Origin: Synechococcus sp. A18-25c
GTDB lineage: Bacteria; Cyanobacteriota; Cyanobacteriia; PCC-6307; Cyanobiaceae
Length of the DNA: 64,000 nt
Assembly (NCBI RefSeq): GCF_014280035.1
Contig: NZ_CP047957.1
Span: 1,364,001 to 1,428,000, forward strand
Direction: 5' to 3'
Part shown: positions 1 to 64,000 of the stretch, piece after piece
Layout of the letters: each line of letters opens with the position of its first letter
How positions within the stretch are numbered: position 1 is the first letter of the stretch
Notes under the pieces: generated by a model
Seen by the model: the letters and a program-made list of their open reading frames with translations, nothing else
Database searches by the model: none
Told to the model about the DNA's origin: nothing
Translations under genes and position numbers: made by a program

Positions 1-2
1 GG

Positions 3-1109
3 CAGATTGAATTGATCTGTGAAGCTGTCTGCGATCTGCTGCAGTCGGATCCTCGATCACGGGTGCCGTATCAGCTAGTTCTGCAACTTTTGGATCAGGG
101 GTACGGCGGGCTGGAGCACGACAATGCATCAGTGATGCAATTTCCCTGGACCCGGCTGCAGGAGCAGGGTGGGATGCGAAGCCTTCTGCAGCTCATTGGC
201 CACGAGTATTTGCATCAATGGAATGTGCGTCGGCTCAGGCCGGTGGACTACGTGCCCTATCGCTACGACAAGCCGATCGTCAGTGATGGTCTCTGGTTCG
301 CCGAAGGGGTCACTAGTTATTTCGACCTCTTCCTTCCGTTGCTCTCGGGGTACTCCAGTCGTCTCGATTTGCTGGAGGATCTGGCGGCCGATCTCTCCCA
401 TGTGTTGTTGAACCCGGGAACGCAACTTCAGTCACTTGCGGACAGCTCGCGCGAAGCGTGGGTGCGCCTTTACAAACAGACTCCCGCCAACGCGCGAAGC
501 CAGGTCAGTTACTACCGCCTTGGCACAGCGCTGGCGTTCTGTCTTGATGTGGGTCTTCGTCAGGTCGGTGGTTCCCTAGCCGCCACCCTGCGTCTGCTCT
601 GGGGACGGTTGGGCCGCCACGGTCGCGGGTATGGCCGTCAGGACCTTATGGCAGCGATTGCAGACGTCTCCCCTCCACTGGCGGACCAATTGCCTGGATG
701 GCTTGATGGCCGTGGTGTGTTGCCCATCGACAGGTCACTGGAAACCATCGGGTTGTTGCTGGATCCAGTGATGGAAACGCAGGCCAACGCCGGTTGGACG
801 CTGCGTGAAGGAGACGGCACCGTCTGGATTGACCGCACCTTGGCAGGTGGAGCTGCTGAACGTGCCGGCTTGGTTCCTGGTGATGAACTCGTTGCTTTGC
901 GCGATTGGCGTTGCCGCACACTCAAGCGAACGCAACAGTTGCTCGATGGTCCTGAGCAATGTCAGGTGACCTACAGCCGCCGTGGCCTGATCGGCCACAC
1001 GCAGCTAGTCCTGGAGAAACCCGGGGTTGATCGTTACCGACTGATCTGGGACCCTGGTGCATCCAGGGAGGCTCGCTTGCTCCGAGATCAATGGTTTCAG
1101 GTCGTCTGA
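3..1109 (+). CDS. M61 family metallopeptidase with C-terminal PDZ domain (5' truncated)
   Basis: The reading frame is open to the left edge, so the N-terminus lies outside the window. The visible part has the zinc motif HEYLH followed by QWN, a downstream WFAEG segment that would supply the third ligand Glu, and an upstream GGLEH stretch; together these mark M61 (glycyl aminopeptidase-like) proteases. A PDZ-like module with AERAGLVPGDELVAL lies in the last 100 residues, as in other bacterial M61 proteins. The substrate is unknown. The gene overlaps the next one (amidase) by 19 nt, suggesting co-transcription. Confidence 0.85.
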   Translation, partial: QIELICEAVCDLLQSDPRSRVPYQLVLQLLDQGYGGLEHDNASVMQFPWTRLQEQGGMRSLLQLIGHEYLHQWNVRRLRPVDYVPYRYDKPIVSDGLWFAEGVTSYFDLFLPLLSGYSSRLDLLEDLAADLSHVLLNPGTQLQSLADSSREAWVRLYKQTPANARSQVSYYRLGTALAFCLDVGLRQVGGSLAATLRLLWGRLGRHGRGYGRQDLMAAIADVSPPLADQLPGWLDGRGVLPIDRSLETIGLLLDPVMETQANAGWTLREGDGTVWIDRTLAGGAAERAGLVPGDELVALRDWRCRTLKRTQQLLDGPEQCQVTYSRRGLIGHTQLVLEKPGVDRYRLIWDPGASREARLLRDQWFQVV

Positions 1110-2008
1110 ACCGTCTGCTATCGAAGGTCTCAAGCTCGACCCGTCTCTCCCGCACGGGGCATCTGTTGGTGGGTACGTCCACCCTTGCTGTCGTGCTCGC
1201 TCTCGTTGGCTTCACCCAGGACAAAACTAACGAGCCGCCCGCACCTCAACCCTCTTTCTTGGATCGCTTTGAGGAAATAGGTCGTGATCGACCACAATCC
1301 ACACTCCTTCAGGGTGATGCACCCCAACCACCCCAAGCGTCGGCTTGGGTCTCCCCCTTAAAACGCCAATGTTCCAACATTGATGCGTCGGTGCAGCAGA
1401 GACTGCAATCGCAACGGAACCAGCTCGCTGAATTACGGACATCGGTTCCCGCAGATGACAGCAATTACGGTGATCGTTGGCGCAGCAATCCCTGGGGAGA
1501 GACGTTGAATCCGGTGCCAAGGGTTGTCGTTTTGCATGAAACCGTTTACTCCCTGGATTCAGCATTAAATACCTTCCTTACTCCTCATCCCTACGATGAA
1601 GATCAGGTGAGTTATCACACCCTGATTGGCCTTGATGGCTCAATCGTGGATGTGGTTGATCCGCTGAAGCGTGCCTACGGTGCCGGTTATTCAGCCTTTC
1701 ATGGTGAATGGGCTGTGACCAATCCTGATTTTCAGGGATCGGTGAATAATTTTGCGCTGCATCTCAGCCTCGAGACACCTTGGGATGGTCAGGACAGTGC
1801 GGATCGCCACAGTGGCTATACGCCCCGTCAATATGACGCGTTGGCATTGGTGCTTGATAACTGGCTCGAGCGCTTTCAGTTCCCAGCTTCTGCCATTACC
1901 ACCCATCGCCATGTGGATCTCGGTGGTGAACGGGGCGACCCACGCAGCTTTTCTTGGGATGAACTTCAGATCCGCCTTGCTGCACTGGGAAGGCTTTGTG
2001 ATGGCTAA
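1091..2008 (+). CDS. N-acetylmuramoyl-L-alanine amidase, Amidase_2 family
   Basis: 305 aa. Basic N-terminus and a hydrophobic segment (about residues 24-42) form a signal peptide or anchor, so the enzyme should act on peptidoglycan outside the cytoplasmic membrane. The amidase_2/PGRP fold is shown by VVLHET (first zinc His), an HTLIGLDGSIVDVV strand, and near the C-terminus THRHVDLGGERGDP, which carries the second His and the Asp of the zinc site. It would cleave the bond between MurNAc and L-Ala. The ATG at 1091 lies inside the preceding peptidase gene. The next 190 nt hold no recognisable gene. Confidence 0.85.
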   Translation: MVSGRLNRLLSKVSSSTRLSRTGHLLVGTSTLAVVLALVGFTQDKTNEPPAPQPSFLDRFEEIGRDRPQSTLLQGDAPQPPQASAWVSPLKRQCSNIDASVQQRLQSQRNQLAELRTSVPADDSNYGDRWRSNPWGETLNPVPRVVVLHETVYSLDSALNTFLTPHPYDEDQVSYHTLIGLDGSIVDVVDPLKRAYGAGYSAFHGEWAVTNPDFQGSVNNFALHLSLETPWDGQDSADRHSGYTPRQYDALALVLDNWLERFQFPASAITTHRHVDLGGERGDPRSFSWDELQIRLAALGRLCDG

Positions 2009-2197
2009 TACGCGCTCCCTTGAAGGGGTCTAATGTTGTTCACTCTTTTGGATGGATCGCTCGCAAAAAATGAATTTTGATTCTTCATCAGCGTGTTGTA
2101 AAAGCCGTGCTGAAAATGGCTTCAAGTTATGATTAACCCCTTGGAAGATGAAAGCCAAGCCAATGATTTTAATTTAAGGCTAAATCGATTACGCCAT

Positions 2198-3019
2198 TCA
2201 AATTAATAAAGGCTGTGCCGATTGCTCTGTTGAATACATAAGTCCATGCAGTGCCGGGTCCTGCATGTAGCGCAGGACTCGGGCTGGATAGTCGAGCTTG
2301 CCGTTGTGAAGATAAGCCAGGGTGGCAACGGCCTTGGCATCAACATAGGAGCGGCTGGCGATCAGGATTGAGCTGCGATCCAGACCCAGTTCACCTTTCA
2401 AACGGGACAGTTTTGCCGCCAACAGTTCCACATTGGCTGCGGGATCCATCAGCAGGTCACGGGCTTCAGCAATCTCTTGCGATGAAGGGTTCTCAGGCAA
2501 GCGGCCCTGATGCACCAATTCGCTGATGCCCAGCTGGGCTGGCCCGTGGGTGTCAACAAGACCCGAATGAACGACAAAAGGAAGATCCTCTCCGGGCTTG
2601 GAGTGTTGAATTTCGTCAAAGAGAATCGCCGTGATCAACATCGGGTTGATCTGATGACGATCTGCCTCGCGCCAAATCATCGGTTTGAGTGTGCGCAGCC
2701 GCGAGAGTGTGTTGGCGCGAAGCGGCTCTAGCTGGTCAACGCCACGGGTGAACAGCTGCGCCAATTGGGTCTGTGGGCCATGCACACCGAAGCGACGTTG
2801 CAGATGCTCCAGTTCCTCAGCGCTGAAATCCGCAGGATTTGGGGTGACCGCCCGAGAGCGTTGCCCATCAGTCCCAGTCGGATCAGCCGTCATTGGACTC
2901 TGCTGGAGCCCTAGACGGAGACCGACTGTCAAGACCACTGAGGTAATAGCCACCGCCGAGACGTTCTTCAGCACGTCTGGAGCAAACGATGAGCAGAAAC
3001 CAAGCCGATGCGGTGCCAT
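2198..3019 (-). CDS. Secreted lysozyme/transglycosylase-like conserved protein
   Basis: 273 aa with an N-terminal hydrophobic segment (about residues 18-40) that should be a signal anchor. The central part resembles the SLT/lysozyme-like fold: a helix with INPMLITAILFDEIQH (in the place of the catalytic-Glu helix), then GPAQLGIS (similar to the GxxQ motif of lytic transglycosylases), and near the end AYLHNGKLDYPARVLRYM in the position of the YNaG...YV segment. The family match is inferred from these motifs only. It is divergent from pgi with an 85-nt gap. It may be a peptidoglycan-active enzyme or a relative that has lost activity. Confidence 0.55.
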   Translation of the reverse strand: MAPHRLGFCSSFAPDVLKNVSAVAITSVVLTVGLRLGLQQSPMTADPTGTDGQRSRAVTPNPADFSAEELEHLQRRFGVHGPQTQLAQLFTRGVDQLEPLRANTLSRLRTLKPMIWREADRHQINPMLITAILFDEIQHSKPGEDLPFVVHSGLVDTHGPAQLGISELVHQGRLPENPSSQEIAEARDLLMDPAANVELLAAKLSRLKGELGLDRSSILIASRSYVDAKAVATLAYLHNGKLDYPARVLRYMQDPALHGLMYSTEQSAQPLLI

Positions 3020-3104
3020 GGGCGGAGACTAGCCGTGGTGTCCTCGTTCATGGGCATTCCGTCAGATCCTGGATAACTTCACCGAAGTGAGTGCGCTCAT
3101 CGAG

Positions 3105-4703
3105 ATGCGTTTCCCGGATTTCAGCGCGACGGATACCCAGATTCAGTGGCAGCGCTTCTGTGATCTCCTCTGGTACCACGATGACCTTGGGCTGTGGCTG
3201 GACATCAGCCGCATGCATCTCAACAGCAGCGATCTCGAAGTCTTGGCACCGCCCTTGGAGAAGGCGTTTCAAGCCATGCAGGCCCTCGAAGCTGGGTCGA
3301 TTGCCAATGCCGACGAGTCCAGGCAGGTCGGCCATTACTGGTTGAGACATCCTCAGTTGGCGCCGGATCCTGAGGTGGGGAAGCACATCGCTGCCGCCAT
3401 CGATGACATTGAGGCGTTCGGCCAGGCGATCGTGTCCGGCGCGATCAAATCGCCCACGGGAGAGCCTTTCACAGATGTGCTTTGGATCGGGATCGGTGGC
3501 AGCGGTCTGGGTCCGTTGCTGATGATCCGAGCGCTTCAGGAGAACGGCTCAGGGCTGCCCTTCCACTTCTTCGACAACGTTGACCCCAATGGCATGAGCC
3601 GTGTGCTCGCTCAACTGGGTGATGCATTGCGCACCACTTTGGTGGTGACCGTGAGTAAGTCCGGGGGAACACCGGAACCGCATTTGGGGATGGAACAGGC
3701 CCGGCATCGGCTCGAAGCCGTCGGGGGCACTTGGGCCGCACAAGCCGTCGCCATCACGATGGCTGATAGCAAGCTCGATCAAAAGGCCAGTGAGGAACAC
3801 TGGCTCAAGCGCTTCGACATGTTCGACTGGGTAGGGGGACGCACCAGTGTCACCAGCGCTGTTGGTCTTCTCCCTGGTGCCTTGATTGGATCCGACATCC
3901 GCAGCTTCCTTGCCGGAGCTGCACAGATGGACGAGGCCACCCGGGAGGTGGATGTCCGGCGTAATCCTGCGGCCCTGATGGCAGCGGCCTGGTACACCGC
4001 AGGGAATGGTCGTGGCACGCGCGACATGGTGGTGTTGCCCTACCGCGATCGTCTCGAGGTGTTCAGCCGGTATCTGCAGCAGCTGGTAATGGAATCGCTC
4101 GGCAAGCGTTTGGATCGAGATGGCACGGTCGTCCATCAAGGCATCGCTGTCTACGGGAACAAAGGATCTACTGATCAACATGCCTACGTTCAGCAACTGC
4201 GCGATGGCGTTGACAACTTTTTTGTCACCTTCATTGAGGTGCTTCGCGACAGCGAAGACATTCCGTTCATCAACGATGAGCTACCTGGTGATTTCCTTGA
4301 CGGCTTTCTGCAGGGGACGCGTTCAGCTCTGACTGAAGGCGGGCGCCAGAGCCTCAGCATCAGCATGCGTGAGTTTGATGCCCGTCGTCTTGGTGCCTTG
4401 ATCGCCCTCTTTGAACGCGCTGTTGGCCTCTATGGCGAGTTGGTGAACATCAACGCTTACCACCAGCCCGGCGTTGAGGCCGGAAAGAAGGCGGCCGCTG
4501 CGATTCTCACCCTGCAGGGCAAGGTCGAGGCGGTATTGAGTGATGGCGTTCCCAGATCCGTGGTGGAGATTCAACAGGCCATTGGCGAGGGCTCTGATGA
4601 ATCGGTGTTCTGGATCCTGCGCCATCTCACGGGCAACAAGCGCGGTTACCAGGCACAAGGCCAATGGGACAGCCCCGCCTCCATCCGGTTCAGCAAGGGC
4701 TAA
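3105..4703 (+). CDS. pgi: Glucose-6-phosphate isomerase
   Basis: 532 aa from the ATG at 3105; a GTG 18 nt upstream is also in frame, but the FPDFSATDTQIQW start fits the cyanobacterial proteins better. It interconverts glucose-6-phosphate and fructose-6-phosphate in the cytosol, linking Calvin-cycle output with glycogen and the oxidative pentose phosphate pathway. Visible signatures are the sugar-phosphate-binding loop WIGIGGSGLGPLL, VSKSGGTPEP, the GGRTSVTSAVG block and the C-terminal INAYHQPGVEAGKKAA, which contains catalytic His and Lys. It is complete and convergent with leuS (14-nt gap). Confidence 0.95.
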   Translation: MRFPDFSATDTQIQWQRFCDLLWYHDDLGLWLDISRMHLNSSDLEVLAPPLEKAFQAMQALEAGSIANADESRQVGHYWLRHPQLAPDPEVGKHIAAAIDDIEAFGQAIVSGAIKSPTGEPFTDVLWIGIGGSGLGPLLMIRALQENGSGLPFHFFDNVDPNGMSRVLAQLGDALRTTLVVTVSKSGGTPEPHLGMEQARHRLEAVGGTWAAQAVAITMADSKLDQKASEEHWLKRFDMFDWVGGRTSVTSAVGLLPGALIGSDIRSFLAGAAQMDEATREVDVRRNPAALMAAAWYTAGNGRGTRDMVVLPYRDRLEVFSRYLQQLVMESLGKRLDRDGTVVHQGIAVYGNKGSTDQHAYVQQLRDGVDNFFVTFIEVLRDSEDIPFINDELPGDFLDGFLQGTRSALTEGGRQSLSISMREFDARRLGALIALFERAVGLYGELVNINAYHQPGVEAGKKAAAAILTLQGKVEAVLSDGVPRSVVEIQQAIGEGSDESVFWILRHLTGNKRGYQAQGQWDSPASIRFSKG

Positions 4704-4717
4704 TCACCGTCAGTGAA

Positions 4718-7351
4718 TCAGGAGGGCACCAGATTCACCAACTTTCCAGGCACAACGATCACGCGTCTGGGAGGTTTTCCTTCCAACCAACGTTCGGCGA
4801 CGTCACTGGCAAGGGCTAGACGCTCCAGTTCCGCTTTGTCGCATTCGGCCGGAACGCGAATGCTCCCGCGCACCTTCCCTTTCACCTGAATGACCAGTTC
4901 AACGCTGTCCTGCACCAAGGCTGCTGGGTCATGGGACGGCCAGGGTTGGCAATGAACACTTCCCTCACCGCCAAGGCGCGACCAGAACTCTTCAGCCAGA
5001 TGCGGAGCAAAGGGTGCCAGCAAGCGCACGAGCGCTGAAAACGCTTCAACTTGAATGGGTCGTGATGCGTTCAGCACAGCCCCCGAAAGACTATTCGAGA
5101 GCTTCATTAGTTCGGAAATTGCGGTGTTGAACTGAAAATCACCGATTAAATCTTCACTGACCGCTTCGATCGCCAGGTGCACCGCACGTCTGATTTCCGC
5201 ATCGGAATCGGACAGCGTCTCCGGCAGTGCTGGTGGATCTCCAGCCAGAAGAGGGGCCCGGGAGGCATCCGTCATGTTGGCAACCAGTCGCCACAAGCGC
5301 TGGAGAAAACGGAACTGCCCTTCGACATCGGCATCATCCCATTCCAGATCCTTTTCCGGAGGTGCTTTAAAGAGGATGAACATGCGTGCTGTGTCAGCGC
5401 CGTAGCGATCAATCACGGCTGCAGGATCCACGCCGTTGTGCTTCGACTTCGACATTTTTTCGAAGAGCACTTCGAGCTCCCCGCCATCGTCAGGGTCCGT
5501 CGGTTGAGCAGCGTCAGCCACCAAGGCTGGAGCCACGTAGCGGCCAGTTCTCGGGTTGCGGTAGGTCACCCCTTGCACCATGCCTTGGGTGAGCAGCCGT
5601 TCAAACGGTTCACGGGCCTCCAACAGACCGCGGTCCTTCAAGGCCTTCGTGAAGAAGCGGGAGTAGAGCAGGTGCAGGATGGCGTGTTCGATGCCGCCCA
5701 CGTACTGCTGAACGGGCAACCAACGCTTCACGGCCTCTGAAGCGAAGGGCAGATCCCGATTGTGGGGATCCGTGAAGCGCAGGAAATACCAAGACGAACA
5801 CATAAAAGTGTCCATGGTGTCGGTCTCACGCCGTGCTGGTTTGCCGCAGCTGGGACACGGCACCTGCACCCAGTCTTCCAGTGTGGCCAGTGGTGATCCA
5901 CCCTTGCCTTGAAGGTCAATGTTCTTCGGCAAGGCGACCGGCAGCTGGTCGGATGGCACTGGGACGGCACCGCATTGATCGCAGTGAATGATCGGGATGG
6001 GGCATCCCCAGTAGCGCTGACGGGAGATCAACCAATCGCGCAGACGGTACTGGCGCTTTGCGCGTGCCCAGCCTTCGCTGTTGCCGTGGTCAGTAATCGA
6101 CTGCCGGGCCTGATCGCTGGTCTGACCGTCGAAGCTGCCGCTGTTCACCAAAGTGCCTGGACCGGTCCAGGCCTCACCATCGTTGAGGTGCTCATCGGCA
6201 CCATCCACCAGGATCACCCGTTGAACCGGCAGTTCATAAGTGCGGGCGAAGCGGAAGTCACGCTCGTCATGGGCCGGCACCCCCATCACGGCTCCTGTGC
6301 CATACCCGCCGAGAACATAATCAGCGATCCAAATCGGCACCTCTTGCCCATTGGCCGGATTGATCGCAACGGCTCCGGTCGTCACCCCGCGCTTGGGACG
6401 ATCATCAGCCGTCCGTTCATCAGCGGTGAGGTCATTCACGAGGCCCCGGAACGCCTCCACAGCATCACGATGCTCGGAGGTGGTGACCACATCCACCAGG
6501 GGATGCTCTGGTGCTAGCACCACATAACTGACGCCAAAGAGCGTGTCAGCCCGGGTTGTGAACACGGTGATGCTGGTGTTTTCACGACCCACCACCTGAA
6601 AATCGACTTCCGCACCTTCCGAACGGCCGATCCAGTTCGCCTGCATCGTGCGAACCCGTTCCGGCCAGCCATCGAGAAGCCTCAGATCATCGAGCAGAGC
6701 ATCGGCATACTCGGTGATCTTGAGGAACCACTGGCGCAGATTTTTTTGTTCCACCAGGGCCCCTGACCTCCAGGAGCGGCCTTCGGAATCCACCTGCTCG
6801 TTGGCCAGCACGGTCTGGTCAATAGGGTCCCAGTTGACCGTGGCTTCTTTCTGATAAGCAAGATCAGCCTCGTGCAGCTGCAGAAATAGCCACTGCGTCC
6901 AGCGGTAGTAGTCCTCATGGCAGGTGGCCTGCTCACGCGTCCAGTCGATCGATAGCCCCAATCGACCCAGTTGATCGCGCATCTGCTCGATGTTGCGATC
7001 CGTCCAAATTCCTGGATCAATCTTGCGTTCGATCGCCGCGTTTTCAGCCGGAAGTCCGAACGCATCCCATCCCATCGGATGAAGCACGGCGTCACCGCGC
7101 ATGCGTTGAGTGCGTGCGATCACATCGGTGATCACATAGTTGCGCACATGCCCCATGTGCAAGCTTCCCGATGGATAGGGAAACATCGAGAGGGCATAAA
7201 ACGCCTTCTGACCTGGCTTGGGGTCCTCTGTTGCGTAGAGGTTCTGATCACCCCAATTCCGTTGCCAGCGATCCTCTAGCGCCGCAGGCTCGTAGCGCTC
7301 GGACTGCCCCGAAGTGGTCTCGGGAGTGGTGGAAGTCTGAGGGGCCGTCAC
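4718..7351 (-). CDS. leuS: Leucyl-tRNA synthetase
   Basis: 877 aa class Ia synthetase that charges tRNA-Leu. The HIGH-type motif is [15 protein letters not shown], the editing (CP1) domain carries [19 protein letters not shown], a Cys-containing insert (CDQCG ... CPSCGKP) follows, and KMSKSKHNG is the KMSKS loop. The C-terminal domain includes VQVKGKVRG-like [13 protein letters not shown] chose the GTG at 7351; an ATG at 7399 would add 16 residues that do not look conserved. hfq lies just upstream in the same direction. Confidence 0.95.
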
Positions 7352-7421
7352 GTCTGGAAAACACCTGCGGCGATCGTGACACAGCTGGTGGCCACCCATG
7401 GGAGGCCGAGATCTGAAACGT

Positions 7422-7643
7422 TCAGATCAAAGGACGAATGGTGATCACGGCGTGGCGTGCAATCAGGATGGGATCGGTGCTCCCATCGCGCCGCAAAGCC
7501 AGGTATTGGGGGTCTTGCCAATCGAGTCGGCCGTCGAGGCGGCGACCATCCACAAGTTCAATGCTGAGCACGCGCTGTTCACGCATCCAGCTCTGAATCA
7601 GGCGGATGCCTGGAAGGCTTGGATCAAAGCCAGCTGCATCCAT
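7422..7643 (-). CDS. hfq: Cyanobacterial Hfq-like RNA-binding protein
   Basis: 73 aa from the ATG at 7643 (an in-frame ATG 39 nt upstream adds a non-conserved leader). The short Sm-fold pattern [19 protein letters not shown], then [21 protein letters not shown] and [12 protein letters not shown], is typical of the divergent cyanobacterial Hfq. In cyanobacteria this protein lacks much of the proteobacterial RNA-binding surface and is known mainly for binding the pilus ATPase PilB1 and supporting motility and natural competence. It is divergent from dapF by about 100 nt, and leuS follows after 70 nt. Confidence 0.82.
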
Positions 7644-7743
7644 GACCGCTGGACGACTTAGATGTCTGCTGCAGTTCAGCAAGTGAAGAGGTCAGCGTCA
7701 ATCAAACGCCGGCGGGCGGTTCGCTGCCAGAGCAACGCTTAAA

Positions 7744-8868
7744 ATGACCCAAACACAGGCTCCAGAAGGGATGTTGGCGTTTAGTAAATATCAAGGACTG
7801 GGCAACGACTTCATCCTGATCGAAGGTCGTGGTGACCAGCTGCCTGCGGCTATCCACAGCCCCGATCCGGCCTGGGTGAGGCGGATTTGTGATCGCCGCT
7901 TTGGAATCGGAGCGGATGGACTGATCCTCGCGTTGCCGCCACAGGCATCAGGTGAATTGCGCATGCGCATCTTCAATGCCGATGGATCGGAAGCCGAAAT
8001 GTGCGGCAACGGCATCCGTTGCTTGGCACGGTTTCTTGCGGACAGCGATGGAGATGCGGCAGGGCGGTGTTGGCCCATCGAAACACCTGCCGGAATGATT
8101 ATTCCGGAACTCCAGCCAGATGGTCAGATCCGCGTTGACATGGGAGCCCCTTTCCTCGAACCCGCCTCAGTCCCTACCACCCTCAGAGCGAACGAGGCAG
8201 GGTTGCCTACGGGAGAACTGCAGGTGGGCGAGGTCAGCTTGCCGGTGGCCGCCGTGGGCATGGGCAATCCGCACGTGGTAGTTCCGGTCTCAGATCTGAC
8301 GACCATTCCATTCGAAGAGTGGGGCACACACCTGGAAATCAATTCAGCATTTCCAGCCAAAACCAATGTGCATTTTCTGCAGGTGCACAGTCGTTCGCAG
8401 CTTGAGATCCGCGTCTGGGAACGCGGGGCTGGTCCCACACTCGCCTGTGGCACGGGAGCCTGCGCCACCCTTGTTGCAGCCGTGCTTCTCGGCCTCAGCG
8501 ACCGTCAGGCCACAGTGGCTCTTCCCGGCGGACCCCTGGAGATCAGCTGGGCTGAGACGACGGCGTCGGTGTTCATGACCGGTCCCGCCGACGCTGTCTT
8601 CGACGGCGTGATCAATCCCGAGTTGATGCCGGCAGCACAGACTGGCTCCAACGGTTCACTGGAGAGCCAGCAAGGTTCAAGGCTCGTTGAAACGAAATCT
8701 GCCGAGTCGACCACCAACCCTGTCGATGATGACTGCACTGAAGCGGAGGCCCAGGCCAGAGTTCAGGCTTTCCTTGAATCAACGTCGCTTGATTCGATGA
8801 TCAACATCGCTACCGAATCTCTGGAGCAACGCACCCTTTCGCGGTTCCAGCGCGATGGCCAAGCCTGA
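7744..8868 (+). CDS. dapF: Diaminopimelate epimerase with C-terminal extension
   Basis: 374 aa. Converts LL- to meso-diaminopimelate for lysine and peptidoglycan synthesis. Both catalytic Cys blocks are present, EMCGNGIRC (Cys about 87) and LACGTGACATL (Cys about 235), as is the N-terminal YQGLGNDFILI. The usual domain ends near residue 290 (VFDGVI). About 84 further residues follow: a polar low-complexity linker, then an acidic, probably helical segment (DDDCTEAEAQARVQAFLEST ...). The 3' end overlaps the next gene by 14 nt. Confidence 0.93.
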   Translation: MTQTQAPEGMLAFSKYQGLGNDFILIEGRGDQLPAAIHSPDPAWVRRICDRRFGIGADGLILALPPQASGELRMRIFNADGSEAEMCGNGIRCLARFLADSDGDAAGRCWPIETPAGMIIPELQPDGQIRVDMGAPFLEPASVPTTLRANEAGLPTGELQVGEVSLPVAAVGMGNPHVVVPVSDLTTIPFEEWGTHLEINSAFPAKTNVHFLQVHSRSQLEIRVWERGAGPTLACGTGACATLVAAVLLGLSDRQATVALPGGPLEISWAETTASVFMTGPADAVFDGVINPELMPAAQTGSNGSLESQQGSRLVETKSAESTTNPVDDDCTEAEAQARVQAFLESTSLDSMINIATESLEQRTLSRFQRDGQA

Positions 8869-10036
8869 GACCAAGCGCTTTTATCTCGATGCCTGTGCCA
8901 CGGCACCGCTTCGACCAGGGGTGTTTGACCGCATGGCCGAGATTCAGGCTCACGCCTGGGCCAATCCATCCAGCCTGCATCAGGACGGCATCGCAGCGGC
9001 CGACGCCCTTGAGCGTGCCCGCTTTCAGATCGCCCGTGGATTCGCTGCATCGCCCGATGAGCTTGTGTTTACCTCCAGCGCAACGGAATCGGTGCATCTT
9101 GCTCTCCATGGACTGGCAGGAACCCAGGCCACGGGTCGACTCCTGATTTCCGCCGTCGAACACCCAGCTGTCGTCGGTGCAGCACAGCAACTGATTGCTC
9201 AGGGCTGGGACGTTCAGGAATGGCCGGTGGATCGTTACGGGCGAATCCGTTTGGACCTGTTGGATGAACTTCTCGCTCCTCCAACTCGTTTGGTGTCGTT
9301 GATCTGGGGACAAAGCGAGGTCGGAACGTTGCAACCCTTGCTGAAGGTCGCTGAAGCTTGCCGCGCGCGAGCGATTCCTTTGCACACCGATGCCACTCAG
9401 GTTGTCAGTCAGGGGATCCCCCGCTGGTGCGACCTGCCCGTTGATTTGCTCACCGCTTCATCGCATAAATGCGGCGGACCTCGTGGCATCGGTCTGCTGT
9501 TGGTCCGACCGGAATGGCGCGCTGCGATGACGCCACAGTTATTGGGTGGAGATCAGGAGGGAGGCCTACGCAGCGGCACACAGTCAGCCGTGCTGGCCGC
9601 TGGCATGGCCACCGCCATGGAGCAGATCGAGCGGGTTGATCCATCGGCCATTGCCTGTTCTGGTGATGGCATTGCCCAGTTGCGTGATGCCATCCGTGAA
9701 CGACTTGCTGCTGATCACCGTCTGGAGATCTGCGGAGACCCTGAAGAACGTCTTCCGAACCATCTATCGCTTTTGGTTCGTGACGATCAGAGCCTTCCGA
9801 TCTCCGCACGGCATCTGGTGCGTTGCCTGGATCATGTGGGCCTGGCAGTGAGCAGTGGCAGCGCTTGTTCGTCGGGCAAGGACAGCGACAGTGCTGTCTT
9901 GACCGCCATGGGGGTTCCCGAGGCCTTGAGGCGCTCAGGGCTTCGCATCAGCCTTGGACACTGGATTCGTGCGGAAGATCTGGAGCCGATTCTTGATCGT
10001 TTCCAGGCCGGTCTGGACATCGCATTAAACAGCTGA
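8855..10036 (+). CDS. Cysteine desulfurase (NifS/IscS-like aminotransferase class V)
   Basis: 393 aa PLP enzyme that releases sulfur from cysteine for Fe-S cluster or thio-cofactor synthesis. It has the N-terminal YLDACATAPLRP, HTDATQ (PLP contact), the PLP lysine in SSHKCGGPRGIG, GGDQEGGLRSGTQ and the persulfide-forming cysteine loop SSGSACSSGK. The complete length fits NifS/IscS-type enzymes rather than SufS. It starts inside dapF, so the pair is probably translated from one message. Which sulfur pathway it feeds cannot be told from sequence. Confidence 0.9.
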   Translation: MAKPETKRFYLDACATAPLRPGVFDRMAEIQAHAWANPSSLHQDGIAAADALERARFQIARGFAASPDELVFTSSATESVHLALHGLAGTQATGRLLISAVEHPAVVGAAQQLIAQGWDVQEWPVDRYGRIRLDLLDELLAPPTRLVSLIWGQSEVGTLQPLLKVAEACRARAIPLHTDATQVVSQGIPRWCDLPVDLLTASSHKCGGPRGIGLLLVRPEWRAAMTPQLLGGDQEGGLRSGTQSAVLAAGMATAMEQIERVDPSAIACSGDGIAQLRDAIRERLAADHRLEICGDPEERLPNHLSLLVRDDQSLPISARHLVRCLDHVGLAVSSGSACSSGKDSDSAVLTAMGVPEALRRSGLRISLGHWIRAEDLEPILDRFQAGLDIALNS

Positions 10037-10083
10037 CAAGAAGAGGGTTCTACGCTCCGCCCCATTCACACCGCTAAGCCCCC

Positions 10084-10779
10084 GTGAGCGCAGTTCTTCC
10101 CGCTGATCTCTTCGAAGCTGAACAGCGCACGCTGGTCGCGCTCCAGGAAGCTCTGGCATCGAAACGACGGGGGCGATGGCAAATCACCTGGAAGTTTGAG
10201 GGACTGCGTCTGCTCGGCCCTGCCTTGCGTTTGGCGACCGCTTTAAAGGAAAGCGGTCGCAGTCTTCTATTGGCATGGCCCGATGCCGGTGCTGCTGCAC
10301 TGGCAAAACGGGATGGACCTGAGCTGGCCGAATGCTGTGTGGATCTCATGCAGCTCCAACGCGATCCAGCCTGGGCCCAGCGTGGGGATCTCCTCCTGAT
10401 CGCCAGTGCACAGCCAAGTGATTACGACACGGTTGAAGCGATCTGCAACCAGTGGATGGAGCCGGTCGTGTTGCTCAACGGACGGCTTGAAGATGCCGCG
10501 GTCGGCATTGGCAGCGTGGCCCGCACCAGGCGACGTGGATTTCTATCCACCTGGCAATCGGCCTTTCATCTCGAGCCTTTTCTGCAGGGGGCGCTGATGC
10601 AGGAGCGCTTGAAGGAATGGGAGCTTTTTCGGCTGGATCCCGCGGGTTATCGCTGGGTGCAGCAGTTTGAAGCGCGACCTGATCAGGAGCAGATCGATGA
10701 CGCACTCTCTTCATCAGCCGATGGCTTGCGCCAGACATTGGGTGCGATGGATCGCTTTATTGACGATCTTCGTGGTTGA
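10084..10779 (+). CDS. DUF1995 family protein (cyanobacteria/plastid)
   Basis: 231 aa starting at GTG 10084. The opening LPADLFEAEQRTLVALQEAL and the WKFEGLRLLGPALRLATAL segment match the DUF1995 family of cyanobacteria and plastids; the plant LPA3-type proteins, linked to photosystem II accumulation, belong to this group. No catalytic motif, signal peptide or membrane segment is visible, so it is probably soluble. It stands 47 nt after the cysteine desulfurase and 44 nt before the DUF4330 gene. The molecular role is unknown. Confidence 0.7.
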   Translation: MSAVLPADLFEAEQRTLVALQEALASKRRGRWQITWKFEGLRLLGPALRLATALKESGRSLLLAWPDAGAAALAKRDGPELAECCVDLMQLQRDPAWAQRGDLLLIASAQPSDYDTVEAICNQWMEPVVLLNGRLEDAAVGIGSVARTRRRGFLSTWQSAFHLEPFLQGALMQERLKEWELFRLDPAGYRWVQQFEARPDQEQIDDALSSSADGLRQTLGAMDRFIDDLRG

Positions 10780-10823
10780 TCCACAGCCACATCACTTTTA
10801 GTGTTGCCAGAAAGTTACTGGTT

Positions 10824-11339
10824 ATGACTCTTCAAGATCGCCTGCGATCGCTGTCAGTTGTCGATACGGCAGCGGTTCTTGTGGTGATCGCCGCCGTAGG
10901 TGGCGTGTTGTGGAGTCCCAAACTCAGCAATACGGTGGCCAAGGCCACTGGGGCGCTCAAGCTCGTTGAGGTCATGGTGGATGTGCGCAATATCAGCGCT
11001 GCTGATCCGGACGGTTTGGTGCGTGAGGCGCTGGATGCAGGGAGAACCACCCTGGTGATCAGAAACCAACCGGCAGGCTCCGCCGAATTGGTGCGTGTTG
11101 ATGACATCCGAACGCGCCTGACAGCGGTTCAACCCGATGGCCGTGTGGTCATCGCTGACGACCCCAACAAAGACATCAACGGGATGCTCAATGCGCGCTT
11201 CGTCCTCAAGGGCGATGCCATGGTGTCGCCGTCGGGGGTGGTGATGGCTGGGACCAAGCTCAAAGTGGGCATTCCGGTGGAGTTGGAAGGTCGCACCTAC
11301 CGAGTGAATGGAACGGTCAGTGGGGTGACGATTCCATGA
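10824..11339 (+). CDS. DUF4330-type membrane-anchored protein
   Basis: 171 aa from ATG 10824; an upstream in-frame TTG at 10776 is less likely. One N-terminal membrane segment (VVDTAAVLVVIAAVGGVLWSP) is followed by a soluble beta-rich domain with the repeated pattern VEVMVDVRNISAADP ... GTKLKVGIPVELEGRTYRVNGTVSGV. This is the layout of the cyanobacterial DUF4330 family, whose function is not known to me. Its stop overlaps the dacB start as ATGA, which suggests translational coupling with an envelope enzyme. Confidence 0.65.
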   Translation: MTLQDRLRSLSVVDTAAVLVVIAAVGGVLWSPKLSNTVAKATGALKLVEVMVDVRNISAADPDGLVREALDAGRTTLVIRNQPAGSAELVRVDDIRTRLTAVQPDGRVVIADDPNKDINGMLNARFVLKGDAMVSPSGVVMAGTKLKVGIPVELEGRTYRVNGTVSGVTIP

Positions 11340-12634
11340 AGACGCTCGGCTTTTCTCTAGCAATGCTGCTGCCGTTGGCGGCCCCAAGGGTTCGCGCTGA
11401 TGTCTTGCCGCTGATCGCGCCGCCGCCGCCCGAGACCGAGCAACCGCTTCCAACCCTCCAACCGGGGAGATCCTGTCCTGAGCTTGCCAAGGCCATTCGT
11501 GCCGATGTGGGCGCTGAGGCCCGCGTATGGTCCGTCACGGTGCTCAATAGTGACGGCGACATTCTGGGTGATGTGAATGGTGCCGTGCCCAGGATTCCAG
11601 CTTCTAATCAGAAGTTGGTTAGCACCGCTTTTGCACTCGATCGTCTGGGCCCCGATTTCCGTCTCAAGACACGATTGATTCAGCGTCCTGACGGATCCCT
11701 CGAACTGAATGGGGAAGGTGATCCAGATCTCGGAATTGCTGGGTTGCAGCGCTTTGCGATGGCAGCTCTGCGTCAGGGCGGAGCCATGGGTGAATCCCTG
11801 CAGGACGTCAAGTTGATGGTCCGAGAGGAACCACGCAGCAACTGGTGGCCTGCGGATTGGCATCCGGCGGATCGTGGGTATGCCTATGGGGCTCCGATTA
11901 CTCGTCTCGCCCTGACCAGCAATGCCGTCGGTGGAGCCGTCAGCGACCCCTACAACCGGCTCCAGGTTCTCTTCAGCAAGGAGGTTTCACGCCGTGGAGG
12001 CACGGTGAGCATTGAACGAGGTCAACCCATGGTGGAACCACTCCCCACGGATGACGACCACAGCGTGGTTCTTCATGAGGAAGCCTCCGCACCCATGCAC
12101 GCGCTGCTCAGCCTGGCCAACACGGAAAGTCACAACTTCACCGCTGAGGTGCTGATGCGTCAGGCGTCTGGCCTCTGGGATGTGAATGCCGCGTCCAGAG
12201 CCACCGAACGTTGGATGCTTGAGCAGGGATTGCCTATCCAAGGGTTGCGGGTTGCTGATGGCAGTGGACTCTCACGCAACAACAGGGTGACCAGCCGCAC
12301 TATTGCCGCTTTGTTGATGCGCATGGATCAACATCCCTTCGCGCCTTACTACCAGGCGTCGATGGCCATTGCAGGACAGCGAGGAACCCTACGGAATCTC
12401 TATCGCGGGACGGTCCTCGAGGGCAAGTTCCGCGGGAAAACCGGCACCATCAGTGGTGTCCGCAGCATCTCTGGATATCTTCAGACGCACGATGGACCGC
12501 GCTATGTGGCGATGATCTCCAATGGATCGGGCTACCCCAACACGGTGATGGGGCAGATTCTCCGTTCCGTGCAACGGTTCAGCCCGTGCCCTTCATCTGA
12601 CGCAACCGTGATGCAGCCCGACGTGCCCGGCTGA
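11336..12634 (+). CDS. dacB: D-alanyl-D-alanine carboxypeptidase/endopeptidase (PBP4, peptidase S13)
   Basis: 432 aa with a signal peptide (residues 1 to about 22, ending RVRA). Works in the periplasm on peptidoglycan cross-links and pentapeptides. The three penicillin-binding motifs are visible: SxxK in IPASNQKLV, SxN in DGSGLSRNN, and KTG in FRGKTGTISG. The insert between the first two motifs is of S13 type. It is translationally coupled to the DUF4330 gene, and its 3' end overlaps that of the convergent coiled-coil gene by 56 nt. Confidence 0.9.
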   Translation: MKTLGFSLAMLLPLAAPRVRADVLPLIAPPPPETEQPLPTLQPGRSCPELAKAIRADVGAEARVWSVTVLNSDGDILGDVNGAVPRIPASNQKLVSTAFALDRLGPDFRLKTRLIQRPDGSLELNGEGDPDLGIAGLQRFAMAALRQGGAMGESLQDVKLMVREEPRSNWWPADWHPADRGYAYGAPITRLALTSNAVGGAVSDPYNRLQVLFSKEVSRRGGTVSIERGQPMVEPLPTDDDHSVVLHEEASAPMHALLSLANTESHNFTAEVLMRQASGLWDVNAASRATERWMLEQGLPIQGLRVADGSGLSRNNRVTSRTIAALLMRMDQHPFAPYYQASMAIAGQRGTLRNLYRGTVLEGKFRGKTGTISGVRSISGYLQTHDGPRYVAMISNGSGYPNTVMGQILRSVQRFSPCPSSDATVMQPDVPG

Positions 12635-13508
12635 TCGGCACGGTTTTGCTGTCTTGAGACTCGGCTCTGCTGGACTCGGTTTGACCGGTCTGGATCTTGA
12701 TGAGTTCCTGCCGTCCCGCCAACACCACCTGAGCCATCTCCTTCAGTCGCTGTTCGAGTTCCCCGAGGGTCTGTTCGGCGTAGCGGTTGGCACCCTCCTG
12801 AACGGTGGACGCTTCTTTTCGGCTGCGCTGAATCAGCAATTCACATTGCTGCTGCGTCTGATGACGGAACTGCAGAGCATCTTGTTGAAGACGCTCAGCC
12901 TCAGTCTGCGCTTCCCTCTGAATCCTCAAGCCTTCCTGACGGATTTGGTCGAGATCCTGAAGCGACTGCTGTCGGTTGCGCTCATGCTGTTCGCTCAGTT
13001 GACGCTTGAGTTCGATCGCCTCCTGATCGAGCTGTTGTCTGCGCTGAAGGGCTTCTTGCTCCAGTTGCTGTCGGCGTGTGGCGAATTGCTGTTCAAGTTG
13101 AGCCTGCTTGGTCTGCATCTCCTGCTCCATCTGCGCTGCTTGCTGACGGCTGCTCTGGAGCAGTTGCTCGCACTGCTGTCGAATCTGTTCACGCATCTCG
13201 GCGGCCTGGCGTTCCGCCTCCTGACGAATGGACGCCTGCGCGAGCAGTTGTTCACGCTGCTGCTGAGCCGAGTTGACAATCTCATCAGCCTGACTGCGGG
13301 CTGTAGCGATGAAGTCATCGCGTTTCTGCAGCAGTTGATCGGCGTCAGCCACCTGACCCGGCATCGCTTCACGGACGGCATCGAGAATCTCAATGGCGTC
13401 CTGCTCGTTCACGAGCCTCCCGCCACTGAAGGGAATGCGACTGCCCTCCAGCACGATCTCCTCGAGCTGATCGAGCTGGTCGATGACGGAGAAGCGGATC
13501 TCGCTCAT
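12579..13508 (-). CDS. Glutamine-rich coiled-coil protein (possibly DivIVA/Cdv3-like)
   Basis: 309 aa. A short N-terminal domain ([45 protein letters not shown] pattern over residues 1-45) leads into a very long Q/E/R-rich coiled coil (about residues 55-275) with alanine-rich heptads, then a basic tail ending [12 protein letters not shown]. The layout recalls DivIVA-related coiled-coil proteins of cyanobacteria such as Cdv3, which act in division, but I cannot prove the homology. The start overlaps the coaD stop (ATGA), and the 3' end overlaps dacB. A long antisense reading frame here is a composition artefact. Confidence 0.75.
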
Positions 13509-14002
13509 CGCGACGGGGGATCGAAAGCCGAATTAAAGAACCTTCCGAGGTCCTCCGCCACCACCGGCGGCACCATGTGATCCACAGAGCCACCAAATCG
13601 AGCCACTTCTTTGACCACCGAACTGCTCAAAAAGCTGTAGTGGGCTGCAGTGCTGAGGAAAATTGTTTCGAATTCCGGGTCGAGAGATCGGTTGGTATGA
13701 GCAATTTGAAGTTCGTATTCGAAATCGCTCATGGCGCGAAGTCCGCGCAAAATGAGGCGTGCACGATGGCGTCGAGCGCATTCGACGGTCAGTCCGTCGA
13801 AACTGGTGACTGTCACATTGCCCAGATGGGCTGTTGAAACACGGATCTGGTGAAGGCGCTGATCCAACGGGAAGGTGGGTGATTTCCCGGGGTTCTGTAA
13901 GACGGCTACAACCAGTTCATCGACCAGGGAGGCACCCCGTTCAATCAAATCCAGATGCCCCAGCGTCAGCGGATCGAAGCTGCCTGGATAGAGCGCTTTC
14001 AT
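13505..14002 (-). CDS. coaD: Phosphopantetheine adenylyltransferase
   Basis: 165 aa from ATG 14002; the in-frame ATG at 14041 adds 13 poorly fitting residues. Transfers AMP from ATP to 4'-phosphopantetheine in coenzyme A synthesis. The nucleotidyltransferase motif is [18 protein letters not shown], and further family blocks are [21 protein letters not shown], and the C-terminal [13 protein letters not shown]. It is divergent from uvrC with about 60 nt between starts and coupled to the coiled-coil gene downstream. Confidence 0.95.
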
Positions 14003-14064
14003 CCCGAGTTCAGCAGGGCGTCCTGGCCGGATCCTATGCACCTCGGCATCTCTAGATTCTGGGC

Positions 14065-16026
14065 ATGCAGTCCTCTTTGCTCGAGCAACCGGATCGCCTC
14101 GAACGACGCCTGAAGGAAATCCCGACAGAACCAGGTTGTTACCTGATGCGGGATGCCGAGGATCGTCTGCTGTACGTGGGCAAATCCAAAAGCTTGCGCA
14201 GCCGTGTCCGCAGCTATTTCCGAAGCCGACATGACCTGAGCCCGCGCATCCGGTTGATGGTGCGCCAGATCTGTGAAATCGAATTCATCGTTACAGACAG
14301 CGAGGCCGAAGCCCTCGCTTTGGAAGCCAATCTGATCAAGAACCAGCAGCCCCACTTCAATGTGCTGCTCAAGGACGACAAGAAATATCCCTATCTCTGC
14401 ATCACCTGGAGTGAGGCCTACCCAAGGATCTTCATCACCCGTCGTCGCCGGTTTCGCAGTCCACTCGACCGCTTCTATGGACCCTATGTCGATGTGGGGC
14501 TGCTGCGACGCACCCTGTTTCTCGTGAAGCGGGTGTTTCCGCTCAGGCAGCGGCCCCGTCCACTCCACCAGGATCGCACGTGCCTGAACTACAACATCGG
14601 GCGTTGTCCAGGGGTCTGCCAGGAGAAAATTAGCTCCGAGGATTATCACCGCACCTTGCGCAAGGTGGCGATGGTGTTCCAGGGCCGCAGCGACGAACTG
14701 CAGACCCTGTTGCGTGAACAAATGGATCGCTACGCAGAGCGACTTGATTTCGAAGCCGCCGCAAAGGTGCGTGATCAGCTGCAGGGACTGGATCAACTCA
14801 CCGCGGATCAGAAGATGAGCATCCCCGACTCATCGGTCAGTCGGGATGTCATCGCCATGGCTGCTGATGAGCGGCTCGCAGCCGTTCAGCTGTTTCAGAT
14901 GCGTGCCGGCAAGCTTGTCGGCCGATTGGGATACATGGCCGATGCCTCTGGTCAGGAACCAGGCCTGATTCTCCAGAGGGTGATCGAAGAGCACTACAGC
15001 CAGGTGGATGCCGTGGAGATTCCACCGGAGTTGCTGGTGCAGCATCCACTCCAGCAACAGGACCTGCTCGAGGAGTGGCTGACCGAGCAACGAGAGCGCA
15101 AGGTGCAGATCCATTGCCCCAAGCAACGTCAGAAAGCGGATCTGATCGATCTGGTGCAGCGCAATGCCGATTACGAACTTCAGCGTGCCAAGCAGAGTCA
15201 GGAACAGCAGGCCCTGGCCACAGAGGATTTGGCACAACTGTTGGAGCTGCCCATACCTCCCCGTCGGATTGAGGGCTACGACATCAGTCACATTCAGGGC
15301 AGCGACGCAGTGGCGTCCCAAGTGGTCTTCATCGATGGGCTTCCTGCGAAGCAGCACTACCGCAAATACAAAATCCGCAGCAGCAGTATCCAAGCCGGAC
15401 ACAGCGATGACTTCATGGCCATGGCCGAGATCATGCGTCGTCGTTTCCGGCGTTGGGCCAGGGCCAAGGCTGACGGTGTTGATCTCGGTGCCCTTCGTCA
15501 TCAGGGCGGCAGTGCCTTGCAGACCGATGGCCTGAACGACTGGCCTGATGTGGTGATGATCGACGGTGGCAAGGGGCAGCTATCAGCGGTGATGGAGGCC
15601 TTGCGGGAGCTCAACCTGCATGAGGACCTCAACGTGTGTTCTCTGGCGAAGCAACGCGAAGAGATCTTCATGCCAGGGGAAAGTCAGCCACTCGACAGCG
15701 AGCCGGATCAACTAGGTGTTGGTCTGCTTCGGCGCTTGCGCGATGAAGCGCATCGGTTCGCCGTGAGTTTTCACCGGCAGCAGCGTGGTGAGCGCATGAA
15801 ACGTTCGCGTCTGTCGGACATCCCTGGCGTTGGTCCCAAGCGGGTCAAAGACCTGCTGGCCCACTTTCATTCCATCGATGCCATTCAACTGGCCACGGTT
15901 GAAACACTGGCTCAGGCTCCAGGGGTCGGCCTGGCCCTGGCAAGGGATATCCGCCGGTTCTTTCACCCCGATGAGGATCCAGAGCAGGATGGGGCCACTC
16001 ACGACCCTGGAGCATCCCAGCCATGA
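14065..16026 (+). CDS. uvrC: Excinuclease ABC subunit C
   Basis: 653 aa nucleotide-excision repair nuclease that makes both incisions with UvrB. Domains in order: GIY-YIG nuclease (PGCYLMRD ... [14 protein letters not shown]), a conserved Cys region ([14 protein letters not shown]), UVR/UvrB-binding helix pair ([15 protein letters not shown] near residue 230), the RNase H-like 5' nuclease domain ([22 protein letters not shown]), and C-terminal helix-hairpin-helix motifs ([25 protein letters not shown]). Full length. The following small gene begins at its stop codon. Confidence 0.96.
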
Positions 16027-16322
16027 TGCGAGTCCTCATCCTGACCGCCCTTTTGTTTGGTCTGCTTACAGGACTGGTATCCCCCTTCCGTGTTGAGGCG
16101 TCTCCAGGTCTTTGCACCGGTCCTGTCTGTGCCGATGACATCACGCGCAGTGCCAAGAACCACTGGCAACTGGTGCTCAAACTGAATGATCAGCTTGGCC
16201 ATCGCGAAAAGGTCGTGATGAATTGCAGAGCTGGCCAGCTCAGTCCAATGTCCGGTCCTGTGGACCGCGCTTACGCCACAGCCATTGGACGACGCGCCTG
16301 TCGACTGGCCGGTGAAGGCTGA
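16023..16322 (+). CDS. Small secreted cysteine-containing hypothetical protein
   Basis: 99 aa that I do not recognise. A clear signal peptide ([21 protein letters not shown], cleavage probably near VEA-SPG) precedes about 70 residues with four cysteines: two in [11 protein letters not shown], one in MNCRAG and one in RRACRLAG, which could form two disulfides. It overlaps the uvrC stop by 4 nt and ends 2 nt before the photolyase-family gene, so it should be co-transcribed with both. A periplasmic or thylakoid-lumen location is inferred. Confidence 0.7.
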
Positions 16323-16324
16323 CG

Positions 16325-17812
16325 ATGGAACTGACGCTGATCTTTCCCCATCAGCTGTTTGCTGATCATCCCTGTCTGAAATCCGGCCGGTCGGTGGCCC
16401 TGATCGAAGATCCGCTGTTCTTTGGCACTGATCCCCAATGGCCGATGCAGGTGCATCGCCAGCGTGTTTTGCTACACCGCGCATCGATGTCGGCCTACGC
16501 CGACACGTTGCGTGAGCGTGGTTACCACGTCGTTCAACGTCATCATCACCAGGCCAGCAACACAGAAGGGCACCTGCAGTCTTTGGTCGATCAAGGATTT
16601 CGCAGCTTTCACCTCGCTGATCCCATCGACGATCTTCTATCGAAACGACTGCGGAGTTTTGTTGCCTCCAATGCCTATGGCCTGGAGATCAGCGCAACAC
16701 CAATGCTGCTGACGCCCGATGCCGTTGTTGAGGAGCACTTCAACAACGGGCGCAAGCCGTTCATGGCCAAGTTTTATGAGATGCAGCGTCGACGCCTTGG
16801 TGTGTTGATGGATGCCGAGGGCAATCCTGTCGGAGGGAAATGGAGCTTTGATGCTGACAATCGCAAGAAGCTGCCCAAGGGCATCGTGGTGCCACCAGAG
16901 CCGGACGTTGGCTCTGATTCACGCGTAGATCAGGCCCGCGAACAACTGGATGCTGAGCAGCTGCCGTTGATTGGTTCCTGGACGCATTTTGCGTACCCGC
17001 TTGATCATCACCAGGCCGATCGATGGTTGCAAACCTTTTTAGAGGCCAGGTTGAAGCAATTCGGGTCCTATGAGGATGCCATCAGTACCCAGCACCGGGT
17101 GATGTGGCACAGCGTGCTGACCCCCATGCTCAATATCGGTCTGCTGACACCGCAACAGGTTCTGGACCGAACCCTTGAACGGGCTTCAGAAGGTGACGTT
17201 CCTCTCAACTCGCTTGAGGGATTCATCCGCCAGATCATCGGTTGGAGAGAGTTCATGGCAGCGATGTACAAGCGCCATGGCGTCGTGATGCGCAATGGAA
17301 ATTTCTGGGAGTTCGAAGACCGGCCCATTCCCCAGGCGTTCTACCAGGGAACCACGGGACTTCCTCCGATCGACGATGCCATCCGACATGCGCTCGAGAC
17401 CGGCTACTGCCATCACATCGAACGGTTGATGCTGCTCGGCAATGTGATGTTGTTATGTGGCTTTCATCCGACCCGGGTCTACACCTGGTTCATGGAGTTG
17501 TTCGTGGATGCCTTCGACTGGGTGATGGTTCCCAATGTGTATGGCATGAGCCAGTTCGCTGACGCGGGTTTATTCACTACCAAGCCCTATTTGTCGGGAT
17601 CCAACTATGTCCGCAAGATGTCGGACTATCGCAAGGGCGAGTGGTGCGATGTCTGGGATGGATTGTTTTGGAGTTTCATCAAGAGGCATGAGACCTTTTT
17701 CCGTGGTCAGTACCGCCTGGCGATGATGGCTCGCAACCTCGATCGCATGGCACCAGAGGTGCTTAACACTCATCAGCACCGTGCAGGGATGTTCCTTGAA
17801 TCCCTGACTTGA
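16325..17812 (+). CDS. Cryptochrome/photolyase family protein of the FeS-BCP (PhrB/CryB) type, lacking most cluster cysteines
   Basis: 495 aa. The N-terminal LTLIFPHQLF domain and the FAD-binding part (VMWHSVLTPMLNIGLLTP, GFIRQIIGWREFM, HHIERLMLLGN, VPNVYGMSQFADAGLFTTKPY) match the deoxyribodipyrimidine photolyase-related family typified by Agrobacterium PhrB, a (6-4) photolyase, and Rhodobacter CryB. Those proteins bind a 4Fe-4S cluster with four Cys. Here the loop after MSDY is short (RKGEWCDVWDG), and the upstream Cys position appears to be Pro (about residue 348), so at most one ligand remains. Neighbourhood with uvrC supports a repair role. Confidence 0.85.
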   Translation: MELTLIFPHQLFADHPCLKSGRSVALIEDPLFFGTDPQWPMQVHRQRVLLHRASMSAYADTLRERGYHVVQRHHHQASNTEGHLQSLVDQGFRSFHLADPIDDLLSKRLRSFVASNAYGLEISATPMLLTPDAVVEEHFNNGRKPFMAKFYEMQRRRLGVLMDAEGNPVGGKWSFDADNRKKLPKGIVVPPEPDVGSDSRVDQAREQLDAEQLPLIGSWTHFAYPLDHHQADRWLQTFLEARLKQFGSYEDAISTQHRVMWHSVLTPMLNIGLLTPQQVLDRTLERASEGDVPLNSLEGFIRQIIGWREFMAAMYKRHGVVMRNGNFWEFEDRPIPQAFYQGTTGLPPIDDAIRHALETGYCHHIERLMLLGNVMLLCGFHPTRVYTWFMELFVDAFDWVMVPNVYGMSQFADAGLFTTKPYLSGSNYVRKMSDYRKGEWCDVWDGLFWSFIKRHETFFRGQYRLAMMARNLDRMAPEVLNTHQHRAGMFLESLT

Positions 17813-17846
17813 TGCCTGCCCAAGGTCCCCCACCTCAATCGCTCCG

Positions 17847-18428
17847 ATGACGCTCTCTCCCGAGGCCTATCTCTGGTTTAAGACCCTTCACATCGTCGGT
17901 GTGGTCGTTTGGTTTGCAGGGTTGTTTTACCTCGTGAGGTTGTTCATCTACCACGTGGAAGCCGAAGAGCTGGCTCCTGAACTGCGCACGGCCTTTCAGC
18001 AGCAATACGGGCTCATGGAGAAGCGTCTCGCGAACATCATCACGACCCCAGGAATGGTGGTGGCGGTCTCCATGGCGATCGGACTGCTCATCGCTCAGCC
18101 CTCCTGGTTACAACAAGGTTGGATGCACGCCAAGCTTGCGTTTGTGGCTGCGCTTCTGGCTTATCACGTTTTCTGCTACCGGTTAATGGGCCAGCTGCAG
18201 TCAGGAACCTGCCAATGGAACGGCAAGCAGCTGCGTGCACTGAATGAACTTCCCACGCTGCTGTTGGTGATCGTGGTGATGCTGGTGGTGTTTAAGACCC
18301 AATTCCCCACTAGTGCTGCCACCTGGTTCATCGTGGGCTTGGTGGTGTTCATGGCAGCCTCAATTCAGTTCTATGCCCGCTGGCGTCGACTTCGTGCCGA
18401 AGCCGCTGCTGCCGAACCATCCAGCTGA
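17847..18428 (+). CDS. hemJ: Protoporphyrinogen IX oxidase HemJ
   Basis: 193 aa integral membrane protein with four to five predicted helices. The N-terminal LWFKTLHIVGVVVWFAGLFYLVRLF, with the conserved His thought to bind heme, YGLMEKRLANIITTPGM, and WMHAKLAFVAALLAYH match the HemJ family, the protoporphyrinogen oxidase used by most cyanobacteria. It makes protoporphyrin IX for heme, chlorophyll and bilins. It is 34 nt after the photolyase-type gene and 8 nt before the PHP gene, all in the same direction. Confidence 0.92.
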   Translation: MTLSPEAYLWFKTLHIVGVVVWFAGLFYLVRLFIYHVEAEELAPELRTAFQQQYGLMEKRLANIITTPGMVVAVSMAIGLLIAQPSWLQQGWMHAKLAFVAALLAYHVFCYRLMGQLQSGTCQWNGKQLRALNELPTLLLVIVVMLVVFKTQFPTSAATWFIVGLVVFMAASIQFYARWRRLRAEAAAAEPSS

Positions 18429-18436
18429 ACCAGCCC

Positions 18437-19093
18437 ATGGTCCTGAATCGCCACCCACTGACCTCAGTTCTGGAAACCATCGGTCCGGAGAGCTGTCCAG
18501 GCGACTTGAATTTTCACTGCCATACGCTCTGCAGTGATGGCAGCCTCGAACCGTGCGATCTCATCCGCCAGGCCAGCGCCAATGGCCTTCAACACCTGGC
18601 GGTGACGGATCACCATTCGAGTGCGTCCTACGCGCCCATGCAGGACTGGCTTTCCAGACAGCAAGACCAGGAACTCCCTGTTCCCAAGCTATGGACGGGT
18701 ATGGAGATCAGCGCGATCCTCCGTGGTTGCCTCGTGCATGTGTTGGCACTCGGATTCGAACACGGCCATCCAGCTCTGGCGGTCTACAACCGCGGTGATG
18801 CTGCGGTTGGAGAAGCACTGCGGGCAGACAGTGTTTGTGGCGCCATCCATGACGCCGGTGGATTGGCGATTCTTGCGCATCCAGCGCGCTATCGATTGGG
18901 TTTTTCAGAGCTGATTGATGCAGCGGCAGACCTTGGTTTTGATGGCGGTGAGGCTTGGTATGACTACGAGATGCAACCCCGCTGGAGCTGGTCTCCGGTG
19001 GTGTGCGAAGCCATCGACCAACGCTTGAAGAACCTTGGCCTTTTGCGTACGTGTGGCACCGACACCCACGGGGTTGACCTGGAAGGTCGCTAA
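18437..19093 (+). CDS. PHP domain phosphoesterase (TrpH/YciV-like)
   Basis: 218 aa. Metal-binding PHP motifs are visible: LNFHCHTLCSDGSLEP (HxH ... D), LAVTDHHS, GMEIS, LAILAHPARY and the C-terminal CGTDTHG. Relatives include RNase AM/TrpH, a 5'-3' exonuclease on short RNA, and 3',5'-nucleoside bisphosphate phosphatases; the exact substrate here is not determined. The protein is shorter than the E. coli homologue (about 290 aa) but keeps the metal ligands. It lies directly behind hemJ. Confidence 0.82.
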   Translation: MVLNRHPLTSVLETIGPESCPGDLNFHCHTLCSDGSLEPCDLIRQASANGLQHLAVTDHHSSASYAPMQDWLSRQQDQELPVPKLWTGMEISAILRGCLVHVLALGFEHGHPALAVYNRGDAAVGEALRADSVCGAIHDAGGLAILAHPARYRLGFSELIDAAADLGFDGGEAWYDYEMQPRWSWSPVVCEAIDQRLKNLGLLRTCGTDTHGVDLEGR

Positions 19094-19120
19094 GTTCGAC
19101 AAACGTCCCTGACCGTGGGT

Positions 19121-19684
19121 ATGGGTTTCCTCGATCGTCTGCTCAATTCCAAATCGGATCAAAACGAGCCATCGCGCGGCCCGAAGGCAGAGAAACCCAA
19201 GCCTGAAGCCTTTTTCCTCGACAGCGACAGCTCCTCATCCCTTGGGAATCGCGACTACATGCGCGAAGCCAAGACGATCCGTCGCACCTTCCCCGGCACT
19301 CTCGACAATCCCGGTGGCAAGGAGTTGGTCACTGAGGTGGATGCCATGGACCTCAAGGTTGATACACGCAGTGAGGGCCTCGGCGACGTCAAGGTCGTTC
19401 GCGAAGAGACCAGTGTCATCAAAGACGGGATTCCCAAACCCGTGAAGAAGACCTTTGCCGAGACGATGACCCAGGCCGAACTGGATCAGAAGCTCAAAGG
19501 AAGTGCGCTGACCCAGGCCGGTGTGAATACGCCTTCAGCGAAGGATGCAGCCCCCGTGGCACGCAAGGAAGAGTTGAAGCCCAAGGAAGAAGTCACGGCC
19601 TCATCCCCGGCCTCCAGCAGCAAGAGCACGGCAGCCGGATCGATCGATCCATTCCGGGCGATGGTGCGCGATCTCAACAACTGA
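19121..19684 (+). CDS. Low-complexity cyanobacterial hypothetical protein
   Basis: 187 aa from ATG 19121 (GTG 19115 is an alternative). I do not recognise a characterised family. The N-terminus MGFLDRLLNSKS is followed by a charged region, a central conserved-looking part (NRDYMREAKTIRRTFPGTLDNPGGKELVTEVDAMDLKV) and a Lys/Ala/Ser-rich, probably disordered tail ending IDPFRAMVRDLNN. There is no membrane segment or signal peptide. It is convergent with cobN, with only 7 nt between the stops. Confidence 0.65.
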   Translation: MGFLDRLLNSKSDQNEPSRGPKAEKPKPEAFFLDSDSSSSLGNRDYMREAKTIRRTFPGTLDNPGGKELVTEVDAMDLKVDTRSEGLGDVKVVREETSVIKDGIPKPVKKTFAETMTQAELDQKLKGSALTQAGVNTPSAKDAAPVARKEELKPKEEVTASSPASSSKSTAAGSIDPFRAMVRDLNN

Positions 19685-19691
19685 ATCTGCT

Positions 19692-22600
19692 CTAGCCGTT
19701 GAGGCCACCGGCTTCAACGGCACGTTCGGAATCGAGCAGCACCGTGCGGATTGCATCCAGTTGGGATGGATCTGCATCGCTCCAAAGCTGGCGTGTTGAG
19801 GCTTCAAGGCAGCGTTCCGCCATGTCCCGGAGCACCCATGGGTTGCAATTGAGCAGAAAGGCACGCACATCAGCATCGAGCAGCCAGCGCTCGGCGATCT
19901 GTTCGTAGCACCAATCGGGCACCACCCCTGTCGTGGCGTCATAAGCAAACAGATAATCCAGGCTTGCCCCCATCTCAAAAGCTCCCTTGTAACCGTGCTG
20001 TTTCATGCCCTCAATCCAGCGGGGATTAAGCAGGCGGCTGCGCACCACCTTGTCGATCTCTCGGTCCAATGCATGGATGCGTAAGCGTTCCCGACGGGAA
20101 TGATCCGCAAACATCAAGCTGGGCGTTTTGCCGCTGACCTTGGACACAGCAGCCGACAGGCCTCCCTGAAACTGGTAGTAATCGTCAGAGTCGAGCAGAT
20201 CATGCTCACGGTTGTCCTGGTTGTGGAGAACCACCTGGACGGACTTCAAAGCCGATTCCAAACCATCACGATCGCGATGAGCTGTGGCAGTGCCGTCGTA
20301 ACGCCAGGCGCTCCAGGCCACGTAAGCCTCTCCCAAGTCGTCACGTCGCTCCCACTGACCGGAATCGATCAAGGCCTGGAGGCCTGCTCCATAGGAACCC
20401 GGCGCTGAACCGAATAACCGGGACTGAGGGCCACTGGCGCGGGTGAGTGCGGCTAAAGGGTTGTCTTGAGTGGTTTCATCCAGTGCAGCCACCATCTCCA
20501 GAGCGCGGTTGACCCAGCCCAGCAACTGGGGAAAGGCGTCGCGGAACAGGCCGGACATGCGCAAGGTCACATCCACGCGCGGACGACCAAGCAGCGAGAC
20601 AGGAATCACTTCCAGATCCACCAGGCGTCGGGTCGGACCATCCCAGACCGGTCGGATGCCAAGCAGAGCGAACATCTGCGCGATGTCTTCCCCACCATTG
20701 CGCATGGTGGCGGTTCCCCAGACGGACAAAGCCAGGTGGCGAAGCGGTTCGCCTTCTTCCAGCTCATAGAGCTCCACCAGTTGCTCCGCGCTGCGCCGAC
20801 CAAGATCCCAAGCCGCTTCCGTCGGAAGGCCTCGCAGGTCCACAGAGTAAAAATTGCGACCCGTCGGAAGCACATCGTCCCGCCCGCGGGTGGGTGCACC
20901 TGACGGACCAGCCGGCACGCGCTGACCGTGGGCAGCCGCTAGCAGTGCATCCCGCTCCCGTTGTGCACATGCTGTGAGACGAGGCCAGAGATCCGTCTTG
21001 ATGAACTGCAGAGGGTCCGGTAGGGGACTCGATTCGAGTTGTTTGCGAAAACAGGGGAGCAGTGAGGTCGAATCCGCACCATTGGCGCTGTTCATGTCCT
21101 GCGTCAACACCAGCAGAAGTTCCGTGGCCTGCGCTTCAATCCACTCGACGGCATCGCTCAAACGACGCGGTGATTCACATCCGCAGCGCTGCAGGATGTG
21201 GCTGTCTTCCGGTTCGAGACGTGCTCCATCCTCGTCGCACCATGGATCACAGCGAAGACCAAGACATGTCGCCATCCATTGGGTAAGCCCAGGCCGATCC
21301 GGTGCCGGAGAACGTGCGATGGCCAGCAGCAATTCAGCCAGTTTTGAGGGTTCCGCCGGTTCGCCAAGACGATGCAGACCCGTGCGGATCTGAGCTTCTT
21401 TGAGTTCGCAGAGATACGTCTCTACCTGCTCAAGGAGCAATGGAATATCGGGTTGCTGGCCAGGTTCCGATCGTTGTTTGGCCAGCGATGGCCATCGCAG
21501 CTGCTCCAACAGCTCCACGAGCTGCACTTCGAGCCGTTCACAGCGTGTTGCACCCAGCTGACGCGCTTCGATGTACTCATCGAGCAGAGATTCCAGCGAC
21601 AGCAAATCCCCGTGCAGTCCCGCACGACCCAAGGGTGGTGTGAGGTGGTCAATGATCACCGCCTGACCACGTCGCTTGGCCTGAGAGCCCTCGCCGGGAT
21701 CGTTGACGATAAAGGGGTACACATTGGGGATGGTTCCTAAGGCCAAAGCAGGCGCACAGGCTGAACTCAAACCAATGGATTTGCCAGGCAGCCACTCAGC
21801 ACTGCCGTGCTTACCAACGTGCACCATCAACTGGCACCGGTGCTTCTGGCGAAGCCAGAGGTACTGCGCCAGGTAGCGATGGGGTGGTGGAAGATCCGGC
21901 GAATGCAGATCACTGAGCTGATCTGGGTCGTAGCCCCGACTGGGCTGTACCAACACCACCACGTGCCCGAAAGTCACCCCATGGATTGCAAATCCTTCTC
22001 GTTCCAGGTCTTCAGCTGATTCCGGATCACCCCAACGGGTCTGGATCGGTGCTCTTGCGGCTTCGGGCAACGCGTTCCACCAGGCCATGTAATCCCTCAA
22101 CGGCAAATGGGTTAAGGGAGGCCTGTGATCACTTTCAGGATCATTGGTCCGCCCGGCAAGCACGCTTGCCATCAGCGCATCTGAACTCTCTGGAAGCGAG
22201 TGCTGACCAAGGTCGAAACCGGCGCTCTTGAGCCAGCGCAGAATGTTCAGACAACTCGCTGGAGTGTCCAAGCCGACGCCATTGGCCAGACGTCCATTGC
22301 GCAGGGGGTAATTGGCCAGCACCAACCCCAGTCGACGCTCTTGAACGGGAGTGGACCGGAGCTCACACCAACTACTAACGTGGTCGGCAATCCAGGCCAA
22401 GCCATCTGAATCTGGCTCCAGCCGTTTCACTGCTGTGCACAGGTGTGGATCAGCATGGTCCACTTCACGAAAAGCACCGATGCGGGTGGTTACCCGACCA
22501 TCGAGCTCGGGAAGGACCACCTGGAGGGATAAATCAACCGGATCAAGTCCTTGGAATGAGTTGATCCAGCGATCGCGTGGTCGCCCTGAACTGAGCATCT

Positions 22601-23495
22601 GCAAGACCGGTCGATCCAGCTGATCCCAAAGCGGAGCGCCGAATCCAGCTTCAGAAAACTGAACCGATGCGAAGGATGTGGCCGTGATCACCACCTCAAC
22701 CGTCTGCTGTTGATAAAGCCGCTGCACTGCCTCTTGAACAGCGGCATCACGAAGGCTGCTAACCCAGAGCGCTCGTGGTGCCAGACCGCGCTGGCGCAGT
22801 GTGGAGAGCAGGGCTTCGCACCACTGGACATCAGCAGATTGCCGATGGGCCCTGTAAAAAAGAACACCAACGCGGGCCCCAGGTTCTGAGCGCCAGTCGA
22901 ACGGATCAGGATCCGGTGACGCGATCACTTGGAGGTCCGGTCCGTCCGTTGCAGAAGAATCAGTGGCAGAGCCCTCAGCTGCAGTGGAAGCAGCTGACAG
23001 CGAGCTAAGGATCCACTCAACTCCCAGCAGCCAGCTGCGCAAATTCTCCGCACCACCCTCACGCAAGAGTGCTGCCATGGAATGGGCAAGGCGCAGGGAC
23101 ACACTGCCGAGCGGATGCAGATCCCGTTCCTGGTCGTTGGTGCCAGACAGCACCAGCAACTGGCGGTTGGGGGCTGCCTGCTGCCAGAGACGACACTGCT
23201 CCAGTCCGTAGGACCAGTGCCCTCGACCACCCAGGAGTCGCACCACGATGAGCTGAGTGACTTGGGTGCACTCCGACAGGTAGTGATCAATTTGTGCGGG
23301 ATGTATGAGGGCATCCAGGGGCAAGGCTCGGATGGCATCCACCCAGCGATCGTCGCTGGCGTCATCCAGAACCTTCGCCAGAGCGGAGATGTCGGAACTA
23401 GCGCTCGTGAGAAACATCACCGCAGCGCTCGGCTGTTCGACATAGGCCATCGGCCCGTCGGTGTCGGCTCCTGGGAGGCTGCTAAGGCGATGCAT
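19692..23495 (-). CDS. cobN: Cobaltochelatase subunit CobN
   Basis: 1267 aa from ATG 23495; the frame extends to 23600 but that would overlap the start of the divergent ilvE. Large subunit of the ATP-dependent cobalt chelatase, related to magnesium chelatase ChlH/BchH. Recognisable blocks are HVGKHGSAEWLPGKSIGLS, YPFIVNDPGEGSQAKRRGQAVIIDHLTPP, RNFYSVDLRGLPTEAAWDLG and the C-terminal WIEGMKQHGYKGAFEMGASLDYLFAYDATTGVVPDWCYEQIAERWL. It would insert cobalt into the corrin ring. ChlH is a possible confusion, but the opening and tail fit CobN. metH, a corrinoid user, lies two genes away. Confidence 0.9.
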   Translation of the reverse strand: MHRLSSLPGADTDGPMAYVEQPSAAVMFLTSASSDISALAKVLDDASDDRWVDAIRALPLDALIHPAQIDHYLSECTQVTQLIVVRLLGGRGHWSYGLEQCRLWQQAAPNRQLLVLSGTNDQERDLHPLGSVSLRLAHSMAALLREGGAENLRSWLLGVEWILSSLSAASTAAEGSATDSSATDGPDLQVIASPDPDPFDWRSEPGARVGVLFYRAHRQSADVQWCEALLSTLRQRGLAPRALWVSSLRDAAVQEAVQRLYQQQTVEVVITATSFASVQFSEAGFGAPLWDQLDRPVLQMLSSGRPRDRWINSFQGLDPVDLSLQVVLPELDGRVTTRIGAFREVDHADPHLCTAVKRLEPDSDGLAWIADHVSSWCELRSTPVQERRLGLVLANYPLRNGRLANGVGLDTPASCLNILRWLKSAGFDLGQHSLPESSDALMASVLAGRTNDPESDHRPPLTHLPLRDYMAWWNALPEAARAPIQTRWGDPESAEDLEREGFAIHGVTFGHVVVLVQPSRGYDPDQLSDLHSPDLPPPHRYLAQYLWLRQKHRCQLMVHVGKHGSAEWLPGKSIGLSSACAPALALGTIPNVYPFIVNDPGEGSQAKRRGQAVIIDHLTPPLGRAGLHGDLLSLESLLDEYIEARQLGATRCERLEVQLVELLEQLRWPSLAKQRSEPGQQPDIPLLLEQVETYLCELKEAQIRTGLHRLGEPAEPSKLAELLLAIARSPAPDRPGLTQWMATCLGLRCDPWCDEDGARLEPEDSHILQRCGCESPRRLSDAVEWIEAQATELLLVLTQDMNSANGADSTSLLPCFRKQLESSPLPDPLQFIKTDLWPRLTACAQRERDALLAAAHGQRVPAGPSGAPTRGRDDVLPTGRNFYSVDLRGLPTEAAWDLGRRSAEQLVELYELEEGEPLRHLALSVWGTATMRNGGEDIAQMFALLGIRPVWDGPTRRLVDLEVIPVSLLGRPRVDVTLRMSGLFRDAFPQLLGWVNRALEMVAALDETTQDNPLAALTRASGPQSRLFGSAPGSYGAGLQALIDSGQWERRDDLGEAYVAWSAWRYDGTATAHRDRDGLESALKSVQVVLHNQDNREHDLLDSDDYYQFQGGLSAAVSKVSGKTPSLMFADHSRRERLRIHALDREIDKVVRSRLLNPRWIEGMKQHGYKGAFEMGASLDYLFAYDATTGVVPDWCYEQIAERWLLDADVRAFLLNCNPWVLRDMAERCLEASTRQLWSDADPSQLDAIRTVLLDSERAVEAGGLNG

Positions 23496-23567
23496 CACTC
23501 CATTCTCCAGAGCAGGCAGCGATCGGGAACTGACGGGTGAGAAGATCTGGTCAACGGATCCACTGCG

Positions 23568-24485
23568 ATGCATCAGTTCCTCCCATACGCCTGGTTCCAA
23601 GGACGCTGCGTTCCTTTCGAGGACGCCAAGGTGTCAGTGGCGACCCATGCCCTCCACTACGGAACTGGAGCCTTCGGTGGAATGCGCGCCATTCCCGATC
23701 CAAAACAACCAGGAGGCATGCTGCTGTTCCGGCCTGACCGGCATGCCAGGCGCCTGTCGCAGAGTGCCCGACTGCTGCTAGCGGAGCTCACAGAACAGAC
23801 CGTGATGGAAGCGCTCACGGCCATGCTCCGGGCCAACAAGCCATCCACACCGATTTATCTGCGTCCCTTCGTTTACACCAGTGACCTTGGCATCGCCCCG
23901 AGGCTGCACAACATCGAAACCGATTTTCTGATCTATGGACTGGAGCTTGGGGACTATCTCTCACCGGAGGGAGTGAGCTGCCGCATCAGCAGCTGGACTC
24001 GGCAGGAAGATCGTTCCCTGCCGCTGCGCGGAAAAATCAGTGGTGCCTACATCACCAGCTCCCTGGCCAAAACAGAAGCTGTGGCCAGCGGATTCGATGA
24101 AGCCTTACTGATGAACACCCGGGGCAAGGTGAGTGAGGCCAGTGGCATGAACCTGTTCATCGTTCGCGATGGAACGCTGATCACACCTGGCGTTGATCAG
24201 GACATTCTTGAGGGCATCACGCGGGCCAGCGTGATTGAACTGGCCAAAAGCATGGGCATCGAAGTGATCGAACGTCCCGTTGACAAAACCGAATTGTTCA
24301 TCGCGGACGAGGTCTTCCTGACAGGAACCGCGGCCAAAATCAGTCCGATCCGCCAATTGGAATCGACGGTCCTTTCCGACCGTCGTCCGCTAATGGAGGC
24401 GCTGAGGACCAAGCTGGTGGCCATCACCGAGGGGCGAGACGAGGAATTCGCCCACTGGGTAACCCGGATTGAATTGGACGGCTGA
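23568..24485 (+). CDS. ilvE: Branched-chain amino acid aminotransferase
   Basis: 305 aa fold-type IV PLP enzyme for the last step of leucine, isoleucine and valine synthesis. Markers are HALHYGTGAFGGMRA, the PLP lysine in LRGKISGAYITSSLAKTEA, EASGMNLFIVRDG and LADEVFLTGTAA-like IADEVFLTGTAAKISPIRQ. The length and the order of motifs agree with IlvE. It is divergent from cobN with about 72 nt between starts; 85 nt separate it from metH in the same direction. Confidence 0.95.
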   Translation: MHQFLPYAWFQGRCVPFEDAKVSVATHALHYGTGAFGGMRAIPDPKQPGGMLLFRPDRHARRLSQSARLLLAELTEQTVMEALTAMLRANKPSTPIYLRPFVYTSDLGIAPRLHNIETDFLIYGLELGDYLSPEGVSCRISSWTRQEDRSLPLRGKISGAYITSSLAKTEAVASGFDEALLMNTRGKVSEASGMNLFIVRDGTLITPGVDQDILEGITRASVIELAKSMGIEVIERPVDKTELFIADEVFLTGTAAKISPIRQLESTVLSDRRPLMEALRTKLVAITEGRDEEFAHWVTRIELDG

Positions 24486-24570
24486 GAGGTTCTCTCACCA
24501 CCCAGGAAGGCTTCACGCCACGAACATCAGAGCCGACGGTTCTTAGGATGGTTGGATCGAAATCGCGTTG

Positions 24571-27500
24571 ATGCAGGCAGTCCAGAACAACACCATCACC
24601 GAATCCTCCCGCTTTCTCAAGCGACTTCACGACCCAAGTCGACCGGTGCTGGTGTTTGACGGAGCCACGGGGACTTCCCTGCAGCAGCTGGATCTCAGTG
24701 CCGATGATTTCGGTGGAGAAGCCCTGGAGGGCTGCAACGAAAATTTGGTGATCACCAGGCCCGATGCAGTCCAGGCTGTGCATCGACAGTTTCTTGATGC
24801 GGGCTGCGATGTGATCGAGACAGACACCTTTGGTGCTGCATCCGTCGTTCTTGCGGAATACGGGCTGGAAGATCACGCCTTCGCCTTGAACAAGCGTGCA
24901 GCAGAACTGGCTCGGGAGATGGCCGACCAATACAGCACGACTGACAAACCACGTTTTGTCGCTGGGTCCATGGGGCCGACCACGAAGTTGCCGACCCTCG
25001 GGCACATTGATTTCGACACCCTGCGCGAATCCTTCCGCGATCAGGCCGCCGGGCTGCTCGCTGGCAATGTCGATCTGTTCATCATCGAAACCTGTCAGGA
25101 CGTCCTTCAGATCAAGGCGGCGCTACAGGGCGTCGAGGATGCCTTTGAGGTCAGTGGCCAACGTCGGCCGCTGATGGTCTCTGTGACCATGGAGACCACC
25201 GGAACGATGCTGGTGGGTTCCGACATCGCAGCGGTTGTGTCGATCCTGGAACCCTTTCCGATCGACGTTCTTGGCCTGAATTGCGCCACGGGCCCGGAAC
25301 AGATGAAGGAGCACATCAAATATCTGTCCGAACACTCCCCTTTTGTGGTGAGTTGCATCCCCAATGCAGGACTACCGGAGAACATCGGCGGCGTAGCGCA
25401 TTACCGACTCACTCCGATTGAGTTGAAGATGCAGTTGATGCACTTCGTGCAGGATCTTGGCGTGCAGGTCATCGGGGGATGCTGTGGCACCACTCCTGCC
25501 CACATTCAATCGCTCTCAGAGATCTCTACCGAATTGACTCCAGCTCACAGGGATGTGAGGAAACATCACCACGAACGCCAACAATTCAATTACGAGCCCG
25601 CCGTTTCCTCGATCTACGGCTCCACTCCTTACTTTCAGGACAATTCGTTCCTGATCATTGGAGAACGGCTGAACGCCAGCGGATCAAAAAAAGTTCGTGA
25701 GCTGCTCAATGAGGAAGACTGGGACGGACTTGTGGCCGTCGCGCGCGGACAGGTCAAGGAAAATGCCCACGTCCTCGATGTCAACGTCGACTACGTTGGC
25801 CGTGATGGGGAAAAAGACATGCACGCGTTGGTGACCCGTGTGGTCACGAACGTGGATCTTCCTCTGATGCTCGACTCCACTGAGTGGCAGAAGATGGAAG
25901 CGGGATTGAAGGTCGCTGGAGGGAAGTGCATTCTCAACTCCACTAACTACGAAGACGGTGACGAACGATTTTTCAAAGTTTTAGAACTTGCGCGTCGTTA
26001 CGGTGCTGGTGTTGTCATCGGCACCATTGATGAAGATGGCATGGCGAGAACGGCCGAGAAAAAGGTTGCCATCGCAAAACGTGCTTATCGCGATGCCGTG
26101 GAATTCGGTATCCCCGCTAGAGAAATTTTCTACGACCCTTTGGCACTGCCAATCTCAACAGGAATTGAGGAAGATCGCCGCAACGGCATCGAAACCATCG
26201 AGGCTATCCGAAGAATTCGCAGCGAACTTCCCGGTGTCCATATGATTCTAGGTGTATCCAATGTGAGTTTCGGTCTTTCCCCTGCAGCACGCATTACGCT
26301 CAATTCAGTGTTTCTTCATGACTGCTGCGAAGCTGGCATGGATGCCGCGATCGTCTCGCCGGCCAAGATCCTGCCCTTGATCAAGATCGACGAAGCCCAT
26401 CAACTGGTCTGCCGGGATCTCATCAATGATTCTCGTCGCTTTGATGGTGATGTCTGTACCTACGATCCACTGACAGAGCTCACAACGCTTTTTGAAGGTG
26501 TTTCAACCAAGGACGCACGCTCCTCCGGGCCATCGCTGGCCGATCTGCCAGTGGAAGAGCGCCTGAAGCAACACATCATTGATGGAGAAAGGATTGGCCT
26601 TGAGGATGCCCTAACCGAAGGACTTGGCCAGTACAAGCCTCTCGAAATAGTTAACACTTACCTTCTCGATGGCATGAAGGTGGTCGGAGAGCTATTTGGC
26701 TCAGGTCAGATGCAACTTCCTTTCGTTTTGCAATCGGCAGAAACAATGAAAGCCGCTGTGGCTTTTCTTGAACCTCACATGGAGAAAACTGACGGAGAGA
26801 GATCTGCGAAGGCAAAATTCTTGATCGCTACCGTTAAAGGAGACGTTCATGACATCGGCAAAAATCTTGTTGACATCATTCTCACCAATAATGGCTATGA
26901 GGTGATCAATCTGGGGATCAAACAGGATGTTGGGGCCATCATTGCTGCACAGCAGGAACATCAGGCTGACTGCATCGCCATGAGCGGCTTGTTGGTGAAA
27001 TCAACGGCTTTCATGAAAGACAATTTATCGGCATTCAATGAGGCGGGAATCAATGTTCCCGTAGTGCTCGGAGGAGCGGCCTTAACCCCGAGATTTGTAC
27101 ACAAAGACTGCAGCGAGGTTTACAACGGAAAAGTGATTTACGGCCGTGACGCCTTCACTGATCTTCGATTCATGGATGCCTATGTCGAAGCTCAGCAGGC
27201 TGACAGTTGGGACAACATTCAAGGATTTTTGAACGGCACGCCCGAGGGGATCTCTCTTGGAGGTGACAACACTGTTGAGAACGACAGCGCAACTTCACCA
27301 TCCAACAGTGACGGCGACGCCGATCAAGCTAGCGCTGCAGCATCGCAACCGATCAGCACTGAGCGTTCGACCACAGTTCCTGAGGAGGTCGCTGTTCAGC
27401 CTACTTTCCTTGGTTCAAAGGTTTTGCAGGGTGAATCGGAGATTCCCCTCAACGAGGTGATTGCTTATCTCGATCGGCAGGCCTTGTTCGCAGGCCAGTG

Positions 27501-28197
27501 GCAGATACGTAAAGCCAAAGGCCAATCACGCGAAGCTTATGAGGCTGATCTCGAAGCGAAGGCTGAGCCGGTTCTTCAACAGTGGCTCAGGCGATCCATC
27601 GATGAACGTCTGCTGCAACCGGCAGTGGCCTACGGCTATTTCCCCTGCGGTCGTGATGGAAATGATGTGGTTGTTTTTGATCCGAGTGGATCCTCTCAGC
27701 TAGGACGCTTCGCGCTTCCCCGACAGCGAGGTGGAAACAGATACTGCATCGCCGATTTCTACCGTGATCTCGACGATGGACGCCCCACGGACGTTTTGCC
27801 CATGCAGGCGGTCACCATGGGTGAACAGGCCTCGCTGTTCGCTCAGCGTCTGTTTGAAGCCGATTCCTACAGCGACTATCTCTACTTCCATGGACTTGCA
27901 GTTCAGATGGCCGAGGCACTGGCCGAATGGACTCATGCCCGTATCCGCCGAGAATGTGGCTTTGCTGACGCCCAGGGAATGGCTCTGCGCGATGTTCTGG
28001 CTCAGCGTTATCGGGGCAGTCGCTATTCCTTCGGGTACCCGGCATGTCCCAACGTGGCAGATTCGCGGCAGCAACTGCTCTGGTTAGGTGCTGACCGGAT
28101 CGGCCTCAAAATGGATGAAAGCGACCAATTGCATCCAGAGCAGAGCACCACGGCTTTGGTGGCACTGCACAGCACTGCGCGTTACTTCAGCGCCTAG
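24571..28197 (+). CDS. metH: Cobalamin-dependent methionine synthase
   Basis: 1208 aa from ATG 24571. All four modules are present: homocysteine-binding barrel with zinc cysteines ([22 protein letters not shown]), pterin-binding domain ([19 protein letters not shown]), B12 cap and Rossmann domain with [16 protein letters not shown] (His axial ligand), and the reactivation domain with [26 protein letters not shown]. Acidic low-complexity linkers flank residues 900-940. It remethylates homocysteine with methyl-tetrahydrofolate. Picocyanobacteria generally make pseudocobalamin, so that is the likely cofactor. I see no cobalamin riboswitch in the 85-nt leader. Confidence 0.97.
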
Positions 28198-28264
28198 TGC
28201 AAGGATCCTGAATCCACAACGCTGGCTGCTGCAGACTGCTCCGGCCATCATCTGTTGAACCACC

Positions 28265-28537
28265 ATGGATCTGAGTGGGCCTGACGCCATCGATAAGGCC
28301 ATTGCTGCAGGCATCGACCTCGACGGGTCTTCTCTCCCTGCTGAGATGCTGACGCTCTATCGAGAGGTGATGGATCTCGAAGGCCAGCGCAAACGCAGTG
28401 GTGTGCGCAAATCGATGCGCAACCGTGTGGTTCGTACCGGCGCCAAGCATTTCGATCAGAAAACCCTGAATGGGCGCCTGATCGCTGCTGGCTGGGAGGG
28501 TCTGAAAGACAAGGAAATCAGCTTCTTCTACGGCTGA
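28265..28537 (+). CDS. Conserved small hypothetical protein
   Basis: 90 aa, no family I can name. Acidic N-terminus followed by a basic region LYREVMDLEGQRKRSGVRKSMRNRVVRTGAKHFDQKTLNGRLIAAGWEGLKDKEISFFYG with alternating charges, predicted helical, no membrane segment. The aromatic C-terminal ISFFYG and Arg-rich middle look conserved in style with picocyanobacterial small proteins. It stands 67 nt after metH and is convergent with the next small gene; a 7-bp hairpin (28560-28583) lies at the junction. Confidence 0.65.
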   Translation: MDLSGPDAIDKAIAAGIDLDGSSLPAEMLTLYREVMDLEGQRKRSGVRKSMRNRVVRTGAKHFDQKTLNGRLIAAGWEGLKDKEISFFYG

Positions 28538-28568
28538 CCCGAGCCGTCATTGGATGGAGCTCTGCCGC

Positions 28569-28799
28569 TCAGTCCTGGCAGAGCTTCTCCATCGTGTCGA
28601 TCACTTCCTGTTGAAACTCGTCAAGAGCACTTGACTCGCTGAGGTCAATTCCCTCTCCCGCAGCATTTTGCGCGAGATCCTGGAAATGGAATGCCCCTTC
28701 CCCATTGGCCAGAAACTCGATGGCCGAGGACTCTCCGCTTTCGCGGAAGGCATCGCAGAGGGCGAGAAACGCCGCGTCTTCAGTGAACTCCCAATCCAT
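28569..28799 (-). CDS. Small acidic hypothetical protein
   Basis: 76 aa, strongly acidic, helical in appearance (MDWEFTEDAAFLALCDAFRESGESSAIEFLANGEGAFHFQDL pattern in the first half). I do not recognise a family and see no catalytic motif, signal peptide or membrane segment. It is convergent with the 90-aa gene and divergent from the DUF2237 gene (about 110 nt between starts). Coding is supported by codon composition and by the lack of a better frame. Confidence 0.55.
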   Translation of the reverse strand: MDWEFTEDAAFLALCDAFRESGESSAIEFLANGEGAFHFQDLAQNAAGEGIDLSESSALDEFQQEVIDTMEKLCQD

Positions 28800-28910
28800 C
28801 GAGGAGGCATAACTGATTGACCTTTAACGCCTTGCCCCCGGGATCCGTCAACCACCTTGTCGCGCAATGTGCCACTCCTTCGGCAGACTCCTGGGGGTTT
28901 CTGCATCATC

Positions 28911-29318
28911 ATGAGCTCCGAGTCATCTGCCCAGAACAAGGATCAGAACTGCGATCTGAACGTTCTCGGCTCTCCCCTCGAGCTCTGCGGATGCGAACCG
29001 ATGACCGGATGGTTTCGCGATGGTTTCTGTCGGACGGATGTTGCCGATCTCGGACAACACAGCGTCTGCTGCGTGATGACCGAAAGCTTTCTCAGCTACA
29101 GCAAAGCCCAGGGCAATGACCTCAGTACGCCGGTGCCAGCCTTCTCCTTCCCCGGGCTCCAACCGGGCGATCACTGGTGTGTCTGCGCTCCGCGTTGGAA
29201 ACAGGCCTACGACGATGGAATGGCCCCACCCGTGAGGCTTGAAGCCACAGCGATGAGCGCCACGGATGTGATTCCCCTTGAAGTACTGAAAGCCTGCACC
29301 TACCAGGGGATGACCTGA
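28911..29318 (+). CDS. DUF2237 family protein
   Basis: 135 aa from ATG 28911; an upstream in-frame start at 28857 is less convincing. The DUF2237 signature is clear: LNVLGSPLELCGCEPMTGWFRDGFC, then DLGQHSVCCVMTESFLSYSKAQGNDLSTPVP, FPGLQPGDHWCVCAPRWKQA and VPLEVLKA-like IPLEVLKACTY. The several conserved cysteines suggest a metal or redox role, but no function is established to my knowledge. Its 3' end overlaps the convergent SDR gene by 19 nt. Confidence 0.85.
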   Translation: MSSESSAQNKDQNCDLNVLGSPLELCGCEPMTGWFRDGFCRTDVADLGQHSVCCVMTESFLSYSKAQGNDLSTPVPAFSFPGLQPGDHWCVCAPRWKQAYDDGMAPPVRLEATAMSATDVIPLEVLKACTYQGMT

Positions 29319-30028
29319 CCGTCCCAGGCCAGAAACTGACCCGTGTGCTCAGGAGCCTGCTCCATCAGGACATCGACGAGATGACCGGCAGCACGTTCAG
29401 GGCTAAACAATTGCTCCTTAGGGACAAAGCTCTGAAACGGTTTGGACAAGCTGGTGTCGGTGGTTCCAGGATGCAGAAGCGTCACCGTTGCCATCGGAAA
29501 CCGTCGTGACCATTCCAGGCTCAGGCAGCGCAGCATCATGTTCTGTGCAGCCTTCGCGCTGCGATAGGCATACCATCCACCACTGCGGTTATCGCCGATG
29601 CTGCCGACGCGAGCACTAAGGCTTGCGAAGTGGAAGGGTTGATTTCTGTTCAGAGCAGGCTCAATCGCTTTCGCGAGCAGGAGCGGTCCTGCAGCATTGA
29701 TCCGAAACGACTCGACCAATGCTGCCGACTGAACCTGCTGCAACCGTTTTTCCGGCTGGATGGAAGGACCATGCAGGCGTCCAGTGGCGTTGAACACCAG
29801 GCGCAAGGGCTGTGAAGCGTCTCGGAGACGATCGGTGAGTGACGCGAGGCTGTCATCGGATTCCAGATCGAGAGGCCACTCGTCATTGGTCGTCGGACAG
29901 CGTGTGACCAGAGTCACGTCAAGAGCAGGACACCGCGCAGCCAATTGCTGACGCAAGGCGCGTCCAATCCCTCCACCGCCGACCACCAATGCGCGTCCTT
30001 GCCAGCCAGCTGAGCTCAGTTGAGGCAT
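29300..30028 (-). CDS. Short-chain dehydrogenase/reductase
   Basis: 242 aa Rossmann-fold oxidoreductase. The nucleotide-binding loop is VVGGGGIGRAL, the NAG-like strand is VFNATG, the active-site Ser lies in FASLSARVGSIGDN, and the catalytic Tyr-Lys pair is YRSAK. The C-terminal HPGTTDTSLSKPF segment resembles the CsgA/C-factor-like SDR subgroup. The substrate is unknown. It starts 24 nt from the divergent SpoIID gene. Confidence 0.88.
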   Translation of the reverse strand: MPQLSSAGWQGRALVVGGGGIGRALRQQLAARCPALDVTLVTRCPTTNDEWPLDLESDDSLASLTDRLRDASQPLRLVFNATGRLHGPSIQPEKRLQQVQSAALVESFRINAAGPLLLAKAIEPALNRNQPFHFASLSARVGSIGDNRSGGWYAYRSAKAAQNMMLRCLSLEWSRRFPMATVTLLHPGTTDTSLSKPFQSFVPKEQLFSPERAAGHLVDVLMEQAPEHTGQFLAWDGQVIPW

Positions 30029-30052
30029 GATTCCAACGCCGCTGCAGCGGAT

Positions 30053-30979
30053 ATGCGTTTAATCCAGCCACTGTTGCTAACGCTGACCGCGAGTGTGGCC
30101 GCTGCGGCATCCGTCGTCGTGCTCACGGATGGATTGACCGTCTGGTCATCGTCATTGGAAACCGATGCGATGCTCAGTGCTCTAGTGAATGGCGATCACA
30201 GCGCTACCCGCTCTCCACACCAGTCAACCGATCGGGCAAGCGTCCGTGATACGACAAGCGTTTATGCAATTTCACCTGACGGCTACTCCATCGACCCCCT
30301 GCTTCGGGTCGCGTTGCTCAGTCAGCGCCCGGTCCGTATCGTCCAACCCCAGGGTCGGACAACCTGCAGCACCTCTGAAGGTGCTCCGGTGTCTCCAGTC
30401 ACTCTCAGAAAGCTGCTCAGGGGGACGACCGAAGCCTGGCTGCACTGTGGAACGGCCGAGGGTTCGGTCAAGGTCAACGGACGCACCTATCAAGGGATCG
30501 TCCATCTGATCAACCGGGGCGAAGGCTGGATCGCAGTGAACGAGATCAACATGGAGCGTTATGTCGCCTCCGTGGTGGGTGCGGAAATGCCCAGTGGCTG
30601 GAACGAGGAAGCCTTAAAAGCGCAGGCCGTTGCAGCCCGGTCCTACGGGTTGGTGCATCTGATCCGTCCTGCCAGTCCAGATTGGAACCTCGGTGATACG
30701 ACCCGATGGCAGGTCTACGCAGGTCAGGCAAGCTCAACTGCGAGGTCGCTCAAGGCCACAGAGGACACCCGAGGGCTCGTCCTGAGTCATCAAGGTGGAT
30801 TGGTTGAAACGCTGTATGCAGCAACTCAGACCATCGTGGAGCAAGCCCATGGTCATCTCGGCGCGAGCATGAGTCAGCACGGTGCTCAGAAGCTGGCCCA
30901 ACAGGGACTCACGTACATCCAGATTCTCGAGAGGTATTACAACGGGGCAATACTGGCGAGGATTCGTCGGGATGGTTGA
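30053..30979 (+). CDS. SpoIID/LytB domain protein
   Basis: 308 aa from ATG 30053, giving a signal peptide or anchor (MRLIQPLLLTLTASVAAAASV). The SpoIID domain is seen in YQGIVHLINRGEGWIAVNEINMERYVASVVGAEMPSGWNEEALKAQAVAARSYGL, with the conserved Glu-containing EMP motif, and GHLGASMSQHGAQKLAQQG near the C-terminus. SpoIID of Bacillus is a lytic transglycosylase on denuded glycan strands. Cyanobacterial relatives probably act in septal peptidoglycan remodelling. Its stop overlaps the next start by 8 nt. Confidence 0.87.
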   Translation: MRLIQPLLLTLTASVAAAASVVVLTDGLTVWSSSLETDAMLSALVNGDHSATRSPHQSTDRASVRDTTSVYAISPDGYSIDPLLRVALLSQRPVRIVQPQGRTTCSTSEGAPVSPVTLRKLLRGTTEAWLHCGTAEGSVKVNGRTYQGIVHLINRGEGWIAVNEINMERYVASVVGAEMPSGWNEEALKAQAVAARSYGLVHLIRPASPDWNLGDTTRWQVYAGQASSTARSLKATEDTRGLVLSHQGGLVETLYAATQTIVEQAHGHLGASMSQHGAQKLAQQGLTYIQILERYYNGAILARIRRDG

Positions 30980-31880
30980 TCAGACCTACTGGAAACGGGC
31001 GCTCGAGCGTTCAGAGCATGCTCTGAGACAGAAGGCTCTGGTGCCACTCAGCACCTCGAGGATCAAGCTGAATGGTCCGCGCGCCGATCAATTTGAATTG
31101 CGGGTGCTGAACGATCGACTGCCCAAGCATCACCGCATTGAAGGTCCCAAGGTCAATCCATTTCGGCCATGGGACACCGAGCTTGCGATTGACGATGTTG
31201 GGGACGATCACGTTTTGATCCTCAACAAATATCCGGTCCAAACCGGGCACATGCTCCTCATCACTCGGGAGTGGGCCTCTCAGGTGGATTGGCTCACACT
31301 GGACGACTGGAGAGCTTTGGTGAGCGTGGACCACGACAGCACCGGTCTTTGGTTTCTGAACAGCGGACCGTTAGCTGGCGCGAGTCAACCGCATCGACAT
31401 CTTCAACTGCTGCCCCGCGACTCCAATGAACGCAGTTGCCCACGCGTCGAGTGGTTCGAACGTCTTCTTCAGGACAGATCAGCCAAGAAGGTACGTATGG
31501 ATGACCCGCTCACCCAAAGCTGCGTGATCGCTAAGCGACCAAGTCCCATCGATCCGCGTCAAGAAGCCAAGGAACTGCATTCGCTGTATCGCCACTTGGG
31601 CAATGAACTGGGTTTGGGTGGCAAGCAGTCTTGTGAGCTCCCACAGGCGCCTTACAACCTGTTGCTGACGCAATCCTGGATGGCATTGATCCGGCGGAAA
31701 TGTGAGGAGGCGTGTGGATTCAGCATCAATGCACTGGGCTTTGCTGGTTACCTCCTGGCCACAGACCAGTCTGATCAGGCCTTGATGCAACACAAGGGTG
31801 CCGAGGCAGTGCTTCGACAAGTGGTCTCCCCGCTTGGTGATCTCACGGATGACACCCCAATGTCAGTGGTGACTGTCTGA
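30972..31880 (+). CDS. ATP adenylyltransferase (Ap4A phosphorylase)
   Basis: 302 aa from ATG 30972; the frame extends to 30882 inside the SpoIID gene. HIT-superfamily nucleotidyl enzyme that splits diadenosine tetraphosphate into ATP and ADP with phosphate. Signs are NPFRPWDTELAIDD, HVLILNKYPVQTGHMLLITREW, and the catalytic His motif QPHRHLQLLPR, plus C-terminal YNLLLTQSWM and FAGYLLA, which fit the APA1/2-type family. It is coupled to the SpoIID gene by an 8-nt overlap. Confidence 0.88.
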   Translation: MVDQTYWKRALERSEHALRQKALVPLSTSRIKLNGPRADQFELRVLNDRLPKHHRIEGPKVNPFRPWDTELAIDDVGDDHVLILNKYPVQTGHMLLITREWASQVDWLTLDDWRALVSVDHDSTGLWFLNSGPLAGASQPHRHLQLLPRDSNERSCPRVEWFERLLQDRSAKKVRMDDPLTQSCVIAKRPSPIDPRQEAKELHSLYRHLGNELGLGGKQSCELPQAPYNLLLTQSWMALIRRKCEEACGFSINALGFAGYLLATDQSDQALMQHKGAEAVLRQVVSPLGDLTDDTPMSVVTV

Positions 31881-31916
31881 AAGAACCCCCTTCGAGGCGT
31901 TCCTTCCGACAGACCG

Positions 31917-32510
31917 ATGAACACGTTGAACAGAAACCGCAATGCCAGGGTTGAACAACACCTGACCATTGTTGACCCCGTCGCGAGGCATTACGCCGCG
32001 TCAAGCGGACAAGACCAGGAAGACCTCAGGCAGGTGGGCTTGCTTGGTCTCCTGCGGGCTGCTGAGCGCTTTGAACCCAACAGGTCAGTGCCCTTTGCGG
32101 CGTTTGCCAAACCCCATATCCGAGGAGCAATCTTGCATTACCTCAGAGATGGCGCGGCCTTGATGCGCATTCCACGCCGAGATCAGGGGGCTGCATCGCA
32201 TTCGTCCATCTTGATGAATGCGGCGAAGCAGCGACGCTCACTGATCACCAGTGATCTGGACCAACTGCTTTCGATGGAACCCGTGAGAACGGAGCCCGAA
32301 CAACTTGAATGCAGCAGAGCAGTAATGACAGCCCTCGCCGATTTGGACAAGCCGGAGCGTCAAGCCGTTACCCACGTCGTTTTGAAAGGGCAAAGCCTCA
32401 GACAAGCCGGCCGCTGCATTGGCGTCAGCGCCATGACGGTTCAGCGCCGTTTGAAACGAGGACTGAACAGCCTGAGACATGAACTCAGAACTCAGCCCTG
32501 GCTGGATTGA
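31917..32510 (+). CDS. Short sigma-70 family factor (group 3, SigF/SigB-like)
   Basis: 197 aa. Region 2 is visible as QEDLRQVGLLGLLRAAERFEPNRSVPFAAFAKPHIRGAILHYLRDGAALMRIPRR, closest in style to SigB/SigF-type factors. Region 4 is a helix-turn-helix, LKGQSLRQAGRCIGVSAMTVQRRLKRGLNSL. Region 1 is absent, and the segment between regions 2 and 4 (about 55 residues) is too short or too divergent for a normal region 3. It probably directs a special regulon, possibly stress or surface functions. I see no anti-sigma gene next to it. Its 3' end overlaps a convergent small gene by 19 nt. Confidence 0.88.
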   Translation: MNTLNRNRNARVEQHLTIVDPVARHYAASSGQDQEDLRQVGLLGLLRAAERFEPNRSVPFAAFAKPHIRGAILHYLRDGAALMRIPRRDQGAASHSSILMNAAKQRRSLITSDLDQLLSMEPVRTEPEQLECSRAVMTALADLDKPERQAVTHVVLKGQSLRQAGRCIGVSAMTVQRRLKRGLNSLRHELRTQPWLD

Positions 32511-32674
32511 TCACGTTCGATTTGTTGCTCCAATGTGGAAATCGCTGCAGAGACTGCTGCGATCTGACGCTCCAGTCCGTCGCGCCAGAAGCGAAGCATG
32601 CGCAGTTTCCTCTCTTTGTGTTGACGCTCCCAATCACCGTCAGCACAAGGAGCACAGGTAAATGAAGGAAACAT
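32492..32674 (-). CDS. Small CxxC-containing hypothetical protein
   Basis: 60 aa. N-terminal FTCAPCADGDWERQHKERK, then an amphipathic helix [31 protein letters not shown]. The single CxxC could bind metal in a dimer or be a redox pair. The layout recalls small conserved picocyanobacterial proteins, but I cannot name a family. It is convergent with and overlaps the sigma factor gene by 19 nt. Coding status rests on the well-formed amphipathic helix and its position. Confidence 0.5.
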   Translation of the reverse strand: MFPSFTCAPCADGDWERQHKERKLRMLRFWRDGLERQIAAVSAAISTLEQQIERDQSSQG

Positions 32675-32809
32675 GAATCCAAGATCATCGGTGTTCCCAT
32701 CCTGGCGAGAAGACCGCTTTGGTTGCGCCGTTCGTTCCGACTTGGCGGTTTTTCATCTGACGATTAGGTTTGGAACTTGAGTCCTTCGGGACGCCCTGGC
32801 TGGTCGCAA

Positions 32810-34423
32810 ATGTCTCAGAATTTCCCAGCATTGGTCCTGATCGGCGTCTCGCTCGCGACAGCCGGGACACAGGTGTTTCTCCCCGCCCACGCATACGTCC
32901 CCCTCATGGCGGGCCAACGCGCGAGGGCGTTGAATGGCAGCTTCAACAATATTCCCGTTCTTCACTCCAATCAGCCAGAAATAGTGAAAGGCCCGGGCAT
33001 CCTGGTCAACACAGCACCAGGCAGCGGCATCGCATTTGAAAATAATCAGCCTATCAATAATGCAACGTTCACATTTAACGGTGCATTTGGTGTACATATG
33101 CACCATAAATACTATCCACAGGATTCAAGTAAATTAGGCGGAAGGCGTGATCGCGGCTTGCTAACAGTTGCTGCGATTGCAATCAATCCAGGATCAAAAC
33201 CAATCACCCTGACCTTTAGCGAAGGTTCTGTTAAAAACAGCTTTGAAGCCCCGTATCACCCCAACAAACTGATGGGTGTCAAGCCTCTTGGTCCCAGGCC
33301 ATGGAATACAGGACCTGGAGATGCAACGGCTGTTCAAATTCTTCGTGGTGAGCTCGATCGCAAACTGCCGCAGGAAATCGTCATACCTCCCAACAGCAGT
33401 AAAGTAATTGTCAGCACTATTCTCCCAGCTCGGGGAATCATGAACGGCTTGTTGCGTGGACAAAGCAATGGCCCATTCCACATGGCTGTTGTTGCTGCTG
33501 AGGAAACGCGAAATGAACAGGACCTGATCGCTGTTCTCGATCGAGGTCGTTTGGCTCCAGGCCGAATCTATTTAAATCGTATTCGTGAGATTGAAACTGG
33601 TCAGGTGTTTTCACGCGTTGCTGGCGTTGCACTCGGTGATCAATATTCAGCAGTGATTCAGCACGATCTGGATCAAGGTCCATTGCACGTGCCTTTAACC
33701 AGCACAAGCAAACACCATTTTGGAACACGCGATATTCAGGTGAATCAACTCAGCACACGCATGATTGATTCAGCTGTCAACAACGTTGGCACTTATGGCG
33801 TGAGATTTGACGTGGAAATGAATCTTTTCGGAGATGGTGATCATGAATTGGTCTTGAGTCATCCAGTTGCAGCAGGACGCTCACCCTTCACAGCATTCCG
33901 TGGTTCCATCGGCATCCAAACCGATGAGGGATACAAAGAGGTTCATGTGGGAATGCGTTCGGGTCAAAGCCTTTCAATTTCTGATCTCAATCTTCAGGAA
34001 GGAACCAATAATCTTGTCAAGGTCAGTCTTGTCTATCCAGCAGATGCCACACCGGGACATTTGCTCAGTGTTGTACCCGTGACGCAACTGGCAGTCCTGC
34101 GCCAGCGTGAACAGATGCTGGACGCTGCGCGTCAGGCTGCCAGCGAATCCAAGACGCGAACTGTGACTCCACAGCAGGCGCCGCCGGCGGTCACTCAGCA
34201 CGTTGAGCCAACACCCACGCCAGATCCACAGCTAGAACCTGGCACCGAACCGGTGCAACCCTTATCACCACCCCCAATGATCGTGTCACCACGTGGCGGT
34301 GGCTCGTCTTTGATGCCAGCGGCAATAATCATGCCTCAGAGGGTGAACAATTCACTGGAGCAGCGGTACCGTGAAGCCATCCGCGCTCAGCAGGACTGGC
34401 TGCGTCGCCTTCAGGGTCAGTAA
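32810..34423 (+). CDS. DUF3370 family secreted protein
   Basis: 537 aa from ATG 32810 (TTG 32777 also in frame). Signal peptide MSQNFPALVLIGVSLATAGTQVFLPAHA, then a long beta-rich extracytoplasmic domain (YVPLMAGQRARALNGSFNNIPVLHSNQPEI ... GHMHHKYY-like GVHMHHKYYPQDSSKLGGRRDRGLLTVAAIAINPGSKPITLTF) characteristic of the cyanobacterial DUF3370 family. A Pro/Thr-rich linker (about residues 440-500) and a short basic helical tail close the protein. The gene is visibly more AT-rich than its neighbours. A periplasmic or surface role is inferred; the function is unknown. Confidence 0.75.
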   Translation: MSQNFPALVLIGVSLATAGTQVFLPAHAYVPLMAGQRARALNGSFNNIPVLHSNQPEIVKGPGILVNTAPGSGIAFENNQPINNATFTFNGAFGVHMHHKYYPQDSSKLGGRRDRGLLTVAAIAINPGSKPITLTFSEGSVKNSFEAPYHPNKLMGVKPLGPRPWNTGPGDATAVQILRGELDRKLPQEIVIPPNSSKVIVSTILPARGIMNGLLRGQSNGPFHMAVVAAEETRNEQDLIAVLDRGRLAPGRIYLNRIREIETGQVFSRVAGVALGDQYSAVIQHDLDQGPLHVPLTSTSKHHFGTRDIQVNQLSTRMIDSAVNNVGTYGVRFDVEMNLFGDGDHELVLSHPVAAGRSPFTAFRGSIGIQTDEGYKEVHVGMRSGQSLSISDLNLQEGTNNLVKVSLVYPADATPGHLLSVVPVTQLAVLRQREQMLDAARQAASESKTRTVTPQQAPPAVTQHVEPTPTPDPQLEPGTEPVQPLSPPPMIVSPRGGGSSLMPAAIIMPQRVNNSLEQRYREAIRAQQDWLRRLQGQ

Positions 34424-34456
34424 TCGGGTGTTTGTGGATTTGTTCAGCAAAGGTTT

Positions 34457-35548
34457 ATGAGCGGCAAGCGCATCAGCCTGGAATTGCCTGAAGAGCTTGT
34501 CGAACAAATCGACTGCCTTCGCAAAGATTGGAAGATTCGATCCAGAGGTGAGTGTTTACGCCGTCTTCTCGAGGAAATTTTTCAGCCGGACGCTGAGGAG
34601 CAGGAGTCATCGGTTGTCGAGGCTCCGCACTTCGACTCCCCTGAGAAGGAGACGAGCGCAGGATCACCGTCGCGTGACCGCCCATCCGCACCATCACCGG
34701 TTGGTCTCACAGAGGGGCAACCCCTTCATCCTCGCTATGACGAAGACCGAGCGATTGTACTGGTGGGGTTTAAAGGCGGCATCGAACCTGTCTCGGCCAA
34801 CAGTTCCACCGAGCAGAAACGCAATCTCGACACTTCTCCAAAGCGCTCATCGAGCGCTGGCGGTGGCATCGATCTTCCCGGTTTTGTGCGCAAACGCAGC
34901 AGTGCCATTCGTGAAAGCCTGAGCACTCCGCCCCAAGCCAGCGCAGAGATACCCGTCGTTCCGGTGATTCGTGAATCGGAACTGCAGCAATGGTTTGAGG
35001 TCGCATTGAACCACTGGATCAATCTCTATGGATCCAGCCCTGGAGCCACCGTGATGGAGGCGGTGATGCTCTGGATGGCTCGTGATATTTGGCCCCATAT
35101 CGATGGCAGTGAAGGACGCACCTTCACCTGGAGTCAGGTGAATCAATCCATGCAGCAATACTGCACCGAATGGATGGTTCCATCGCCGCGATTCGAACAG
35201 GTGATCGTGGCTGCAGCTGTCTTAGAAGATCCCTTCGCCAGTGGTTCCGTTCCCGATCGAATCCCAACGCTCATCCGTCGCTTTGTGAGTCGTTTTAAGC
35301 GAAGTCGCAAAGTGACCTCATTCGAGACGCTGGAGTCGACGATGACGTTGCATGGAGCCTTGAAGCAACTGGATTTGCCAACCCAAGCGGGCCAATCGCA
35401 TACGCTTCGATCCATTCGTAATGCTTACAAACGCAAAGCGGTGGAAGTGCACCCAGACTCTGGTGGGTCGACAGAAGCCATGCGTCGGCTGAATGAGGCT
35501 TATCAGATGCTGAAGGAGCTCTACAGGCAAAAAGAGTCGTCTAACTGA
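34457..35548 (+). CDS. Ribbon-helix-helix / J-domain fusion protein
   Basis: 363 aa. The N-terminus (MSGKRISLELPEELVEQIDCLRKDWKIRSRGECLRRLLEEIF, residues 1-42) reads as a ribbon-helix-helix DNA-binding module: beta strand, helix, turn, helix. A disordered Ser/Pro-rich linker (45-170) follows, then a helical central domain (175-290), and a C-terminal J-domain (about 315-358) with TLRSIRNAYKRKAVEVHPDSGG containing the HPD tripeptide needed to stimulate DnaK. The glycine/phenylalanine and zinc regions of true DnaJ are missing. It may recruit DnaK to DNA or to a regulatory complex. It starts 33 nt after the DUF3370 gene. Confidence 0.75.
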   Translation: MSGKRISLELPEELVEQIDCLRKDWKIRSRGECLRRLLEEIFQPDAEEQESSVVEAPHFDSPEKETSAGSPSRDRPSAPSPVGLTEGQPLHPRYDEDRAIVLVGFKGGIEPVSANSSTEQKRNLDTSPKRSSSAGGGIDLPGFVRKRSSAIRESLSTPPQASAEIPVVPVIRESELQQWFEVALNHWINLYGSSPGATVMEAVMLWMARDIWPHIDGSEGRTFTWSQVNQSMQQYCTEWMVPSPRFEQVIVAAAVLEDPFASGSVPDRIPTLIRRFVSRFKRSRKVTSFETLESTMTLHGALKQLDLPTQAGQSHTLRSIRNAYKRKAVEVHPDSGGSTEAMRRLNEAYQMLKELYRQKESSN

Positions 35549-35569
35549 TCTTGGGTGGACCCCGATACG

Positions 35570-35592
35570 AGACTCATCATGTGTCTTAAATG
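35570..35592. repeat. AGACTCAT...GTCTTAAATG repeat, copy 1
   Basis: 23-nt element that matches copy 2 (36293-36315) at 19 of 23 positions; the mismatches are all in the centre, and both ends (AGACTCAT and GTCTTAAATG) are identical. The ends are partly complementary (AGAC with GTCT), so the element can form a small hairpin. Meaning unknown. Confidence 0.5.
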
Positions 35593-35870
35593 CAATAAAT
35601 GAATTTGCACTGGATCTTCGTGCAGAGCTCGAGCAGTTCTTGAATTCGCCTTGCGGGCCAAAGAGCTGAACGCAAAATTGCGATCACTTTTTGCTTGCAG
35701 CTACTGATGTAGGGGCACGATTTGTTGGGTCGAAACCTGTCGCTAGCGTCGTAACTGAGACTTGTTAATAGTCTTATTTAAGTCTTGAATTCGATTAATG
35801 ATACTGAGTTTCTGCTGCCTGATTCAAGTGACCTGGCTGAGAGTCTTGCGGAGACTGTTTGACAGCATCG

Positions 35871-35898
35871 GTCTTGATTGCATCAAGATCATTTTTTT
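35871..35898 (+). terminator. Intrinsic terminator-like hairpin with T7 tract
   Basis: Stem TCTTGAT / ATCAAGA (35872-35878 with 35882-35888, loop TGC, one extra G.T pair possible), followed after three bases by seven T (35892-35898). No coding region ends nearby; the closest upstream plus-strand stop is at 35548, about 320 nt away. It may end a long 3' untranslated region of the J-domain gene or a separate small RNA. Confidence 0.55.
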
Positions 35899-36289
35899 CG
35901 ATGGTTTTATTTGCATGGGATTGAGGTCTGGAGAGCAGCAATTCTGAACGTCGTTTCTCACGGTGTTGTCAAGGTCGCAAGCAGTGGCGAGCCGCTATTG
36001 CAACAGAGAGCGCCAAAAGCGAGCAAATGGGCTGTCCAGACGTCTTATGTCCATGTCCAAGCCTGTTTTGATGCATGCAAACGTCAACTACAGCGATGCT
36101 TCCTCGGCTTGCGTCTCTGCTGTTGACACAGTGACGCAAGCGTTGCACATGGCTCATTGCGATCCGATGATTGGTCGCAGTCGTGTCACATTCTTGAAGC
36201 CACAAGCGTCCAATGCTGGCGATCGATGTCCATCCAAAACGTGAACGCCACCGTTCAAACAAGCCCGATTGTCTCAAGTGAGATGATTG

Positions 36290-36325
36290 GCAAGACTCAT
36301 AACAAGTCTTAAATGAGACTCTTGC
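36290..36325. repeat. Imperfect inverted repeat containing repeat copy 2
   Basis: GCAAGACTCAT (36290-36300) can pair with ATGAGACTCTTGC (36313-36325) over 11 base pairs with a 2-nt bulge. An alternative smaller hairpin, AAGACT with AGTCTT (36292-36297 and 36305-36310), uses part of the same sequence, so two mutually exclusive folds exist. It lies about 230 nt beyond the apcD stop on the minus strand. Confidence 0.5.
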
Positions 36326-36551
36326 GACTGGCAAGGTCGGGCTCTGAGCAATAAGTACACCAAAGTGCAGCCAACTTTGGGAAACCGAGCAACACAAGAC
36401 TGATGTCGCCGATCAACCAATCAACGGATGGATTGATTATTTAATCAAGATTCGCATTCGAGACCCTAAATCAGACCCAAGGCGTGTCTTGTATGAGATG
36501 CCAAAGTCGTGAACTCACAGGCAGGGATGATGCAATCTCGAAGACCAAGCT

Positions 36552-37046
36552 TTAGGTGCTTGTCTGCATGCCTTGGATTAAATAGTCGAAATAAGGCGCA
36601 GCGATGGATTTTTGCTCCTCTGACAGGAGAACCAGCGCTGCTTCACGCATGCAACGCATGGCGTCCACCATCCCCGGCATCGGAACCCCGAGGCTGTTGT
36701 ACATCTCTCGAGCGCCGATCAGACCAATCTGCTCGATCATCTCGGTGCTTCCCGCCAGAACCCCGTAAGTCACCAGACGCAGATACCAGCTGTAGTCCCG
36801 CAAGCACTGGGCCCGTTGTTTCTGGCCATACGCGTTACCACCAGGGGCGACATATTCAGGGCGCAGGCTGAACAGCTGCTTTGCTGATTCATCAATGATC
36901 TTCTTTTCGCTGTCGGTGAGGATCTTCACGACAGACAAGCGAATCGATCCCTGGCTGAGGTACTCCACCATGGAGCGAAGCTCACCACTGCTGGGGTAAC
37001 GCAGGTCGTCATCGGCCTGGAGGATCAAATCCCTTACAACGCTCAT
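36552..37046 (-). CDS. apcD: Allophycocyanin-B alpha chain
   Basis: 164 aa from ATG 37046; an ATG four codons upstream (37058) is possible. The sequence MSVVRDLILQADDDLRYPSSGEL, then YVAPGGNAYGQKQRAQCLRDYSWYLRLVTYGVLAG with the bilin-attaching Cys, and the C-terminal AAPYFDYLIQGM match ApcD rather than ApcA or ApcF. ApcD is a low-abundance terminal emitter in the phycobilisome core that passes energy to the photosystems. It stands alone, away from a core operon. A TTTAAACT sequence about 24 nt upstream could be a -10 element. Confidence 0.93.
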   Translation of the reverse strand: MSVVRDLILQADDDLRYPSSGELRSMVEYLSQGSIRLSVVKILTDSEKKIIDESAKQLFSLRPEYVAPGGNAYGQKQRAQCLRDYSWYLRLVTYGVLAGSTEMIEQIGLIGAREMYNSLGVPMPGMVDAMRCMREAALVLLSEEQKSIAAPYFDYLIQGMQTST

Positions 37047-37126
37047 GACGGCTGGCATGCTGAAGAGAGTTTAAAGCGCTTCAACCCCTGTCATGGCTGG
37101 GTGCCGTGGGGTGTTACGCCATTGCA

Positions 37127-38527
37127 ATGACAGCGATCAAGGACACGCCACAACCGGGGCTGATCATCACGGTGTTCGGCGAGGACCTGGACCAGCAAGG
37201 ACGGGGGCTTGCCCGTTGGAACGACTGGGTCATCGCGGTGCCCGAACTGCTTCCAGGAGAAGAAGCCAAAGTTCAGCTTCAGCAACGCCAACGGCGCATG
37301 TGGCTGGCCCGTCGCCTGGAAACGCTTCAGCCGTCAACCGATGCACGTCGGCCACCCTGCATCCTGGCCCACAAATGCGGCGGATGTTCCCTTCAACATC
37401 TCTCGGTCGAAGGGCAAAACGCTTGGAAACAGAGGCATCTTCACAACACACTCACGAGGATTGGAAAGCTCAGTGCACCCCTCAGTCCCCTCATCAGCCC
37501 CGAATCTGAATCCCTGGGGTACCGCAATCGTGCCCTGATTCCTCTGTTGATGGAGGGAAGCAACCTGCGCCTCGGGTATTACCGCCGAGGCAGCCATCGG
37601 ATCGTCAACCTCAACCATTGCCCGGTTCTGGATCCAAGACTGGATGCCTTGATTCCAGAGATCAAAGCGGATCTGCTGTCCACTGGCTGGGTCATGGATT
37701 CTGATTTCCGTGGCAAAGCAGGGCTTCGCCATCTCGGGCTTCGTATTGGCGTCCGGACTGGAGATGTCTTGATTTCTCTGATCTCAGCAACGGAGGTTTT
37801 GCCGGGAATCGACGGCTTGAGTGAACGTTGGATAAAACGATGGCCCCAGGTGAAAGGGGTGACCCTCAATCTGCAACCGCGTCGATCTAATACGGTGCTT
37901 GGCGAGCAAACCATCTGTCTGCAGGGGCAGGATTCGATCGATGAGCAGTTCTGTGGGCTGAAGCTCGAACTGGGAACCACCACGTTCTTCCAAGTGAACA
38001 CGGCCCGTGCCGAACGGGCGGTGGTGATGATCTGTGATTGGCTCTCCACATCAGGAGAACCTTTGCGCGTCATTGATGCCTACTGCGGGATCGGCACCAT
38101 TGCGCTTCCGATTGCTGCTCACGGCCACAGCGTGACTGGACTGGAGATCAGTTCGGCATCCATCCGCCATGCCCAGCGCAATGCATCAAGAAACAATCTG
38201 CAGAACACAGAATTCATCGACGGAGATGTGATCAAGCATCTCCAAGAGCTGCTTCCACATCACGACGCTCTTGTGGTGGACCCTCCCCGGAAGGGCCTGA
38301 GCCCTGACGTGTTGGCGATGATCCTGAAGCAGCCACCCCATCGCTTGGCCTACCTCAGTTGCGATCCCGCGACACTGGCGCGGGATCTTCGCGAATTAGC
38401 AAGCGATCAAGGCCCCTACAAGATCGAGGCGATCCAGCCGATGGACTTCTTTCCCCAAACGTCCCATCTGGAATGTCTGGTCTTGATGCGGTCAATCAAC
38501 TGCGCAGCTCAACCTGGAACTGCTTGA
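37127..38527 (+). CDS. rlmD: TrmA/RlmD-type RNA (uracil-5-)-methyltransferase
   Basis: 466 aa from ATG 37127. An N-terminal TRAM-like beta domain is followed by an Fe-S motif (PPCILAHKCGGCSLQH and a later NHCPVLDP Cys). The SAM-binding part has VIDAYCGIGTIALPIAAHG and ALVVDPPRKGL, and the catalytic nucleophile is in AYLSCDPATLARDL. Members methylate U1939 or U747 of 23S rRNA or U54 of tRNA; the Fe-S cysteines favour the rRNA enzymes (RlmD/RlmC). It is convergent with pheT and overlaps it by 32 nt. Confidence 0.88.
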   Translation: MTAIKDTPQPGLIITVFGEDLDQQGRGLARWNDWVIAVPELLPGEEAKVQLQQRQRRMWLARRLETLQPSTDARRPPCILAHKCGGCSLQHLSVEGQNAWKQRHLHNTLTRIGKLSAPLSPLISPESESLGYRNRALIPLLMEGSNLRLGYYRRGSHRIVNLNHCPVLDPRLDALIPEIKADLLSTGWVMDSDFRGKAGLRHLGLRIGVRTGDVLISLISATEVLPGIDGLSERWIKRWPQVKGVTLNLQPRRSNTVLGEQTICLQGQDSIDEQFCGLKLELGTTTFFQVNTARAERAVVMICDWLSTSGEPLRVIDAYCGIGTIALPIAAHGHSVTGLEISSASIRHAQRNASRNNLQNTEFIDGDVIKHLQELLPHHDALVVDPPRKGLSPDVLAMILKQPPHRLAYLSCDPATLARDLRELASDQGPYKIEAIQPMDFFPQTSHLECLVLMRSINCAAQPGTA

Positions 38528-40952
38528 CCAACGCTTGGCGCACCTTGTCGTGCACCGGTTGAATTTGCTCATCGGTGAGCGTGCTGTCTTTACCGCGATA
38601 CCGAAGACGAAAAGCCTGACTGCACTGCGCGTCACTGAGTTGACCGCCTTCGAAGCGATCAATCAGTTCCACGGACTCCAGCAACGGCTTGCCCGCTTTG
38701 CGAATGGCCTGCAACAGCTCGCCTGATGGGAGGCTGCGCGGCACCACCATGGCGAGATCCCGTTCAGATGCAGGCAACGTGGAGTAGGCCTTGAATTGCG
38801 GGCTCCAACGGTTGCTTCGCGTCGCTGCTGCGAGCAGGCGCGCCAGATCCAGATCAAACAAATAAGTCTCCGCAGGCAATTGCTCGCTCTCGCACAGCGC
38901 CGGATGAAGTTGCCCAAAACAGCCCAGAGGACGGCCTTCCACGACCAAGCTGGCAGCGCGTCCAGGGTGCAAACGCTGATCGTCGTTCAGTCGCTTGTCT
39001 TGCACTTCAATCCCAAGCGACGCCAGCACCGATGCCAGAACACCACGGGCCTGGTGATAGGTCAGCGGTTGCGGCTTACCGCTTGTCTGCCAACGGGACA
39101 GGCGCCGCTCACCACAGATGACACCGCTGAGCCGTGAGTCCTGAGCAATCGACTCACCTTCGGGACGGAAAACATGACCGATTTCGAACACCCAGCAACC
39201 CGGTTGGGACGCTTGCAGATTGCGTCGACAGACTTGGAGGTGCTCCTGCCAGAGAGACGTGCGCAGGTGGCTTGTTTCCGCAAGCAAAGGGTTGCTGATC
39301 CCAATGCGATTGGGGTCATTCACATCAGCACTGGTGAGTGACAGCGTGGTGATCTCCTGAAGACCATTGGCAGAGAAGCGCTGACGCAGTCGACGTTCGG
39401 CTTGCTGCGCCAAAGTCAGCTGACCAGGTCGGAGTGGATCAGGAAGATGAGACTGGAACCGGTCGAAGCCCACGAGACGGGCCACCTCTTCAATCAGGTC
39501 CACTTCGCGCAGGAGATCCATCCGTCTGGAAGGGGGCGCAACCACCGTCCATCCATCCTCCGTGGGGGTCAGTGCACAACCGAGGGCCGACAGACATGCC
39601 TCGACCTGTTCATCTGAAAGATCAACGGCATGAGTCGCTTCATCCGTGGCCGCGAGTGGACCCAGCAGGCGATGCAACGCATGACGCCGCAGCGTCACGA
39701 CGGGGTCAGGTCCCTGCTCGGCAGAACATTGCCAGCACGTTCCTACCTGCGCACCTTGCATGTCAGCCATCAACGCGAGAGCCCGACCAGCCGCCAGCAA
39801 AGTGACCTCCCGCGGCAGGCCCTTCTCGTAACGGGTGCTGGCATCGGTTCGCTGCCCGGTGGCCCGGCTGTTGTTGCGCACCGATGTGGGGGTGAACAGT
39901 GCCGATTCAAGCCAGATGCGCTTGGTGCTGTCGGTCACACCACTTTCGGCACTCCCCATCACCCCAGCCACGGCCACGGCACGGTCGCGACAGGTCACCA
40001 CCTGCACGCGCTCATCCAGGTTGATTTCGCGACCATCAAGACCGGTGAACAGCTCATCGGTGCGGGCCTGTCGCAACCCGAAGTCAGAGGCCTGGATGCT
40101 CTGACCACAGAGGGATTCCAGGGCATCGGCGTCGAAGGCATGCAACGGCTGTCCCTGCTCCAGCATCACCAGGTTGGTGATGTCCACCACTGCATTGACA
40201 GGGTTGACCCCTCCCCTCTGCAGCCGCTGCTGCAGCCACTGGGGAGACCGCGCAGACCCATCGACCCCTTGAACGGCCGTCAGTGCATAGATGCCTCCGG
40301 TCGTCATCGCCTCCGCGGATGCCGCATCCGGTTGCAGGGATTCAATCTGCTCCGGAGCGTTGGCGTCCGGCAGCGACAGATCAGCCCCCGTTAAGGCCGC
40401 TACTTCTCTGGCGATCCCTGTCATTGAGAGACCATCCGGACGATTGGCCGTGATTGCCAGCTCCAGAACCGTGTCATCGAGACCGAGCACCGGAGCAATC
40501 GGTGAACCGGGTTCAGGAAGCTCGTCCACCAGATCGTCCAGGATGGCAATGCCATCGACATCGCTGCTCTGCCCGAGTTCGGACAGGGAGCAGATCATTC
40601 CCTGACTGCTGACTCCTCGCAGCTCCCCTGCCTTGATGGTGAGATTCACCGCCGGGAGGACAGCGCCCACAGTGGCGACGGGGACATGAATCCCTGCACG
40701 CACATTCTTCGCACCACAGACGATCTGCAACGGTTCGTCCGTACCGACATTCACCTTGCAGACGCTCAGCTTGTCGGCATTGGGATGCTTGTCACGCTCC
40801 AGCACATGACCGACCACGACACCCTGGGTCAGGCTGGAGAGATCGTCGAGCTCCTCCACTTCGAAACCGGCCATCGACAACCGTTCACCCAGCTGTGAAG
40901 CGGGTTCATTCACCTGCACAAGATCCTTAAGCCAGGAGAGAGAAACCCGCAT
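38496..40952 (-). CDS. pheT: Phenylalanyl-tRNA synthetase beta subunit
   Basis: 818 aa. Bacterial-type beta chain with an EMAP/Trbp111-like domain near the N-terminus (VVGHVLERDKHPNADKLSVCKVNVG), B3/B4 editing domain (residues about 210-390, with VVDITNLVMLEQGQPLHAFDAD), B5 domain, synthetase-like core and C-terminal FDX-ACB anticodon-binding domain (FKAYSTLPASERDLAMVVP ... GKDSTLTDEQIQPVHDKVR). It forms the alpha2-beta2 enzyme with PheS, which is not in this window. It is divergent from rpmG. Confidence 0.96.
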   Translation of the reverse strand: MRVSLSWLKDLVQVNEPASQLGERLSMAGFEVEELDDLSSLTQGVVVGHVLERDKHPNADKLSVCKVNVGTDEPLQIVCGAKNVRAGIHVPVATVGAVLPAVNLTIKAGELRGVSSQGMICSLSELGQSSDVDGIAILDDLVDELPEPGSPIAPVLGLDDTVLELAITANRPDGLSMTGIAREVAALTGADLSLPDANAPEQIESLQPDAASAEAMTTGGIYALTAVQGVDGSARSPQWLQQRLQRGGVNPVNAVVDITNLVMLEQGQPLHAFDADALESLCGQSIQASDFGLRQARTDELFTGLDGREINLDERVQVVTCRDRAVAVAGVMGSAESGVTDSTKRIWLESALFTPTSVRNNSRATGQRTDASTRYEKGLPREVTLLAAGRALALMADMQGAQVGTCWQCSAEQGPDPVVTLRRHALHRLLGPLAATDEATHAVDLSDEQVEACLSALGCALTPTEDGWTVVAPPSRRMDLLREVDLIEEVARLVGFDRFQSHLPDPLRPGQLTLAQQAERRLRQRFSANGLQEITTLSLTSADVNDPNRIGISNPLLAETSHLRTSLWQEHLQVCRRNLQASQPGCWVFEIGHVFRPEGESIAQDSRLSGVICGERRLSRWQTSGKPQPLTYHQARGVLASVLASLGIEVQDKRLNDDQRLHPGRAASLVVEGRPLGCFGQLHPALCESEQLPAETYLFDLDLARLLAAATRSNRWSPQFKAYSTLPASERDLAMVVPRSLPSGELLQAIRKAGKPLLESVELIDRFEGGQLSDAQCSQAFRLRYRGKDSTLTDEQIQPVHDKVRQALVKQFQVELRS

Positions 40953-41080
40953 CGGGAGGTGGAACTCGGCGCGTGATCCTACGAACTCCCATCCGCTCAG
41001 GTGACAGGCATTGGCCGTGAGGTGGACCTGTAAGCTGAATGTTTGTCACTTCGCTTCGCACCTGCGGCGCAACGTCCTTT

Positions 41081-41275
41081 ATGGCCAAGAACAAGGGCGT
41101 CCGGATCGTGATCACTCTTGAGTGCACGGAATGCCGGTCCAATCCCGCCAAGCGTTCCCCGGGCGTGTCCCGTTACACGACCGAGAAGAACCGCCGGAAC
41201 ACCACCGAACGGCTGGAGATCAAAAAGTTCTGTCCCCACTGCAACAAGATGACTCTCCACAAGGAGATCAAGTGA
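41081..41275 (+). CDS. rpmG: 50S ribosomal protein L33
   Basis: 64 aa from ATG 41081 (an in-frame ATG at 41039 adds an unlikely leader). [20 protein letters not shown], then [34 protein letters not shown] is the L33 pattern with both CxxC pairs intact, that is the zinc-binding form. It begins the rpmG-rpsR-RNase II series. An extended -10-like TGTAAGCT lies at 41029-41036, a weak promoter candidate. Confidence 0.95.
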
Positions 41276-41316
41276 TCTTGCAGGTCTTTTCGTCTTCTCA
41301 CCGTTCCTGATCTTCC

Positions 41317-41538
41317 ATGTCCAGTTCCTTCTTCAAGAAGCGTCTTTCACCGATCAAGCCTGGCGATCCCATCGATTACAAGGATGTGGATCTGCTCAAA
41401 AAGTTCATCACTGAGCGCGGCAAGATTCTTCCCCGTCGTCTCACCGGCCTCACCGCCAAGCAGCAACGCGATCTCACCAACGCCGTGAAGCGTGCTCGCA
41501 TTGTGGCCCTGCTGCCCTTCGTGAATCCCGAGGGTTGA
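41317..41538 (+). CDS. rpsR: 30S ribosomal protein S18
   Basis: 73 aa. [66 protein letters not shown] is a typical S18, including the rRNA-binding IxPRRxTG loop. It is located in the platform of the small subunit beside S6. It follows rpmG by 41 nt. Its reading frame continues past the TGA directly into the RNase II gene frame without another stop. Confidence 0.96.
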
Positions 41539-41574
41539 TTTCTGGCCAGCGCTGACTGCAAACCGGGAGATCTG

Positions 41575-43581
41575 GTGGGCGTTAGCGACGCTAAAACCGC
41601 TCAACTTGCCGTCGTTGTTGCACTTCAAGGCAGCAAACGTCGTTTGAGAGTTGGCTTTAACGCCAAGGAACAAGTTGTTCCTTCTCGCCACGTTGAGCTC
41701 ATTTACCCCCAGTTGAGTGGTTCGGATCAACCCACTCGCCTGGGGGTTTCTCCATGGTCTTTCGATCTCAAAAACCTCAACCAAGCCAATCCCACACGTC
41801 GCGAATGGGGCCAGTTATGGGTCTTGCTCTCGGAATCATCGGAGACGATTGATCTGGCTGGTTTCGCTGAGTTGGCTTGCGGTTCTGACGAGCCCATTCA
41901 GCGTGCTGTGTGCTGGCTCGCGCTGAAAACGGAGCAAGATCTGTTTCGTTGGAAACAGGGGATGATCCAGCCCCGGTCCTCCACCGAGATCAGGCAACGA
42001 CGCCTGGAGCGGCGAAAACAGTCGCTTCAAGCCCACCGAAGCCGGCTTTGGATTGACCAACTGAAGTCTCGACAACCTTTGGATTTCAGCGCGCTAGATG
42101 CCGGCCATCAGCGGTGGGTGTTGGATCTTCAGAGCGTTGTGGCCACTGAAACTGAGCCCGAAGACTTAAATGATGAGCTGCTTCTGGCGCTGAAGTCAGC
42201 CCGAGTGGCGCCAGAGCGCCATGAACTCCGATCGCTGCTGATCGACCTCGATCAATGGGATCCACACCAGCTCTCAGCCATGAATGGCACCACCTGGAGC
42301 CACGGGTTCTGCGATGTGATCGTCGAGCAGGTCAACCAACTCATGGCCGACCATGAGGGGCCACGTCCTGGTGATGACAAACGGGTTGATCTGACTGGGC
42401 AGACCTGCTTCACGATTGATGATGCCGAGACACGCGACATTGATGATGCGGTCGCACTGGAACGTTGCGATGACGGCACCAAGAGGCTCTGGATTCATAT
42501 TGCCGACCCTGGGCGGCTGATTGACGACGACTCACTGTTGGATCAAGAGGCTCGCCGACGCGGGAGCAGTCTTTATCTATCGAGGGGAATTCTTCCCATG
42601 TTTCCCTCGGAACTCTCCACAGGGCCCTTTAGCCTCCTTGCCGGTCAGCGCAATCCGGCCTGGAGCACTTGGGTTGAACTCGATGCCGATGGTGACATTG
42701 CCGATTACGGCATCCAAAGAAGCTGGGTAAAGCCGCGTTATCGACTCACCTATGAGGATGCGGACGAGTTAATCGATTTTGCTCCCCCTGAAGACGCTGA
42801 TCTGGCGGAACTCCACGCCTTGCTGGAACGCCGTCGACGGTGGCGTGTGTCGCAGGGAGCCTTGCTGATGGATCTCCCGGAAGGACGCATTCGCTGCCGT
42901 GATGAGGCATTGAGCGTGCAGATCACCGAGCCTGGACCCGCGCGTTCCATGGTGGCGGAAGCAATGATCCTGGCGGGTGCTGTTGCGGCTCGATTCGGTC
43001 TTGATCACGATCTGGCTCTTCCTTACCGCAGTCAGCTGCCTGCCGATCTGCCTTCACCGGCCCAACTCGAGGATTTGCCCGAAGGAGCCGTGCGTTTTGC
43101 AGCGATCAAACGCTGTCTGAGCCGGGGACTGATGGGAACCCAACCTGCGGCCCATTTCAGCCTCGGGTTACCGGCTTATGCGCAGGCCACCTCGCCCATC
43201 CGCCGCTATGGCGATCTCGTGGTGCAACGGCAGATCGCAGCTGTGATCGATGGCCTGGAACCCCGTTCCGAAGAAGACTTGCAAGAGCTTCTGGAACAGT
43301 TCGATGGAGCGATTCGCGAAGGCATCTCCATTGCCAGGGAAGACCAGCGTCATTGGCAACAGGTTTGGTTTGAACAGCACCACGATCAGAGCTGGAACGC
43401 CGATTTTCTCCGCTGGTTGAGACCCCAGGATCGTCTCGGGCTCATCCGCATCGAGTCTCTGGCCATGGATGTGGCAGCCGAATGTCCACCTGGGTCCAAC
43501 CCTGGAGACGCGCTGGTGGTGACGGTGCGTCAGGTTGACTCTCAGCGAGATCAACTCCTGCTTTTCGCCGCAGAAGCTTGA
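41575..43581 (+). CDS. RNase II/RNB family 3'-5' exoribonuclease
   Basis: 668 aa if GTG 41575 is used. The RNB catalytic block is CFTIDDAETRDIDDAVALE with the metal-binding Asp cluster, followed by LSRGILPMFPSELSTG and the C-terminal YAQATSPIRRYGDLVVQRQI. The N-terminal part is a small barrel (LAVVVALQGSKRRLRVGF), and there is no strong C-terminal S1 domain. It degrades RNA processively from the 3' end. The homologous N-terminus probably includes upstream residues KPGDLVGV, which would need a start at CTG 41542, just behind the rpsR stop. Confidence 0.92.
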   Translation: MGVSDAKTAQLAVVVALQGSKRRLRVGFNAKEQVVPSRHVELIYPQLSGSDQPTRLGVSPWSFDLKNLNQANPTRREWGQLWVLLSESSETIDLAGFAELACGSDEPIQRAVCWLALKTEQDLFRWKQGMIQPRSSTEIRQRRLERRKQSLQAHRSRLWIDQLKSRQPLDFSALDAGHQRWVLDLQSVVATETEPEDLNDELLLALKSARVAPERHELRSLLIDLDQWDPHQLSAMNGTTWSHGFCDVIVEQVNQLMADHEGPRPGDDKRVDLTGQTCFTIDDAETRDIDDAVALERCDDGTKRLWIHIADPGRLIDDDSLLDQEARRRGSSLYLSRGILPMFPSELSTGPFSLLAGQRNPAWSTWVELDADGDIADYGIQRSWVKPRYRLTYEDADELIDFAPPEDADLAELHALLERRRRWRVSQGALLMDLPEGRIRCRDEALSVQITEPGPARSMVAEAMILAGAVAARFGLDHDLALPYRSQLPADLPSPAQLEDLPEGAVRFAAIKRCLSRGLMGTQPAAHFSLGLPAYAQATSPIRRYGDLVVQRQIAAVIDGLEPRSEEDLQELLEQFDGAIREGISIAREDQRHWQQVWFEQHHDQSWNADFLRWLRPQDRLGLIRIESLAMDVAAECPPGSNPGDALVVTVRQVDSQRDQLLLFAAEA

Positions 43582-43587
43582 GCGGCA

Positions 43588-45357
43588 TCAGTTGACACTG
43601 GTGACGCGCAGCCAGGGTCCCCAGGGGTTGCGGATGCCATCAAGCGTCACTGACCTCGACGCATCGATCTGCTCAAGGCTGTCATGAACAGCAGGCTCAA
43701 GGGTGATCAAAGGGATGGATTCTTGGCCCTTCTGTTCAAACCGGAAACCACCCTGATCATCACGGTGAATCCACCCCTGCCAAATGGCGCCAGCGCGATG
43801 CGTTTGAAGCGATGCCGGCTCGAGCTGATGGCGATCAAGCGCCCGAATCTGGCGCTGTCGCCATTGCGTGTGATGCCATGGGGTATCCCAGAGAGGAACC
43901 ACAGCGGAAGGCGCATGAGCATCGTTGATCAAGCGCATCTGCAGGGCACGCACAGACAGCGCCGAGGGCTGAGTTGCCGTTTCCACAGCGAGAGCCGCTG
44001 CCATGCCAGCCGCTTGACCCACATTCAAGATCAAGGGTTGTAATCGGGTTGCACCGTTGGCCATGTGGCTGGTGCTGAAGGCCTTGTCTGCAGCCAGAAG
44101 GTTGTCGATGTCAGCACTCACCAGAGCGCCATAGGGGATGGAAAAGGGCGTCCCAGTCCAGCGACCTCCCCATCGACAACTTTTGGGAGCCAATGGCCAG
44201 TCTTCTCCGGGATAGTGGTGATCATTGGCGTAATTGCCGATGGCAATGGCTTGCAACGTCCCCGAGTCATCCATGGGTGGCTTCCCAACCAAGTGATCGC
44301 TGTCCTGCGGAAGCAGATGCTGTTCGATCACCGTGCTCAGGCCCACCATGCGCCGCCCCTCTCGCCAATAGGGCATTGGAGCCAACCAAGGGGAGGGACA
44401 ACCGGAATCGCTTGGGAAGGCGCGCCCCAATGACAGTCGACCGTCAGTGGCATCTCGCAAAGCCTCAGCGAAGTGAAGGCTGTGTTGCTGCATTTCGTTG
44501 AACAACAGCGCCTCAGCTTGTGCATCCGTGCCAAAAGCACGCTCAAGCCGCTGATGCCAGTCATTGCCATGCAAGGGCCAATTCAGCATCACCAACCCTG
44601 TAGGCAAACGTCCATAGGTCAGTGTTTTGGTCAGACCAAAGGCTGAACAGGCCTGTTTAAAGGGAGCTGGCAAGCGCGCAGGCGATGGATCATCGTTGCG
44701 TTCTGGTTCCGGCCATGCCAGCGGATTGCCCTGAAGTTGTCCCATCACCACCCAAGTGGGCGACTGAACGGGCTGGTTGCGGAAGAAAGGGTCTGACTGC
44801 AGTCGCTGACGCGATGGAGCGCTGGGTTCATCCCACTGCTCCTGATCCTCCCAGCCGAAGCGAAAGGCCGCGCCTGCCAAGGGCAGCAGATCACCGCGAT
44901 CGCTGCCGTCAATCACAACCTCACAAGCAATCCGTTGGCGCTGGTTCGCAACAGCCACCTGCACAGCCTGAATTCGTGCTCCCTGGCGCTCTACCTCTTT
45001 CAACGAACACTCCGGCCACCACTGCAGGCGTGATTCGTTATGAACCCAATCCTGGAGAACGCACTCAGCGGTTGTCGGTCGGTAGCCGAAGCAACTCACC
45101 CAGTTGTGATCAAGACCCTCTGGTTCACGGCGTTCAAGTTCCCGCAAAAATGCCCCCCAGAGTCCTGTCTGCCAGGGCGTCAGTTCATTTCCATCGGGAC
45201 AACACACACCAGCAGCACTGACCATCCCCCCCAACCAGGAGCCAGGGGTCAGCAGAAGTGTGGACGCCCCTCCACGCGCTGCCTGAAGGGCTGCGGCGAC
45301 ACCACCGGTTCCACCACCCCAAACCAGCACATCCACTGCGTCGATGTTGAAGGCCAT
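43588..45357 (-). CDS. FAD-dependent oxidoreductase (FAD_oxidored family)
   Basis: 589 aa from ATG 45357; the frame extends to 45441, but the FAD-binding fold starts at the later ATG. DVLVWGGGTGGVAAALQAARGG is the dinucleotide-binding motif, CEVVIDGSDRGDLLPLAGAAF the second FAD contact, and the C-terminal LLAADKAFSTSHMANGATRLQPLILNVGQAAGMAAALAV is typical of FAD-dependent oxidoreductases annotated near xanthan lyase or GidA-like families. There is no signal peptide. The substrate is unknown. It is divergent from metG. Confidence 0.82.
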   Translation of the reverse strand: MAFNIDAVDVLVWGGGTGGVAAALQAARGGASTLLLTPGSWLGGMVSAAGVCCPDGNELTPWQTGLWGAFLRELERREPEGLDHNWVSCFGYRPTTAECVLQDWVHNESRLQWWPECSLKEVERQGARIQAVQVAVANQRQRIACEVVIDGSDRGDLLPLAGAAFRFGWEDQEQWDEPSAPSRQRLQSDPFFRNQPVQSPTWVVMGQLQGNPLAWPEPERNDDPSPARLPAPFKQACSAFGLTKTLTYGRLPTGLVMLNWPLHGNDWHQRLERAFGTDAQAEALLFNEMQQHSLHFAEALRDATDGRLSLGRAFPSDSGCPSPWLAPMPYWREGRRMVGLSTVIEQHLLPQDSDHLVGKPPMDDSGTLQAIAIGNYANDHHYPGEDWPLAPKSCRWGGRWTGTPFSIPYGALVSADIDNLLAADKAFSTSHMANGATRLQPLILNVGQAAGMAAALAVETATQPSALSVRALQMRLINDAHAPSAVVPLWDTPWHHTQWRQRQIRALDRHQLEPASLQTHRAGAIWQGWIHRDDQGGFRFEQKGQESIPLITLEPAVHDSLEQIDASRSVTLDGIRNPWGPWLRVTSVN

Positions 45358-45516
45358 GGCGAAAACCAAGATGCGATCAGAAAAGGGCGGATGGAACCAG
45401 CCCGGCTCACTCGTCCACTGGACCGACGCTTTCAGTGGCAATCAAGGAGGTGGGTTGGGAAGGGGGTCGTTAAGATCCCACCCTTGAGCAAGGGGCCACA
45501 GGAGAACGCCGAAGCG

Positions 45517-47061
45517 ATGACCTACAGCCTCACAACTCCGCTTTATTACGTCAATGCCAAGCCCCACCTTGGCAGCACTTACACCACGATCGCCTGCGAT
45601 GCCCTGGCAAGGTTCCAGCGCTTGGAAGGGAACTCCGTAGTGTTCATCACCGGCGTGGATGAGCACGGTCAGAAGATTCAGCGCACGGCGGAATCGCAGC
45701 ACATCAGCCCGCAGGACCACTGCGATCTGATTTCGAGCCAATATTCCCAATTATGGACGGAATGGGGCATTAGCAACGACCGGTTCGTGCGCACCACCAG
45801 CGACCGGCACCTGCCCTTGGTTCAGGAGTTCTTTCGCCGTTGTGAAGCGGCTGGCCACATCCGTACAGGTCACCAGGAAGGTTGGTATTGCGTTGATTGC
45901 GAAGAATTCAAGGACGATCCCGCCGATGCGGAATCACCGGATTGTCCGATTCATCGCAAACCCCTTGAGTGGCGCGATGAAGAGAATCTGTTCTTCTGCC
46001 TGTCCCAGTTTCAGGAACAGATCGAATCCTTGATCGCTCAACCAGGATTCATCGCTCCCAGCAGCCGCAAGCGCGAAGTGGAGAACTTCGTGGCCGGAGG
46101 CTTGCGCGACTTTTCGATCTCTCGGGTCAATGTGTCGTGGGGTCTTCCTGTACCGGGTCACCCAGGACATACCTTCTATGTGTGGTTCGATGCTCTGCTT
46201 GGGTATCTGACGGCGCTGCTTGACGACGGGGGACCCGTCGACCTTGAACGTTTGGCCTCAATCGGATGGCCAGCCGATGTGCATGTGATTGGAAAGGACA
46301 TCCTTCGCTTTCACGCTGTGTATTGGCCAGCGATGTTGCTGTCGGCAGGTTTGCCCGTTCCTAAGAGAGTCTTCGGCCATGGCTTCCTCACCCGAGAAGG
46401 CCAGAAGATGGGCAAATCACTTGGAAATGTTCTTGACCCTGAACATCTCCTTCAGCAATGCGGGACGGACGCTGTGCGCTGGTATCTCTTGCGCGATATT
46501 CAATTTGGTGAAGACGGTGATTTCCAACAGCAACGCTTCCTGGACCTCGTCAACAATGATCTGGCCAACACCATCGGAAATCTGCTGAATCGAACCTCCT
46601 CCATGTCTCGGAAATGGTTCGATGAATCCCTTCCTGTGGATGTGGATGCTGTTCGCTCAACTCACGTGCTCCGTGACAAAGCCGAACAAACCGCAGCTGT
46701 TGTTCGCAGATCGATTCAGGATCTTGCATTCCACAAAGCGTGTGAGGCCGTGCTTCAACTGGCCATCGACGCCAACGGTTTTCTCAATGAACAGGCCCCG
46801 TGGAGCCGCATGAAACAACCTGGCCAGGAACAACAGGTCGGAGAGGACCTTTATGCCGTTCTCGAATGCGCCCGTTATGTCGGGATTCTTCTCCAACCCA
46901 TCGTTCCCGATCTCAGCGCCAGGATCCTCAGCCAGCTGAACCTTGCCCCAACCCAAACGGCGTGGATCAAGGCTCTGACTTGGGGGCAGCTAACCCCTGG
47001 GGGTTCACTGCCGAAGCCTGAACCGGTGATGCAGCGTCTTGAACTTGACGCACCGCTGTGA
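45517..47061 (+). CDS. metG: Methionyl-tRNA synthetase
   Basis: 514 aa from ATG 45517; the long upstream open frame is antisense to the FAD oxidoreductase gene and not part of it. Class Ia motifs: TPLYYVNAKPHLGSTYTTI (HIGH-type), zinc knot CVDCEEF ... CPIHRKPLEW with a Cys-Cys-Cys-His ligand set as in Thermus, and QKMGKSLGN in place of KMSKS. There is no C-terminal Trbp111-like dimerisation domain. It charges initiator and elongator tRNA-Met. Its stop overlaps the lptC-like start by 4 nt. Confidence 0.95.
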   Translation: MTYSLTTPLYYVNAKPHLGSTYTTIACDALARFQRLEGNSVVFITGVDEHGQKIQRTAESQHISPQDHCDLISSQYSQLWTEWGISNDRFVRTTSDRHLPLVQEFFRRCEAAGHIRTGHQEGWYCVDCEEFKDDPADAESPDCPIHRKPLEWRDEENLFFCLSQFQEQIESLIAQPGFIAPSSRKREVENFVAGGLRDFSISRVNVSWGLPVPGHPGHTFYVWFDALLGYLTALLDDGGPVDLERLASIGWPADVHVIGKDILRFHAVYWPAMLLSAGLPVPKRVFGHGFLTREGQKMGKSLGNVLDPEHLLQQCGTDAVRWYLLRDIQFGEDGDFQQQRFLDLVNNDLANTIGNLLNRTSSMSRKWFDESLPVDVDAVRSTHVLRDKAEQTAAVVRRSIQDLAFHKACEAVLQLAIDANGFLNEQAPWSRMKQPGQEQQVGEDLYAVLECARYVGILLQPIVPDLSARILSQLNLAPTQTAWIKALTWGQLTPGGSLPKPEPVMQRLELDAPL

Positions 47062-48248
47062 TGGTGAGGATGCGTGCCAGAGCTGCGCTGAGGGTGGCCA
47101 TGCTTGCGGTCATCACCGGGTTGATTGGATGTGCTGATGAAGGCTCTGGATCCACCAGCGAAGCACCTCCTTTCGTGTTTCGCTCACTCAAACTGAACCA
47201 GAAAAAGCCCGATGGCTTGATGGATTGGAGTCTCAATAGTCCAGAAGCTCGTTATGAACTCAGCCGACAACTGGTCCGAGCCCGAGACCCCATCGCCTTG
47301 CTCTACAAAGACGGCAAACCGTCATTCAGGGTGCAATCGGATCTGGCACTGGTTGTCAACGACGGTGAACAGATCTTGCTGGAAGGTGACGTCCGCCTGC
47401 AGCAATTGAACGGTGCGAAGTTATTAATTCAGGGAGACCGTCTGCGTTGGCAACCAGAGCAAGGACTGTTACTGATTGAGCAGCGCCCAAGGGCCACAGA
47501 TGGCACCTCACGCATTGGTGCCAGTGAAGCGCAACTGCAGCAACGGACCAACGATCTCACGCTCAACGGTGTTGTCGAGCTGGAGCGTTGGAACGAGGAC
47601 GCGGACGCGTCAAATCCAGACACGACGCTTCGAACCGGTCCAGCCCAGTGGAACCTCGACACGGGCCTGCTGAATGCTCAGGGGCCAGTGCTCGGACAGC
47701 GTCGCGATGAGGAAGGAACAGTTCTGGAACAACTGCAAGGTCAGAACCTACGGGGTAACACCATCCAAGGAGACATCACGGTGCAAGCACCGGTGAATGT
47801 TCAGATTCCACGCGAAAAGGGCGTGCTTCGCGCCCAAGACACCACTTGGAATTTCCGTGAACAGACCATCCGTAGCGAGCAACCGTTTGAGGCTGATTTG
47901 GATGAAGCGCAGATTGCTGGAGGGCGTTTCCGAGCCGATCTCAACGACACCACAGTTGACGTCATCTCGGATTGCAGGATTGAACAACCTGGCGAAAAGC
48001 TGACTGCAGATCGATGTCTGTGGAACTGGCAATCAGAAGAGGTTCTCGCAGAAGGCAATGTTCAACTCCTACGCGAAGCCAATGACCAAATCACACGGGC
48101 CAGCCGATTGGAAGGACGTGTGGGGGAAGAGGGTTTGATCACCTTCACCGCCCCGGGGGGCAAGGTGGAATCTCAGGTCAGGTTCCGGTCTGATGAACAG
48201 GATCCATCTTCAGGTCGTCGGAACCAATCCGCTCCAGTTGAGTTTTGA
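47058..48248 (+). CDS. LptC-like lipoprotein (LPS transport)
   Basis: 396 aa. Lipobox VITGLIGC near residue 25 predicts a lipid-anchored protein, starting from GTG 47058 or ATG 47061. The body is a repetitive beta-jellyroll: SPEARYE, FRVQSDLALVVNDGEQILLEGDVRLQQ, LTLNGVVELE, TLRTGPAQWNLDTGLLNAQGPV, ADRCLWNWQSEEVLAEGNVQLL. These are OstA/LptC-type repeats, and the protein is longer than enterobacterial LptC (191 aa), as usual in cyanobacteria. It would carry LPS between the inner-membrane transporter and LptA/LptD. The 3' end overlaps a convergent gene by 71 nt. Confidence 0.75.
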   Translation: MMVRMRARAALRVAMLAVITGLIGCADEGSGSTSEAPPFVFRSLKLNQKKPDGLMDWSLNSPEARYELSRQLVRARDPIALLYKDGKPSFRVQSDLALVVNDGEQILLEGDVRLQQLNGAKLLIQGDRLRWQPEQGLLLIEQRPRATDGTSRIGASEAQLQQRTNDLTLNGVVELERWNEDADASNPDTTLRTGPAQWNLDTGLLNAQGPVLGQRRDEEGTVLEQLQGQNLRGNTIQGDITVQAPVNVQIPREKGVLRAQDTTWNFREQTIRSEQPFEADLDEAQIAGGRFRADLNDTTVDVISDCRIEQPGEKLTADRCLWNWQSEEVLAEGNVQLLREANDQITRASRLEGRVGEEGLITFTAPGGKVESQVRFRSDEQDPSSGRRNQSAPVEF

Positions 48249-48876
48249 GTCGTTCAGCCCAACCCGTCAGCCAGCGCTCATCAGCACGGGTGAAGCATCG
48301 TTCCGACCAACCGCCCAACACGATCCAGCCTCGTTCTCCCAAGGGTTGCACCATCACCGCAGGCAATCCAGGCAAAACGGCATCAAATTCCGCGCGACCT
48401 GGATACAACGCCGTTTTCACCAGTGAAATCAATTCCTGACGATTCTTGCTGCGGCGACAGATCTCACCGGGCTGAAACGTGCTGTCGGTGATCAGCCCCC
48501 GTCGAATCAGCACGACATCGTCCCAGTAGACAAGGAAGGATGCAGCTGAAGTGGCTGTCAGAAATTGATGACTGCCCCAGGCGAGTTCTGTTCGCAATTC
48601 ATCGGTCAGACCCTCTGCGATCACTAGACCCTGCTCACCCTCAAGATTCACAGCCTCGGGGTTCCGAGGGACAGCACGGGTCCACAACACCGCGACCAGC
48701 ATCAGACCCACGCCTGCCATTCCCGCAAGCACTTCGGCTCTTTGAAGCGCCGGCGGAAATGTGTCGGCAGAAAGCGCATTGAACACGGCCAAGCCCAGCA
48801 CCAGGAGGCCAGAGAACAAACAAAGGCGTGCTGAGCCGGGCATGACGAACGGCAAGGTGCAGTCAGATTGGTTCAC
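48178..48876 (-). CDS. CCB2/CCB4-like complex C assembly protein
   Basis: 232 aa (an alternative ATG at 48843 removes 11 residues). Two close membrane segments lie near the N-terminus (LCLFSGLLVLGLAVFNALSA and VLAGMAGVGLMLVAVLWTRA), followed by a soluble domain with EGEQGLVIAEGLTDELRTELAWGSHQFLTATSAASFLVYWDD and GWIVLGGWSERCFTRADERWLTGWAERL. This matches the cyanobacterial/plastid CCB2/CCB4 family, which in algae and plants helps attach heme c(i) to cytochrome b6 of the cytochrome b6f complex. The activity here is inferred from family membership. Confidence 0.72.
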   Translation of the reverse strand: MNQSDCTLPFVMPGSARLCLFSGLLVLGLAVFNALSADTFPPALQRAEVLAGMAGVGLMLVAVLWTRAVPRNPEAVNLEGEQGLVIAEGLTDELRTELAWGSHQFLTATSAASFLVYWDDVVLIRRGLITDSTFQPGEICRRSKNRQELISLVKTALYPGRAEFDAVLPGLPAVMVQPLGERGWIVLGGWSERCFTRADERWLTGWAERLKTQLERIGSDDLKMDPVHQTGT

Positions 48877-48910
48877 TCTTGCTCAAATGGGTCAGCACCG
48901 ACGAGCCGGT

Positions 48911-49318
48911 ATGACCGACGCAGACGCTTTTGCCGCCATTGCTCTCGCAGCTGTGGCCTGCGATGGAACCCTCGGTCGCGAGGAAGCGCATGCATTGAGG
49001 CGGTCATTGGAATATCGGACGCCCTACAAAAACTGCACGGAACAGGAGATGGGGTCCCTGTTCGATCGCCTGTTGAACACACTTAGGGAATCCGGCGTCA
49101 ACCAGCTCGTCGGTGAAGCCTTGCCCGCCTTGACTGCTCCCCAGCAAGAAACCGCCCTTGCACTTGCGGTTCAGCTCGCCCATGCCGATCGCCAGGTCAC
49201 TCCGGAAGAGAGCACGTTCCTCCAGCAACTCTGCGAGAGTGTGTCACTTCCTGATGGTCGCGCTGTGGTTGTGATGGAGGCGATCATGGCCCTCCACCGC
49301 GACAGCTTGTCCAGCTGA
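48911..49318 (+). CDS. TerB-like helical protein
   Basis: 135 aa from ATG 48911; the frame extends to 48761 but that would run across the divergent CCB-like gene. Two TerB-type repeats are seen: DAFAAIALAAVACDGTLGREEAHALRRSL and ETALALAVQLAHADRQVTPEESTFLQQLCESVSL, each with an acidic loop that can bind metal. Although first named from tellurite resistance, cyanobacterial stand-alone copies have no proven link to it. It is 30 nt before psb32 in the same direction. Confidence 0.75.
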   Translation: MTDADAFAAIALAAVACDGTLGREEAHALRRSLEYRTPYKNCTEQEMGSLFDRLLNTLRESGVNQLVGEALPALTAPQQETALALAVQLAHADRQVTPEESTFLQQLCESVSLPDGRAVVVMEAIMALHRDSLSS

Positions 49319-49348
49319 GTGCAGACTGTCACGACAACGAGGCGGCTC

Positions 49349-50026
49349 ATGAACCGATTCACCAAGCTCACAGGCGGGTTGCTTGCAGGTCTCCTCTGCG
49401 TCTTGCTTGGGGCCCCGATGGCCATGGCAGTTTCAGCTCAGGACTTTCCCGCTGCACCTCCAGAGGATGCTGTGGTGGACTCTGCTGATGTTCTGAGTCG
49501 CGCCAGTCGGAACGAAATCACCGCTCGTTTGCAGGAGTTGGATCAGTTTCATGTCGACGCACGGCTGGTCACAGTGCGGCGTCTGGATTATGGATTGAGC
49601 CTGCCAGCGTTTGGAGAAGAGTTGCTGGGGCGCTGGGAAGCTGGTACCGGTCAGACCGATCGTCCACTGCTGATCTTCCTGGAAGAAACTCAAAGCAAGC
49701 AGGCTGCGGTCGTCGCGTCCCCAGCACTGTTGGAACAGTTGCCTGAGTCGTTGTTGCGCAGCACAGGTCGCACCACGATGAGCCAACCACTGCGCGATGG
49801 GGATCGTTTCCGTCAGGCCACCCTGGATGGTGTAGAGCGCATCGAAACCGTTTTAAACGGTGGAGAGGATCCAGGCCCTCCGGTGCAGGTCGAACGTGTA
49901 GCGCTTCCGACCAACGTACCCACAGCTGAAGAAACCCAAGAGAGCAACGCCTTCACATGGGTTGTCGTTCTTCTGGTGGTCGGCACCATAGTTCCGATGG
50001 CTACTTGGTGGATCTTCTCCCGCTGA
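49349..50026 (+). CDS. psb32: Psb32/TLP18.3-like TPM domain protein
   Basis: 225 aa from ATG 49349; GTG 49319 directly behind the preceding stop is also in frame. Signal peptide (MNRFTKLTGGLLAGLLCVLLGAPMAMA), lumenal TPM domain (VVDSADVLSRASRNEITARLQELDQFHVDARLVTVRRLDYG ... TDRPLLIFLEETQSKQAAVV) and a C-terminal membrane anchor (FTWVVVLLVVGTIVPMATWWIF). This is the layout of Psb32, which protects and helps repair photosystem II in Synechocystis, and of plant TLP18.3. It is followed by pxcA after 7 nt. Confidence 0.85.
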   Translation: MNRFTKLTGGLLAGLLCVLLGAPMAMAVSAQDFPAAPPEDAVVDSADVLSRASRNEITARLQELDQFHVDARLVTVRRLDYGLSLPAFGEELLGRWEAGTGQTDRPLLIFLEETQSKQAAVVASPALLEQLPESLLRSTGRTTMSQPLRDGDRFRQATLDGVERIETVLNGGEDPGPPVQVERVALPTNVPTAEETQESNAFTWVVVLLVVGTIVPMATWWIFSR

Positions 50027-50033
50027 CGACACG

Positions 50034-51182
50034 ATGGCAGGACGCAACTGGCTTGACACCTTCGGCAAGGCGAAAGCCCTCAATGCCAATGCCGACCTTG
50101 ATCGTGGCTATGAGGCCGCTCTGTTAATCCAGAGTCTTGAGCTCGAGTATTACGGCGACCGCCCCATTCGTCCCGAGCTTGAGCTGTCCGTTCCGAGCTC
50201 GGTTCAGGCCACGGTTCTGCGCAAATTCAGAGCTGCGATCAATGTTTGCCGCTCGTCCTTGGACAAGCTCGAATATCAACGTGGTCAGCTCGATCCACAG
50301 GAGCTGAGGCAGTTGCAGTTGATCGAAAGCGTCGTCAATCGCTATAACCCACGACGTGCCAGCAATGCCCCCACGATCAGCCGTTCGCCGGACCCGTTGC
50401 CAAGATCTCTTCTCGGCATCTTCGACACGCTGCGCCGTCAGCTCAATCCTGCCGCAGAAGCAACGCTGGTCGCTGGCTTTCGTCGAAGGCGTGATTCAAC
50501 GCTGATTTCGTTAAAGGTCTTGTTGCTGCTGATCCTTGTGCCTCTGCTGGTTCAGCAGGTCAGCCGCACCTACATCATCAGTCCTGCCGTTGATCACTTT
50601 GCTCCCGATCTTCCTTTTTTGAGTTACCCCAAACCCCAGCTTGAAGAACAGGCTGTCGAAAAACTGAGGGTGTACAAAGCAGAAATCGAATTTGATGCGC
50701 TGCTCAGGGGGAACTCAATTCCAACCCAGGATGAGCTTCAGCAGAAATTAGCCGCTAAAGCCGAAGAGCTTAAACAGGAAGCTGATTCTGAAAGCACCCA
50801 TGCAGTGAAAAATGTGCTGGCTGATCTCGCAGCAACCATTGCTTTTGTGTTTGTTTGCATTTCTAGCAGGGAAGAGCTGCGCGTCCTTCGAGGATTTTTT
50901 GACGAAGCTGTTTATGGACTAAGCGATTCAGCCAAAGCCTTCGCCATTATTCTATTCACAGATATTTTTGTTGGTTTTCATAGCCCTGAAGGTTGGACGG
51001 TGCTCCTGGACGGCATCGCCAATCATTTCGGATTCCCAGCACGAGAAAACTTCATTCTTCTGTTCATCGCCACGTTTCCAGTGATCCTGGCGACGATTTT
51101 CAAATATTGGATATTCCGATACCTCAACCGTGTGAGCCCATCCTCTGTGGCCACGCTGCGTGGCATGAATGGCGGTGGTTGA
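50034..51182 (+). CDS. pxcA: Proton extrusion protein PxcA (CemA/Ycf10-like)
   Basis: 382 aa. The N-terminal soluble part (LDTFGKAKALNANADLDRGYEAALLIQSLELEYYGDRP) precedes membrane helices: STLISLKVLLLLILVPLLVQQVSRTYIISP, VLADLAATIAFVFVCISSREELRVLRGFFDEAVYGLSDSAKAFAIILFTDIFVGFHSPEGW and a final FILLFIATFPVILATIFKYWIFRYLNRVSPSSVATLRGMN. This matches PcxA/CemA, required for light-induced proton extrusion and for acclimation to changing light. It is complete and overlaps cobU by 14 nt. Confidence 0.93.
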   Translation: MAGRNWLDTFGKAKALNANADLDRGYEAALLIQSLELEYYGDRPIRPELELSVPSSVQATVLRKFRAAINVCRSSLDKLEYQRGQLDPQELRQLQLIESVVNRYNPRRASNAPTISRSPDPLPRSLLGIFDTLRRQLNPAAEATLVAGFRRRRDSTLISLKVLLLLILVPLLVQQVSRTYIISPAVDHFAPDLPFLSYPKPQLEEQAVEKLRVYKAEIEFDALLRGNSIPTQDELQQKLAAKAEELKQEADSESTHAVKNVLADLAATIAFVFVCISSREELRVLRGFFDEAVYGLSDSAKAFAIILFTDIFVGFHSPEGWTVLLDGIANHFGFPARENFILLFIATFPVILATIFKYWIFRYLNRVSPSSVATLRGMNGGG

Positions 51183-51723
51183 TCTCACCGCTGGCTTAGT
51201 CCTGGTCACCGGTCCCAGTCGTAGTGGCAAGAGCCGTTGGGCTGAACACCTCGTTGAACAACATTCCGATGTGACCTACGTCGCCACATCGGCACCACGT
51301 CCCAAAGATGCCAATTGGCAACAACGCATCCTTCGCCATCGACAACGACGTCCCTCGCGTTGGAGCGTTGTGGAGTGCGGAGCGGATCTGGCTGGTGCGA
51401 TGCACACAATCCCAGCCAATCAGACCTTGTTGATCGATGCTCTGGGGGGCTTCACCGCCTCTTACCTCGATCTGGATGCTGATGCGTGGAACAAGGTCAC
51501 AAGCCACCTGATGCACGCCTTACTGGCCCGCTCGCAACCGGTTGTGATGGTGGTTGAAGAAACAGGATGGGGCGTGGTTCCAGCGACAGCAGTCGGTGGC
51601 AGGTTCCGTGATCGACAAGGTGAGCTGGCTCAGCTGCTTGAACGTCATGCCAGCGCCAGCTGGCTGGTTGTGCAGGGGCGCGCAGTGAATCTGCACTCCG
51701 TCGGAGTCGCCGTTCCTCAATGA
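51169..51723 (+). CDS. cobU: Adenosylcobinamide kinase / adenosylcobinamide-phosphate guanylyltransferase
   Basis: 184 aa. P-loop VTGPSRSGKSRWAEHLV near the N-terminus, YVATSAP, the RPSRWSVVE stretch, LLIDALGGFTA, and VVEETGWGVVPATAVGGRFRDRQGELAQLLERHA are CobU/CobP signatures. It phosphorylates adenosylcobinamide and activates it with GMP before attachment of the lower ligand base. Together with cobN and metH it shows that the cell both makes and uses a corrinoid. It overlaps pxcA by 14 nt and trmL by 4 nt. Confidence 0.92.
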   Translation: MAVVDLTAGLVLVTGPSRSGKSRWAEHLVEQHSDVTYVATSAPRPKDANWQQRILRHRQRRPSRWSVVECGADLAGAMHTIPANQTLLIDALGGFTASYLDLDADAWNKVTSHLMHALLARSQPVVMVVEETGWGVVPATAVGGRFRDRQGELAQLLERHASASWLVVQGRAVNLHSVGVAVPQ

Positions 51724-52217
51724 CCAACCGGATCGCTCCACCCCTCAGAGTGGCCTTGTTTGAGCCGCGCATTCCACCCAACACCGGCAACATCGCCCGA
51801 ACCTGTGCAGCCTTCGGTCTTCCTCTGTCGCTGATTGAACCTTTGGGGTTCTCGATCGACGATCGCCAACTTAAACGGGCAGGCCTCGATTACTGGCCGC
51901 ATGTTGATCTCTCCGTGCATCGTGATTTCGAGCAATTTCGCACTGACCTCACATCGCCATCAAGGCTGATTGGCTGCAGCCGGCGTGGTGGTGAATCCTT
52001 GCAGCACATGACCTTTCAGCAGGGCGATGTGCTCCTTTTTGGAAGGGAAGACATCGGTCTTCCAGATCCAATCCGTGACCGCTGCGAGAAAATACTGACA
52101 ATTCCGATGCCTTGCAGTGCCGCGGAGGATGGCCAAGGCGGTGTCCGAAGCCTGAACCTCTCGGTGGCATGCGCCATTGTTTGTTTTCAAGCGGGTCTGA
52201 GTTTGGAGCTGTGGTGA
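51720..52217 (+). CDS. trmL: tRNA (cytidine/uridine-2'-O-)-methyltransferase TrmL
   Basis: 165 aa SPOUT methyltransferase. LRVALFEPRIPPNTGNIARTCAAFGLPLSLIEPLGFSIDDRQLKRAGLDYW is the N-terminal signature, LLFGREDIGLPD motif 2, and IPMPCSAAEDGQGGVRSLNLSVACAI the knot region. TrmL modifies the wobble base 34 of some tRNA-Leu species. The insert before VRSLNLS is slightly longer than in E. coli. The start overlaps the cobU stop (ATGA). Confidence 0.92.
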   Translation: MTNRIAPPLRVALFEPRIPPNTGNIARTCAAFGLPLSLIEPLGFSIDDRQLKRAGLDYWPHVDLSVHRDFEQFRTDLTSPSRLIGCSRRGGESLQHMTFQQGDVLLFGREDIGLPDPIRDRCEKILTIPMPCSAAEDGQGGVRSLNLSVACAIVCFQAGLSLELW

Positions 52218-52325
52218 TTGACGAGCTGCCACGCCAGCTCTTGCACCAACCTGTTCCGCTCGCTACTTTCAGCCCGATCCCGGGTTGTGGCGGCTTCTTC
52301 GGGATTGTTCCTCACGCTTTGTTGG

Positions 52326-53318
52326 ATGAAGCCACTGCTCTTCGTAGTCACCGCTCTGACCTCAAGCAGTGCCCTTTTCGTGGTGTCGCAGCTGTCTGGC
52401 TATGCAGATCCACAGCATGTTCCGCCTCCGCCTTTGTTAACAGCGCTGACCACAGCTCCCGAATACATTTGGGTTCCTTTGGCTGCAGACAGCGAATTGA
52501 GCAGCATTTCCAGAGCATTAGACCTCTCGCTCAACGAACTCGCTGAAATCAATGACAAACCATCCAGAACGCTCCTGAAGGCGGGCACATGGATTGTTTT
52601 GCCGAAATCCAGCCAGGATCAGGTTCTGCTCTCAACTCGGTTTGAGGGAGACAACCTGCGGACTACAGCTCCACTGAGCGCGCCACCAACCCTGCAGAAC
52701 GCCGTTGAAAGTCATCCGAATCACAGTCTTGCCAGCCTGGTGCGCGACCACGGCATCTCCATTGAAAAGCTGAGGAGCCTGAATCCAGGCATCGAGCTCA
52801 GCAAGCTCACCATCGACAGCAATGTTCCTGCAGCCAACGCGCAATCTCTCCTCGCTGTTCGCCCGCTGCAATCGGGAGGGGCAAGTTGGCCGCAATTGCC
52901 GAACTTTTCCGACCTGGAAGGGTTCGGTGATAACCAGTCCTATGCGTGGCCCACAAAAGGTGTGTTTACTTCGGGCTATGGATGGCGCTGGGGCCGTATG
53001 CATAAAGGGATCGATATTGCCAACAATGTTGGAACTCCAATCCTTGCTGCGAAAAGCGGCTTGATCACGTTTTCAGGCTGGAGCAGTGGCGGTTATGGCT
53101 ACATGGTGGAGATTGCCCACCCCGATGGCTCCTCGACCCGATATGCCCATAACAGCAGACTGTTGGTGAAAAAGGGGCAACTTGTTCCACAAGGTACCAA
53201 AATCTCTTTGATGGGAAGCACAGGTCGCAGCACAGGTCCACACCTCCACTTTGAAATTCGTCGTGATGGCGGAGCTGCGCTTGATCCCATGGCTCTGTTA
53301 CCCACGCAGCGTGTTTGA
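52326..53318 (+). CDS. LysM-like / M23 peptidase
   Basis: 330 aa from ATG 52326 (an open frame reaches back to the trmL stop but lacks a better start). Signal peptide MKPLLFVVTALTSSSALFVVSQLSG, then LysM-like segments (WVPLAADSELSSISRALDLSLNELAEIN and SLASLVRDHGISIEKLRSLNPG), and an M23/lysostaphin-type domain with zinc motifs GRMHKGIDIA (HxxxD) and TGPHLHFEI (HxH). It would cut peptidoglycan cross-bridges or, if inactive, activate an amidase as EnvC/NlpD do; here the zinc ligands are intact. Confidence 0.88.
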   Translation: MKPLLFVVTALTSSSALFVVSQLSGYADPQHVPPPPLLTALTTAPEYIWVPLAADSELSSISRALDLSLNELAEINDKPSRTLLKAGTWIVLPKSSQDQVLLSTRFEGDNLRTTAPLSAPPTLQNAVESHPNHSLASLVRDHGISIEKLRSLNPGIELSKLTIDSNVPAANAQSLLAVRPLQSGGASWPQLPNFSDLEGFGDNQSYAWPTKGVFTSGYGWRWGRMHKGIDIANNVGTPILAAKSGLITFSGWSSGGYGYMVEIAHPDGSSTRYAHNSRLLVKKGQLVPQGTKISLMGSTGRSTGPHLHFEIRRDGGAALDPMALLPTQRV

Positions 53319-53355
53319 AGCTGAGTTTCTAAGAGTGACAAATCAGAACGGAAGT

Positions 53356-53375
53356 TGGCTGCTTTAGGGCAGCCA
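53356..53375. terminator. Weak hairpin between M23 gene and tRNA
   Basis: Seven-base-pair stem TGGCTGC / GCAGCCA (53356-53362 with 53369-53375, loop TTTAGG). Only a short TTCCT follows, so it is not a strong intrinsic terminator, but it is the only structure in the 128-nt gap and could end transcription from the M23 gene. Confidence 0.35.
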
Positions 53376-53446
53376 TTCCTATCGCATTGATACGAATTAG
53401 ACGCTCGAAATTAATCGATAAAGTATCAATCAAGTCGAATAAAAAA

Positions 53447-53520
53447 TGTCAGAGGAGAGACTTGAACTCTCGACCTCAGGGTTATGAATCCTGTGCTCTA
53501 ACCAGCTGAGCTACTCTGAC
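53447..53520 (-). tRNA. tRNA-Met (CAT anticodon), probably elongator
   Basis: 74 nt, full cloverleaf: acceptor GTCAGAG/CTCTGAC with discriminator A, D-arm GCTC...GAGC, anticodon loop TTCATAA with CAT, variable loop AGGTC, T-arm GAGAG-TTCAAGT-CTCTC. The normal first base pair (G-C) excludes initiator tRNA. The tRNA-Ile species that uses a modified CAT anticodon is the alternative. The CCA end is not encoded, and a T6 run follows at once, a likely terminator. The anticodon stem has an A-C mismatch next to the loop. Confidence 0.93.
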
Positions 53521-53571
53521 GATTGGCCAATTGGCCAGGCCGAATCATACATCTCGGGGTGTCCCGATCGC

Positions 53572-53850
53572 TCAGCGCATCTCAATCGCATTGAGTCGTT
53601 CGCGGAATGATTTAGGCGAGGACTGCTCGGCATGATCATCAACGAGGGATACGCGCCCATCGGGAATTGCATTGGGACGGCGTTGCTGCCTGACAGGCTG
53701 TCCCCGATGGGGGCGTGCCTTGAGCATCAGAGCCCTTGTTTGTGGATCCCGCTCCAGAGGCTGGGTGCTGAGCTCACTGCGCACCTGGTTGAGCAAACGG
53801 AAGTGCCCAGTACTGCTGAACTTCCTGAGAAGAGCCGGATCCCAGGACAT
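53572..53850 (-). CDS. Small basic hypothetical protein of picocyanobacterial type
   Basis: 92 aa from ATG 53850 (ATG 53865 adds five residues). SWDPALLRKFSSTGHFRLLNQVRSELSTQPL followed by a basic, Pro/Arg-rich region and a short acidic-basic tail ending FRERLNAIEM. The first third looks well conserved in style, and I believe related proteins occur in other marine Synechococcus, but I cannot assign a function. No membrane segment. It lies between a tRNA and the peroxiredoxin gene, divergent from the latter. Confidence 0.65.
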   Translation of the reverse strand: MSWDPALLRKFSSTGHFRLLNQVRSELSTQPLERDPQTRALMLKARPHRGQPVRQQRRPNAIPDGRVSLVDDHAEQSSPKSFRERLNAIEMR

Positions 53851-54016
53851 CGAGGATTGAATCATAGGTGTACTTTAAGAGTCGATGGTGCGATCCAAAG
53901 CAAGCAAGACCACGCAATCGCCCAAGCAGCCGTGATAGCTTGATTCATGCAAGTGGAAGTCGGAACGACTACGTCCTAGCTCCGTTCGCTTTCCTGCCAA
54001 CTTTCGCATCACCAAC

Positions 54017-54610
54017 ATGTCCTCGCTGCGCGTGGGCCAACAGGCCCCCGATTTCACAGCCACAGCAGTGGTTGACCAGGAATTCAAGGAAATCACCCTG
54101 TCTCAGTACCGCGGCAAGTACGTGGTCCTGTTTTTCTATCCCCTGGATTTCACCTTTGTGTGTCCCACGGAGATCACCGCCTTCAGCGATCGCTATGCGG
54201 ACTTCTCCAGCAAGAACACTGAGGTTCTCGGCGTGTCTGTCGACAGTCAGTTCAGCCACCTGGCATGGATTCAGACCGCCCGTAACGAAGGCGGCCTCGG
54301 CGACATCAACTATCCCCTCGTCGCTGATCTCAAGAAAGAGATCTCCACGGCTTACAACGTTCTTGACGAGGACGAAGGTGTCGCTCTTCGCGGCCTGTTC
54401 ATCATTGATCCCGATGGTGTGATCATGCACGCCACAATCAACAACCTGCCGGTGGGCCGGAATGTTGATGAGACATTGCGCGTTCTTCAGGCATTCCAGT
54501 ACGTGCAATCCAATCCTGACGAGGTCTGCCCCGCCAACTGGACGCCTGGTGAAAAAACCATGAAACCTGATCCTGTCGGAAGCAAGGAGTTTTTCGCAGC
54601 AATCAACTGA
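54017..54610 (+). CDS. 2-Cys peroxiredoxin (AhpC/Prx1 type)
   Basis: 197 aa. [21 protein letters not shown] carries the peroxidatic Cys, EVCPANW near the C-terminus the resolving Cys. Typical 2-Cys enzyme that reduces hydrogen and alkyl peroxides with thioredoxin or NTR electrons. The GGLG and C-terminal tail features linked with peroxide-sensitive, overoxidisable forms are at least partly present ([12 protein letters not shown]), so redox signalling or chaperone behaviour is possible. It is monocistronic, with a strong terminator directly behind. Confidence 0.95.
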
Positions 54611-54636
54611 CTTGAACACTCAGCGATAGTGTGACG

Positions 54637-54662
54637 AGGCCCATTTCGATGGGCCTTTTTTT
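54637..54662 (+). terminator. Intrinsic terminator of the peroxiredoxin gene
   Basis: Perfect 8-bp stem AGGCCCAT / ATGGGCCT closed by a TTCG tetraloop (54645-54648), followed by a run of T to 54662. It is 26 nt after the peroxiredoxin stop. The T run touches the stop codon of the convergent UPF0182 gene. Confidence 0.92.
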
Positions 54663-57471
54663 ATGGATTATCCGTCACCACCATGCTGCGATCATTCAGC
54701 AACATATCAAGCGCTGAATCGAGATCACTGGCCATCGCTACTCTGCGTCCATTACTGACAACGACTCGAGCCAATGTAGGTAGTCCACCTAGCCTGGCTT
54801 TGATGTATATGGGCTCGACATACAACAGTGAATTGCCAACTGGGAGAACCAGTAAATTTCCCTGAATCACCTGCGAACCAGCACGGTCCCATAGACCGAA
54901 TTGTGAACTAATCTGAGGATCCTGATTGATCAATGCTTGCACCTGCTCAGGACCAAACGTTGGAACATCACTCGGGAATCGAATCAACTCGAGCTTTCCG
55001 TAGTTTTCACCGTCACTTCGTGCTGCTAACCATGCTGAGAGGTTGGGTCGAGCCAGTGGCGTTAAAGGCTGCAATAACAAGAATTCAGATTCATCACTGG
55101 ATGGAAGCTGAGCCGTAATGTGATAAGGGGCAACAGGGATTTGATCGGATCCATAAAGTTCTTTTGGCACTTGCCACACATCATCCCCGTTGTAAAACGT
55201 TCTTGGATCGGTTACGTGATAACGGAGGAGTTGCTGCACCTGAAGCTCAAATTGAACTTGCGGAACCATGAGATGTGATTTCAAAATCCTTGGCATTCCA
55301 TCCAATGGTTGAAGCAGATCAGGAAACAAGCGTGCCCAGCCCTGAATGATTGGGTCATCAGGTTCACTGACGTAAAAATGAACGGAGCCGTTGTAAGCGT
55401 CCACAATCACTTTCACTGAATTACGCAAATATCGAATCGGACGCCCGTCTGGCAATATCGATGCATAGGGCAGTGTTCGTGATGAGGTGTAGCCATCAAC
55501 AATCCAATATTGATGCTGATCTTGTTGATAACCCTCAGCACCGTCCTCGAGAGGAACCGACACCAGGTAGGGATCACCCATGAAGTCGAGGAAGGGTGCC
55601 AGAGCACTGACGCGTTGCTTGACATCACGTCGCAGCTGCAGACGTGATTCCGAGTTCAATGAACCCGTACTTAACAGGCGCGGTTCAGCGAGATAGATCG
55701 ATGCAGCAACACGCTGCCAGAATTGACGGAGAGGAACTCCAGCCATTCCGGAATAGTGATTGTAAGTATTCTTGTCTCCCTCCGGATAATCAAATTCTTC
55801 AATCTTTGAGGGTGCAATCGCGTAGGGCGAGGGCAGAGTCCCAAAATAAAGTGCTGCACGGCCAATTGGAACTTCGCGTTTGACATCCTCTCGCGTAATC
55901 CCCAGCGTTTCATTTCCTTCAATCTGTGTGGACCGACCTAAATCGCTAATGAAATAGGCCGGTAGGTTGTCAGGATCACTGATATTCACAGGATTGAGGG
56001 TGAACCCGAATCCGTGGGTGAACACGAAATGCCTGTTTTGCCAGGTTTTGGAGCCAGCGGGAAGAGCAGACTGGTCGAGTTCACGGGCCGAAATAATCAC
56101 TTGTTGATTTACAGCTCGCTCTGCACTGAGGGGGTAGCGGTCGACTGACGCATTTGCGAATTGGTAGTAAACACGGAGTTGCTGGAGTTGTCGGTTGGAT
56201 GCAAGGAGAGGTTGACTGTCCCAAAGGCGAATATTCTCAAGTGTGCTTTCTCCTTTTTCCAAATCTTGGTTGGTTAGCTCACGATTGGGCCTGAATTCAG
56301 ATGATTGAATTGCATCCAATTGATAGCCATGCCTCGTGGACTCAATGGCCTTATTGAGATAAGGCGTCTCGAGCCTCAATTCGCGTGGTCGAACCACCAT
56401 CCATTGAAGAGCTGGAGCCAGCAGAAGTTCAGTGATCAGTGCTGTGCAGGCAAGACCAAAGAACGTGATCCTCAACCCTCTGCGATGTCGATAAATCGTG
56501 TTAATCCAAGGCAGGTAAGTGAACGCGAGAAGCACTAGAAGTAGCGAAACCCCAGCACGCAAGGGCAGTACAAGGTGAACACCCACCCAACCGGCTCCAG
56601 CAAGGAGTCCGCTCTGGGTCCAGAGCAACTGGTGGCGCGACAACCACACCAGTGCGGCCAGCACCAACATCAGCAGAGCGAACGCTGGTCTGAGCAGTTG
56701 ACGTTCACGGGAAGTCCACCCAGGAAAACCCCAATCGCTCAGACAGGGTGACCGTGTCAAACGGGTCCACAGCGATGTGCTGAGGGTGAGAAGCAGCAGG
56801 ATGAGCGACAGCTCCCCTGCGAGGGCTAGAGCAGAAAAGCGTCCCAGACCAAAGCTCAAATCCGCACCCAGAACAGACTCAATCCGGCCTGAATCGGGAA
56901 TCGCAATGGCTAGTGCCCAAAGTGCCCAACTACGCGCGGCAACGAGACACACGCAGACACTGCCGTAGAGGAAAGCGAGGCTCAGGCGACGAATTCGCGT
57001 CAACCCTAGAGTTACGAGCAGAAGCAACAGAATGCTGAGGCTCAGCGCTGGCCATCCCGGATCGAAGGGGACGCTCCACCAGTGCCCGAGATGCATCGGG
57101 TCCGTCCAGGCCAGCCATGCGAGGCGAGTGGACACGCCCAACACGGCCAACAGAACGATCAGACAGGCCAGCAACGACAACGTGTAAGTGCTGCCGCGCA
57201 GGGTCGGAATGTGCCCCTGCGGCGTCGGCACATAGGCACGCATCCAGTGATGTCGCCACGTGGCGCAGACGCAAACCAGCAGAAGAGACAACGCACCACC
57301 GATCAGCTGATAAACGAGCCGCTGGGTGTACAGATGCTCGAGCTGAAACTGTGCAAACCAGGCCTTTTCAACCAGAAGTCTGGCCAGCAGCCAGACAGCA
57401 GGAATGAGGAGAAGCGACCAACGCGCCAATGCTCCTGACGACTTTTGAAGGCCTTGATTCAGCCGGCTCAA
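54661..57471 (-). CDS. UPF0182 family membrane protein
   Basis: 936 aa from TTG 57471, which overlaps the ftsH stop as TTGA. About seven membrane helices occupy the N-terminal third (WSLLLIPAVWLLARLLV, LVYQLIGGALSLLLVCVCATW, YTLSLLACLIVLLAVLGVS and others). A large extracytoplasmic domain follows with the family block RPRELRLETPYLNKAIESTRHGYQLDAI, LDQSALPAGSKTWQNRHFVFTHGFGFTLNPVN, and PYLVSVPLEDGAEGYQQDQHQYWIVDGYTSS. The UPF0182 family is widespread in cyanobacteria and actinobacteria without known function. Coupling to ftsH hints at membrane-protein quality control. Confidence 0.88.
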   Translation of the reverse strand: MSRLNQGLQKSSGALARWSLLLIPAVWLLARLLVEKAWFAQFQLEHLYTQRLVYQLIGGALSLLLVCVCATWRHHWMRAYVPTPQGHIPTLRGSTYTLSLLACLIVLLAVLGVSTRLAWLAWTDPMHLGHWWSVPFDPGWPALSLSILLLLLVTLGLTRIRRLSLAFLYGSVCVCLVAARSWALWALAIAIPDSGRIESVLGADLSFGLGRFSALALAGELSLILLLLTLSTSLWTRLTRSPCLSDWGFPGWTSRERQLLRPAFALLMLVLAALVWLSRHQLLWTQSGLLAGAGWVGVHLVLPLRAGVSLLLVLLAFTYLPWINTIYRHRRGLRITFFGLACTALITELLLAPALQWMVVRPRELRLETPYLNKAIESTRHGYQLDAIQSSEFRPNRELTNQDLEKGESTLENIRLWDSQPLLASNRQLQQLRVYYQFANASVDRYPLSAERAVNQQVIISARELDQSALPAGSKTWQNRHFVFTHGFGFTLNPVNISDPDNLPAYFISDLGRSTQIEGNETLGITREDVKREVPIGRAALYFGTLPSPYAIAPSKIEEFDYPEGDKNTYNHYSGMAGVPLRQFWQRVAASIYLAEPRLLSTGSLNSESRLQLRRDVKQRVSALAPFLDFMGDPYLVSVPLEDGAEGYQQDQHQYWIVDGYTSSRTLPYASILPDGRPIRYLRNSVKVIVDAYNGSVHFYVSEPDDPIIQGWARLFPDLLQPLDGMPRILKSHLMVPQVQFELQVQQLLRYHVTDPRTFYNGDDVWQVPKELYGSDQIPVAPYHITAQLPSSDESEFLLLQPLTPLARPNLSAWLAARSDGENYGKLELIRFPSDVPTFGPEQVQALINQDPQISSQFGLWDRAGSQVIQGNLLVLPVGNSLLYVEPIYIKARLGGLPTLARVVVSNGRRVAMASDLDSALDMLLNDRSMVVTDNP

Positions 57472-59330
57472 GCCTTAGCTGGCAGCTGATCCAGGCTAAG
57501 GCGATCCGCCGTGGCGTCGATCCCTGCCAGTGCATGGAAACGATCCGACTGCAATGTTTCTTCCTCGATCAACGCCTCGACTAAGCGGTCCATCAGTTCC
57601 CTTCTTGGGGTGAGAAGAGCGATGGCCTGTTGCAACGAATGGCTCGCGAGTTCACGGATCCGCTGATCAATCTCCCGTCCGGTGCTTTCTGCGTAGGCCT
57701 GACGTGTCTGCATGAGATCCCGACCCAGAAACACCTCCTGGTCTTGCCCTTCCAGTGCAACAGGACCAAGGTCTGAGAACCCGAATCGCGTCACCATCTC
57801 ACGAGCAAGTTGAGTGACCATTTGCAAATCACCGCTGGCTCCTTGCGTGACCTCGGAATCTCCAAAAACAACGATCTCAGCGGCACGTCCGCCGAGGGCC
57901 ATCACCAATCGTGCCTGCAAATAGGCCCTGGTTACGAGGCCTGAATCGATGATTTCTTCATCGGGGAAAAAACGCGTGAATCCCCCAACACCTCCGCTGC
58001 GTGGCAACAAGGTGACCTTGTCGACCGGATCAGCATGAGGAGTCAAGGCTGCCACAAGGGCATGACCGATTTCGTGATACGCAATCAGTCGTTTTTTGGC
58101 TCCGTCCTGCAGAGGTGCAGCAGTCAGCCCCATGGTGATCCGCTCAAGCGCTTCCTCTAATTGCCTGTTCCCCAGAAAAGACACTTCATGCCGCGCAGTC
58201 AGGATCGCAGCTTCGTTGAGGAGATTGGCCAAATCAGCGCCTGAGAATCCTGGCGTACGCCGAGCCCAATCAGCCAGCGACACCTCATCACTTAAGGGTC
58301 GCGTTCTGGCATGGACAGACAGGATCGCTTCTCGACCGCGACGATCCGGCAACCCCACCTGGATGCGCCGATCAAATCGGCCGGGACGCATGAGTGCCGT
58401 ATCGAGCACATCCGCTCGGTTGGTCGCGGCAAGCAAGATCACGCCGGAATTGTCTGCGAACCCATCCATCTCCGTTAACAGCTGGTTCAACGTTTGTTCG
58501 CGTTCGTCATTGCCCCCACCGATGCCTGCGCCCCGCTGACGGCCCACGGCATCAATCTCATCAATGAACACGATGCAGGGTGATTTCTCCTTGGCCTGCC
58601 GGAACAAATCCCGGACACGGCTAGCACCGACACCCACAAACAGTTCAACAAACTCGGATGCTGCAATGGAGAAAAATGGAACCCCGGCCTCGCCAGCAAT
58701 GGCTTTGGCCAAAAGCGTTTTACCCGTACCTGGAGGCCCTACGAGCAGCACTCCTCTAGGAATGCGCGCACCCAACTTGATGAATGTTTCGGGCTGCTTG
58801 AGGAAAGTCACCACCTCCTGCAGTTCTTCTTTGGCCTCGCCGATGCCAGCCACATCCTCGAATCGAACACTGACGTCGTCTTGAGCGCTGGTTCGAGGCT
58901 GACTGCGACCAAACCCCATGGTTTTGTTGGCCATTTGTGCAGAACGGCGCAACAGCAACGAAAGCCCGATCACGATCAGAGCGACCAGAGCAAAATTGCC
59001 AGCAAGACCTGCCAGTGCCTGTTCTTGTCGCACATCCTTGACGTTGAGCGGAGTCCCGGAGGCTTCAGCAACTCGGAGAATCTGCTGGTCGTTCGCCAGG
59101 ATTGGAACCGTGACTTTCCGACCGTCAGAAAAGGTCGCAATCACTTCTCGGCGACCTGGAATCAACACCAAGTCTTGAACGGATCCTGAACTGATCTCCT
59201 TCAGAAGTGTGCTGTAACTCGGGGGAGGTTCAGGTCGAAACCTGGACAAGGGATTGCTCAGGCGCTCTTCAGAAGCGGCTTTGGATGCTGGAACACCCTG
59301 ATCTAACTGGGTCGGCTGCTCTGGGCTCAC
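57468..59330 (-). CDS. ftsH: FtsH-type ATP-dependent zinc metalloprotease
   Basis: 620 aa. One clear membrane segment (about 107-128), AAA domain with Walker A GPPGTGKT (198-205), Walker [15 protein letters not shown] region [20 protein letters not shown], then the protease domain with HEIGH (419-423). Most FtsH proteins have a second membrane helix at the very N-terminus; here the first 100 residues are polar (a Pro-rich [18 protein letters not shown] stretch, then a beta-rich domain). Cyanobacteria have several FtsH paralogues, of which some degrade damaged D1; which one this is cannot be decided here. Confidence 0.92.
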
Positions 59331-59417
59331 ACAGCTGCTGCGTTCCGCAAAGACTAGCGATTTGACGAGTGGGCTCTTGGAGGTAGATCATGGCTGTTTG
59401 GCAGAGATCCGCCCGCG

Positions 59418-59594
59418 ATGGCCGTCCCGAAGAAGAAAACCTCGAAAAGCAAGCGCAACCAGCGCCATGCGGTGTGGAAGGCCAAAGCTGCCACCGCGGC
59501 ACAGCGTGCTCTATCCATCGGTAAATCCGTGTTGAGCGGTCGCGCGCAAGGATTTGTTTATCCCGTCGCTGAAGCTGACGAAGCCGACAGCTGA
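59418..59594 (+). CDS. rpmF: 50S ribosomal protein L32
   Basis: 58 aa. [20 protein letters not shown] followed by a Lys/Ala-rich helix ([19 protein letters not shown]) and [14 protein letters not shown] is the cyanobacterial/plastid form of L32, which lacks the zinc-binding Cys of other bacteria. It is divergent from ftsH (87-nt gap), and its last 37 nt overlap the convergent glycerate kinase gene. Confidence 0.95.
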
Positions 59595-60604
59595 TCCTTT
59601 CTTCGGTGGATCTTTTCAACACTTCGGGAGTTGCTGAGATCCACCACCACATTGGCTTGGTCAAGTTGCTGCAACCAGGAAGAGGGCAGAGCTTTTTGCA
59701 CCATGCGGTTGAAATCAGAGAGATCACCTGAGCTGTAATCGACTCCGCTTTGGCGTCTCAGCGTGATGAGTTGCTCTTCTTTCCATCGTGATGACGCATC
59801 CGTTCGTGATGATCGGAGATGCCAGAGGTCATCGAGTTGGGCCCAGATGGTCGAGTAGTGGTGCAACGCATCGATCGCTTGCGGTCTCCAAACTCGTTCA
59901 GTTTCTGAAAGACCTTGATCCTCCAGTTGCGCTGGTGTCTTGTGAGCGGCAACACCAAGAAACCAACCTTCAAGCAACACAACATCCGCTTCAGCAGTCG
60001 TGGAGCCTCTGCGATCACCGCGTCCTTGACGCAACGCTTTATCAAATCGTGGCGCTGAGATCACGCTAGATCGACGCCATTCACGCAGAGCATCGTCCAT
60101 GGTGATGAGGTCATGACTTCCAGGAAGGGCCCGAGGAACCCGCCATGGATTTCCTGCCATGCTTCGTTCGAGAGCCTCTGCAGGCCAATAGAAGTCATCA
60201 AGCGAAAGGTGTTCCACACGCCAGCCCAGGCGTTGCGATGCAGTCTTTGCCCAGCTGCACAGCGTCGATTTTCCACAGCCGGGCAAGGCACTCACACCCA
60301 ACAGGGTGGGACGCCCTGAATGAACAGCGTGTTCAATCCTGCTCAGGAGCGGCAGAGCGAGGAAAGCCACCCATGAATCATCCACGGGAACAGGCCATGC
60401 CTCCCGCGCCAATGACAAACCGCCCAGCGCCTGCCACCGATCACCCCAGGCATGAATCGAAGACGACCCCAGTGAATTGACAAACGTCTCAAATCCCTCA
60501 GGGGCTGGATGCGGCAGCCAGGGAATCGGTTGATTAAGACCCAAGCTTGAACGCCTCCAAGACGACGGCGTACACAGTTCCAATTCGGAGGTTATCCAAA
60601 GCAA
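59558..60604 (-). CDS. D-glycerate 3-kinase (GLYK-like)
   Basis: 348 aa. P-loop [59 protein letters not shown] and [13 protein letters not shown] are typical for the plant/cyanobacterial GLYK family, related to uridine kinase-type NTPases. It returns glycerate to 3-phosphoglycerate, the last step of photorespiration. The 5' end overlaps the Ycf20-like gene by 71 nt from ATG 60604; TTG 60544 would nearly remove the overlap. The 3' end overlaps rpmF. Confidence 0.85.
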
Positions 60605-60872
60605 GCCAAGACAACGGCCAAGGTTCTTGTTTGACGTTGCTTCTGAGCCTCACCATCACTTCGAGGATGACCACCATGCCCAACACCGCAAAAGGTCGAT
60701 TGTCACCAGTGCGTTGAAACCAAAGCATGGTCACATTGCTCCCGATGATGAAACCGAACAGCAACGCCAAAACACCCACACTTCGCCGCCGCCACGGACC
60801 CACCAGGGCCTGAGCCATATGGACTCCGACCCGTCTTTGCAATTGCTCATAGCGGGTGATCTGAACCGTCAT
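60534..60872 (-). CDS. Ycf20-like (DUF565) membrane protein
   Basis: 112 aa from ATG 60872. After a polar N-terminus (TVQITRYEQLQRRVGVHMAQALVGPWRR) come two to three hydrophobic segments ([54 protein letters not shown]). This matches DUF565, the family of plastid Ycf20. Algal and plant relatives have been linked with non-photochemical quenching. Its start overlaps the CbbY-like stop (ATGA). Confidence 0.78.
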   Translation of the reverse strand: MTVQITRYEQLQRRVGVHMAQALVGPWRRRSVGVLALLFGFIIGSNVTMLWFQRTGDNRPFAVLGMVVILEVMVRLRSNVKQEPWPLSWLALDNLRIGTVYAVVLEAFKLGS

Positions 60873-61624
60873 CGAAGCGGAAGTGAGAGCAGCAATTGCA
60901 GGTACTCCAGCGTGATCCTGCCTTGAGCACAAGTGGGGCCGTGATGGACGGTCGGGGCTTGCTCACCTCCGAGATGGTCAACAACACATTGCGCACATTC
61001 AGAAAACAGCTGCCAATCGTGATCCCAGGCCGAAGGGGTGATCAGACATCGAAGATTTGCGCTGCGAGCCGATTGCAGGCCAGCTGCTGAATCCTCAAGG
61101 GCCAAGGCATGGTCGGAAGACACGCCACAGAATTCCAGAGCGCGCAGATAGGGATCAGGGTTTGGTTTGTGGCGCTCGACATCATCGGCGGTGACCATGC
61201 CCTGGAAGACATCCCGCAAGTCTGTTCTCAGCGAGCGCAGCAGCGCCTCGACGGAAGCTTTCCCGCTGCTTGTCACGATCCACTGCTGCACGCCAGACGC
61301 GCTGAGCTCCTCGAGAAGATCTTGAACTCCTGGTCTGAGCTGGACACCCCCCGATGCCACCACATCGAGGTAGTGACGTTGTTTGATCACCCTCAATCGA
61401 TCGAGCAGATCGGCATCCAGGCTTTGTCCCAGCCGCTCGCTGTAATGCTGCATCCGTTGTCGACCGCCTGGAATGGACAGCAGATCGGTGTAGAGACTCT
61501 CGTCCCAGATCCAATTCAGCCCGCAGTCCTTGAACGCACGGTTGTAAGCCAGGCGGTGACCGGTCAGTTCCGTATCCGCAAGAGTCCCGTCCACATCCCA
61601 AAACACGGCTTGCAGGCAGGGCAT
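60869..61624 (-). CDS. CbbY-like HAD phosphatase
   Basis: 251 aa from ATG 61624. HAD motif I is FWDVDGTLADTE, motif II IVTSSGK, motif III KPNPDPYLRAL and motif IV ALEDSAAGL. This order and the alpha-helical cap of about 65 residues place it with CbbY/PGMB-type enzymes. CbbY of other phototrophs removes the Rubisco inhibitor xylulose-1,5-bisphosphate; the substrate here is inferred. It heads a tightly overlapping series with the Ycf20-like gene and glycerate kinase. Confidence 0.85.
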   Translation of the reverse strand: MPCLQAVFWDVDGTLADTELTGHRLAYNRAFKDCGLNWIWDESLYTDLLSIPGGRQRMQHYSERLGQSLDADLLDRLRVIKQRHYLDVVASGGVQLRPGVQDLLEELSASGVQQWIVTSSGKASVEALLRSLRTDLRDVFQGMVTADDVERHKPNPDPYLRALEFCGVSSDHALALEDSAAGLQSARSANLRCLITPSAWDHDWQLFSECAQCVVDHLGGEQAPTVHHGPTCAQGRITLEYLQLLLSLPLR

Positions 61625-61712
61625 GGCAACGGAACGAACCAATCTCAAGCTTGGTTGATCTCAACTCTGTGTTGAGGCACCACAATGCAGCCAACGATCG
61701 TGCGCAATCAGA

Positions 61713-63605
61713 TTGGCTGGCCAGAGGGAACAGCAATGGCAACTTCCCGAGCCGATCGAGGGAGACCCTCTGCATCCGGTGGACCTACCACCAGCACTCA
61801 AAGCTGTTCTGTTCCGAAGAGGACTCCAAACCAGCGCGGACCTAAATGCGTTGCTGAGTGACCAGCCGCTTCCGGCTGCTCATGAGCACTTTCCAGAGTT
61901 GCAAGCAGCGATTGAGCGTCTGACAACGGCTTGTCATGACCATGAGGCGATCGCGATCTGCGGCGATTACGACGCCGATGGCATGACCAGCACCGCGCTG
62001 CTAATGCGGGCCTTCGCGGCGATGGGCGCCGCTCCCCAAGCCGCCATTCCCAGTCGCATGGCCGATGGTTACGGGCTGAATCCTGGGATGGTGGATGCGT
62101 TGCACTCAGCGGGGGTGCGTCTGCTCGTCACTGTCGACAACGGTGTGGCAGCTCATGAGGCGCTCGCCAGAGCCGAAGAACTCAACATTGCCGTGATCCT
62201 GACCGATCACCACACATTGCCCGCATCGCGACCCAAAGCCCTGGCGCTGATTCATCCAGCCACAACGCCCGAAGGATCTCCGTACGCAGGCCTTGCAGGG
62301 GTGGGACTGGCCTATGTGCTGGCTCGAGAACTCGCCGCCGCAATGAATAAGCCTGAGGCGATCAGAACGGCACGTGATCTGTTTTGCATTGGAACCGTTG
62401 CGGACATGGCTCCGCTCACAGGCGCCAATCGCGTCCTCCTCAAAGATGGACTGAAACACCTTCACCGCAGTCGCTGTGCCGGCGTTCAAGCGCTTCAGCA
62501 GCTCGCCGGTCTTGGCGATCGGCCACTCCGAGCAGATGACATTGGCTTTCAACTAGCGCCCAGGATCAATGCGGTTGGACGCATCGGCGAACCATCGCTT
62601 GTCGTTGATCTGCTGACGGCGGATGATCCCAATCATGCCTTTGAACTGGGGCGTCGCTGCGATGTTTTGAATCGACAGCGCCGGGAGCTGTGTGACGCCA
62701 TCGAAGCGGAGGCGATTGCCCTGCTGGACAGTGATCCATCCCCCTTACCGGCATTTTTACTCTTGGCTCAGAGTCATTGGCACCACGGAGTCATCGGCAT
62801 CGTTGCGGCTCGCTTGGTGGAGCGCTACCAACGCCCGGCGGCTCTCCTGGCCAGCGATTCCGATGGACTGATGCGGGCCTCGGTCCGAGCGCCGGAGGGC
62901 TTTGCGGTTGATCAAGCGCTTCAACACTGCACCGCACTGCTGGAACGCCATGGAGGCCACCCGGCTGCAGGAGGATTCACGGTGCGAATCAGTGCTGTCA
63001 GCGCCCTACACGAGGCGCTCAATGGTCTGGCGGAGGATTGGCTCAGGCATCGCGGTGACGCACTGCTTGTGGAGCCTGAGGCCCTGCTGGAACTTCAGCA
63101 GATCAACCACGCGTTTTGGAAGGATCTCCAACAACTGGAGCCATTTGGTGCTGGTCACCCCAAACCGTTGTTCTGGGCAAGAGGTTGCCGCGTTGCTGAC
63201 CAGCAAGCCCTACGCGGCGGTCACCTGCGTTTGACCCTTGAACAAAACAATGTCGAACGACAGGCCATCATCTGGCGCTGGCCTGATCATGCCGTTCTTC
63301 CACAAACAGTAGATGTGGCCTTCCATCTCACGCAGAACCATTGGCGTGGCGAGACCCGATTCCAGTTGGAAGTCAAATCCTTGCGTGCTCATCACAACGT
63401 GATGGAGTTGCATCGCCCCCAGGGCCGATACCGGGTTGAACGCTTTGAGCCCGATGGCCTCAAGCTTGTCAATCCAAGCGGACAAGTTCTGGTCTGCCGG
63501 GTCAGTCAGGAGGGTGTGCTGGACAGCGACGACAGCCGTGCAGAACACCCTTACGTTGCGGGTCTGTTGAAGGAGGCCTGCGTGGGCCTCGGCTTGCGCC
63601 CATGA
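61713..63605 (+). CDS. recJ: Single-stranded-DNA-specific exonuclease RecJ
   Basis: 630 aa from TTG 61713; no ATG or GTG is in frame nearby upstream, so the start is uncertain. DHH-type nuclease: AICGDYDADGMTSTALLMRAF (motif I), VTVDNGV, LTDHHTLP (motif III, DHH), GLAGVGLAYVLARELA, and the DHHA1 region HHGVIGIVAARLVERYQRPAALLA with GGHPAAGGFTV. It degrades single strands 5' to 3' in recombination and repair. The next gene starts within its stop codon. Confidence 0.93.
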   Translation: MAGQREQQWQLPEPIEGDPLHPVDLPPALKAVLFRRGLQTSADLNALLSDQPLPAAHEHFPELQAAIERLTTACHDHEAIAICGDYDADGMTSTALLMRAFAAMGAAPQAAIPSRMADGYGLNPGMVDALHSAGVRLLVTVDNGVAAHEALARAEELNIAVILTDHHTLPASRPKALALIHPATTPEGSPYAGLAGVGLAYVLARELAAAMNKPEAIRTARDLFCIGTVADMAPLTGANRVLLKDGLKHLHRSRCAGVQALQQLAGLGDRPLRADDIGFQLAPRINAVGRIGEPSLVVDLLTADDPNHAFELGRRCDVLNRQRRELCDAIEAEAIALLDSDPSPLPAFLLLAQSHWHHGVIGIVAARLVERYQRPAALLASDSDGLMRASVRAPEGFAVDQALQHCTALLERHGGHPAAGGFTVRISAVSALHEALNGLAEDWLRHRGDALLVEPEALLELQQINHAFWKDLQQLEPFGAGHPKPLFWARGCRVADQQALRGGHLRLTLEQNNVERQAIIWRWPDHAVLPQTVDVAFHLTQNHWRGETRFQLEVKSLRAHHNVMELHRPQGRYRVERFEPDGLKLVNPSGQVLVCRVSQEGVLDSDDSRAEHPYVAGLLKEACVGLGLRP

Positions 63606-64000
63606 GTCCGGACACACGCCATGAATCCGTTCTGATTCCAGGAACGCTTCCTTATCAGGGACGTCTCCAAGGCGTTGTCAGGCATTTCTTCGGGCTGGTG
63701 ATTGTTGGCGTTCTGATCGGCCTGGCCTGCCTGCCTCTGAATTTGGTTGATCGTGTTCAAGAAAAGCTCTACGCCTTCTTACCGACCACAGCGACGATCG
63801 GCTGGGGATGGCAAGGGCTTCTCATTGCGCTGATGCCTTTGCTGGTGATGCCGGTTTTGCTGCTTCTGCAGCGAGGACCCTGGCAAGCAGGCGCAGGATC
63901 GGGCATTCCATCCACCATGAATTCCCTTGAAGATCCTGCTCGTCTTCCGAAAGCGATGGCTGCGGCTGGAACCGTTCAACGTGGTGTGCTGTGGTCAATC
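63602..64000 (+). CDS. ClC-type chloride channel/antiporter (3' truncated)
   Basis: The first 133 residues are visible; the frame runs off the window. Two membrane segments (FFGLVIVGVLIGLACLPLNLV and WQGLLIALMPLLVMPVLLLLQ) are followed by GPWQAGAGSGIPSTMNSLEDP, in which GSGIP is the anion-binding loop of ClC proteins. The residue after GSGIP is Ser instead of the frequent Glu. It overlaps recJ by 4 nt. Channel or antiporter mechanism cannot be decided from this part. Confidence 0.82.
   Translation, partial: MSPDTRHESVLIPGTLPYQGRLQGVVRHFFGLVIVGVLIGLACLPLNLVDRVQEKLYAFLPTTATIGWGWQGLLIALMPLLVMPVLLLLQRGPWQAGAGSGIPSTMNSLEDPARLPKAMAAAGTVQRGVLWSI

Follow-up and report, generated by a model that had tools for sequence, protein, structure and literature searches.

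A photolyase of marine Synechococcus without the iron-sulfur cluster cysteines of its PhrB/CryB relatives, and its probable acquisition from a Verrucomicrobia-like source

Sequence alignment confirms that phr2 of Synechococcus sp. A18-25c encodes a predicted photolyase without the iron-sulfur cluster cysteines of its PhrB/CryB relatives. We consider, at a probability of roughly 0.7, that a Verrucomicrobia-like donor supplied a gene, already cluster-less, which displaced an Fe-S gene and whose product is a FAD-based, likely (6-4) photolyase of the PromaPL/Phr2 class; the cysteines were probably not lost in this bacterium. The ancestor of marine Synechococcus and Prochlorococcus would have acquired the gene in its cluster-less form, and in marine Synechococcus it would now occupy the slot where relatives keep a vertically inherited Fe-S enzyme.

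The protein and its missing cysteines

The gene (16325..17812, + strand, of the window, i.e., the whole 64,000-nucleotide stretch analyzed, from a host genome of one 2.51-Mb contig) encodes a 495-aa cluster-less prokaryotic (6-4)-type photolyase, as recognized from the open reading frame, Pfam and PDB matches and an AlphaFold2 model. Its product carries the DPRP domain (PF04244, 1.1e-48) and the photolyase FAD domain (FAD_binding_7, 4.6e-8) expected of cluster-less prokaryotic (6-4) photolyases, and matches eight distinct prokaryotic (6-4) photolyase/CryB sequences in the PDB (5e-75 to 3.9e-64), the solved structures being those of SePhrB, the Vc, Cc and A. fabrum (6-4) photolyases, and CryB. 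A preliminary description of this DNA, whose interval 17300-17680 covers the relevant part of the gene, had placed the protein in the PhrB/CryB group, and the match indeed extends over most of its length (PhrB 5KCM residues 44-506). The structural modeling it suggested gave a confident AlphaFold2 model (54 sequences, pLDDT 94.9, pTM 0.93) with a TM of 0.93 to PhrB (5KCM) and 0.92 to 4DJA. The linker at residues 196-223 (with a predicted helix at 199-211) is kept in this protein and absent from a 468-470-aa version found in the same genus (L018, L019, L020 and L141) and in a Synechococcus MAG (L056/L158); owing to the missing linker, the phr2-type gene was read as two pieces in three genomes of the genus.

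The set of four conserved Cys that binds a [4Fe-4S] cluster and marks the FeS-BCP (PhrB/CryB) subtype is not found in the phr2 product. When aligned with PhrB (5KCM), the C350 site is occupied by P348 (codon 17366..17368, + strand), the CxxC pair C438 and C441 falls in a 10-residue gap after MSDY in the pairwise alignment (R436 occupies the C438 column in the multiple alignment), and the C454 site corresponds to D442, one residue from the protein's own C441. The CxxC...C loop is replaced in the alignments by a shortened one, RKGEWCDVWD (residues 436-445; 17630..17659, + strand). The preliminary description was right that the cluster Cys and the CxxC are gone and that the upstream position is Pro, and the spacings of 88 and 13 residues that it gave agree with C350/C438/C441/C454 of PhrB. 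Among 241 homologues (256 extracted proteins, 245 after removing identical ones, with L155, the same protein as L071, and the truncated L106, L116 and L144 then dropped), 150 are without the four-Cys set, 91 have all four and none is intermediate, so that the absence is not a matter of chance. The probably misbinned L094 is included in these counts and stands outside the trees and the structure alignment.

The same division is seen site by site. Among non-redundant proteins the C350 site is Cys in all 86 of the Fe-S type and Pro in 110/111 of the cluster-less type, and the loop residues W440, W444 and D445 are found in 110, 109 and 111 of these 111 cluster-less proteins, respectively. The stretch between Y435 and D445 measures nine residues (436-444) in 149/150 cluster-less rows and 19 (n = 82), 14 (n = 6) or 23 (n = 3) in Fe-S rows. 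The remaining cluster-less row, L247 (G1024, Planctomycetota), has a loop of 19 residues that lacks the Cys set and belongs to an open frame of 970 or 1136 codons, possibly a fusion, and another outlier, L243 (G843, Bacteroidota), is cluster-less without the W440/W444 motif and has a deletion near the C350 site. The Fe-S-type proteins with a 14-residue loop (L256-L261, Planctomycetota) keep all four Cys, and hence shortening of the loop does not require that cysteines be lost.

C441, which the preliminary description had counted as a possible leftover ligand, does not qualify as such: the column is Cys in 79/111 non-redundant cluster-less proteins, with Q, A, S, N or T in most of the others. 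The protein does possess four Cys (C17, C362, C378 and C441), on which one might base the proposal that it still binds iron via other ligands. However, Cys at 17 is rare in the class and C362 is found in 58/111 proteins, less often than C441, leaving C378 (96/111) as the one that is common; the alignment with PhrB, CryB and homologues suggested at the outset thus yielded no other conserved four-Cys set among the 111 cluster-less proteins, and we regard iron binding of this kind as extremely improbable.

How such a protein keeps its integrity was asked in the preliminary description and can be answered in part only. The cluster is apparently required for the stability of PhrB, whose Cys mutants are described as insoluble or unexpressed (PMC4619345), and elsewhere the photolyase cluster is said to be of "yet unknown function" (PMC12082625). 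In the phr2 product, the segment shortened by ten residues is confidently predicted (pLDDT 95 for residues 431-440 and 98 for 441-450, with a helix beginning at 439), and we infer that its class-typical W440, W444 and D445 pack into the place of the cluster, by which the fold could stand without iron.

Active site, electron path and substrate

H364 and L368 (17414..17428, + strand) align with His366 and Leu370 of PhrB, and together with D176, D251, Y422 and Y428 (Asp179, Asp254, Tyr424 and Tyr430 of PhrB), i.e., the set expected of the cluster-less prokaryotic (6-4) class, they are invariant in 111/111 cluster-less and 86/86 Fe-S non-redundant proteins. None of 12 other photolyase-family proteins has His at the H364 place; 11 carry Asn...Met at the two positions and the twelfth Phe...Ala. 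Asn...Met is also what the class I CPD photolyase of E. coli has there, and this feature is seen in another protein of the same genome (L002) and not in the phr2 product, which has His...Leu. The roles of His366, Tyr424 and Tyr430 have been described for PhrB, in which H366N abolishes repair and Y424 is required for lesion binding (PMC4619345). Given that the (6-4)-repair residues are fully conserved, the phr2 product is most likely a (6-4) photolyase. Excited FADH- would give an electron to the (6-4) lesion and H364 would donate a proton, as in PhrB.

A different substrate has been proposed for Phr2, which was considered a CPD photolyase on account of its missing cysteines (PMC9426592), and the finding in the same source that loss of phr2 chiefly reduces survival under UV-B speaks for such a role. 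Survival of the RS9916 mutant under UV-B was ca. 1000-fold lower, and E. coli gains light-dependent protection from the gene (PMC9426592). Nevertheless, the invariant His/Leu signature and PhrB Mg and lesion-contact residues, set against the Asn...Met or Phe...Ala of the other family members, argue against CPD repair, and the same paper itself terms PromaPL a (6-4) photolyase; we therefore hold the CPD role to be rather unlikely.

In the electron chain, W388-F389 (17486..17491, + strand; Trp390-Tyr391 of PhrB by alignment) is kept, and the distal Trp342 of PhrB is replaced by Y340 (17342..17344, + strand). The Trp342 place holds Tyr in 78/111 and Trp in 18/111 cluster-less proteins, against Trp in 69/86 of the Fe-S type, and the position close to FAD N5 carries Met in 111/111 cluster-less proteins, with Glu in 46/86 and Met in 24/86 Fe-S ones. 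F397 (17513-17515) puts Phe at the PhrB Tyr399 place, where 108/111 non-redundant cluster-less proteins have Tyr. The antenna motif GDQL reads PHQL in the phr2 product, the Gly being retained in Cyanobium-like rows and in L247. An 8-hydroxy-deazaflavin antenna has been assumed by analogy for picocyanobacterial photolyases (PMC9426592). A search for CofH gave no match in the A18-25c genome at E <= 0.001, which makes such an antenna unlikely here.

Distribution, descent and chromosomal slot

Cluster-less photolyases are spread over many phyla. A named scan gave at least 592 pattern matches, at least 590 of them confirmed, and the best 80 of 590 that were examined place the class in Prochlorococcus, Verrucomicrobiota, Planctomycetota, Bacteroidota, Roseobacters, Acidobacteriota, Ignavibacteriota and others; Chitinophaga is among the cluster-less matches listed. 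Phylum samples gave matches in 72/244 genomes of Cyanobacteria (22 with cluster-less scores, 48 with Fe-S scores and two weak ones with an internal stop), 52/249 of Pseudomonadota (one cluster-less, the sample center, which was picked for having it), 30/194 of Verrucomicrobiota (eight cluster-less), 65/198 of Bacteroidota (23 cluster-less) and 17/149 of Planctomycetota (three cluster-less), the last three counts including the sample center. Class was assigned by E-value alone where the locus was unfetched; all fetched rows agreed with their side, and no match fell between E 2.4e-109 and 1.0e-86. Within the family, 50 of 60 matching genomes were aligned (34 cluster-less, 16 Fe-S), each of the 60 has one gene of one type (0/60 with both at E <= 1e-40), and in three genera (g6, g31, g45) some genomes have the one type and some the other. 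A Rhodobacteraceae MAG (DT_101; L071/L155) has a contig with a Prochlorococcus-like photolyase binned together with a genome in which an Fe-S type gene is present as well, a case of probable contamination.

The trees separate the two types and place the marine genes among those of Verrucomicrobiota. A careful tree of 80 hand-picked rows, computed with the cluster columns excluded, separates Fe-S from cluster-less rows by a single branch (100/100). Marine Synechococcus and Prochlorococcus form one clade (98/93), i.e., the phr2 product groups with the Prochlorococcus proteins, which likewise lack the four-Cys set (PromaPL/subgroup M), and not with FeS-BCP; this clade is joined by four verrucomicrobial rows (99/97) and then by 12 (99/96), with four more (L193, L195, L197 and L198) outside the group. 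Quick trees were also computed on 80 rows, and in one tree set 91 of 100 named rows are present, the other nine being filed under an identical twin. Here the Cyanobium-like cluster-less genes lie apart from the marine clade, with a planctomycete row (97), and a constraint that unites all cluster-less rows of picocyanobacteria lowers lnL by 70.6 (p-AU 0.035). In a quick tree, too, picocyanobacterial Fe-S genes fall together with their counterparts from other cyanobacteria (100), which fits the prediction of vertical descent.

Donor and direction of transfer are matters of inference from these trees. A transfer in which picocyanobacteria were the donor and Verrucomicrobiota the recipient, or in which both received the gene from an unsampled third source, would be in keeping with the MAG origin of several verrucomicrobial rows, whose contigs may be misbinned, although L057 lies on an 839-kb contig, and direction is read from nesting alone. 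However, the support just given holds for twelve verrucomicrobial rows that bracket the marine clade, and we consider both alternatives quite unlikely.

The preliminary description had seen in the missing cluster a loss of adaptive value in an iron-poor ocean. All sampled marine Synechococcus and Prochlorococcus with a phr2 match are cluster-less, and relatives hold an Fe-S gene in the same slot, just as expected had the cysteines been lost within marine picocyanobacteria. Against this stand the many phyla, Chitinophaga and Planctomycetota included, that share the cluster-less branch, the nesting of the marine genes in a verrucomicrobial group, and sliding windows, in all 12 of which the best of four verrucomicrobial rows was closer to the phr2 product than the best of seven Fe-S picocyanobacterial rows (38 vs 37% in the narrowest case). 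Moreover, the genome retains a Phr4-like protein, a 344-aa frame outside the window (G000:C1:265717-266748; L004, L307) with exactly four Cys (199, 284, 287 and 293) in the cluster pattern, probably an Fe-S photolyase-like protein. Loss within the lineage, contradicted by tree nesting and window identities alike, is thus very unlikely, and iron scarcity is not supported as its cause, even though iron saving may have favored retention of the swapped gene. The same windows dispose of a chimera of foreign and resident gene; in the narrowest case (window 161-220), identity is higher still, 42%, with Prochlorococcus and Cyanobium-like rows.

What stands of the suggested loss would be an older event. 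All ten short photolyase-like outgroup proteins, the one from A18-25c included, have Cys at the C350 place and the CxxC...C set, and for this reason the cluster is probably old and the cluster-less class as a whole probably lost ancestral cysteines; the loss would not belong to this ocean lineage. A tree rooted on the short photolyase-like proteins and two own-genome photolyases has long outgroup branches, and the cluster-less rows do not form one side of it.

The chromosomal position of phr2 bears on how the acquired gene came to rest. In the window, uvrC (14065..16026, + strand; Pfam UvrC domains, conserved order) is overlapped at its end by a 99-aa ORF (16023..16322, + strand) that is conserved at the slot and has no Pfam match, phr2 begins 2 bases on, and 34 bases beyond it lies a UPF0093 gene (17847..18428, + strand; PF03653, 3.3e-46), which we take to be hemJ-like, followed by a PHP gene. 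The uvrC, small ORF and hemJ-like neighbors flank the cluster-less gene in 10/10 marine Synechococcus-type loci (nine other genomes). Fe-S loci were surveyed in 20/26 family genomes of the Fe-S type, the six on short contigs or near contig ends being left out, and the Fe-S gene shares slot neighbors on one or both sides in 19/20: close neighbors stand on both sides in 12 (uvrC or the small ORF on one, the hemJ-like gene on the other), the hemJ-like gene adjoins with uvrC 1.6-3.1 kb away in three, the uvrC side alone is shared in three and the hemJ-like side alone in one, and neither in the last. In the five Prochlorococcus tested, uvrC adjoins the hemJ-like gene and the cluster-less gene lies elsewhere; the move into the slot may therefore have come later. 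Ten of 19 Cyanobium-like genomes were tested. In seven of them uvrC lies next to the hemJ-like gene and phr2 is missing there; in two the stretch contains no uvrC and no phr2; and in one (G035) uvrC and the hemJ-like gene enclose a 77-aa fragment of an Fe-S gene, which shares 62% identity with one Fe-S gene and as much as 74% with a second.

These observations fit an ancestral Fe-S gene in the slot, which gave way there to phr2 in marine Synechococcus and disappeared from that position in other lineages. We think it probable that the foreign, iron-free homologue displaced the resident gene in its slot in marine Synechococcus and that the Fe-S gene of a second picocyanobacterial clade was replaced separately, by a gene located elsewhere, the G035 fragment being what would survive of the old gene. 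The 12/20 Fe-S loci with both neighbors close and the four verrucomicrobial rows outside the group lower the odds slightly. As for the route, recombination through shared flanks bringing a non-orthologous gene into the same slot is our guess.

Relation to known photolyases

Replacement in place is, within the limits of our literature search, the part not found in print: we found no published outside origin of the gene, the words "horizontal" and "lateral" do not occur in the searched text of PMC9426592, nor "horizontal" in that of PMC9178010. Our results correct the attractive notion that the cluster was stripped here by a scarcity of iron in the ocean, and they put the published CPD assignment (PMC9426592) in question. 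A natural cluster-less class that folds and protects cells, in the same slot as the Fe-S enzymes of close relatives, also offers matched pairs for testing what the cluster contributes.

The absence of the cluster in such photolyases is already published in kind, for PromaPL, subgroup M and marine Synechococcus Phr2. PromaPL was reportedly introduced in a 2019 paper in the FEBS Journal. PromaPL of Prochlorococcus, i.e., subgroup M of the prokaryotic 6-4 photolyases, shares fold, sequence class and lack of the four-Cys set with the phr2 product (PMC9178010) and forms one clade with the marine Synechococcus genes, but phr2 lies in the uvrC/hemJ-like slot and the Prochlorococcus gene elsewhere. 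Phr2 of marine Synechococcus, e.g., RS9916, is likewise PhrB-like, cluster-less and downstream of uvrC (PMC9426592), and phr2 of A18-25c is very probably the same gene; the difference is one of substrate, CPD repair being proposed there and (6-4) repair indicated by the residues here. Short photolyase-like/Phr4-type proteins, of which A18-25c has one, share the FAD domain of the family but retain Cys at all four cluster positions and show Asn...Met where the phr2 product has His...Leu. Finally, the FeS-BCP enzymes (PhrB, CryB, SePhrB and the Vc and Cc (6-4) photolyases) resemble the phr2 product in domain architecture, active-site His/Leu, Mg Asp and lesion Tyr (TM ca. 0.9 to the model, identity ca. 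30%), whereas phr2 is without the Cys set, has a loop shorter by ten residues and, like most of its class, reads PHQL for GDQL.
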